Part shown: in pieces, positions 1 through 34,760 of the stretch
Position numbering within the stretch: position 1 is the first letter of the stretch
Layout of the letters: each line of letters begins with the position of its first letter
Assembly: GCA_016787005.1 (NCBI GenBank)
Contig: JAEUTS010000122.1
Coordinates: forward strand, 1-34,760
Length of the DNA stretch: 34,760 nt
Source: Bacteroidia bacterium
GTDB taxonomy: Bacteria > Bacteroidota > Bacteroidia > JABDFU01
Direction: 5' to 3'
Translations under genes and position numbers: made by a program
The notes under the pieces: model-generated
Databases searched by the model: none
Told to the model about the DNA's origin: nothing
Seen by the model: the letters and a program-made list of their open reading frames with translations, nothing else

Positions 1-1
1 G

Positions 2-622
2 CCATCTTATCAGATAGCTTTGCTAAAATACAACGGCGGCGGCGATTGGTACGCTAATCTTGAGACCTCATTACCTAACCTCATCAAATTCTGTAACGAT
101 AATTTAAAAACCAATATTAACCCCGAACAAGGGATCGTTGAAGTCAGCAGTCCTGAAATTTTCAATTACCCGCTTGTACACATGACAGGTCATGGTAATG
201 TAGTATTCAACCAGCAGGAAACGGAGAACCTGCGTAAATATCTTATCGGTGGTGGATTTCTGCATATATCGGACAACTATGGCATGGACAAATTCATTCG
301 CAACCAGATGAAAAAGGTTTTTCCTGAACTGGAATTAGTTGAGTTGCCCTTCTCCCACCCTATTTACCATCAGAAATTTGATTTCCCCGGCGGCCTTCCC
401 AAAATTCATGAACATGATAATAAGGCCCCTCAGGGTTTTGGAATTATATATGAGGGCCGACTGGTCTGCTTTTATGATTTTGAATGCGACCTTGGGGATG
501 GTTGGGAATCATTTGATGTACATAAGGACTCACCTGAAGCTCACCAAAAGGCTTTAAAAATGGGTTCAAATATAATACAGTATGTGTTAATGGGTGATGT
601 GAGTAAAAACGGTAATCAGTGA
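2..622 (+). CDS. DUF4159 domain protein, 5'-truncated by window edge
   Basis: The reading frame is open from the first bases of the window (PSYQIALLKYNGGGDWYAN...), so the real start and any signal peptide lie upstream; the TTG at 20 is not a convincing start. The visible 206 residues match the DUF4159 type: a GGGDWYAN segment near the N-terminus, then a GGGFLHISDNYG segment, and an FPFSHPIYH-like stretch (here LPFSHPIYH) before the C-terminus. DUF4159 proteins are widespread in Bacteroidota, have a Rossmann/glutamine-amidotransferase-like fold and are often exported; the molecular function is unknown. The frame ends at TGA 620-622, inside a stretch with repeated GGTAATC words. Family call fairly sure, role unknown. 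Confidence 0.8.
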   Translation, partial: PSYQIALLKYNGGGDWYANLETSLPNLIKFCNDNLKTNINPEQGIVEVSSPEIFNYPLVHMTGHGNVVFNQQETENLRKYLIGGGFLHISDNYGMDKFIRNQMKKVFPELELVELPFSHPIYHQKFDFPGGLPKIHEHDNKAPQGFGIIYEGRLVCFYDFECDLGDGWESFDVHKDSPEAHQKALKMGSNIIQYVLMGDVSKNGNQ

Positions 623-720
623 TCGGTAATCGGTAGTTGTAGTGTCCGATACACAACTCCAAAAGCGTGTCATGTCGGGTAAAACGAGACATATGGCTGT
701 GCAAAAGCAAATATAATTCT

Positions 721-1920
721 ATGCAAAAAGTAGCGGTTAAAGTAAGCTTAAAACCCGGCAAAGAAGCGAGTCTGCGCAGGTATCACCCTTGGGTGTTTTC
801 GGGCGCGATAGATAAGATACATGATAAAGTTGAAGAGGGTGACCTGGTTGAAGTATACGATAGCAAAGACAATTATTTAGGTACAGGTCACTGCCAGATC
901 GGAACCATTAGCATTCGCATTTTCGCCTTTAAAAACGAAACTATCAATTATGATTTCTGGAAAGGTAAACTGCAGCAGGCATACAACTATCGTAAGGACA
1001 TTGGTTTGATCGACTCTCCGGCAACAAATGTTTATCGCCTACTCTATGCCGAAGGCGACGGTTTGCCGGGTTTAATAATTGACTACTATAACGGCACTGC
1101 TGTGCTACAAACACATTCGATCGGCATGCATCTTTTGAAGAGCTGCATAATTGATGCGCTTAAGGAAATTTATGGTGATCAGCTGAAAGCGGTTTACGAC
1201 AAGAGTGAAGAGACTATGCCTAAACAATCCGATGTAAAGGCGCCGAATGGTTATCTGTTTGGGAATTCGGCCTCAACTGAAGTGATGGAAAACGGCCATA
1301 AATTTTTAGTGGATTGGGAAGGCGGACAAAAGACAGGTTTTTTTGTCGACCAGCGGGAGAGCCGCGAATTGCTGGCCGGTTATTCAAGGGGAAGATCGGT
1401 GCTGAACACATTTTGTTATACCGGAGGATTCTCAATATACGCGGCAAAAGCGGGCGCATCAGTCGTCCATTCGGTTGACTCCTCTAAAAAGGCAATAGAG
1501 CTTACAAACAGGAATATGGAATTAAATGGCTATCCTATAGCTGTTGGGGGCAAATACGAATCTTTCGCCGTCGATACATTTGATTTTTTAAAAGGCAAAC
1601 AAAATACATACGACATCATTGTTCTGGACCCACCTGCTTTTGCGAAACACCAGAATGTAAAACATAATGCCATTATGGGCTACAAACGACTCAACTCGGA
1701 AGCGATCAAACAAACAAAACCGGGAGGCTTGATCTTTACATTTTCCTGTTCACAGGTTGTTGACCGTTATTCGTTTAACAGCGCTGTAATGGCTGCCGCT
1801 ATTGATGCCGGAAGAAATGTCAGAATTGTACATCAATTATCCCAACCTAAAGATCATCCTGTAAATATTTTTCACCCGGAAGGGGAATATTTAAAAGGTT
1901 TGGTGATTTACGTAGAGTAA
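721..1920 (+). CDS. rlmI: Class I SAM-dependent rRNA methyltransferase, RlmI-like (23S rRNA m5C)
   Basis: Predicted 23S rRNA cytosine-C5 methyltransferase of the RlmI/COG1092 type, acting on naked or assembling 23S rRNA in the cytoplasm. I chose the ATG at 721 (399 residues, near the usual ~396) over an upstream in-frame start at 667, because the family begins right before the VKLKPG-like strand (here VKVSLKPGKEASL). An N-terminal PUA domain is followed by the methyltransferase: motif I NTFCYTGGFSIYAA binds SAM, motif IV is DPPAFAK with D303, and the catalytic-type Cys is C343 in FTFSCSQ. The 3' end overlaps the convergent transporter gene by 13 bp. Enzyme class is sure; the exact target cytosine is inferred from E. 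coli RlmI. Confidence 0.88.
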   Translation: MQKVAVKVSLKPGKEASLRRYHPWVFSGAIDKIHDKVEEGDLVEVYDSKDNYLGTGHCQIGTISIRIFAFKNETINYDFWKGKLQQAYNYRKDIGLIDSPATNVYRLLYAEGDGLPGLIIDYYNGTAVLQTHSIGMHLLKSCIIDALKEIYGDQLKAVYDKSEETMPKQSDVKAPNGYLFGNSASTEVMENGHKFLVDWEGGQKTGFFVDQRESRELLAGYSRGRSVLNTFCYTGGFSIYAAKAGASVVHSVDSSKKAIELTNRNMELNGYPIAVGGKYESFAVDTFDFLKGKQNTYDIIVLDPPAFAKHQNVKHNAIMGYKRLNSEAIKQTKPGGLIFTFSCSQVVDRYSFNSAVMAAAIDAGRNVRIVHQLSQPKDHPVNIFHPEGEYLKGLVIYVE

Positions 1921-3380
1921 ATCCCGGAGATCAATAACATAGTTAAAGTTATCAGTATAACGCCAATCAGATTTAGCCAAAATCCGGTCTTCATCATTTC
2001 GTGAGTCTTTATCTTATTTGTACCAAACACAATAGTATTCGGTGCTGTTGCCACAGGCATCATAAATCCAAGCGAGGCTGCGAGGGTTGCCGGAATGAGT
2101 AAAATTAAAGGGTGAATATTCATATCTTTTTGAATGACCAACAAAACAGGGATCATCAATTGTATGCATGCCACATTGGAGGCGAATTCACTGATCAAAG
2201 TTGTTATCACACACATGATAAATATGAACAGGTAGATATTGGATCCCGACAAAAAACTTAAATGCCTGGCCAGCCAGGTGCTTAAGCCTGATACTTCAAA
2301 ACCTTTTGCAAGGGCAAATCCGCCACCAAAGAGTAAAATAATATCCAAGGGCAAACGTTTTGCATCCTCCCAGATCATAATAGCTCTTGTCTTTTCTGAC
2401 CTTGCCGGAATTATAAATAACAGAATTGCCATAAAAAGCGCGACTGTACTATCGTTTAAAAACTCTTTGTATTTAAACAAATTATCCCAGCCTCTCATCA
2501 CAAATATTCCAAAATCAATATCGGACCGGGTGAACCACAGTAAGGCAGTGAGGGAAAATACTATGCTTACTACTTTTTCTTCGTAATTCATTGGCCCCAG
2601 TTTTTTATACGCATCAGAGAAATATTCCTTTTCAACAACCGGAGTGTTTATTCTTCTAAGGAACAACTGACTTATAATAAAGAATGACAATAGCATAAAA
2701 ACGAGTGCCAGCGGAAAAGCAATTACAAACCAGTTTGCAAAATTCATATCGTGATTGTCGGGGAATTTGTCGTTGTATTGCCGTAAAAATATCATATTCG
2801 TTGGTGTGCCTACCAATGTGGCCATGCCGCCAATTGTAGCGGAGTAAGCAAGGCCAAGCAGCAAGGCCAATGATATTTTTCGTACCTGCTCTTCGTTTTT
2901 AACATGATACTCAATCTGGTAAATAACAGCAAGTACTGCCGGTATCAGCATCATTACTGTGGCGGTATTCGATATCCACATGGACAGTGAAAATGTGGCG
3001 ATCATTACTCCGAATAAAATACTGACCGGCTTTGAACCTACAATTGTTAATATTTTAAGGGCGATTCGCTGGTGAAGCTGCCATCGCTCAATGGCTATGG
3101 CAATTATAAAACCTCCGATAAATAAAAATATTGTTTGATCCATGTATTGTACGGCTGTTGTTTTTCCGTCGAGAATACCTGTTATTGGTAATAAGATCAA
3201 TGGTAATAAAGCGGTTATGGCAAGAGCAACAGCCTCTGTAAACCACCAGGCAGCCATCCATATTGCAACTGCAGCCATTTTTGTAACCATCGGATTGCCG
3301 GGCGACAGGTCGAATGAAAACAAAACAATCAGGGCCAGTATGGGTCCCGAAAAGATCTTAATCCGGCTTGGTACATTCAT
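1908..3380 (-). CDS. DASS/SLC13 family sodium:divalent anion symporter
   Basis: Inner-membrane secondary transporter of the divalent anion:sodium symporter family (SLC13, VcINDY/CitT relatives), expected to import dicarboxylates or sulfate with sodium. The 490-residue length is normal and the chain shows about eleven hydrophobic segments. The first Ser-Asn-Thr signature is visible in SMWISNTATVMMLIP. The pseudo-symmetric second half carries EFASNVACIQLMIP, so the usual Ser-Asn-Thr is Ser-Asn-Val here, followed by MPVATAPNTIVFG, which fits the C-terminal substrate region. Substrate cannot be read from the sequence. It is convergent with the rRNA methyltransferase and divergent from the lipoprotein gene at 3447, with a 66 bp shared upstream region. 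Confidence 0.87.
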   Translation of the reverse strand: MNVPSRIKIFSGPILALIVLFSFDLSPGNPMVTKMAAVAIWMAAWWFTEAVALAITALLPLILLPITGILDGKTTAVQYMDQTIFLFIGGFIIAIAIERWQLHQRIALKILTIVGSKPVSILFGVMIATFSLSMWISNTATVMMLIPAVLAVIYQIEYHVKNEEQVRKISLALLLGLAYSATIGGMATLVGTPTNMIFLRQYNDKFPDNHDMNFANWFVIAFPLALVFMLLSFFIISQLFLRRINTPVVEKEYFSDAYKKLGPMNYEEKVVSIVFSLTALLWFTRSDIDFGIFVMRGWDNLFKYKEFLNDSTVALFMAILLFIIPARSEKTRAIMIWEDAKRLPLDIILLFGGGFALAKGFEVSGLSTWLARHLSFLSGSNIYLFIFIMCVITTLISEFASNVACIQLMIPVLLVIQKDMNIHPLILLIPATLAASLGFMMPVATAPNTIVFGTNKIKTHEMMKTGFWLNLIGVILITLTMLLISGIYST

Positions 3381-3446
3381 GCTATAAAAGTAGAAGAATT
3401 TGCATCGATATTTTTTTTAGCTTTAAATAAATTAAAATCATACAAA

Positions 3447-3806
3447 ATGAAGCACCTGAAGTATTTACTATATATACTATTCGTTTTTATTTCTTCTCTT
3501 GGCATTATATCCTGCTGTTGTTCAAAGAAAGCATCTTCTGCAGCAAATACTGCTAAGAAGCAGGATATACCAGATTATGAAAAAAACGGATATGCGCGAG
3601 CTACAGTCATCAAATACGAAGTGGATGGATGCGGATATTTACTACAACTTGGTTCAGGAAAGAAACTGGAAGTGCTGAATCTCCCTGAAGAACTTAAACA
3701 GGAGAAAAAGGAGGTCTGGATAAAATACGAGCTGGATAGAAATGCCGCGAGCATATGCATGGCTGGCGATATTATAAAGCTGACAGATTATAAGGTGATC
3801 AAATAA
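3447..3806 (+). CDS. Small hypothetical lipoprotein
   Basis: A 119-residue protein of no recognised family. The N-terminus is a signal sequence (MKHLKYLLYILFVFISSLGI) ending in IISCCC, where the first Cys fits a lipobox, so the mature protein is probably lipidated; the run of three cysteines is unusual. The mature part has a lysine-rich linker and a small beta-rich domain with GCGYLLQLGSGKKLEVLNLPEE, resembling compact OB/SH3-like barrels, plus a second Cys near the end (ASICMAGDI). It lies 27 bp upstream of the TMTC-like gene and probably shares its transcript. Function unknown. Confidence 0.7.
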   Translation: MKHLKYLLYILFVFISSLGIISCCCSKKASSAANTAKKQDIPDYEKNGYARATVIKYEVDGCGYLLQLGSGKKLEVLNLPEELKQEKKEVWIKYELDRNAASICMAGDIIKLTDYKVIK

Positions 3807-3833
3807 GTAGTGAGTTTAAAGGGCGTTCTGAAT

Positions 3834-5768
3834 ATGAGTAAAAAGAATAAGAAAAAGACAACCGGGCCGGAAAAGAGACCCGATGTTAAATCTCAACTGC
3901 CGCTGAACAACAGCAGTCATCGTAAGTTTTATATTGGCGCTTTATTCATTATTTCAGTTTTACTTTACGCTAATACACTGCATAATGAGTTTGCATTGGA
4001 CGATGCTGTAGTTATAACGAATAACAGATTCACACAACAAGGTCTTAAGGGTATTCCCGATCTGCTCACCAAAGATCTGTTTACTGGTATATATGGAAAA
4101 GCCCTGGATCTTAGCGGCGGCAGGTATCGCCCGCTTTCTCTTGTTTTGTTTGCTGTAGAGTATGAACTATTTGGCAAGAATGCTTTTGTAGGGCATTTAA
4201 CAAATGTCCTGTTTTATGCGCTTATCGGCATAATTATTTTTCTAACCATTGAAACTATTTTTGAGAACAAAAGTCTTTTGGCTTTTGTAACCGCGCTGAT
4301 CTTTGTCCTTCACCCAATCCACACAGAAGTGGTCGCCAACATAAAAAGCCTGGATGAGATATTAAGTTTACTCTTCCTTTTGCTTACAATGCTATGGCTG
4401 TTTAAGGGAGTCCGGACCGGGATTAAGAAGTATACATACTTAGGCTGCCTGGCCTATTTCCTCTCACTTATGGCCAAAGAGAACGGGATCACATTTATGT
4501 TCATCATTCCGCTTTCGTTGTATTGTTTTACCGGCGATCCCCTTAAAAAGAATATCCGTGATTCTATTCCCTATTTTATTGTAGCGGTTGTATTTGTTCT
4601 TATTCGCTGGCATTTTGTAGGAATCATCGGCGACCGCACAAACCCCGACATCATGGAAAACCCTTTTGTGAACGCTACCTTGGGTGATAAGCTTGCAACC
4701 ATTTCATGTATTTTGGGTAAATATTTGTGGCTACTGTTTTTCCCCCATCCGCTTTCATCCGAATATTCATTTAACCAGATACCTATAATCGGCTGGAGCA
4801 GTATCTCCGCGCTATTTCCATTTGTCATTTACACAGGTTTGAGTGGCTGGGCTTTGTTTAATATCCGCAAAAGAGAAAGTGTAAAAGAAATCAACCTGGT
4901 ATTGTCTTTCTGCATTCTGTTCTTTATTGCTACTGTCTTTTTAGTATCAAACATTGTGTTTAATATTGGCGCACCAATGGGTGAGCGTTTTTTATTTTTA
5001 CCCTCGCTGGCATTTTGTATAGCAATTTCGGCATTGTTGCTGAATGTACTTAAAATCGATATGCGATCTTTAAAGCTTCCGCTGAAACTTATCCTGCCGC
5101 TTGCATTTATATCGCTCGCCTTCAGTTACAAAACGGTTACACGTAATAAAGACTGGTACGATGATCTTAGTTTATTCGCTAAAGATGTTAAGTCATCTCC
5201 TAACAGTGCAAAGGTTCATTATTATTATGGAAATGTTCTGCTTGGCAAAGCAAATGCAATAAAGGAAATGAATCCTGAAAAGCAGCAATATCTTTTAAAG
5301 GCTAAGAATGAAATGATCGTCTCTGTTGGCATAAATCCTAAATTTCATCATGCATTTTATGCCCTTGGATTGATTTGTGACGGGCTTGAGTTAGGAGATT
5401 CATCCATCTATTATTTTAATAAAGTACTGGAACTACAGCCGACACATATTGCAACGCAAAACGCGATTGGAAAGGCCTACGGAAAAATTAAAGGTGATTT
5501 TGACAAAGCAATCTTCTACCTTTTAAGGGCAGTGCAATATGATCCTACAGACGCCGAAGCATTGGAAAACCTGGGAATAGCATATGCCATGAAGGGTAAC
5601 ACAAGCGAAGCAATTAAAATTTTTGAAAAGGCTTTAACCCTCAAACCCGGTAACGCACAGTCATATCTTAATTTAGGTGTTGCTTACCATAATATCGGTG
5701 ACCAGAAGAAATCGGATGAAATGATGAATAAGGCTTACCAACTTGATCCTTCTCTTAAGAAGAAATAA
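3834..5768 (+). CDS. TMTC-like membrane protein: GT-C (DUF1736) plus C-terminal TPRs
   Basis: Polytopic membrane protein with a GT-C glycosyltransferase-type N-terminal half and TPRs at the C-terminus, the layout of TMTC proteins (O-mannosyltransferases in animals). The ATG at 3834 (644 residues) is preferred over the in-frame GTG at 3810. One hydrophobic helix precedes the loop acidic pair D56-D57 (FALDDAV), the usual GT-C catalytic site, and E165 lies in HPIHTEVVANIKS, a family signature. About ten membrane segments are followed by three or four TPRs (roughly residues 460-640). A paralogue lies at 16515-18533. It sits 11 bp before fmt. Enzyme activity, lipid donor and acceptor are inferred from the fold only. 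Confidence 0.8.
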   Translation: MSKKNKKKTTGPEKRPDVKSQLPLNNSSHRKFYIGALFIISVLLYANTLHNEFALDDAVVITNNRFTQQGLKGIPDLLTKDLFTGIYGKALDLSGGRYRPLSLVLFAVEYELFGKNAFVGHLTNVLFYALIGIIIFLTIETIFENKSLLAFVTALIFVLHPIHTEVVANIKSLDEILSLLFLLLTMLWLFKGVRTGIKKYTYLGCLAYFLSLMAKENGITFMFIIPLSLYCFTGDPLKKNIRDSIPYFIVAVVFVLIRWHFVGIIGDRTNPDIMENPFVNATLGDKLATISCILGKYLWLLFFPHPLSSEYSFNQIPIIGWSSISALFPFVIYTGLSGWALFNIRKRESVKEINLVLSFCILFFIATVFLVSNIVFNIGAPMGERFLFLPSLAFCIAISALLLNVLKIDMRSLKLPLKLILPLAFISLAFSYKTVTRNKDWYDDLSLFAKDVKSSPNSAKVHYYYGNVLLGKANAIKEMNPEKQQYLLKAKNEMIVSVGINPKFHHAFYALGLICDGLELGDSSIYYFNKVLELQPTHIATQNAIGKAYGKIKGDFDKAIFYLLRAVQYDPTDAEALENLGIAYAMKGNTSEAIKIFEKALTLKPGNAQSYLNLGVAYHNIGDQKKSDEMMNKAYQLDPSLKKK

Positions 5769-5779
5769 AGAATACTATT

Positions 5780-6754
5780 ATGCAAAATGAGAGTCCGTTG
5801 AGAATTGTTTTTATGGGTACACCCGATTTTGCCGTGGCTTCATTGGATATTTTGGTTAAGCATAAGTTTAACATCGTAGGTGTAGTTACAGCTCCTGACA
5901 AGCCCGCAGGGCGTGGATTGGAGATTCATCAGTCAGCCGTTAAAAAATACGCGGTTGAAAAAGGGCTTACTATTTTGCAACCCGAAAAATTAAAGAGTGA
6001 TGAATTTATTTCGCAACTAAAAGCACTGAATGCTGATCTCCAGATCGTGGTTGCTTTCCGTATGCTTCCGGAGATTGTCTGGCGTATGCCGCGTTTGGGC
6101 ACATTCAACTTACACGCTTCCCTCCTGCCCCAATACAGAGGTGCTGCACCTATTAATTGGGCAGTGATTAATGGTGAAGCGGAAAGCGGTGTAACGACCT
6201 TTTTTCTGCAGCACGAAATTGACACAGGGAAGATCATTTACAGGGATACAGTAACAATAGATGAAAATGAAACAGCCGGCGAATTGCACGACAAGTTGAT
6301 GCGCACAGGAGCAAGCCTTGTTTTAAAAACTGTTGTGGCTATTCAAAACAAATCATATACAGAAACAGATCAGCTGCAATTTATCAGGCCGGGGGAAGTG
6401 CTAAGACACGCCCCGAAAATATTTAAAGATGATTGCAGAATTAATTGGTCTGAGTCGATAACGCAAATACATAATACTGTCCGGGGATTGAGTCCATATC
6501 CCGGTGCTTTCACCGAGCTTGTCTCCCCGCAGGGAAAAGTATTTACGGTTAAGATTTTTAAAACTACCAAGGAGTTGAATCCATCAATTGCGGCATCAGC
6601 AGATGTTTCAACAGATTCAAGTACCTATTTGAAAGTTTCAGCGAGGGGCGGGTATGTGTGCATACATGAATTACAGCTGGCGGGCAAGAAGCGAATGACT
6701 ACAGCTGAATTTCTGCGCGGATTTCCCGTAAATGATCAGTGGAAAGTACAGTAA
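5780..6754 (+). CDS. fmt: Methionyl-tRNA formyltransferase
   Basis: Transfers a formyl group from 10-formyltetrahydrofolate to initiator Met-tRNA in the cytoplasm. The 324-residue chain has the N-terminal FMGTPDFAV strand, the SLLPQYRGAAPINWAVINGE region, and the catalytic Asn-His-Asp set at N110, H112 and D148 (LGTFNLHAS and HEIDTGK). The C-terminal OB-like domain carries RGLSPYPGAFT. Length matches the usual ~315. The start ATG at 5780 follows the TMTC-like stop by 11 bp, implying co-transcription. No def (deformylase) gene, its frequent partner, is adjacent in the visible sequence. Confidence 0.96.
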   Translation: MQNESPLRIVFMGTPDFAVASLDILVKHKFNIVGVVTAPDKPAGRGLEIHQSAVKKYAVEKGLTILQPEKLKSDEFISQLKALNADLQIVVAFRMLPEIVWRMPRLGTFNLHASLLPQYRGAAPINWAVINGEAESGVTTFFLQHEIDTGKIIYRDTVTIDENETAGELHDKLMRTGASLVLKTVVAIQNKSYTETDQLQFIRPGEVLRHAPKIFKDDCRINWSESITQIHNTVRGLSPYPGAFTELVSPQGKVFTVKIFKTTKELNPSIAASADVSTDSSTYLKVSARGGYVCIHELQLAGKKRMTTAEFLRGFPVNDQWKVQ

Positions 6755-6769
6755 ACAGAGAGGTACAGC

Positions 6770-6797
6770 TTTTTCATCTTTTTCTGATTATGAAAAA
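6770..6797. repeat. AT-rich 8-bp inverted repeat downstream of fmt
   Basis: TTTTTCAT (6770-6777) is perfectly complementary to ATGAAAAA (6790-6797) with a 12-base loop. It begins 16 bases after the fmt stop. The stem is almost all A/T, so it is at best a weak terminator. Confidence 0.3.
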
Positions 6798-6904
6798 TAA
6801 GAACATGCCTGCTTCCTGAATACATCATGGATAAAGGCCTTCAGAGTCAGTTATTAACAAAATAGCGATTTATCAACAATCTTTCATTTTTATACCTCTG
6901 AACC

Positions 6905-6934
6905 TTGCATGAATGCTGAATTGCATTACTTTTG
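6905..6934 (+). promoter_or_regulatory. Bacteroidota-type promoter of HU gene
   Basis: TTG at 6905-6907 (-33 element) and TACTTTTG at 6927-6934 (-7 element, perfect fit to TAnnTTTG), separated by 19 bases. Transcription is expected to begin near 6938, giving a leader of about 40 nt before the HU start at 6980. Confidence 0.75.
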
Positions 6935-6979
6935 CTGCTGTTCTGTTAATTAATAATGTTTAACCTAAAACTTAAAAAA

Positions 6980-7255
6980 ATGAACAAAGCTGAATTAGTA
7001 AATTCAATTGCAACTGAAGCAAAAATTTCAAAAGCTGACGCTGGTCGCGCTCTTGATGGATTCATCAACGCTACATCTAAAGCACTTAAAAAAGGTGATA
7101 GAGTTGCTCTTGTAGGTTTCGGTACTTTCTCTGTAGCAAAACGTGCTGCAAGAAACGGTCGTAACCCACAAACAGGCAAAACCATCAAAATTTCTGCTAA
7201 AAAAGTAGCAAAATTCAAAGCTGGTGCTGATCTGAAAAAGACAGTTAACAAGTAA
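6980..7255 (+). CDS. hup: HU family DNA-binding protein
   Basis: Nucleoid-associated HU protein, a dimer that bends DNA. From the ATG at 6980 it is 91 residues, the canonical size; an in-frame upstream ATG at 6956 would add eight residues (MFNLKLKK) not seen in HU and lies within the AT-rich leader. Visible marks are the N-terminal [11 protein letters not shown], the VGFGTFSV turn and the DNA-embracing arm with [17 protein letters not shown]. It is monocistronic, framed by a good promoter and a strong rho-independent terminator. Whether it is HU or IHF-like cannot be told precisely, but the arm sequence is that of HU. Confidence 0.96.
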
Positions 7256-7275
7256 TTTCGCTTGTTCTCAGAACA

Positions 7276-7309
7276 AAAAGTCCTTCCGCGTTACGCGGAG
7301 GGACTTTTT
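7276..7309 (+). terminator. Rho-independent terminator after HU gene
   Basis: An 11-bp stem GTCCTTCCGCG / CGCGGAGGGAC (one T-G wobble) with a three-base TTA loop, preceded by five A and followed by five T. It starts about 20 bases after the HU stop. The flanking A/T run makes it potentially active on both strands. Confidence 0.92.
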
Positions 7310-7411
7310 ATTTTATGTAGTTTTGTCGGACTTCTACTCCGCTCATATTCATAAAACCTGGCGACAGTTTTTACGGAGCAGAAGGACTCAATTTAAACAA
7401 ATACTAAGCTT

Positions 7412-8461
7412 ATGAGCAAAGCGGATAAAATAAAAAATTTCGATCCAAACAGTATTGGAGATACCAATAATAATATTTACGGACTCCCCTTCTCTACCGA
7501 TGAAGCAGATGTGGTTGTTATCCCGGTGCCATGGGAAGTGACAGTATCTTATAGTTCTGGAACGGCCAAAGGACCACAGGCTATTTACAACGCGTCGTAC
7601 CAGGTTGACCTGTACGATCCTTATATAAAAGACGCCTGGAAGATCGGGATAGCCATGGAACCGGTTTCTAAAAAGCTTCGATCTAAAAGTAACGTATTGA
7701 GAAAGAAAGCCGAAAAGTATATTGCCATGTATGAAGCCGGTAATGATCCTTCTTCAAATAAAGCCATGAAACTTATCCGTTCAGAAATAAATAAGGCCTG
7801 CAGAAGTATGAATGAATGGGTAAAAGAAAAAGCCCTGCAGTACATTGATAATAAAAAAATTGTCGCGTTGCTTGGCGGAGATCACAGTACTCCTCTCGGA
7901 CTTATGCAGGCATTGGCTGAACGACATTCTTCCTTTGCCATATTGCAGATCGATGCGCACGCCGATCTGCGTGATGCTTACGAAGGATTTGAATTCTCAC
8001 ATGCTTCCATTATGTTTAATGCCATAAAAATACCGCAGGTGAGTAAACTTGTACAGGTTGGAATACGCGACTACTGTGAAGCAGAGGCTAAACTTGAAAA
8101 AACTTCAAATGGCAGGATAAAAACATTTTATGACAGGGATATTAAAACGCGCCAATATGAAGGTGCTTCCTGGGCGGATATTTGCACAGACATTATTAAT
8201 GAACTTCCGCAAAAAATTTACCTGAGTTTTGATATTGACGGACTCGATCCGAAACTTTGTCCGCATACCGGAACGCCTGTCGCAGGTGGATTTGAATTTG
8301 AACAGGTATTGTTCCTGTTTCAAAAGATCATTGAAAGCGGAAAGCAGATCATTGCTTTTGATATTAATGAAGTAACCCCGGGTAGGGATGAATGGGATGC
8401 CAATGTAGGAGCAAGATTGTTATATAGGATTGCCGGGTTGGCGGCAAAGTCCTCACACTAA
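7412..8461 (+). CDS. Ureohydrolase (arginase/agmatinase family)
   Basis: Binuclear manganese ureohydrolase, predicted to hydrolyse a guanidino compound (agmatine, arginine or formiminoglutamate) releasing urea or formamide. All metal-site motifs are present: GGDHS with H158, DAHAD with D181/H183/D185, SHAS around H197, and SFDIDGLD with D274/D276. Late in the chain, FDINEVTPGRDEWDANVGAR is the usual last motif region. The 349-residue length exceeds typical agmatinases (~300) because of a helical insertion around residues 85-150, a form I associate with Bacteroidota members. The gene stands alone after the HU terminator. Substrate unresolved. Confidence 0.88.
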   Translation: MSKADKIKNFDPNSIGDTNNNIYGLPFSTDEADVVVIPVPWEVTVSYSSGTAKGPQAIYNASYQVDLYDPYIKDAWKIGIAMEPVSKKLRSKSNVLRKKAEKYIAMYEAGNDPSSNKAMKLIRSEINKACRSMNEWVKEKALQYIDNKKIVALLGGDHSTPLGLMQALAERHSSFAILQIDAHADLRDAYEGFEFSHASIMFNAIKIPQVSKLVQVGIRDYCEAEAKLEKTSNGRIKTFYDRDIKTRQYEGASWADICTDIINELPQKIYLSFDIDGLDPKLCPHTGTPVAGGFEFEQVLFLFQKIIESGKQIIAFDINEVTPGRDEWDANVGARLLYRIAGLAAKSSH

Positions 8462-8515
8462 CCCAGGAGAGGGAATAATTTACCAAATCAATAAAATCTG
8501 GTACAACTCTTGCTT

Positions 8516-9214
8516 ATGAATGATAATAAAAAATTGATTGAATACTTATCGGGATTTGCATCTGAAGAACGGGTAAAGAAATTTCACGATGTGATCAATA
8601 ACCGTACTCGACACATAACTATTGTACTGGAAGACATTTACCAGCCACACAATGCCAGTGCAGTGCTTCGCTCCTGCGATTGTTTTGGGATACAGGATGT
8701 ACACATTATCGAGAACAAAAACCAATATACAGTAAATCAGGATATCGCGCTGGGGTCGTCAAAGTGGCTTAACCTTATTAAGTATAAGAATCATCCGAAT
8801 AACACATTGGCCTGCATCAATGACCTTAAAAAGAAGGGGTACAGGATCGTTGCAACCAGCCCGCATAAGGAAGATAATATTATACAGGAACTTGATATAA
8901 CCTCAAAAACAGCACTTGTGTTTGGTACTGAGTTAAAAGGCATATCTGATGAAGTTATGCAGCATGCGGATGGGTTTGTTAAAATACCCATGTATGGATT
9001 TACAGAAAGTTTTAATATTTCAGTATCAGCTGCCCTTTGCCTGCATACTCTTGTGCATAAGCTGCACCATTCGGATATTCACTGGCAGCTTGATGATCAG
9101 GAGAAAGAACAGGTAATGACAGAATGGTTACGTAATTCCATTAACCGCTCGGATCTGATAGAGGAAGAATTTTATAAATCCAACTCAGGCAATAGAAAAG
9201 AGCAAGGCGACTGA
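8516..9214 (+). CDS. trmH: TrmH/SpoU family RNA 2'-O-methyltransferase
   Basis: SPOUT-class (trefoil-knot) methyltransferase, probably tRNA guanosine-18 2'-O-methylation. ATG at 8516 gives 232 residues; the in-frame TTG at 8510 is unlikely. The three SpoU motifs are visible: motif 1 NASAVLRSCDCFG with the conserved Arg, motif 2 ALVFGTELKGIS, and motif 3 IPMYGFTESFNISVSAAL. The short N-terminal helical extension and C-terminal tail resemble TrmH rather than RlmB, which carries an extra L30-like domain. Family sure, tRNA target inferred. Confidence 0.88.
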   Translation: MNDNKKLIEYLSGFASEERVKKFHDVINNRTRHITIVLEDIYQPHNASAVLRSCDCFGIQDVHIIENKNQYTVNQDIALGSSKWLNLIKYKNHPNNTLACINDLKKKGYRIVATSPHKEDNIIQELDITSKTALVFGTELKGISDEVMQHADGFVKIPMYGFTESFNISVSAALCLHTLVHKLHHSDIHWQLDDQEKEQVMTEWLRNSINRSDLIEEEFYKSNSGNRKEQGD

Positions 9215-9273
9215 ACTATTTGCCTTAGTTGGATGTTTCCCAATTGTGGCAAGAATAAAAATACATAAGAGCT

Positions 9274-9304
9274 TTTGCCTTGTGAATTGCTTTACCTACT
9301 TTTA
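9274..9304 (+). promoter_or_regulatory. Bacteroidota-type promoter of bTHX gene
   Basis: TTTG at 9274-9277 and TACTTTTA at 9297-9304 (one mismatch to TAnnTTTG), 19 bases apart. The predicted leader is about 23 nt, ending in an A-rich stretch before the ATG at 9331. Confidence 0.65.
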
Positions 9305-9330
9305 CAGTATTAAACCAAATAAAAACAAAA

Positions 9331-9516
9331 ATGGGAAAAGGAGACAAAAAAAGCCGCAAAGGCAAAATATTTATGGGTTCGTATGGCGTGAGCCGCCCTC
9401 GTAAAAGTAAAAAATCAAAAAGCGCTTCACCAAAGAAAATAGCGAAGAAAGCGGAAAAGAAAGCTGCGGCAGCACCGAAGAAAGCCGCTAAGAAAGCAAC
9501 TAAAAAGGAAGATTAA
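9331..9516 (+). CDS. 30S ribosomal protein bTHX with Lys/Ala-rich tail
   Basis: The first 26 residues (MGKGDKKSRKGKIFMGSYG...) closely follow the Thermus Thx peptide, MGKGDRRTRRGKIWRGTYG as I recall it, a 30S head protein that fills a 16S rRNA cavity. Here a 35-residue tail of Lys, Ala and Ser (AEKKAAAAPKKAAKKATKK) follows, resembling histone H1-like tails and making the protein 61 residues. It has its own promoter and is followed by a rho-independent terminator, as expected for a highly expressed small ribosomal gene. The tail's role is unknown; extended versions occur in Bacteroidota. Confidence 0.85.
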   Translation: MGKGDKKSRKGKIFMGSYGVSRPRKSKKSKSASPKKIAKKAEKKAAAAPKKAAKKATKKED

Positions 9517-9545
9517 GAAAAACCCCTGAGCAATCGGGGGTTTTT
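9517..9545 (+). terminator. Rho-independent terminator between bTHX and pdxH
   Basis: A 7-bp stem CCCCTGA / TCGGGGG (one wobble) with a GCAA tetraloop, flanked by A-run and T-run. It sits between the bTHX stop and the convergent pdxH stop at 9549 and may terminate both transcripts. Confidence 0.88.
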
Positions 9546-9548
9546 GAT

Positions 9549-10205
9549 TTAAGGCGCCAGTCGTTGTAAATTCCAGCTGATTTCATCATCCGATAATGTA
9601 AACAGTATCCTGTCGTGCAAACGATTCGGGCGGCCCTGCCAGAACTCTATCACAGAAGGTTTTAACAAATAACCACCCCAGAATGGCGGGCATGGAACTT
9701 TTTCTGCGGGATACTTAGCCGATAATTCAGCAAATTTATTTTCAAGTACCTCTCTGCTTTTTATCACCTGGCTCTGTTCCGAAACCCAAGCCCCTATTTT
9801 ACTTTCACGCGGGCGCGAATTAAAATATTTCTCTGATGTTTCTGAACTTACCTTTTCCAGACGGCCTTCAACACGTACCTGGCGCTCTATCTGTGGCCAG
9901 AAAAAGTTTAATGAGGCATACGGATTTTGGGCAATATCCATTCCCTTTTTGCTGTTGTAATTGGTATAAAAAACAAATCCCTGAGCACTAAAACCTCTTA
10001 ATAGCACAATACGTGAAGATGGTTTTCCATCCACACTGACAGTTGAAAGTGTCATGGCATGAGGCTCGCTGACGTTAGCCGCCAAGGCTTCCTTCATCCA
10101 TAATTCAAACTGAAAAACAGGATCTTTTGCAATTTCACTTTCATTCAGTTCCATCCTTGAGTAGTCAGAACGGAGTTTTCGTATTTGTTGATTCAATTCA
10201 TCCAT
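9549..10205 (-). CDS. pdxH: Pyridoxamine 5'-phosphate oxidase
   Basis: FMN-dependent oxidase making pyridoxal 5'-phosphate from PNP/PMP, the last step of vitamin B6 synthesis and salvage. At 218 residues it has family length. Visible motifs: MTLSTVSVDGKPSSRIVLLRG (FMN binding), FYTNYNSKKG, FFWPQIERQVRVEG, and the C-terminal PLP-site stretch EFWQGRPNRLHDR ending in RLAP, the typical terminus. The start lies only 8 bp after the small repeat-protein gene, so it is probably the last gene of a four-gene transcript beginning near 16119, an odd partner set for a cofactor enzyme. Confidence 0.96.
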   Translation of the reverse strand: MDELNQQIRKLRSDYSRMELNESEIAKDPVFQFELWMKEALAANVSEPHAMTLSTVSVDGKPSSRIVLLRGFSAQGFVFYTNYNSKKGMDIAQNPYASLNFFWPQIERQVRVEGRLEKVSSETSEKYFNSRPRESKIGAWVSEQSQVIKSREVLENKFAELSAKYPAEKVPCPPFWGGYLLKPSVIEFWQGRPNRLHDRILFTLSDDEISWNLQRLAP

Positions 10206-10213
10206 GACATCTG

Positions 10214-10600
10214 TTATTTAATTCCGGGAAATGCTTCCACAAATTTAACTTTTATATCCGGAAACGCGTCTACTATCTGAACCTTCAGGTCAGGAAAGGC
10301 CTCTACTACCTGCCATTTTCCACACTGGTCAGGAAAAGCCTCAACCATTTTTACTTTAATATCAGGGAATGCGTCAACTATCTGAATTTTTATGTCAGGA
10401 AAGGCAGTTACATATTTGATTTTCCCGTATAATTTCATTCCATTGAATTTACAATCGTCGGTGATCTTATTCCCATCAAATTCCCCGGAAGTAACGGTAT
10501 TATTCACAACAGCCGAATCCTTATGCAAAGAGCCGGCCGAACAGCTCATTGTAATATGGGCAAGCATAACTGTAAGAAATATTTTATTTAATTTATTCAT
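10214..10600 (-). CDS. Small exported protein with AFPD repeats (septoil-knot-like)
   Basis: A 128-residue protein with a signal sequence ending near TMSCSAG, so possibly lipidated although the lipobox is imperfect. The C-terminal half is six copies of an 11-residue beta-strand repeat, V(D/E)AFPDIKVK(x), the middle one expanded to 13 by a CGKW insert; a matching Cys precedes the array (DDCKFNG), suggesting a disulfide. I recall this pattern (repeated xFPD with a central CGKW) from the family named 7(1) septoil knot; that assignment is from memory and unverified. It lies 15 bp after the SpoIIE phosphatase gene and 8 bp before pdxH. Function unknown. Confidence 0.65.
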   Translation of the reverse strand: MNKLNKIFLTVMLAHITMSCSAGSLHKDSAVVNNTVTSGEFDGNKITDDCKFNGMKLYGKIKYVTAFPDIKIQIVDAFPDIKVKMVEAFPDQCGKWQVVEAFPDLKVQIVDAFPDIKVKFVEAFPGIK

Positions 10601-10615
10601 TCAATACATTATAAG

Positions 10616-13600
10616 TTAAAGACGTGTTCCTATCAACAGTATATCATCGACCTGCTCAAACCCCTCTTTCCATTGATCAATCGCTTTGGTCATGTATTCA
10701 CCTTGTTCTTTCATATTCAGGTGCTGCGTATCAAGCAACATTTTCTTGAGGGCACTGTATTTCAGCTTTTTCCCATTCACACCTCCGAACTGGTCGGCAT
10801 AACCATCGGAAAAAATATAGATAGTGTCTCCTTTTTCCAGTTGTATACTGTGGTTTGTAAACTTATGCTGATCACCGGACTTAAGGTTGCCAATAGGAAA
10901 TTTACTCGCTTTTATTTCATTCAAAACACCATTACGTATCCAGTACAAAGGATTGAATGCCCCTGAATACTGCAGCTCGTTTGTTTTACGATCGAACATA
11001 CAAAGCGCAATATCCATGCCATCTTTTACCTGATCTTCGGCGTGTGATTGACGCAACGTATCACTTACACTTTTATTTAACGCGTCCAGAACAAGCGCGG
11101 GTTGAGTGATCCCCTGTTCACCTACTATTTGCTCAAGGTGGTTATGGCCAATAATCGACATGAATGCACCGGGAACTCCATGTCCTGTACAATCAACTGC
11201 GGCGAACAACACTTTATCACCCTTATCATGCAGCCAGTAAAAATCGCCGCTCACAATATCTTTAGGCTTAAACAGGATAAATGTTTTCGGCAAATATTTT
11301 TCCACAAATTCATCGGGCGGCAATATGGCATCCTGTATACGTTTGGCATAGCGTATACTGGCCATTATATCTTTATTCTTTTCATCCAGCTGTTTATTTT
11401 TCTCTACTACCTCCGCGGTTCTTTCACGAACCTTCTCCTCAAGTACACGTTTCTCCACCACTAATTTACGCTCCCTCCATTTTACATACGTAAAGAACAA
11501 TAGCACTCCGACAACCACATATGCGAGATATGCCCACCAGGTGAAGTACCAGGGAGGCCTTATGCGGAATGAAAATGATACAGGTTCTTTGTTCCATACA
11601 CCCAGGTTATTGGAGGCTTTGACTTTGAAAGTGTAATTACCGGGAGACAGATTTGAATAGATAACCGAGGTTTGATTAGTTGCAGGCCGCCAGTTTTCTT
11701 CTTCTCCTTCAAGCATTACCATGAATTTTACCGCATCCGGATTGGAAATACATATACCTGAATAGCTGAACATCAGCGTATTTTGATCATAACTCAACGA
11801 ATAATTGTTTTGAAGGGGAATGGAACGTGAGTAATTGTATTTGATATCGGTGATATTAATAAGCGCTTCAAGCGTGTTCAACTGATCGTACGTTGAGTTA
11901 TATTTTATTAACCCATTAACAGTACCAAACCATATGTTTCCTTTTTTGTCGACATGAACAGCATTTGGTTTGGTCTCAATGGCAGTAAACCCTTCAAATT
12001 TACCATAGGAAATAAAACTTTTCGAATTTTGAACAAAACGATTGAGACCTTTATTCGTTCCGATCCAAATATCTCCTTTGTTGTCTTTAACAAGCAGGTT
12101 AATATAGTCAGATACAAGTCCATCCTGCGTTGTATAATGTTTGAATGCAGTACCATTGTATACAAATACCCCGCCGCCGGATGTACCGACCCATAAATTA
12201 CCGGCTTTGTCTTCTGTTAATGCGGTTGGTGAGGTGTTTGTTAATCCTTCCTCTTTAGCATATAATTTAAATTCCTTTCCATTGTATTTATATAATCCTC
12301 TTCCTACAACACTGATCCATATATTATTCTCCGAATCGCAATACAGCGCGTTTATTTCTTTCGCGTCGAAATTCTTTGTGCCTACAAAGTCTCTTACACT
12401 GGTTGAGGCGGGATCGAATACAACTAAAGCATTACCTGTAGCGATCCATATATTATCCTTTGCATCAACGCACAATGCGCCGATAAAAGGATTACTTATA
12501 AAATCATTAACGACAGTAACTGAATTAAACTCATTTGTTTTCGGGTTATACTTCAATAATTTATCCTGGTAGGTTCCGAGCCATACATCTCCTTTACTGT
12601 CACGGACTGCTGCGCGAAACGCCACCTTCGCGTTTCCTGTTATCTTTTCGTGATTATTAAACGTCCCGTTGACAGGATCTAATACTGACACACCGTTGCC
12701 TGTGGCAATAAAAATATTTCCATTTTCCACTTCTTCAACCGCCCATACCTTATCATTAATCAATCCCTGGGAAACATTGTAAGTGATAAAGCGTTCACCT
12801 TTAAAAATGAATAAACCACTGCCTTGTGTCCCAACCAGAATATTCCCCTCGCGGTCAATACTCAGTGCGTAAATTTTTAAGGCGGGCAAACCGTTACTTG
12901 CGTGATAGTTTGTTAGTTTTCCTTCAGCGGATAGTTTAACAAGTCCATCACCCCATGTAGCCGCCCAGGTATTGCCATTCTTATCAAAAACAATATCACG
13001 TATCCATACGGGAACAGGAAATGATTTTGTTGATCTTTTGGAAGGATCATACTTTACAAGTGTGGGTTGACCTAAAGTGGAGCCATACCAGAGGTTACCT
13101 TTTTCATCCTCTTTGATAGCGGACACATAAGCCAGTGACTGCCCGTTTATGCGAAGGAATTCGAATTTGTCGGAACCTGGTGACAAATACTTTACTCCAA
13201 CATCTGTAAGAAAACAGATGTTTCCGTTTTTCGATTCAAACATACTGAAGACATAACTGCTAAGACCATCGCCGGAACGATAGTATTTCAGATTCTCCTC
13301 AGCAGTAAGTGCATCGTTTGTTTTATTGATCTGTACAACACCAAACATGGCAACGGATACCCATATTTTGCCGGCCTTATCTTCATAAATAGAATATATC
13401 TTTTTATCCCTTATAGTATCAAGTGATAATTTTTCAAACTTATTATCGATATAACGGGTTATGTTACCGGAACTGTGCCCGAGCCAAAGCTCACCGTTAG
13501 ATGTAAGTAACATAGCGCTGATATTATTGTCGGCTAAACCATCTTCGGTTGTGTAATTGTAAAAGGTCTTTCCATCGAATCGCGACAGTCCGCCTTCAGT

Positions 13601-13765
13601 CCCGAGCCATATATTACCCTTCTTATCCTGTACAATAGCAACTACATTGGATTGAATAAGGCCGTCAGTAACGGAATAATTGTCGAATGAATAAAGTTGT
13701 GAGAATAACTGACCCGAAAGAAAGCAAAGGATAATTAAAAAGAAGTTATCTTTTTTACGATGCAT
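10616..13765 (-). CDS. Beta-propeller/Y_Y_Y sensor with SpoIIE-type PP2C phosphatase
   Basis: A 1049-residue transmembrane signalling protein. After a signal peptide (to about residue 22) come some fourteen propeller blades with the Reg_prop consensus (GNIWLGT..GL.r.d), forming two periplasmic propellers, then a Y_Y_Y domain (roughly 660-735), one membrane helix (743-763), a charged coiled coil (763-798) and a cytoplasmic SpoIIE/PP2C domain (from about 799). Metal-binding aspartates are visible: D841 (SGDFYW), D858 (VDCTGHG), D987 (FSDGYAD) and D1040/D1041 (VDDILL), so it looks active. Such domains dephosphorylate Ser/Thr of STAS anti-anti-sigma factors, but no such partner is in the window. 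It starts 14 bp after the caspase-like gene. The external ligand is unknown. Confidence 0.9.
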   Translation of the reverse strand: MHRKKDNFFLIILCFLSGQLFSQLYSFDNYSVTDGLIQSNVVAIVQDKKGNIWLGTEGGLSRFDGKTFYNYTTEDGLADNNISAMLLTSNGELWLGHSSGNITRYIDNKFEKLSLDTIRDKKIYSIYEDKAGKIWVSVAMFGVVQINKTNDALTAEENLKYYRSGDGLSSYVFSMFESKNGNICFLTDVGVKYLSPGSDKFEFLRINGQSLAYVSAIKEDEKGNLWYGSTLGQPTLVKYDPSKRSTKSFPVPVWIRDIVFDKNGNTWAATWGDGLVKLSAEGKLTNYHASNGLPALKIYALSIDREGNILVGTQGSGLFIFKGERFITYNVSQGLINDKVWAVEEVENGNIFIATGNGVSVLDPVNGTFNNHEKITGNAKVAFRAAVRDSKGDVWLGTYQDKLLKYNPKTNEFNSVTVVNDFISNPFIGALCVDAKDNIWIATGNALVVFDPASTSVRDFVGTKNFDAKEINALYCDSENNIWISVVGRGLYKYNGKEFKLYAKEEGLTNTSPTALTEDKAGNLWVGTSGGGVFVYNGTAFKHYTTQDGLVSDYINLLVKDNKGDIWIGTNKGLNRFVQNSKSFISYGKFEGFTAIETKPNAVHVDKKGNIWFGTVNGLIKYNSTYDQLNTLEALINITDIKYNYSRSIPLQNNYSLSYDQNTLMFSYSGICISNPDAVKFMVMLEGEEENWRPATNQTSVIYSNLSPGNYTFKVKASNNLGVWNKEPVSFSFRIRPPWYFTWWAYLAYVVVGVLLFFTYVKWRERKLVVEKRVLEEKVRERTAEVVEKNKQLDEKNKDIMASIRYAKRIQDAILPPDEFVEKYLPKTFILFKPKDIVSGDFYWLHDKGDKVLFAAVDCTGHGVPGAFMSIIGHNHLEQIVGEQGITQPALVLDALNKSVSDTLRQSHAEDQVKDGMDIALCMFDRKTNELQYSGAFNPLYWIRNGVLNEIKASKFPIGNLKSGDQHKFTNHSIQLEKGDTIYIFSDGYADQFGGVNGKKLKYSALKKMLLDTQHLNMKEQGEYMTKAIDQWKEGFEQVDDILLIGTRL

Positions 13766-13779
13766 GAGTCATTGATACA

Positions 13780-16119
13780 TTATTTTTTCATGAAAAAGAA
13801 AGTGCCATCTTCATCTTCGAGATCCTTGATCTTACGAAGTTTAGGGGCCTGGTTAGCTGTTTTCTGAACAGCTGCAGCTACCTTTTCAGAGATCTTGTCA
13901 ATTGAAATGCAGCCATCCGGATTATTGTTCAGTGAGGCAGCGAATGTTTTGGTGAACTGGGAATTGTCTGCGGCCAATTCGAACCCTGCGGATGAAAGCA
14001 CCTGCGAGGATTTGAGCTTCGTTGATTCCCAATCATCGCAACGTCTTTCCTTCGGTGTCGCGCGCATAGCAAGCATAAAAGACGGACCTGATTCACAGGC
14101 ATCGGTCACAACAAGCAGGTGAGCCAATTTATCATAACCCTGGAGTGATCCCTTTAAATTATTTATGCTGAAGTAGGTAAACTCATCATCCACTTTAGCA
14201 TCCACGGGTATCCAGTAGCCTGTCTGGTTTACGAATTTACCATGACCCGCGTACCAGATCACAACTGATGTTACGTTATTCAGCCTTAGCTGATCACGCA
14301 ATTCGATAGAGAAGAATTTCTCAAGGCCATCTTTCGTAAGGTCTTTTTTATGAATTATTTTATTCACCTTATAATTTGCAAGCGCTGATTTCATCATTGT
14401 CACATCCTTACCGGGCCCTTCAAGTATAGGAAAGTTCTTGTAATTGGTATTTTCAACAAATACCACCCAGGTAATGCCCATAGGATTATCCTTAGCTATA
14501 AGCGCTCCTTCCCTGTTAAGTTTGTACTTTACATTGGTTTCGTTGCCATTGATATCTCTCACCCTGATATTGATATCATTTTTATTGGCAATATTCGCTT
14601 TTATGGAAAAAGTGGGATTCAAAGATTCGAGGGCGTAGCTGGCCGAAACACCTTCAACAATAATTGATTCGATCAAACTCTCATCCTTTACTTTGCCTTC
14701 AATGTAAAGCTCCGGGTTGGTATTGTCCATAAATATTTCATTGTCGGATGAAGCCATCGGTGACACTAATTCAACCAAAGGTTTATTTATCTCGGTGCGA
14801 TCGATAGTATAGATGATCTTTTTAGTGTTATCGTATATATCGGTTGCCGATATTGAAAACTCAGTTCCGGTGCCTATCTGAATTCCACCGCTGAAATCGG
14901 GATTTATCGTGTCCTTGGTAAAATTAGCGGGAACATTATTAATGCTTATCGCTTTTATCTTACTTGCATCCTTAACGGTTCCCCTGACTACGATCTCTGT
15001 TTTATCTCCGGGAAGTTTAACCACATTCCTTTCATTTGCTTTAGGTGTAAGCAGTTCTATTTCGGGTTTATAGCTTTCACGGTTCAGTTCGAACAGCTTT
15101 TCTATCGCGGCCTTCATCATCTCTTTGGCTTTCTCATTATTCGGAGCCAGGGTCATTATCTTTTCATAATCAACCGCTGCCGATTTAAAATTGGTAAGCT
15201 GCTCATAGTTCCAGGCGCGTTTGTAATAGGCCTGCAAAAGATCTTTCCCGTTCATCCCGATCACTTTCGAGAAGTCATATATCGCATTCTGGTATTGACC
15301 CAGTTTTTCGTAATACTCCCCTCTTTTCATGAATAACATTTCATTATTCTGGTCACTGACAATTACCTTTGAAATATCATTCACTGCTGTTCCGAAATCG
15401 TTTTTGCTCGCGAAGATGCAGCTACGGGCATAAAAAATATCTTTATTGGTAGGATCCTTGGATATCGCCGCTTCAGCAATACTTAATGCTTCGTCATACT
15501 TTTTCAGTTTATCCTGTACAAGAATAAGTCCGACATAAGCCGGGATGAACTTTGAGTCATAATACTTGGAATTTTTATACTCTTTCTCAGCTTCAATATA
15601 GTTTTTCAAACTGTCCAGCATAACTGCATGGTAGTAATAAGCTGGTGCTGTTCTTTTATTATCTATCCAAAGCTGTGATGCTTCAAGTCCGTCCTTGAAA
15701 TTTTTGAGTTTCAAAAGAACTTTGAGGAAAACCTCAATTGCTTCATTGTATTCTTTGTCCTTAACAATGGCGTCCCTCAACATGGCGTCAGCTTCAGTAT
15801 ACTTACCGAGGTCATAATACAGTCGCCCTGCGTTGAAATAATTTTCTTTATCCTTAGGTGCAAAAACTGTAGCCCGCCTGTAGTCATCCGCCGCATCCGA
15901 ATTTCTCCCTGTTTTTTCATAACAATATGCACGCGCCTGGTAGGCCTTTACATACTTAGGGTCAAGCTCAATGGCTTTGGTATAACTGTTAATTGCATCC
16001 TCGTAGGAAAGACTTTCAAGAAACTTACTGCCACTGCTGTAAAATTTTTTCGCACTCTGAGCTTTTACAAAAAAAGTGCATGTGAGAAGGAAAAATAACA
16101 GGAGTGCTCTCTTAAACAT
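13780..16119 (-). CDS. Exported TPR protein with Ig-like repeats and C-terminal caspase-like peptidase
   Basis: The start at 16119 (779 residues) is chosen because it begins a clean signal peptide (MFKRALLLFFLLTCTFFVKAQ); an in-frame ATG at 16200 would put 27 residues before it. Residues ~25-350 are about nine TPRs. Two Ig-like beta repeats follow (~355-530, each with IxSIxVxxV(S/P)A-type strands). The C-terminal ~240 residues are a peptidase C14/caspase-like domain with the dyad H626 (WYAGHG) and C675 (DACESG), plus the ENTNYKNFPILEGPGKDV strand typical of p20 units. Both catalytic residues are present, so it may be active. It heads the transcript that includes the SpoIIE phosphatase. Substrate and trigger unknown. 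Confidence 0.87.
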   Translation of the reverse strand: MFKRALLLFFLLTCTFFVKAQSAKKFYSSGSKFLESLSYEDAINSYTKAIELDPKYVKAYQARAYCYEKTGRNSDAADDYRRATVFAPKDKENYFNAGRLYYDLGKYTEADAMLRDAIVKDKEYNEAIEVFLKVLLKLKNFKDGLEASQLWIDNKRTAPAYYYHAVMLDSLKNYIEAEKEYKNSKYYDSKFIPAYVGLILVQDKLKKYDEALSIAEAAISKDPTNKDIFYARSCIFASKNDFGTAVNDISKVIVSDQNNEMLFMKRGEYYEKLGQYQNAIYDFSKVIGMNGKDLLQAYYKRAWNYEQLTNFKSAAVDYEKIMTLAPNNEKAKEMMKAAIEKLFELNRESYKPEIELLTPKANERNVVKLPGDKTEIVVRGTVKDASKIKAISINNVPANFTKDTINPDFSGGIQIGTGTEFSISATDIYDNTKKIIYTIDRTEINKPLVELVSPMASSDNEIFMDNTNPELYIEGKVKDESLIESIIVEGVSASYALESLNPTFSIKANIANKNDINIRVRDINGNETNVKYKLNREGALIAKDNPMGITWVVFVENTNYKNFPILEGPGKDVTMMKSALANYKVNKIIHKKDLTKDGLEKFFSIELRDQLRLNNVTSVVIWYAGHGKFVNQTGYWIPVDAKVDDEFTYFSINNLKGSLQGYDKLAHLLVVTDACESGPSFMLAMRATPKERRCDDWESTKLKSSQVLSSAGFELAADNSQFTKTFAASLNNNPDGCISIDKISEKVAAAVQKTANQAPKLRKIKDLEDEDGTFFFMKK

Positions 16120-16514
16120 AATAATATACTTAATAAATTGATGCTTAATAAATTTAAACTCGCCCCACTTTCCTATGCCCCTGATATAAATGGTTTTCAT
16201 ATGGCTTAAACGGCAAACTCCATAATAACCAATATATTATACAGACAAAAATATAAAAATACTGTATTATCGGAGGCTTAATTACTTATTATTTATCATC
16301 ATTTTGGGGCCTATGTATGACTGCAATCTCCTTATTTTCAGGTTTTAGCTTTTGTTTAAGGATAATTTGCGATTTTTATACCTAAGGAACCTGTTATAAG
16401 AATTTTGATGCTGGCATATCTGGTTCTTCGCTAACCTGCCTCCTGCTCAGTAGGTCTGGCGGATAAAAAACCCTTAAATTGGCTAAGAACCGATATAACA
16501 CGACAATAGCGGAA
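16120..16514. other. Divergent intergenic region (395 bp)
   Basis: Separates the caspase-operon start from the second TMTC-like gene. The left half is AT-rich. On the minus strand CAAAAATA (16246-16253) reads as a perfect -7 element TATTTTTG for the caspase operon, but no -33 element is seen at 19-21 bases. Around 16446-16458 CCTGCTCAGTAGG is nearly self-complementary. I find no open reading frame, tRNA or terminator here, and no convincing plus-strand promoter. Confidence 0.5.
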
Positions 16515-18533
16515 ATGGCAAAAAAAAACATCAATAAACAACAGGGGAATTCCGTAACCGTAAAAAATGTTCTTCCGGAGATGGGCAAAAGTCAGTTGCT
16601 TATTATGGCGCTGATCGTCGCATTCCTGGGCGCAGCACTTTATTCAAATACATTTTCTCATAAATATGTTTTGGATGATATCCCGACTATAAAAGGAAAT
16701 TTTCTGACTAAGCAAGGTTTCGCAGGAATCTCGAAATTATTGCAGACGGCATACTGGTATGGCAGCGATGGCAAAAATGAGCTATTTTACCGGCCCCTGT
16801 CTGTTGTAATGTTCGCTATTGAATGGGAGTTCTGGCCTGACAATCCTAAAGCCGGGCATGTTATAAATGTTTTGTTATATGCGCTTACAGGATTCATACT
16901 GTTTTTTACACTTTTAAAATTATTCATTGATTTGAATCCGCTTATTCCTTTCGCAGCAAGCCTTTTGTTTATTGCTCATCCTCTTCATACGGAAGTGGTA
17001 GCCAATATTAAAAGCCGTGATGAGATTCTGGCCTTTTTGTTTCTCCTTATATCGTTAAATACACTGCTGGACCATGTGAGAAACAATGCTCCGTATAAGC
17101 TAATTGTGTCGTTGTTCTGTTTTTTTCTTGCTTTAATCTCTAAAGAATCTTCGATTTTGTATCTCGTAATTTTCCCGATAGCCTTATTTTATTATTCAAA
17201 TGCTGACGTTAAGAGAATTGCGGTAATTATGGCAGGGTATGTGTTTGCTGCAGCGACATACATGATCATAAGAGCATTAGTACTTGACAGGCAGATGGTC
17301 GGAGAAATTGCTTCTGTAATTGACAATACGGTTTCTGCAAGCGACTACCCGCATCGTTTTGCCACCGCTATGGTTATTCTGGGTACTTATATTAAACTCT
17401 TAATCTTTCCTCATCCGCTTGTTTACGATTACTCATTTGCCACATTTAAAATTGTTGGACCGGATAATATTTGGGCAATTACATCCGTTTTAATCTACTC
17501 TTGCATCGGCATTTATATTTTCAGGAATTTTTTTAAAAAAGATACGATCGTTTTTAGCCTGATCATATACCTGCTTCCTGTGATACTTGTCTCAAATATA
17601 TTTTTCCTGACCCGCTCTACCGCTGCAGAGCGTTTTTTGTACCAACCTTCACTTGGATTCGCGATCATTGCATCCATACTGCTGGCAAAGATTACAGGAA
17701 CAGACATTGTAAAACGAAATTTTCACAGCATTTCAACGCTTATAAAGAACAACGTTAAATTGTTTGGTTTGATCGGGTTGCTGCTTGCCCTCTATTCGTT
17801 TAAAACATATACCAGGGCCGAAACATGGAAGGATAACCTCACCCTGTTTCGCACCGATCTGCAATATATTCCAAACAGCGCGAGGGCCCGGTTTAACTAT
17901 GCAAAAGAGCTGACTGCAAGTCTCGTTCACGATTCAATTAAAACACCTGTTGAACAGGAACGGGCTTACAACGAAGCAATAACCTCGGCAAACCGTGCAT
18001 TGCAAATAATTGACGGGTATGTTGAACCTTATTATTTGCTCGGACAACTGGCCGGATACAAAAAAAATTATGCAGGATCTATTGAATATTATAAAAAAGT
18101 AATGGCGCGGAACAACCAGTATCTTTACATGTACAACAACCTTGGGACTAATTATTATCGTCTCAACCAATTGGATAGCGCTTTGAAATACCTTAACATA
18201 GCCATTAAAATGCAGCCCGATTATGCGGAAGCGTACAGTAACTTAGGAGCGGTTTATACCGCGCGCGGGATGCCAAAAGAAGCGGTTGACAGTTATAGTA
18301 AGGCTATTGAGCTCGCCCCCGGTTTTTATGATGCCTATATCAATATGGGTAATTGTTATGGAATAATGAAGGAATACGATAAAGCGCTGGCTTGTTTTTT
18401 GAAAGGCCTTAAAATTAAAAATGATGATCCACGGTTGTATTCTTATATTGGCATGACCTATGGGTTTATGGGAGACACTATTAATGCCAGGACGTATAAT
18501 GATAAAGCAGCCCTGTTCAGGCAGTCGAAGTGA
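16515..18533 (+). CDS. TMTC-like membrane protein: GT-C (DUF1736) plus C-terminal TPRs, second copy
   Basis: Paralogue of the 3834 gene with the same architecture: lysine-rich cytoplasmic start, about ten membrane helices, then four or five TPRs (roughly residues 450-660). The ATG at 16515 (672 residues) is used; the in-frame TTG at 16479 is weaker. The GT-C acidic pair is D54-D55 (VLDDIPTI), and HPLHTEVVANIKSRDE carries E160, almost identical to the first copy. The TPR block is longer than in the first copy (YAEAYSNLGAVYTARG and similar). Probably moves a sugar from a lipid donor onto a periplasmic acceptor, by analogy with TMTC/GT39 enzymes. It precedes the algH homologue by 26 bp. Confidence 0.8.
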   Translation: MAKKNINKQQGNSVTVKNVLPEMGKSQLLIMALIVAFLGAALYSNTFSHKYVLDDIPTIKGNFLTKQGFAGISKLLQTAYWYGSDGKNELFYRPLSVVMFAIEWEFWPDNPKAGHVINVLLYALTGFILFFTLLKLFIDLNPLIPFAASLLFIAHPLHTEVVANIKSRDEILAFLFLLISLNTLLDHVRNNAPYKLIVSLFCFFLALISKESSILYLVIFPIALFYYSNADVKRIAVIMAGYVFAAATYMIIRALVLDRQMVGEIASVIDNTVSASDYPHRFATAMVILGTYIKLLIFPHPLVYDYSFATFKIVGPDNIWAITSVLIYSCIGIYIFRNFFKKDTIVFSLIIYLLPVILVSNIFFLTRSTAAERFLYQPSLGFAIIASILLAKITGTDIVKRNFHSISTLIKNNVKLFGLIGLLLALYSFKTYTRAETWKDNLTLFRTDLQYIPNSARARFNYAKELTASLVHDSIKTPVEQERAYNEAITSANRALQIIDGYVEPYYLLGQLAGYKKNYAGSIEYYKKVMARNNQYLYMYNNLGTNYYRLNQLDSALKYLNIAIKMQPDYAEAYSNLGAVYTARGMPKEAVDSYSKAIELAPGFYDAYINMGNCYGIMKEYDKALACFLKGLKIKNDDPRLYSYIGMTYGFMGDTINARTYNDKAALFRQSK

Positions 18534-18559
18534 AAAATTAGTAATTAATATTTTTAGAG

Positions 18560-19123
18560 ATGAGCAAGAAATCTATGCAGCCGGACAAAGGAAAACTATT
18601 GATAGCGGAGCCTTTTATGAAAGATCCGTATTTTAAAAGATCGGTGGTTATACTTGTAGATCATAATGAAAAGGGATCATTTGGATTTATACTGAATAAG
18701 GCTATTGAACTTAAAATATATGATGCCGTTATTGATTTTCCGGAATATACAGAACCCATATACCTTGGCGGGCCGGTCGCAACCGATCAGTTATTTTATA
18801 TTCACACCCTTGGTGACAAAATTGGCAAAGGAGTTGAAATTACGAAGGGCTTGTGGTGGGGAGGAGATTTTAAAAAAGTGAAAATGCTGATCAGGAAGAA
18901 AGAGATCGGCTCCGACCAGATTCGTTTTTTTGTTGGTTATGCGGGATGGGATGCTGAACAACTGGATAAGGAAATGAAAGAAAATTCGTGGATCGTTACA
19001 GAACCCAAAATAAACGTTATCATGGATCCAAAGGCAAATGAATTGTGGCCAAAAGTAATCCGGTCGTTGGGCGGTGAATATAAAATGATGGCAAATTACC
19101 CCGAGGATCCGCAGCTAAACTAA
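18560..19123 (+). CDS. algH: YqgE/AlgH family protein
   Basis: A 187-residue member of UPF0301/DUF179 (YqgE/AlgH), named from a proposed alginate regulator in Pseudomonas but of unsettled molecular role. Characteristic parts are the start KGKLLIAEPFMKDPYFKRSV, the glycine-rich GSFGFILNKA, YLGGPV, and IRFFVGYAGWDAEQLD, the family signature. Length is normal. It lies 26 bp after the TMTC-like gene and just upstream of the T9SS cluster; no functional link is evident. Confidence 0.93.
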   Translation: MSKKSMQPDKGKLLIAEPFMKDPYFKRSVVILVDHNEKGSFGFILNKAIELKIYDAVIDFPEYTEPIYLGGPVATDQLFYIHTLGDKIGKGVEITKGLWWGGDFKKVKMLIRKKEIGSDQIRFFVGYAGWDAEQLDKEMKENSWIVTEPKINVIMDPKANELWPKVIRSLGGEYKMMANYPEDPQLN

Positions 19124-19168
19124 TGAAACCTGACTTTGTTATATGATTAAGTATGCTTAAATTAGCTC

Positions 19169-19573
19169 ATGATGCATGCCGGTAAGCAGATAATCCGACT
19201 TTCTTGTTTTTTATTGACATTATTTGTCAGCACAGCCTGTTCAATAAGGGCTCAAACGGTTACAGCAAATGATGCCAGTATTTGTAACGGCTCATGCGCT
19301 ACAATTACCGCTGTAGCTTCTGGTGGAACTCTTCCATACACATTTTCATGGAGCAATGGGAACAATACTTCCTCCATCACAGATTGTCCTTCGGCAAATA
19401 CAGTTTATACAGTAACATTAACCGATGCTTTAGGTAATAAGGCATCCACAACAGCCAAAGTAGTGCTTCTTCCGGGTGTATTAGCTTCAATTTCAGCTAC
19501 TAATCTGAAATGCAATGGCGACAATATTGGTACAGCTACTGTAGGCACGGCAAATACAGGAACTCCTCCATAG
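19169..19573 (+). CDS. SprB-repeat adhesin, 5' fragment ending at in-frame amber
   Basis: Encodes the signal peptide (MMHAGKQIIRLSCFLLTLF... to about SIRAQ) and the first SprB-type repeat (YTFSWSNG). The frame stops at TAG 19571-19573 and continues without shift in the next 811 codons. The residue lost is predicted to be Tyr: sibling repeats read P-Y-T/N-Y-x-W-S-N-G, while here the frame reads TPP-stop-MYLWNNG, so TAT or TAC to TAG would explain it. Alone this 134-residue product is an exported stub without a sorting domain. It could also be a sequencing error or a readthrough site. Confidence 0.75.
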   Translation: MMHAGKQIIRLSCFLLTLFVSTACSIRAQTVTANDASICNGSCATITAVASGGTLPYTFSWSNGNNTSSITDCPSANTVYTVTLTDALGNKASTTAKVVLLPGVLASISATNLKCNGDNIGTATVGTANTGTPP

Positions 19574-22009
19574 ATGTATCTTTGGAATAACGGACATTCA
19601 AGTCCTTCAATTTCGGGCCTTTCTGCGGGTACGTATAAGGTTACTGTTACCGACAGCAAAGGCTGTACTTCCATAGCCTCAACTACTATCACTCAACCAC
19701 CGGCAATTTCAGGAAGCATATCATCATCTCCGGCAACCTGTGGTTCAAATAATGGAAGTGCTGTGGCCACAGCTTCCGGTGGAACGGGGACTCTTATGTA
19801 TACCTGGAGCAATGGTACAGTCGGAAACATAGCATCCGCTCTTTCGGCCGGATTTTATGCTGTTTCCGTTAAAGATGCTAATTCCTGCGTAAGAATATTT
19901 CCATTGCTTCTAACAAATACCGGCAGCGGTGTTGTGACTGCATTAACAAAATCCAATGTAAGTTGCAATGGCGGAAATAATGGCGGTGCGGTGGCGAGTA
20001 TTTCCGGAGGATCGGGCCCGTTTACATATAGTTGGAGTAACGGTTCTGTCGGGCAGACCGCAAACGGGCTGGCTGCCGGATTATATTTTGTAATTGTGCG
20101 TGATGCCAGCTTGTGTTTGTCTGGTTCAATTGTCAATATTACTCAACCTTTTCCTTTGAATATCACTTTTGGAGTCAGCCAACCCACCTGTGGTTCGGCA
20201 AACGGATATGCATCAGCCAATGTAACCGGCGGAACAGGACCATACAATTACAGCTGGAGTAACGGTGCCACCACCAAAACTATATCAGCGCTTCCTGCAG
20301 GTAATTATACCGTATCCGTTGCAGATACAAATAATTGTAAAACTTCAGACGTAGTAACTCTATTAGGCATAACAGCTCCGATTGTCACTGTATCTGTCAA
20401 TCAAATAACATGTAATGGTGCCGGTAACGGTTCAATAACATTGGCCGTTTCAAGCAGCGCAGGCATGCCCTATACATACAGCTGGAGCAATGGCGTAACC
20501 GGAACAACGGGTATTACAGGATTAAGCGCTGGCACTTACTTTGCAATAGTAACTAATTCGGTAGGGTGTGTCACAAGCAGATCAGTGGTCATCACAGAAC
20601 CTCCGGCAATTATATTATCAGCCAATTCATTAAACGCTCCATGTGTTTCTATAATTGGCAGCGCTCTTGCAACAACAATAGGAGGAACCGGTGCCTTTAC
20701 TTATAGCTGGAGCAGCGGTGCAACCGGACCAACTGCTTCAGGACTTACAACCGGAACGTACTCTTTAACGGCAATGGACGCCAATGGTTGTTCAACAACA
20801 ACAACAGTTGCGATCATTAATTCGGCCGGAACTGCAAGCACTACTGTTTTATCCAATGTAAGTTGTCATGGAGGCAGCAATGGGAGTGCCAGTGCCGGTA
20901 TGTCTGTGGGAAGTACAATCACTGCCTATATTTGGAGCAATGGCCAAACCGGTTCATTAATATCAGGAATTACTGCGGGAAATTATACAGTTACAATTAC
21001 CGACAGCAATGGTTGTCTGAATACATCAGTAGCTATAATCACAGAACCTCCTGCAATTATATTATCAGCCAATTCATTAAACACTCCATGTGTTACGATA
21101 AACGGAAGCGCTCTTGCAACAGCAACCGGCGGAACCGGCGCCTTCACCTATAGCTGGAGCAGCGGAGCCACAGGGCAAACCGTTTCCGGGCTTACACCCG
21201 GCAATTATACGGTAACGGTTATAGATGCGAACGCTTGTATCAAAAGCACAACAGTAAATATCGTTTATTCAGGTGCAAGCGCGGCTGTAGCTGCCGTTTT
21301 GTCCAATGTAAATTGTCATGGTGATAGCAACGGAAGCGCAACGGTAACTCTGTCCGGAACAAATACCGCTATTTCTTATTCCTGGAGTAACGGAGCCGCC
21401 ACGCAGTCGATTTCAGGTGTAGCCGGGGGAAGTTATACTGTTACAGTCACTGATAATAACAGTTGCAATTTTACCTCTATCGTTGTGATAGCTGAGCCGC
21501 CTCAACTTACTGCTGCCATATCAGCGGTAAACGCCACCTCAGCAGCAAGCTGCGACGGATCCATCACTTCTGTTGTATCCGGAGGAGTTCCGGTTTATTC
21601 TTATCAATGGTCGAATAGTTCAACAACCGCTTTTATTTCCGGGCTTTGCACCGGACTTTATGCTTATACAATTACAGATAGTCATGGCTGCGAGGTCAAG
21701 AACAGTGTATTGATATCTGACACATTAAATACCCGCTGTAACCTGCATTTTTACAATATGATCACACCTAATAACGATGGCAATAATGATTACTGGCACA
21801 TCGACTGCATTACAGCATATACGTTAAATAATGTAGCCATCTTTAACCGCTGGGGCAATAAAATCTGGCAAACGGATGGCTATAATAATACCGATCGTGC
21901 CTGGAAAGGCACAGATCAATCAGGAACAGCAATGCCCGAAGGTACTTACTTTTATGTTGTTAAGGTAAATTCAATCGAATATTCAGGCAAAGTAGAACTT
22001 CTGAAATGA
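19574..22009 (+). CDS. SprB-repeat adhesin, main part with T9SS type B sorting domain
   Basis: Continuation of the 19169 frame: about ten more SprB repeats of ~70-75 residues, each with a (Y/F)xYSWSNG strand, a G(L/I)xAGxYxVTVTD strand and a conserved Cys, then a ~90-residue C-terminal domain (CNLHFYNMITPNNDGNNDYW..., VAIFNRWGNKIW, EGTYFYVVKV) of the gliding-associated/type B sorting class. Such proteins cross the outer membrane through T9SS and stay on the surface, as SprB does in gliding. The ATG directly after the amber could reinitiate, but the product would lack a signal peptide. The stop overlaps the PorP/SprF start by ATGA. Confidence 0.87.
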   Translation: MYLWNNGHSSPSISGLSAGTYKVTVTDSKGCTSIASTTITQPPAISGSISSSPATCGSNNGSAVATASGGTGTLMYTWSNGTVGNIASALSAGFYAVSVKDANSCVRIFPLLLTNTGSGVVTALTKSNVSCNGGNNGGAVASISGGSGPFTYSWSNGSVGQTANGLAAGLYFVIVRDASLCLSGSIVNITQPFPLNITFGVSQPTCGSANGYASANVTGGTGPYNYSWSNGATTKTISALPAGNYTVSVADTNNCKTSDVVTLLGITAPIVTVSVNQITCNGAGNGSITLAVSSSAGMPYTYSWSNGVTGTTGITGLSAGTYFAIVTNSVGCVTSRSVVITEPPAIILSANSLNAPCVSIIGSALATTIGGTGAFTYSWSSGATGPTASGLTTGTYSLTAMDANGCSTTTTVAIINSAGTASTTVLSNVSCHGGSNGSASAGMSVGSTITAYIWSNGQTGSLISGITAGNYTVTITDSNGCLNTSVAIITEPPAIILSANSLNTPCVTINGSALATATGGTGAFTYSWSSGATGQTVSGLTPGNYTVTVIDANACIKSTTVNIVYSGASAAVAAVLSNVNCHGDSNGSATVTLSGTNTAISYSWSNGAATQSISGVAGGSYTVTVTDNNSCNFTSIVVIAEPPQLTAAISAVNATSAASCDGSITSVVSGGVPVYSYQWSNSSTTAFISGLCTGLYAYTITDSHGCEVKNSVLISDTLNTRCNLHFYNMITPNNDGNNDYWHIDCITAYTLNNVAIFNRWGNKIWQTDGYNNTDRAWKGTDQSGTAMPEGTYFYVVKVNSIEYSGKVELLK
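20591..21487 (+). repeat. Tandem two-repeat unit in SprB-like gene
   Basis: A block of about 447 bp (two SprB repeats, 149 codons) occurs twice in tandem: 20591-21037 and 21038-21487. The first ~57 bases of each copy differ at only two positions, and both encode ITEPPAIILSANSLN; the rest is diverged but alignable (GTGAFTYSWSSGATG in both). This points to a recent duplication or gene conversion. Confidence 0.75.
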
Positions 22010-22917
22010 TAAGAGCCCGTAATTTTTTTTTATACTTTATCGTTTTATTTTTTGCCGGCACCTTGTCGGCACAACAATATCCGCAATACAGCGGGTATAT
22101 GTTCAACCGCTTCGCCATTAATCCTGCCTATGCCGGTAATTACAATACATTCCAGGCTACTGCCATGATTCGTAATCAATGGGTAGGTATACAAAACGCG
22201 CCCAATACCTCTTCCCTCTCCTTTCATGGTACGCTAAAGAATGAAAAGGTCGCGCTTGGCTTTAATGTATTCAGCGACGCGATCGGGTTTTCAAAAACAA
22301 ATGCGGTTTTTGGCACCTATGCTTATCGCCTTATCATGCCCTCAGGTACATTGTCGTTTGGCTTACGCATGGGTGTGGCGAATGTTTCTTATAATTGGGA
22401 AGATGTCGATGTAAAGGATAAAGTGGACGCTTTGTTAGGAGCAGGTGTCACAAATGTTTCCCGCGTGCTTTCCGATGCCGGTGTATATTATCACAACAAT
22501 ACATTTTACGCGGGGCTCAGCGCTACAAACCTTATCGGGCAGGGAATGCCTACACTGAATTATTCCCAGCTGCTTCTCCCCCACCTCTTTCTAACAGCCG
22601 GTAAGTCATTCAGCATATCCGATAATTTAATTATCAATCCTTCTGTTTTAATTAAACTGGTTCAGGGTGCCATGGGTATTGATATAAACTGTAATTTCCT
22701 TATCAGCAATAAACTTTGGTTAGGCTTATCGGGCAGGATTGGATATGGTTACGTATTGCTAATGCAATACAATATCACAGAAAAATTCAAAATAGGTTAC
22801 GCGTATGATCTCGGACGAAATGATATAGGTATCATTGGCGGATCATCACACGAAATTATGTTGGGATATAATTTCAGTTTGTTTAGCAGGAAAATGCAGT
22901 CATTCAGATTTCTCTGA
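22006..22917 (+). CDS. PorP/SprF family T9SS outer membrane protein
   Basis: A 303-residue outer-membrane beta-barrel of the PorP/SprF family, which partners with type B sorting-domain substrates (SprF is needed for SprB display in Flavobacterium johnsoniae). A signal peptide ending at SAQ is followed by the family signature QYPQYSGYMFNRFAINPAYAG, NQWVGIQNAP and many amphipathic strands, ending in a barrel-type Phe-rich terminus. The start overlaps the adhesin stop by four bases (ATGA), indicating translational coupling and a dedicated adhesin/partner pair. As for other such genes next to type B substrates, it is probably specific for this adhesin rather than the core T9SS PorP. Confidence 0.9.
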   Translation: MIRARNFFLYFIVLFFAGTLSAQQYPQYSGYMFNRFAINPAYAGNYNTFQATAMIRNQWVGIQNAPNTSSLSFHGTLKNEKVALGFNVFSDAIGFSKTNAVFGTYAYRLIMPSGTLSFGLRMGVANVSYNWEDVDVKDKVDALLGAGVTNVSRVLSDAGVYYHNNTFYAGLSATNLIGQGMPTLNYSQLLLPHLFLTAGKSFSISDNLIINPSVLIKLVQGAMGIDINCNFLISNKLWLGLSGRIGYGYVLLMQYNITEKFKIGYAYDLGRNDIGIIGGSSHEIMLGYNFSLFSRKMQSFRFL

Positions 22918-22922
22918 TACGT

Positions 22923-25601
22923 ATGGTAAAAAGAACCGGTATATTATTTATTCTCCTTGTGATGACCTGTTCCGTGAAAGTGAACGCGCAACTCGCGAAG
23001 GCCGATAAATATTTTTCGAATTACGAATATGCCAACGCCATACCCTGCTATTTAAAAGTTGTTAAAAAAGGTACTAACCTGCCCGCTTTACAAAATCTGG
23101 CTCACTGTTACAGGCTCACGAAAAACTACACCCAGGCGGAGATCTACTATGCACAGGCTGTACAGCAAATGGGTGTTGACCCCGTTAACTTTTTCTATTA
23201 CGGGCTGGTGTTAAAGAACAATAAAAAATACGAAGAAGCCGAAAAACAATTTAACCGTTACATGGAGCTGGTCCCTTCCGATCAAAAGGCCGATCTCTCG
23301 GTAAAATCAATGCAGGAACTTAAAGTGATGATGGCACAGCCTTCCCATTATGAGATAACCAATGTAAAAGCCCTCAACTCGCTGCGATCGGAATTCGCGC
23401 CTGCATTTTATAAGAACGGCCTGGTTTATACCAGCGACCGTGAGCCCGACCTTGTTAACTTCCAGAACAGCGAATGGAACAAGCATCCGTATTTCAACCT
23501 GTACTTTGCCGAATCGGATCCGAAAGATAAAAACGTATTCAAATCCTCTCAGCGCTTTTCAAAGAAAGTGAATGGTCCTTATCACGATGGTATGGCCACC
23601 TTTAACAGCGATCATACTCAAATGTTCTTTACGCGTATTGAAACACGTTCGGCATCGAACAAAATATTTCAGCCGCATATCTATTCCTCAAAGGCTTCCA
23701 ATGGCAAATGGGATAAAGGAGAGCTTGTTCCCCTCGCCAGCGACAGCGCCTGGGTTTCACATCCAAGCCTGTCGGCCGACGGCCAGCAATTGTATTTCGC
23801 GGCCGATATCGCGGGAGGTTTTGGAGGAAAAGATATTTATGTATCGAAAAAAGAAGGTGACAAATGGGGCACTCCGCAAAATCTCGGACCTAATGTAAAT
23901 ACTGTACTTGATGAGGTGTTCCCCTATATCCGTAAGGACAATGTTTTATTTTTCAGTTCAACCGGCCATACCGGCCTGGGTGGATTTGATATTTTTTCAT
24001 CATCACAGATCAACGGCAAATGGAGCAAGCCCGAGAATCTTGGTACACCACTTAACTCATCCACAGATGATTTCGGTATTTTGTTCGGGGAAGATAACCT
24101 GTCGGGCTATTTTTCATCCGACAGAGCTGATGGCCAGGGTGCGGATGATATTTACAGCTTCATTCAGCTGAAACTTATCTCCATGAAAGGGAAAGTGCTG
24201 CTGAGTAGGGATATTAATCAGCCTGCCAAAGGCATTAAAGTTCTCCTGCTTTCAGAAGACGGTAAAGTGCTGGGGGTAACATCAACGGACAGCCTGGGTT
24301 TCTTTAAGTTCGAAAACCTGAGCCCGGATTTGCAGTACCTGGTTAAAATGGACGAAAGTGACGCGAATTTCAATCCTAACAAAAAATACTACCTGGCTAA
24401 TGAGTTGAATAAAATTTTAAGAGTTACCGTTATTAATGATCACGGCCAGAAATTTGTGTTCGAGAAATTACCGGCCGACCTTGTAGCGTTGAAGCCCGAT
24501 TCGCTGATTGATAATGCCAGCCAGATAGCGGGCACGCTGCTTATAGGTGACAATCCCTCTAAACCATACGCCAATAAAAAAGTAAACCTGTTGAACGAAA
24601 AAGGTGAGGTTGTAAAAACCATTGTTACCAATGGCTTTGGTTCATTTGTTTTTACCGATCTCGACCCCGATGTAACTTATTTTATTGCCGCCGATGAAAG
24701 CGACGGAGGGCTTTCGCCTAACAGCAAGATTATTTTAACCAACTCATCGGCTAAAGAGATCAAGGTAATTAAGTCCGACTCAAAGGGCGGGTTCAGGTTC
24801 ACGCTGCTTAAAGGCGATAACAACGAATTATCATTCCTGCAGGTGGATGACACCAAGCTGCGAATGGATATGAAAGGGAGATTATACGCCGATACACTTT
24901 CGCAGCCCATGGCCAATGCAAAGATCGACCTGGTTAATGAACGGGGCCAGGTGCAGCAAAGCATTACCACCAAACCCAACGGAGGCTTTCTATTTACCGC
25001 ACTGCCTTTTAACGAAAGCTTTTTGTTCCGTATTGATGAAAACGATCCACGGTTAAAGGATCTGAAGAAGCTGATCTTTACAAATGAAGCCGGTGTTGTT
25101 ATAAAAGTAATTCACTTTAAAAAGGATGCCGGGTTTAAATTTCAGTTTTTGGCCGGAGATTACAAAAGTATATCCACCACTTATGTGGATGACCCCTGGT
25201 TAAAAGTATTGCAGTTCAAACAAAACGAAAAGGGCAAGAACGACAGCGTGAATATTGTAGAGAACATTTATTACAACCTGGATGATTACAAAGTGCTGCC
25301 CGAAGCCCGTAAAGTACTTGACAAGGTAGTTGACCTGATGAAGAACAACTCAAAACTATCCGTTGAAATTGGCTCCCATACCGACTCAAGAGCCACTGAT
25401 GAATATAACCTTAATCTCTCACAAAAACGGGCCAAAGCCGCTACCGATTACATCATCCAAAACGGCATTGCCAAAAAGCGCATAACTGGAACAGGCTATG
25501 GCGAAACCCGCCTCATTAATAAATGCGGTAATGGTGTTGATTGCCCCGAAGAAGAACATGCCAAGAATAGAAGGACGGAGTTTAGGGTGTATGTGAAGTG
25601 A
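22923..25601 (+). CDS. PorE-like OmpA-family protein (TPR, PD40, three CRDs, OmpA)
   Basis: An 892-residue periplasmic protein starting 5 bp after the PorP/SprF gene. Signal peptide to about residue 23; TPR region (~25-130); PD40/WD40-like propeller (~150-415) with blades such as SLSADGQQLYFA and GGKDIYVSKK; three carboxypeptidase-regulatory-like beta sandwiches in tandem (~418-745, each with G.vvLlnE.G.v..t.T...G.F.F..L and a DESD/DEND motif); and a C-terminal OmpA domain (~765-892) with IGSHTDSRATDEYNLNLSQKRA, which binds peptidoglycan. This is the order seen in PorE, which links T9SS to peptidoglycan, except that PorE has one CRD. Likely anchors the adhesin/SprF complex to the cell wall. 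Role inferred. Confidence 0.88.
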   Translation: MVKRTGILFILLVMTCSVKVNAQLAKADKYFSNYEYANAIPCYLKVVKKGTNLPALQNLAHCYRLTKNYTQAEIYYAQAVQQMGVDPVNFFYYGLVLKNNKKYEEAEKQFNRYMELVPSDQKADLSVKSMQELKVMMAQPSHYEITNVKALNSLRSEFAPAFYKNGLVYTSDREPDLVNFQNSEWNKHPYFNLYFAESDPKDKNVFKSSQRFSKKVNGPYHDGMATFNSDHTQMFFTRIETRSASNKIFQPHIYSSKASNGKWDKGELVPLASDSAWVSHPSLSADGQQLYFAADIAGGFGGKDIYVSKKEGDKWGTPQNLGPNVNTVLDEVFPYIRKDNVLFFSSTGHTGLGGFDIFSSSQINGKWSKPENLGTPLNSSTDDFGILFGEDNLSGYFSSDRADGQGADDIYSFIQLKLISMKGKVLLSRDINQPAKGIKVLLLSEDGKVLGVTSTDSLGFFKFENLSPDLQYLVKMDESDANFNPNKKYYLANELNKILRVTVINDHGQKFVFEKLPADLVALKPDSLIDNASQIAGTLLIGDNPSKPYANKKVNLLNEKGEVVKTIVTNGFGSFVFTDLDPDVTYFIAADESDGGLSPNSKIILTNSSAKEIKVIKSDSKGGFRFTLLKGDNNELSFLQVDDTKLRMDMKGRLYADTLSQPMANAKIDLVNERGQVQQSITTKPNGGFLFTALPFNESFLFRIDENDPRLKDLKKLIFTNEAGVVIKVIHFKKDAGFKFQFLAGDYKSISTTYVDDPWLKVLQFKQNEKGKNDSVNIVENIYYNLDDYKVLPEARKVLDKVVDLMKNNSKLSVEIGSHTDSRATDEYNLNLSQKRAKAATDYIIQNGIAKKRITGTGYGETRLINKCGNGVDCPEEEHAKNRRTEFRVYVK

Positions 25602-25645
25602 AGTCTGTTGATTATATTAGATTTATCATTTATTTTTTGTAATTC

Positions 25646-28276
25646 ATGATTAGGAAAATTCTACATATAAATTTCTTTATTGTCCTTTTTTCTGCATTAT
25701 CATTCGGCCAATATTACCGTGCCTGGAATAGTATTTATCCAAGTTCTCAAGGCGGGGGACTGCAAGGTTTTGAATCTGTGGTTGATCAAAATGGATATGT
25801 ATATCTAGGAATTGGAAAGAATGGATTGGGTCCGCCATATTATGGATCTTACCTGATGAAATACGATCCTCATGGATATATGCAATGGGAACATTTAGAT
25901 TCAATTTCTTCATTTGGAACAATGAAAATAAGCAGAAGTGGCTTTTTGCACATTGCCAACTCTAATAATATTTATCCAAATTACTATTTGACATTAAGAA
26001 AACTTGATGCAAATGGGAAAACTCTTTGGACTTATAAAGATGTCTCAAATAGTACTACAACTGTAAATTATTATAATAATATTGATTTTGACAGTAAAGG
26101 AAATATTATTGCTGCTGGTACGATTAATTCTGGTGGAATTTTTGCATTAACATCCAAAATTGATACGCTTGGAAATCTTTTATGGAAGAAACAGATAAAT
26201 TTTGGAGGATACAGTAGTGCCTATTCATTATTAATCGATGCTTCAGACAATATATATGTATCAATTAAAAATGGAATTGTCAAGTATAGCCCCACCGGAG
26301 CTGAATTATGGAGTATCCCTTTGGACTTTTGGACTATATCGGCCATCTCCTTTGACAAACAAGGTAATATATATGCAGTTGGCATTACAAACTCAACCCA
26401 TTTAATGGGAACCAATAAAATTGATCCGAATGGGAAACTACTTTGGTCTCAAACTTTTGGATATGGAGATGCATACGGTACATCAATTGCTATGGATTCA
26501 GTAGGTAATGTATATGTTGCGGGTGCAATAGGTGCAACAAATAATCCGTATAGTTTAGCAACAGGTGTTCTTTTAAAATATACACCAAACGGAAACTTAA
26601 TTTGGTCAAAGAATTATTCAGGCACATCAGCTACCCGTGCAATCAATACAAACAATTCTATTAGCATTACAACAATAGCCCCAAATAAATTTATGCTTTA
26701 TGGTACATTTTTAAACAATTCAACATTTGCAGATTGCTTCCTATCGTTAATTGATACTTCCGGAGCTATTCTATGGCAGGACATATTTCATTCTAATAAT
26801 CCACATGAAGAATGTCAGGGTTGGTGGGATTTAAATATCGATAATGATAAAAATATATACATGCTGGGGGGGCATGGGACTTGCACCGGAAACAGCATGG
26901 ATGATTTATTATTAATGAAATATACAATGAACAATAGAAATTCTTCCCCATCAATACATGGAAATTTATATTATGATGTAAATCAGGATTGTATTTTGGA
27001 TTCTACTGAATCAAAACTGGAAGGTAAAATAATTGGCCTGATAGACAGTACTAAAAATCTTATAAATTATGCAATGACCGATACTGGTGGCAATTTTTAT
27101 TTTTATGCTCCGATTGGAAAATATCAAATTGATCCGGTACCTCCTAAATATTGGATTAGCACATGTAACAATGGAGTTTCATTAAGTATTGACAGCAGCT
27201 CCTCCGTTTCATATAATAATAAATTAGGACTTTTTATGCTCCAGAATGTACAAGATTTAAGAATAAGTGTTGGAGGAGGACACATTCGGGCCGGACACAA
27301 GGTTGAATACAATGTTTTTGCGGAAAATTCAGGTACAAAACCGATGAGTGGTAACATCGTAATTCTTCATGATTCGATTTTACATTTTGTAAATGCGACT
27401 CCACCTCCAGATTCTGTTTTCCAGACTAAATTAGTCTGGAATTATTCCAACCTCCTTGCGGGAAAAAGTACAAAAGTTGATTTTACTTTGGCAGTCGATA
27501 CGAGTGTTTCTTTTAATTCTACTATAGATAAGCTTTATGCAATCATTACACCTGTTTTAACAGATACTACTCCAGAAAACAATATTGATAGTTTGTTGCA
27601 ATTCCCATTTGGCCCATATGATCCGAATCACAAATCGGTTAATTTCCAGGATACTGTTTATAAAAACGATACATCTTTTACATATATGATTCAATTTCAA
27701 AACCTGGGTAACGATACAGCTTTCAATGTGGTATTGAGGGATACGATAAGTGATTTGTTTGAATTAGCCAGTGTGGAAATGGGTGCATCAAGTTATCCCT
27801 ATTCAACAAGATTTATAGGAAACGTTATGTTTATCAACTTCAAAAACATCTCTTTACCTCCGAAAATAATTGACGAAGCCAATAGCCAGGGATTTGTAAA
27901 ATATAGTATAAAAAGGATAAAAAATATTGCTCCCGGAACAAGAATTATTAATCGAGCAGCTATCTACTTCGATTATATGCCACCGGTAATAACCAATGAT
28001 GCAAGCAATATATATTTGGAACGGCCACTCACCAGTTTTGAGAAATTAGAATCATTAAAGATATTTCCCAATCCTGCCGACTTCAGCATAGCCATACAAG
28101 GCATTCGGAGTAAGACGAAAATTACCCTCTATGATATGTTAGGTAAGCTGCTTAAAGAAGAGGTTACCGATAGCGATATTTTAATTGAAACCCATAAATT
28201 AACGAAAGGCATTTACTTACTTATTACTGAAAGAGATGGTCATAGAGTTTACAACAAAGTATTAATTGTCAGGTAA
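25646..28276 (+). CDS. T9SS type A sorting-domain protein with SBBP-like propeller
   Basis: An 876-residue exported protein. Signal peptide (MIRKILHINFFIVLFSALSFG) is followed by a repetitive beta-propeller half (~25-425) with blades of the form D..GNiYv.G....N....K.dp.G.llW. A SdrD-B-like beta sandwich follows (~430-515, DVNQDCILDSTESKLEG). The next part (~530-795) is a DUF11/DUF7619-like region with FGPYDPNHKSVNFQ and YMIQFQNLGNDTAFNVVL. The last ~75 residues are the type A sorting domain (IFPNPADFSIAIQG, ITLYDMLGKLLKEE, LTKGIYLLI). The T9SS should secrete it and fix it to the surface. It is AT-richer than the genes before it, hinting at separate acquisition. Ligand unknown. Confidence 0.88.
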   Translation: MIRKILHINFFIVLFSALSFGQYYRAWNSIYPSSQGGGLQGFESVVDQNGYVYLGIGKNGLGPPYYGSYLMKYDPHGYMQWEHLDSISSFGTMKISRSGFLHIANSNNIYPNYYLTLRKLDANGKTLWTYKDVSNSTTTVNYYNNIDFDSKGNIIAAGTINSGGIFALTSKIDTLGNLLWKKQINFGGYSSAYSLLIDASDNIYVSIKNGIVKYSPTGAELWSIPLDFWTISAISFDKQGNIYAVGITNSTHLMGTNKIDPNGKLLWSQTFGYGDAYGTSIAMDSVGNVYVAGAIGATNNPYSLATGVLLKYTPNGNLIWSKNYSGTSATRAINTNNSISITTIAPNKFMLYGTFLNNSTFADCFLSLIDTSGAILWQDIFHSNNPHEECQGWWDLNIDNDKNIYMLGGHGTCTGNSMDDLLLMKYTMNNRNSSPSIHGNLYYDVNQDCILDSTESKLEGKIIGLIDSTKNLINYAMTDTGGNFYFYAPIGKYQIDPVPPKYWISTCNNGVSLSIDSSSSVSYNNKLGLFMLQNVQDLRISVGGGHIRAGHKVEYNVFAENSGTKPMSGNIVILHDSILHFVNATPPPDSVFQTKLVWNYSNLLAGKSTKVDFTLAVDTSVSFNSTIDKLYAIITPVLTDTTPENNIDSLLQFPFGPYDPNHKSVNFQDTVYKNDTSFTYMIQFQNLGNDTAFNVVLRDTISDLFELASVEMGASSYPYSTRFIGNVMFINFKNISLPPKIIDEANSQGFVKYSIKRIKNIAPGTRIINRAAIYFDYMPPVITNDASNIYLERPLTSFEKLESLKIFPNPADFSIAIQGIRSKTKITLYDMLGKLLKEEVTDSDILIETHKLTKGIYLLITERDGHRVYNKVLIVR

Positions 28277-28533
28277 AGTATTCCTTGATTAAACATATTT
28301 TAGGGAACAACACAAAGACTTTTTAAGAACTGGACAGCTTACAACAAATCGTCTTAACGTTTAAGCATCTCATTTCAATAAATCATTTAGCGCAACCCGT
28401 GCGACCCCACCTGCGACCGCCCAAAAGGTTTAAATTTTTTGCCACCGCACATTTTTAATTTTTAAGCGTCGGAGGCGGTTTGCCATTCTAATTTGGCTCC
28501 CGCAACATGTTAATAAAATTGTATATAATCAAA
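28277..28533. other. Intergenic stretch at left edge of R-M cassette
   Basis: About 257 bp without a gene before the cassette promoter. It is AT-rich apart from two C/G-rich patches: one with GCGACC occurring twice (28410-28418 region) and a later GGAGGCGG. The loose complementarity between CCGCCC and GGCGG may fold. No transposase remnant, tRNA end or clear attachment site is seen. Confidence 0.4.
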
Positions 28534-28564
28534 TTTGCTTTTTCGGAAACCATTATTATATTTG
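28534..28564 (+). promoter_or_regulatory. Promoter of the R-M cassette
   Basis: TTTG at 28534-28537 and TATATTTG at 28557-28564, separated by exactly 19 bases: a perfect Bacteroidota TTTG-N19-TAnnTTTG promoter. Transcription is expected near 28568, about 20 nt before the regulator's ATG. Confidence 0.82.
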
Positions 28565-28577
28565 GACAAATATTGTC
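28565..28577 (+). promoter_or_regulatory. Inverted repeat over predicted transcription start (putative operator)
   Basis: GACAA-ATA-TTGTC: perfect 5-bp arms with a 3-base spacer, directly abutting the -7 element and covering the expected start site. A repressor bound here would block initiation, and the first gene encodes an XRE-type regulator, the natural candidate. Confidence 0.6.
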
Positions 28578-28588
28578 AAGAACCAAAA

Positions 28589-28918
28589 ATGTCTAAACAA
28601 GGAATTGAATCATTTGGCGAAACGCTCCGTAAACTACGAGAAGAAACTGAAATGCCTTTAAGAAAGCTTGCTGCACTTCTTGATATTGACCAATCAACAT
28701 TAAGTAAAATTGAGCGAAATGAAAGAAAAGCAAATACTGAAATGATTGATAAACTATCAAGTATTTTCAAAGTAGATAGAAAATCATTACTTATAAGTTT
28801 CATAAGCGACAAAGTCGCATACGAATTATTAGAAGAAGATAACCCAAAGGATATTTTGAAAGTTGCCGAACAAAAAATAACATACTTGAAACAATTCAAA
28901 AAACATACTGATGCTTAA
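28589..28918 (+). CDS. XRE-family helix-turn-helix regulator, probable R-M controller
   Basis: 109 residues from the ATG at 28589; an in-frame ATG at 28535 would lie inside the promoter and is rejected. Residues ~8-65 form a lambda-repressor-type HTH (ETLRKLREETEMPLRKLAALL, DQSTLSKIERNERKANTEMI); the C-terminal part (KVAYELLEEDNPKDILKVAEQ) is helical and probably dimerises. It is the first gene of the R-M transcript and overlaps the methyltransferase start by 8 bp. Size, position and the inverted repeat in front support a controller (C) protein role, likely autorepression. Not proven by sequence. Confidence 0.85.
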   Translation: MSKQGIESFGETLRKLREETEMPLRKLAALLDIDQSTLSKIERNERKANTEMIDKLSSIFKVDRKSLLISFISDKVAYELLEEDNPKDILKVAEQKITYLKQFKKHTDA

Positions 28919-29792
28919 AGGAACAACTATTACTAAATCAGAACAGTTAGGGATTGTTCATGCAAGACCGAAGGTGCTATTTCCAGAGTTGGAAACTCAA
29001 AAGCCGTTTTTAAAATGGGCAGGAGGAAAAACTCAAATGATTTCTGATATATTAAAGTTTACGCCAAATAAATTCAATAAGTATATTGAACCATTTATTG
29101 GCGGAGGTGCTTTATTCTTTAATCTTAACCATCCGAAATCAATTATTTCAGATTTAAATGAAGAATTAGTAATTACATACAAGCAAGTACAAGAAAATGT
29201 TTACGAAGTAATAAATATCCTTGAGAAATATCACAACACTGAAACTTTTTACTATAAAACAAGGAGCCTTGACACACAGAAATTAAGTCACGCAGAGAGG
29301 GCAGCTCGATTAATATATCTTAATAAAACTTGTTTTAATGGGTTATTCAGAGTTAACAAAAAAGGAGAGTTTAACGTACCTTACGGTAAGCGAAATGGTT
29401 CTTTTTTAAATAAAGAAAATCTGTTAAGATCATCTGATTATTTACAAAACACTGAAATATATTTTTCAGATTATAAGGAAATTTTAAAAAAATATGCAAA
29501 GAAAGGTGATTTTGTTTTTCTTGACCCACCTTATCAGCCTGTTGGAAAACACTCTGATTTTAAAAGATATACGAAAGAGTTTTTTTACGAAGAAGATCAG
29601 ATTGAGTTAGCTGAAATTTTTAAAGATCTTACCAATAAAGGGTGTTATGTAATGCTCACAAATTCCGATCACCCATTTATTCTCGATTTATATAAAGATT
29701 TCCATATAGAGATCGTTGAAACAAAGCGATTAATAAGCAGTAATCCAAAAACACGAACAGGAATAGATATCATTGTTTTAGGTGGTCTATAA
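28911..29792 (+). CDS. D12-class DNA adenine methyltransferase (DpnII-like)
   Basis: N6-adenine DNA methyltransferase of the Dam/DpnII type, 293 residues. SAM-site motifs are visible: FLKWAGGKTQM (33-43, motif X), PFIGGGALFF (61-70, motif I), and the catalytic DPPY at 205-208 (FVFLDPPYQPVG). The target-recognition part includes NKTCFNGLFRVNKKGEFNVPYG, common in GATC-specific enzymes. Together with a second methyltransferase and a type IIS nuclease it is expected to protect one strand of an asymmetric site. The stop and the next start are separated by a single base. Confidence 0.92.
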   Translation: MLKGTTITKSEQLGIVHARPKVLFPELETQKPFLKWAGGKTQMISDILKFTPNKFNKYIEPFIGGGALFFNLNHPKSIISDLNEELVITYKQVQENVYEVINILEKYHNTETFYYKTRSLDTQKLSHAERAARLIYLNKTCFNGLFRVNKKGEFNVPYGKRNGSFLNKENLLRSSDYLQNTEIYFSDYKEILKKYAKKGDFVFLDPPYQPVGKHSDFKRYTKEFFYEEDQIELAEIFKDLTNKGCYVMLTNSDHPFILDLYKDFHIEIVETKRLISSNPKTRTGIDIIVLGGL

Positions 29793-29793
29793 T

Positions 29794-30837
29794 ATGCAGT
29801 TAGAAATAGAAAACTTTACAGATCAGTTTCAGTATTTCCCCGGTACACGATATATGGGGAGTAAGAATAAAATTATTTCCAATCTATGGAAGCACATAGG
29901 AAAACTTGAATTTGACAGTTTTTTTGACGCGTTTGCAGGCAGTAATGTAGTTAGCTACTTTATGAAATGTCAAGGCAAAAAGGTAATAACAAATGATTTT
30001 ATGTCATTTAGTTACATAACTTCAAAAGCTATTATTGAAAACTCAACGGAACAAATCGATTCAAAGGACATAAAGTTTTTATTAAAGAAAAATAAAAATA
30101 ACGGCTTTATTCAAAGTACATTTCAGGACATATTCTATTCAGCAGAAGAAAACGAATTTCTCGACAGAGTTAGGCGCAACATTTCTCTTCTTGATAACGA
30201 ATACAAAATTGCGTTGGCACTTGCATCATTAGTTAGAGCATGCGTTAAAAAAAGATCAAGAGGCATATTTACTTTTGTTGGGGAACGCTACAATGATGGC
30301 AGAGCCGACATGAGAAAAACAATCGAGGAACATTTTATTGAAAGTATTCAGATTTTTAATAAAGCTGTTTTTTATAATGATCAGCAAAATAAATCAAAGA
30401 ACAAACGATCTGAAAATATTACAGTAAAAGCGGACTTGGTATATCTCGACCCCCCATATTTCACACCAAAATCAGATAATGATTATGTGCGGAGATACCA
30501 TTTTGTTGAAGGTCTTGTAAAAAATTGGGAAGGAATTGAAATTCAAGAACATTCAATAGTTAAAAAATTTGAAAGCTATAAATCACCGTTTGCTAAAAAG
30601 GAAACAGCCTATTCTGCATTTGATGATTTATTCAAAAAACATAAGGATTCTATAATAGCAATATCATATTCCTCAAATAGCCTACCAACGAAAAAGGAAT
30701 TAACCGAAATGCTTTGTAAATACAAGTCAAAAGTTGAAGTTTATGAAATAAATCACACATATTCAATGGGTAATCAAAGCCATAAAATCGGCAATAAAAA
30801 TAACAGAGTAAAAGAATATTTATTTATAGGTAAATAG
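29794..30837 (+). CDS. D12-class DNA adenine methyltransferase, second
   Basis: 347 residues from ATG 29794; an in-frame GTG at 29782 would overlap the previous gene. Motif X-like TRYMGSKNKI (18-27), motif I FFDAFAGSNVVSYF (43-56) and motif IV DPPY at 219-222 (LVYLDPPYFTP) mark a D12-class N6-adenine enzyme. It is not close to the upstream DpnII-like methyltransferase: it belongs to the GSK-type subgroup. A separate enzyme for the other strand is usual for type IIS systems. The C-terminus has NHTYSMGNQSHKIG. The endonuclease starts 2 bp after it. Confidence 0.9.
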   Translation: MQLEIENFTDQFQYFPGTRYMGSKNKIISNLWKHIGKLEFDSFFDAFAGSNVVSYFMKCQGKKVITNDFMSFSYITSKAIIENSTEQIDSKDIKFLLKKNKNNGFIQSTFQDIFYSAEENEFLDRVRRNISLLDNEYKIALALASLVRACVKKRSRGIFTFVGERYNDGRADMRKTIEEHFIESIQIFNKAVFYNDQQNKSKNKRSENITVKADLVYLDPPYFTPKSDNDYVRRYHFVEGLVKNWEGIEIQEHSIVKKFESYKSPFAKKETAYSAFDDLFKKHKDSIIAISYSSNSLPTKKELTEMLCKYKSKVEVYEINHTYSMGNQSHKIGNKNNRVKEYLFIGK

Positions 30838-30839
30838 CA

Positions 30840-32588
30840 ATGCCAAAAGTTTGGAACATAGGAAATACAACTGTTCGGAATCCGAAACGAATTGAGAACG
30901 CCCTTAAAGTATTTGTTGAAGAAAGGTTTTCAGGTAATGCAAAAGGGAAACAAGCCGAAACACGAATACACGCCAAGTTAAAGGAAAAAGGCGTTTTAGA
31001 ATTTGATGGCAAACCTTCTGACTGGAACGGTCGAAAATGGAGGGCTGCATTTTATCAATTAGGCTTTATCAGTTACGAAAAATATAAAATTGGTCGAGAT
31101 ACTTTTTCTCCAACTGATTTTTTCAAGCAAATAAATGAAAACAACATAACACTTCCTTACCAATTAACAGAAGCGGGTCGTAAGCTTATTTTAGCTACAA
31201 CTGTTCCTCAAATAGAAGATATATACCTACGACAATTTGCTTGTTATGAAATACCAAATTCACTCGAGCGAAGATTTGCTGATGGCAATCTCAAGCCATT
31301 CATCTTGTTTGTTGAAGTATTAAAGCTATTGGATGATAAACATAAGGGTGGGTTGACTAAATTCGAAACGGGTTTGTTTATTCAAAAATTCAGAAACCAT
31401 ACTTCATCGCTTGCAAAAACAATTCTTAAGGAAATTCTTGAATACAGAGCAAAAATTTCAAAATGTAAAACTGCTAAGGAAGCAAAGAAGGTTAATGCGG
31501 TTTATTTAAAAGACCTTGCTAAATTCTCCGGCATCAACCCTTCAAGTGTCGTAGGGGATTACGCAGATACAACCTTTAGATATTTTAGTCTTTCGGGTTT
31601 ATTTACAAGAATTGGTGATTCAATTGTAATTCGTCCAAATAAAAAAGAGTTTGTAAATCAGTTATTAAAAACTGAACCTGTTTTTCTATTCAAAACAAAA
31701 CCATTGGAATATTTCAGAATATTTTATACCAACACACAGGAAATACCAACAGATAATATTAAGATCGCGTTAAATGAAATTTCATCTTTAAGAAGTAATA
31801 TTCGCGATACTGCAAATCCTCTGTTTAAAAAAGTAAGCACGTTAACAGAGAAATCTAATCCCGAAACAGTGCAGAACGTTCGATATGAACTTATTGAGTA
31901 TAATAATTGGGAGCGAGAAGAAGAATACGCTTATGAGCAACAGGAAAGTAAATCTGTAACTGAAATAATAAAGTATTTAAAGGTACTTAACAATGAAAAG
32001 GTCGAAGGAAATGTAATAATTGATGACAAACCTGCCTACTTAGAATGGGCCGTATGGAGATCTTTTCTTTCAATTGATGACATTACTTGCCGTATTCATA
32101 AAACAAGACGGTTTCCAGTCGACCAAGACTTTTTGCCAAGAAATACGGCACCTGGGGGTGGATCTGATTTAATTTTTGAATTTGAAACATATATTCTTGT
32201 TGTTGAAGTTACTTTAACTACTTCTCATAGACAAATGGCTGTTGAAAGTGAACCAGTAAAAAGACATACGGCACAATACAAGCATCTATATCCAACTAAA
32301 GATGTTTATTGCTTGTTCATTGCTCCAAATATTGATAATAACGTGGTTGAAACTTTCAGAATTGGAACATGGTATAATGCAGATATAGAGGAAACAGTAA
32401 ACGTTATACCTATGAGTATTTCCGATTTTATTATTTCTATAGAAACACTACAAAAAAAGAAATTTCACAACTCCGATTTTAAAATTCTTCTTGACAATTG
32501 CTTAACCTATAGAAATACAAGTGCACCTAAATGGAAAGCAACTATAAAATCTGAAGTAGAATCATGGTGTCAAAAAATTAATTTATAA
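30840..32588 (+). CDS. AlwI-family type IIS restriction endonuclease
   Basis: A 582-residue nuclease of the AlwI/BstNBI/PleI group, which recognise short asymmetric sites and cut a few bases outside them. The N-terminal ~270 residues are DNA-recognition (NGRKWRAAFYQLGFI). The C-terminal catalytic domain has D443 (GGGSDLIFEF), E456 (VVEVTLT) and E469 (AVESE), with E402 (LEWAVWRSF) upstream. The 13-residue steps D-E-E match those I recall for nicking enzyme BspD6I (D456, E469, E482), so the site looks intact. A dimerisation defect, as in the natural nickases, cannot be seen. Recognition sequence not readable; GGATC is guessed from the DpnII-like partner. Ends 2 bp before the cinA stop. Confidence 0.88.
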   Translation: MPKVWNIGNTTVRNPKRIENALKVFVEERFSGNAKGKQAETRIHAKLKEKGVLEFDGKPSDWNGRKWRAAFYQLGFISYEKYKIGRDTFSPTDFFKQINENNITLPYQLTEAGRKLILATTVPQIEDIYLRQFACYEIPNSLERRFADGNLKPFILFVEVLKLLDDKHKGGLTKFETGLFIQKFRNHTSSLAKTILKEILEYRAKISKCKTAKEAKKVNAVYLKDLAKFSGINPSSVVGDYADTTFRYFSLSGLFTRIGDSIVIRPNKKEFVNQLLKTEPVFLFKTKPLEYFRIFYTNTQEIPTDNIKIALNEISSLRSNIRDTANPLFKKVSTLTEKSNPETVQNVRYELIEYNNWEREEEYAYEQQESKSVTEIIKYLKVLNNEKVEGNVIIDDKPAYLEWAVWRSFLSIDDITCRIHKTRRFPVDQDFLPRNTAPGGGSDLIFEFETYILVVEVTLTTSHRQMAVESEPVKRHTAQYKHLYPTKDVYCLFIAPNIDNNVVETFRIGTWYNADIEETVNVIPMSISDFIISIETLQKKKFHNSDFKILLDNCLTYRNTSAPKWKATIKSEVESWCQKINL

Positions 32589-32590
32589 TA

Positions 32591-33844
32591 TCACTCCATC
32601 AACTTCCTCAGCATATTCAACGCGGCGTCAGCGGTTTTCTGAATATTGCGTTTGCGGTTATTGCCGAATAAAAACTTTTGCGCGGTGACCAACTGAGGTG
32701 TAGCAACAGCAATCCAAACAGTGCCAACGGGTTTTTCATTGGTGCCGCCGGTTGGCCCGGCAATACCAGATGCGGCGATGGCGTAATCAACCTTGAGTTT
32801 TTTCCTTGCCCCAACGGCCATTTGCTCCACCACTTCCCTGCTTACTACCCCATTCTGTTCGATCACAGCGGGATCCACACTCAGCTCCTGTACTTTCACA
32901 TCATTGGAGTATGAAATAACAGAACCCACATAATAATCAGAGCTGCCGGGCACATTGGTAATTAAATGCGATATATAACCACCTGTGCAGCTTTCGGCGG
33001 TGGCAAGGGTTGCTTTCTTTTTTCGCAGCATCTCCCCTACTATCTCTTCTATACCCGGCTGGTATTCGCCAAAGTTTTCATAGCCGTATATATAATCGTT
33101 GATCAAGGGCTTTACCAGGTCAATTTGCTTTTCCACTTTTTTAATTAATTCAGACCTGTCCATGCCAAATGCGGTGATGCGCAAACGTACTTTTCCGGGT
33201 GATGGCAGGTAGGCCAGTTTCATGTTTTGCCAGGCCAGGCCATCCTCCCACTCACTTATTATTTCACTTAAAAATGACTCGCCAATACCCTGTGTTAAAA
33301 TCGTTTTATGAAAAATAACGGGAAGCTTAAATCGTTGTTTGATCATGGGCAGAACATCTTGCTCCATCATAGCCTTCATTTCATAAGGAACACCCGGCAT
33401 TGAAAAAAAGAGTTTGCCGTTTACATCAAAGCACATGCCCGGCGCGGTCCCGTTTTTATTCCTGATGGGTTTACAGTTAGCCGGCACTTCGGCCTGTTTC
33501 CTGTTTATAGGAGTAACTTCCTTCCCGTGACTTTTAAACAGCGCTTCCACATCCTTGTACACTTCTTCATTAAAGACCAATTGTGTATTAAAATAAGTGC
33601 ACAACGTTTGCTTGGTAAGGTCGTCCTTTGTGGGGCCTAAGCCTCCTGTTATTAAAATAATATCCGCGCGTTTAACAGCGCCATCGAGGGCTGCAATGAT
33701 ATCGGCTGACTTATCGGAGATGGACGTTATTTGCTTTACCTCAATTCCGGCCAGGTTAAGCTGCTGCCCCATCCAGGCCGAGTTGGTATCTACTACCTGT
33801 CCGATCAGTAATTCATCGCCTATTGTAATTATTTCTGCTTTCAT
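32591..33844 (-). CDS. cinA: CinA-family protein (nicotinamide-nucleotide amidase)
   Basis: 417-residue two-domain CinA. The N-terminal MoCF/COG1058 domain (1-~170) has GDELLIGQVVDTNS and TGGLGPTKDD (66-75); the C-terminal PncC-type domain (~265-417) has TAESCTGGYISHLITNVPGS and ASGIAGPTGGTNEKPVGTVW. The family hydrolyses NMN to NaMN in the pyridine nucleotide salvage cycle and has ADP-ribose pyrophosphatase activity in some members; the old 'competence damage' name is historical. The gene is convergent with the endonuclease, with two bases between stops and no terminator between them. A 19-bp-arm inverted repeat lies in its 5' leader region. Confidence 0.94.
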   Translation of the reverse strand: MKAEIITIGDELLIGQVVDTNSAWMGQQLNLAGIEVKQITSISDKSADIIAALDGAVKRADIILITGGLGPTKDDLTKQTLCTYFNTQLVFNEEVYKDVEALFKSHGKEVTPINRKQAEVPANCKPIRNKNGTAPGMCFDVNGKLFFSMPGVPYEMKAMMEQDVLPMIKQRFKLPVIFHKTILTQGIGESFLSEIISEWEDGLAWQNMKLAYLPSPGKVRLRITAFGMDRSELIKKVEKQIDLVKPLINDYIYGYENFGEYQPGIEEIVGEMLRKKKATLATAESCTGGYISHLITNVPGSSDYYVGSVISYSNDVKVQELSVDPAVIEQNGVVSREVVEQMAVGARKKLKVDYAIAASGIAGPTGGTNEKPVGTVWIAVATPQLVTAQKFLFGNNRKRNIQKTADAALNMLRKLME

Positions 33845-33861
33845 TTGTTTGTTGTGGTAAG

Positions 33862-33919
33862 GAGTTATTAAGCTATTGAGTTATTGGGGGGACTCAATAA
33901 CCCAATAACTTAATAACTC
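33862..33919. repeat. Long imperfect inverted repeat upstream of cinA
   Basis: Left GAGTTATTAAG (33862-33872) pairs with CTTAATAACTC (33909-33919), and TTATTGGG (33881-33888) pairs with CCCAATAA (33901-33908). Together this is 19 paired positions with an 8-base left bulge (CTATTGAG) and a 12-base loop. The loop contains a CTCAATA that can pair with the bulge in an alternative fold. It lies 18 bases upstream of the cinA start. Confidence 0.7.
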
Positions 33920-33984
33920 AATTACTGATAACTTTCAACCCTGTAAATTTAATCTGTTTATAATGTAATACGTTAAATTGGCAA

Positions 33985-33992
33985 TATATTTG
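33985..33992 (+). promoter_or_regulatory. Probable -7 element of DUF4197 gene
   Basis: TATATTTG matches TAnnTTTG perfectly and lies 27 bases before the ATG at 34020. The expected TTTG about 19 bases upstream is not present; the nearest is a TTTA at 33957-33960 with a longer spacer. Confidence 0.45.
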
Positions 33993-34019
33993 TATGTTTA
34001 ATAAGAAAACTCATTTACT

Positions 34020-34760
34020 ATGAAAAAATTGATCGTATCAGTATTGGTAATAAGCTCCGGCGCGCTTAGTGCCCAATTCAACCTGGATAAAATTATTAAG
34101 GATGTAAAGGAAGATGTTAAAAAAGAAACAGAGAAAGTAGCTCCTAAAGCTTCGCTGAGCAACGATGAGGTAATTAAAGGCCTGAAGGAAGCTTTATCAG
34201 TAGGTACCAATAACTCCTCATCCTCGGTTTCAAAAGTTGACGGATTCTACAAAAATCCAAAAGTAAAGATCCCTTTTCCGAAGGAAGCCATTGATGTTAA
34301 AAATACACTTGATAACCTTGGAATGACCAAGCAAACAACCAAGTTTGTTGAAACCCTTAACAGGGGGGCCGAAGAGGCCGCTAAATCTGCCGCACCTATC
34401 TTCCTTAAAGCCATCACAAATATGAGTATCGGCGACGGATTTTCGATATTAAATGGAAAAGACACCGCTGCCACAAGCTACCTGAAAGGAAAGACCAGCG
34501 CGGAATTAGACGCGGCGTTCAGGCCCAAAGTAAAAGAAGCCTTGCAAAAGGTAAATATCACTAAATACTGGAACCCTTTAATGACAAAGTATAATAAAAT
34601 ACCCGGTGTTAAAAAACAAAACCCTGATCTTGATAGTTATGTGACCGCCAAAGCGATGGAAGGATTATTTACACTTATAGCCGAAGAGGAAATGAAAATA
34701 AGAAAAGACCCTGCGGCAAGAGTGTCGGACATACTTAAAAAGGTGTTCGCCGGGAAATGA
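34020..34760 (+). CDS. DUF4197 family exported protein
   Basis: 246 residues, complete: the TGA occupies the last three bases of the window. A signal peptide (MKKLIVSVLVISSGALSAQ) is followed by the largely helical DUF4197 domain, with the typical SLSNDEVIKGLKEALSVGT start, FYKNPKVKIPFP, NRGAEEAAKSAAPIFLKAI and a C-terminal YVTAKAMEGLFTLIAEEE. Members are periplasmic or lipoprotein-like and of unknown function. Start ATG at 34020 follows the -7 element by 27 bases. Confidence 0.9.
   Translation: MKKLIVSVLVISSGALSAQFNLDKIIKDVKEDVKKETEKVAPKASLSNDEVIKGLKEALSVGTNNSSSSVSKVDGFYKNPKVKIPFPKEAIDVKNTLDNLGMTKQTTKFVETLNRGAEEAAKSAAPIFLKAITNMSIGDGFSILNGKDTAATSYLKGKTSAELDAAFRPKVKEALQKVNITKYWNPLMTKYNKIPGVKKQNPDLDSYVTAKAMEGLFTLIAEEEMKIRKDPAARVSDILKKVFAGK

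Follow-up and report, generated by a model that had tools for sequence, protein, structure and literature searches.

The locus and its four genes

The window, that is, the whole 34,760-nucleotide stretch of DNA that was analysed, is contig C199 of a 3.16-Mb, 85% complete Bacteroidia assembly in 436 contigs. Its minus strand carries four closely packed genes in the order CASP, PROP, repeat protein gene and pdxH, separated by gaps of 14, 15 and 8 bp (Table 1). A first-pass annotation made from the sequence had listed these four ORFs, their gaps and a His626/Cys675 dyad in the first product, all of which were reproduced here. The spacing suggests that the genes are carried on one transcript. A scan for sigma-70-type promoters gave no excess over shuffles, and the likely terminator downstream of pdxH is absent from the terminator scanner's list because its loop exceeds the scanner's limit. 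An in-frame ATG at 16200 offers CASP an alternative start, which would extend the protein to 806 aa. In comparison with the nearest species, both of the leading genes show strong purifying selection, with dN/dS values of 0.03 for CASP and 0.05 for PROP.

Elsewhere in the window, positions 19574-28276 hold a row of genes for an SprB-repeat protein with a type IX secretion (T9SS) signal, a PorP/SprF protein, an OmpA/PD40 protein and a Por-tail protein, which is a type IX secretion surface-adhesin cluster.

Table 1. Features of the CASP–PROP locus (positions in the window)
Feature	Position	Strand	Basis or remark
Likely terminator 3′ of pdxH	9518..9545	-	AAAAACCCC-10 nt-GGGGTTTTT, read directly off the sequence
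pdxH, pyridoxamine 5′-phosphate oxidase, 218 aa	9549..10205	-	NCBIfam pdxH, E 3e-84; PNPOx (Pfam)
Small exported (A/S)FPDxKVQ-repeat protein, 128 aa	10214..10600	-	Passenger, probably outside the system
PROP, transmembrane receptor-phosphatase, 1049 aa	10616..13765	-	Pfam, orthologue alignment, AF2 model
PROP SpoIIE-type PP2C phosphatase domain, res. 849-1049	10616..11221	-	Pfam, E 1e-20
PROP signalling helix, res. 777-814	11324..11437	-	Alignment of PP2C and cyclase receptors
PROP transmembrane helix, res. 743-767	11465..11539	-	Hydropathy, AF2 helix
PROP Y_Y_Y domain, res. 674-735	11561..11746	-	Pfam
PROP ectodomain, propeller repeats, res. 24-630	11876..13696	-	Reg_prop, E 5e-54; double propeller by BT4663 match
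CASP, exported TPR-Ig-Ig-caspase protein, 779 aa	13780..16119	-	Pfam, AF2 model, homologues in 54/395 class genomes
CASP caspase (Peptidase_C14) domain, res. 548-779	13783..14478	-	Pfam, E 3e-13; alignment
CASP Cys675 codon	14095-14097	-	Motif TDACESG
CASP His626 codon	14242-14244	-	Motif WYAGHG
CASP two Ig-like beta domains, res. 350-445 and 446-536	14512..15072	-	AF2 secondary structure
CASP TPR array, ~10 repeats, res. 23-345	15085..16053	-	Pfam; AF2 pLDDT ~95 there
CASP signal peptide, res. 1-20	16060..16119	-	Hydropathy; predicted cleavage before Gln21

An exported caspase-family protein

CASP is a relative of caspase, the cell-death protease of animals, and belongs to the Peptidase_C14 family by its Pfam score (50.3 bits against a curated cut-off of 21.4), and the His-Cys dyad of that family is present as H626 and C675 in their respective GHG and DxC contexts. 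Pfam, alignment and hydropathy together bear out the earlier description of this dyad as lying behind a signal peptide and TPRs. The AF2 model (mean pLDDT 86) resolves the TPR helices, two beta domains and the caspase domain; the Ig-like region appears in it as two similar beta blocks, for which no Pfam family was matched. Hydropathy reveals no second hydrophobic segment and, being without a membrane anchor, CASP is probably soluble in the periplasm. Among solved structures, the nearest sequence to the caspase profile is that of MALT1 (E 0.004). Foldseek searches with full-length CASP returned TPR proteins only, and the kinship to caspases therefore rests on sequence.

Export is predicted for both leading proteins, as the first-pass annotation had proposed, and each has an invariant glutamine at its predicted cleavage site: Gln21 in 40 homologues of CASP and Gln23 in 21 orthologues of PROP. 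Both residues fit the “Q-rule” for exported proteins of Bacteroidetes (PMC5837995).

A transmembrane receptor with a PP2C output

The ectodomain of PROP matches that of BT4663 (4a2l/4a2m; Foldseek E 3e-48, TM 0.78 to target), and apart from the N-terminal export signal the protein has a single hydrophobic segment, at residues 740-763. The AF2 model (pLDDT 83) comprises propellers, Y_Y_Y domain, transmembrane helix, coiled coil and PP2C domain. The last of these scores 74.9 bits against the Pfam SpoIIE cut-off of 25 and superimposes on the PP2C domain of SiaA (6k4e) with a TM of 0.87-0.89 to target. Across 21 orthologues there is no variation at its acidic residues D841, D858, D918, D987 and D1041, and this conservation upholds the earlier view of an apparently active phosphatase.

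Two more specific identities were considered for PROP and rejected. The SiaA equivalog model NF038263 gave 212 bits, over the C-terminal part only, against a cut-off of 700, and the model for the T9SS component PorZ, NF052228, gave 109 bits against a cut-off of 260, reflecting propeller similarity only.

SpoIIE-type phosphatases are numerous in genome G000, where 22 matches to PROP were found, many of them with other sensor parts; this suggests that the lineage has PP2C proteins as one of its principal means of signalling.

Distribution and co-inheritance of the pair

Homologues of CASP (E <= 1e-50) were found in 54 of the 395 genomes of the class; a search for its occurrence beyond the class, in 396 genomes of the phylum, gave one, namely the window's own. 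A PROP homologue lies directly downstream on the same strand in 36 of the 54, with a median gap of 10 bp (range -44 to 63 in 35 pairs), and this arrangement recurs in at least nine anonymised families, more than chance would give. The first-pass annotation had named the lack of a conserved neighbourhood in other genomes as refuting its proposal; the caspase-TPR plus Reg_prop/SpoIIE neighbourhood is conserved there. Moreover, four of five close relatives from named genome records carry the pair, and in the fifth the contig stops inside CASP. Seven further CASP genomes (G171, G276, G053, G007, G089, G284 and G223) have an unlinked PROP orthologue; in G001, CASP runs off the contig end. No PROP orthologue was detected in about ten of the 54 CASP genomes, three of which, all of family f62, have an intact dyad.

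Since propeller receptors are numerous, as the PROP-like matches of G000 illustrate, the specificity of the partner matters. In ectodomain trees, the PROPs partnered with CASP form one clade with support of 100/99 (100/98 was also obtained), or 100/100 when unlinked copies are included. This clade consists of genes from CASP-bearing genomes only, and all non-partner propellers fall outside it, the apparent exception, L130, being the unlinked orthologue of G171. The best ectodomain matches of 15 CASP-less genomes likewise fall outside. An ectodomain profile at 744 bits or more, a threshold chosen after inspection of the list, retrieved 35 genomes, all with CASP. In families f8, f20, f41, f33 and f27, a genome has either both CASP and PROP or neither, except for G359, where they lie on separate contigs, and G223, whose PROP orthologue is lower-scoring; these co-occurrences, like the dyad counts given below, are phylogenetically correlated, with f8 representing one event. 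A hypergeometric value calculated for the co-occurrence takes no account of relatedness and is not put forward as a probability.

In the flanking regions covered, no other neighbour of the pair recurs beyond family level. The repeat protein, for which there was no Pfam match, adjoins the pair in G000 and G004, two species of the window genus, and nowhere else; pdxH adjoins it only in genus g1. Both were rejected as components of the system, the former since its other homologues sit in unrelated families and the latter since its linkage is limited to a genus. The four-gene envelope system proposed in the first-pass annotation was not sustained in this respect, its last two members being genus-level passengers by distribution, although that annotation had itself allowed that pdxH might merely be carried along. 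Small exported proteins of the (A/S)FPDxKVQ type (L155-L160 among them) are scattered over 17 of the 395 class genomes, in unrelated families.

Exchange of the receptor output for adenylate cyclase

In family f8, the phosphatase at the end of the PROP orthologues is replaced by an adenylate cyclase of class III (PF00211, E 1e-50 to 1e-56). The two metal-binding Asp residues, the Lys/Asp adenine pair and Asn/Arg are intact, in keeping with class III membership, and the motifs FTD, EKIKTIGDSY, YDIWGD and VNTASR are conserved in ten aligned receptors. PP2C and cyclase receptors can be aligned through the transmembrane helix and the signalling helix with its ERTAEV motif, and they diverge just beyond this motif, which marks the swap point in f8. 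In the ectodomain tree, the f8 receptors are nested inside the partner clade. When a receptor-cyclase (L105) was used to search genomes outside f8, the top full-ectodomain match was the CASP-linked PROP or, in G171, the unlinked orthologue. Another propeller-cyclase outscored it in G031, by way of the cyclase part.

A cyclase-type PROP orthologue also occurs in genome G276 of family f62. Its cyclase is 43% identical to that of f8 and 52-54% identical to other propeller-cyclases, so that the output was probably swapped twice, in f8 and separately in f62. Neither the swap nor the truncated caspase described below formed part of the interpretation in the first-pass annotation.

Fate of the caspase dyad

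The state of the dyad was scored at CASP columns 626 and 675. Both residues are intact in all 25 CASPs linked to a PP2C receptor, and they are kept in 4/4 CASPs of family f3 that are accompanied by an unlinked PP2C-type PROP. In genus g84 of the same family, where there is no PROP orthologue, none of five retains the dyad (the residues are QA, QA, EG, EG and LT). The cyclase-linked CASPs of f8 have mostly kept His, and in 14/14 the Cys is absent, having changed to Ala or Ser, and the p10 part is lost; all 14 end right after the Cys position, at SF(Y/F)(E/D)LTR or a one-letter variant of it. Second CASP copies in f27 (L095, L096 and L100), which have no adjacent PROP, read HT in three of three (as DAT) while keeping their full length, and they form a separate pseudo-caspase lineage.

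It appears from these sequences that an intact catalytic dyad accompanies a PP2C-type partner, with f62, whose CASPs keep both residues, as the exception, and with few independent events behind the pattern. A strict rule that a cyclase receptor means a dead caspase is refuted by G276, which combines an intact dyad with a cyclase-type PROP orthologue. Conservation of the dyad beside PP2C receptors argues for catalysis there. Since the f8 caspase is a truncated pseudo-enzyme, proteolysis may not be the sole role of CASP, and this variant argues for an additional role in binding.

Proposed mechanism and alternatives

We consider it reasonably probable that CASP acts upstream of PROP, the two forming a two-gene trans-envelope signalling unit. 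The exported CASP would capture a protein or peptide cue in the periplasm by means of its TPR and Ig-like domains, and its caspase domain would process the cue, PROP or CASP itself. Such processing would alter how the double-propeller/Y_Y_Y ectodomain of PROP is engaged, presumably by direct contact with CASP; from there the signal would travel through the one transmembrane helix and the coiled coil to the PP2C domain. A helix switch of PP2C has been described for SpoIIE (PMC5468089), and the PROP phosphatase may be switched on in the same manner. Once active, it would dephosphorylate a cytoplasmic target, most likely an anti-anti-sigma factor of the STAS type. STAS proteins are the usual substrates of SpoIIE-type phosphatases; their presence in all seven genomes tested is loosely consistent with such a target, as they are also common elsewhere. 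In f8, the truncated, Cys-less CASP would act on the cyclase receptor by binding alone. A more committed form of this proposal, in which cleavage of the receptor or of a ligand by the caspase in the periplasm switches the PP2C domain, and in which the pseudo-caspase of one lineage has become the ligand of the cyclase version, is offered only tentatively.

It is also conceivable, if rather unlikely, that CASP and PROP serve one process without acting on each other, for instance as a periplasmic protease and a sensor of envelope stress or polymers that are co-regulated from an operon. In favour of this, both proteins are exported and their genes adjoin, the genes are unlinked in some genomes, and others have CASP only. 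However, none but CASP genomes contribute to the PROP ectodomain clade, despite the many similar propeller receptors, and the dyad decays on loss of PROP, which together are more specific than membership in a shared process predicts. An inverted order, in which the caspase is made under the control of the PROP output and is the effector of envelope remodelling, secreted-protein processing or lysis, would suit the frequent role of caspases as effectors and the type IX secretion genes nearby in the window species, but it is improbable: the PP2C and cyclase domains are cytoplasmic whereas CASP is exported, and in f8 the effector would be dead and truncated, yet still co-inherited with the receptor.

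The four-gene system mentioned above draws on the gaps of 15 and 8 bp and on the likely terminator after pdxH, and is very improbable given a repeat protein that stands beside the pair in two species only and a pdxH linkage restricted to one genus. The least credible reading, to which we give hardly any weight, is a module for phage defence or programmed death that kills the cell through cleavage by the caspase. Caspase-like proteases with TPRs do act in bacterial immunity, but CASP and PROP both have signal peptides, no mobile context was seen, and the PADLOC match was limited to TPR similarity with PrimPol (E 1e-5). As a known anti-phage defence system, the pair was rejected on the PADLOC result. 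Action of CASP upstream of PROP remains the preferred reading.

Relation to known systems and significance

Among the closest counterparts of PROP are the hybrid two-component systems (HTCS) of Bacteroides, such as BT4663, with which it shares the double-propeller and Y_Y_Y ectodomain, a single transmembrane helix and coiled-coil transmission. It differs from them in having a PP2C or adenylate cyclase output rather than histidine kinase, receiver and AraC parts, and in having a dedicated exported partner of the caspase family. Receptor phosphatases of the SpoIIE/RsbU/SiaA type share its PP2C fold and acidic residues; in PROP, unlike these, the sensor is a Reg_prop ectodomain and the genetic partner is a caspase rather than SiaB/C/D or Rsb genes. 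CASP, for its part, resembles orthocaspases and the paracaspase MALT1 in its C14 p20 region with an HC dyad, but is set apart by its export, its TPR-Ig-Ig-caspase architecture and its tie to a receptor. MALT1 also carries Ig domains. Pseudo-orthocaspases are reported to be rare in Bacteroidetes (10/1078; PMC6426788) and share with the f8 CASPs the loss of the catalytic Cys, whereas the latter mostly keep His, have Ala or Ser in place of Cys, end right after it (SFYELTR) and are linked to a cyclase receptor.

Short, stand-alone caspase domains of 264-267 aa with the HC dyad intact and neither TPR nor Ig parts were seen in f23 (L122 and L123), in the same lineage as CASP.

The operon section of a 2012 survey of caspase operons (PMC3501461) contains no operon like CASP–PROP, and no description of the pair was found in an open library of 5.39 million papers. 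The individual domains are known; their combination is new as far as could be tested, and it points to an undescribed mode of trans-envelope signalling in several families of uncultured Bacteroidota.

Caspase homologues abound in prokaryotes, but a partner or a role is known for few of them. In the present case, a single exported lineage comes with a specific co-inherited receptor, an output that was exchanged in nature and naturally occurring variants in which the enzyme is dead, and this makes the role of CASP testable, for example through a cAMP readout in E. coli. If the proposal holds, signalling by the caspase family would be extended to the envelope of bacteria, and one-component PP2C and cyclase receptors would gain a two-protein input.

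A final observation concerns f62, where a membrane protein with MFS, HEAT and cNMP-binding parts by Pfam is encoded about 100 bp downstream of an intact CASP (L087:4921-8220 and L097:1866-5207), and where the cyclase-type PROP orthologue of G276 lies elsewhere in the genome. The membrane protein is possibly a cAMP effector of the CASP–PROP pathway.

Follow-up and report, generated by a model that had tools for sequence, protein, structure and literature searches.

A single in-frame amber codon in a SprB-repeat adhesin gene of a draft Bacteroidota genome, probably a recent null allele

We suggest, with a probability of about 0.6, that an in-frame TAG codon found in the DNA analysed here (a stretch of 34,760 nucleotides, called the window) represents a recent null allele of a single SprB-type adhesin among many. 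The window is one contig (C199) of a draft genome, apparently that of an uncultured Bacteroidota bacterium, which comprises 436 contigs and 3.16 Mb and is 85.5% complete with 3.5% contamination. The original prediction had set recent loss, readthrough and assembly error side by side. Recent loss fits best, given a whole orthologue, no second lesion in the 811 codons downstream and purifying selection averaged over both lineages; readthrough gained no support. By itself the case is minor, since it concerns a single null allele, or a single wrong base, among dozens of SprB/CHU_C genes. It does call for caution, in that occasional single lesions in the SprB arrays of draft genomes may cause annotation to split genes and so skew adhesin counts.

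Translation of positions 19169-22009 (plus strand) gives one frame of 947 codons, including the terminal TGA at 22007-22009, and its only internal stop is the TAG at 19571-19573, which is codon 135. This bears out the predicted single amber codon in a 947-codon adhesin frame. The flanking open reading frames are 134 and 811 aa long, and the second starts at ATG 19574, directly abutting the TAG. In the 5' piece (19169-19570), a signal-peptide-like N terminus, judged by eye, is followed by one SprB repeat and the first part of the next, with one stretch matching SprB (Pfam PF13573, E 9.5e-08). The 3' piece (19574-22009) contains the rest of repeat 2, nine more SprB repeats, the sorting domain and the terminal TGA, and seven of its SprB matches are individually above threshold. 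At the C terminus, CHU_C (PF13585) scores 84.3 bits against a threshold of 27, and TIGR04131, the NCBIfam model of the type IX secretion system (T9SS) type B sorting domain, scores 55.1 against a cut-off of 35. A signal-peptide-like start before the TAG, and the ten repeats and type B sorting domain after it, are in place as expected. With the TAG between them, the signal peptide and the sorting domain do not stand on one polypeptide. We therefore place the gene among the SprB-repeat adhesins on grounds of descent, and do not count it as intact.

Counted by the pattern W-[SN]-x-[GS], the adhesin has 11 repeat cores, one upstream of the TAG and ten downstream, with the interrupted repeat supplying the first of the ten. 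The TAG lies in the second repeat, four residues N-terminal to its conserved Trp. It had been proposed that this position corresponds to a Tyr codon in the sibling repeats; this holds for four of ten, while the others have Phe (three), Leu, Thr and Ile (one each), and the orthologue has Phe. The site thus appears to be a mostly aromatic position, and Tyr is a plausible residue before the lesion, which can be named only by inference because a single orthologue was found and the siblings are mixed. The array also contains a two-repeat unit of about 450 nt, of which the window has two copies and the orthologue one; within it, the segments 20591-20823 and 21038-21270 (span 20591-21270, plus strand) are 79% identical over 233 nt and lie 447 nt apart. 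The extra copy accounts for a gap of about 150 residues in the alignment, and we read it as repeat gain or loss within the genus.

The orthologue comes from a comparison with five other genomes of the same genus; a search at the level of the order added none beyond the genus's six. The adhesin locus is present in one of these five (G004, 97% complete). In the other four (56-72% complete) it was not found, the DNA matches being confined to the AlgH-type gene that precedes the adhesin or to short repeat stretches. In G004 the gene is one uninterrupted frame of 796 aa with its own signal-peptide-like start, and the codons aligned to the window's TAG and the following ATG encode Phe and Ile. The two proteins align from end to end, and differ in a few signal-peptide residues, one single-residue gap and the two-repeat unit found only in the window. 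Both loci have the gene order TPR gene, adhesin, sprF and OmpA-domain gene. Since the frame aligns along its whole length with an uninterrupted orthologue in the same gene order, it is not a product of chance. A scan of wider genome contigs, from which the window's own or very near genomes are possibly absent, gave eight loci, the best 37% identical over a long match, with no orthologue by identity.

Compared with G004, dN/dS (NG86/YN00) is 0.41/0.47 over the 131 aligned codons before the TAG, 0.20/0.25 over the 661 aligned codons that follow and 0.04/0.06 across the sorting domain; dS is about 0.8-1.1 for both the pre-TAG and post-TAG parts. These values average both lineages and are blind to a relaxation limited to the recent moment; averaged in this way, they show purifying selection on the part downstream of the TAG. 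No second stop or frameshift occurs in the 811 codons downstream. With transitions weighted twofold, a random base change in these codons would make a stop in about 3.4% of cases, which gives 0.83 stops for each 1% of divergence. The lack of further stops limits unconstrained divergence to about 3.6% or less, which is small beside a dS near 0.9, so the lesion, if real, is young relative to the split from G004. It looks as if the adhesin frame was under selection until very recently. The locus has the single disabling lesion, the whole relative and the absence of further decay that mark a recent pseudogene. An assembly error would be expected to look equally recent, and these comparisons cannot separate the two.

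The genes downstream are intact in their arrangement. A PorP/SprF family gene (22006-22917, plus strand; PF11751 E 1.6e-63; TIGR03519 219.9 bits against a cut-off of 90.55) starts within the adhesin stop, in an ATGA overlap at 22006-22009, and its protein is 94% identical to the G004 counterpart. It is followed, after five bases, by a TPR/PD40/OmpA-domain gene (22923-25601, plus strand), which is related to PorE and falls below the cut-off of the PorE model. The overlap and the close spacing, as originally described, are confirmed, and both recur in the orthologous locus. The adhesin, its PorP/SprF partner and the OmpA-domain gene apparently share an operon. Between 18301 and 23100, a Bacteroidota-type promoter pattern has no full match, and its two partial matches are the repeat's own Tyr-x-Trp codons.

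On this basis, we hypothesize that a SprB-repeat adhesin, a type IX secretion substrate encoded in an operon with a PorP/SprF partner and an OmpA-domain protein, has suffered one recent nonsense change in its second repeat. Translation would end after 134 codons, giving a product that keeps the signal peptide and loses the C-terminal sorting domain. A product restarted at ATG 19574 (811 aa) would keep the sorting domain and lose the signal peptide. Since each product would lack one of the two signals, neither could be displayed through Sec and T9SS, which most likely makes this a null allele of the adhesin. That the base is real and the product without function is our inference. If translation restarted at the adjacent ATG, ribosomes could stay on the mRNA as far as sprF, which would soften polar effects and may keep sprF and the OmpA-domain gene translated. 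This ATG is probably there by chance, because it is absent in G004 and a Met stands at the same place in another repeat of the window. Against the null reading, the ATG beside the lesion might be usable and give some function. Dozens of other SprB/CHU_C proteins are encoded in the source genome, which has at least 150 SprB-repeat matches and 43 CHU_C matches (40 flagged as exceeding the family cut-off). Because of these, the loss of one adhesin is probably tolerable.

The rival that we consider possible, though clearly less probable than not, is that the stop is a consensus error, arising either from a wrong base call or from the collapse of mixed strains or paralogous repeats in the draft. 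The assembly is incomplete, fragmented and slightly contaminated, the gene is built of repeats that are abundant in the genome, among which short reads could be misplaced, and broken SprB arrays occur elsewhere too, some of them at homopolymers. However, such lesions are infrequent. We surveyed 59 sequences of the source genome, the window and 58 stretches picked for SprB/CHU_C matches out of a larger number of such contigs; 53 had matches, in 71 SprB-bearing segments with at least two repeats each (76,888 aa in all). Within the arrays of these segments no in-frame stop other than the window's TAG occurs, and one further array (C263) has an apparent frameshift near a T run. No second near-identical copy of the adhesin locus was seen in the source genome. 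In 44 segments (83,208 aa) from 37 sequences of other genomes, no in-frame stop lies inside an array, and two apparent frameshifts were noted by eye, in G011:C71 at a G run and in G004:C33. A TAA inside a match in G004:C11 was set aside, since the frame itself ends there and the match runs past it. A further SprB array, G011:C64 (locus L094), picked because it had been flagged beforehand, has one in-frame TAG (2778-2780) at a repeat's conserved Trp, with the frame open to either side of it. Single-lesion SprB arrays are, as far as these surveys reach, uncommon yet not confined to the window locus.

Explanations in which the TAG is compatible with a functional gene fare worse. It is quite improbable that a suppressor tRNA or leaky termination lets the TAG be read through at some rate and yields low-level full-length adhesin. 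The remaining frame is indeed whole and conserved, TAG is rare as a terminator (one of the 23 window frames listed), and the G011 array offers a second one-amber case in another family. Yet the source genome has an RF1 gene with an open frame, and TAG directly ends other genes: the D12 methyltransferase gene at 29782-30837 of the window and a 3,224-aa SprB/CHU_C gene on contig C245, which stops six codons past its CHU_C match. RF1 and these direct terminators rule out genome-wide recoding of TAG, and we take TAG to be an ordinary terminator in this genome. A suppressor tRNA was also looked for, and none with a CUA anticodon is among the 20 tRNA genes of the incomplete genome, where the tRNA set is plainly incomplete and the result is weak evidence (tRNA models mark 21 loci, one of them with no ARAGORN gene). 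The one orthologue has a Phe codon at the site, so the stop is not conserved, and the G011 amber sits at a different repeat residue, so there is no conserved signal. These points together tell against the readthrough option raised at the outset.

Reversible switching, in which recombination between SprB repeats (through gene conversion or changes in repeat number) removes or imports the stop, seems to us scarcely credible. The differing number of two-repeat units in the window and G004, and the 79% identical copies 447 nt apart, show that repeats recombine over time. However, divergence between the repeats is too great for frequent exchange: the longest pair is the 79% one, and the copies that share the stretch just 3' of the TAG are 60-71% identical. 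In the sequence looked at, neither an invertible element nor a donor copy carrying the TAG was seen. A broader idea is that the amber codons of the window and G011 are expression switches, by which rare readthrough or repeat recombination would give a minority of cells or molecules the full-length adhesin while re-initiation keeps sprF and the OmpA-domain gene translated; we regard it as very improbable. Equally hard to credit is a design of two genes, one for a short secreted protein with a single repeat and the other for an 811-aa protein made by re-initiation. The abutting ATG would suit it, but the break falls inside a repeat and the 811-aa product would have no signal peptide despite its T9SS sorting domain. 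We reject this design on the orthologue, which is a single gene with Phe and Ile codons at the TAG and ATG positions. We thus favor the recent null allele.

Some other features were noted in passing. In the window, a restriction-modification operon (28911-32588) encodes two D12-class adenine methyltransferases and an AlwI-type endonuclease. On the minus strand, a TPR protein with a caspase-type (Peptidase_C14) domain is encoded at 13780-16200, and a large two-component-propeller/SpoIIE protein (10616-13765) adjoins it. Among SprB genes, the long gene of locus L137 (8984-12289) has DUF7948, SBBP, PKD and SprB domains. This gene and the long genes of L132, L134, L129 (two genes), L127 and L155 end 13 residues after the last SprB match, and all seven of the endings examined have the form W.DGY...Y.N.LCPG......D.NGC......P. 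The L137 gene, the one of these that was scanned, has no CHU_C or Por tail. The shared ending is perhaps a SprB-like terminal sorting domain.

The window locus is of the kind represented by the sprB operon of Flavobacterium johnsoniae, a gliding-associated SprB-type adhesin with a SprF partner and type IX secretion. The two are alike in the SprB repeats, the type B sorting domain and the adjoining PorP/SprF and OmpA-domain genes. They differ in that the window gene is interrupted by an amber codon; its product is also much shorter than the large F. johnsoniae protein. The G011:C64 array, like that of the window, has one in-frame TAG with an open frame before and after it, but it belongs to another family and a much longer protein, and its stop falls on the conserved Trp of a later repeat, whereas that of the window lies four residues before the Trp of the second. 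In the titles and the beginnings of abstracts on SprB stops, SprB pseudogenes and gliding, and amber readthrough in Bacteroidetes, no amber-interrupted SprB gene is described. One paper describes a premature stop in the gliding gene gldB, with a known phenotype, in one isolate of F. psychrophilum (PMC8400371). Both cases are single nonsense changes in genes tied to gliding or T9SS surface biology; gldB, however, encodes part of the machinery and was studied in a named isolate, whereas the window gene is one of many adhesins.
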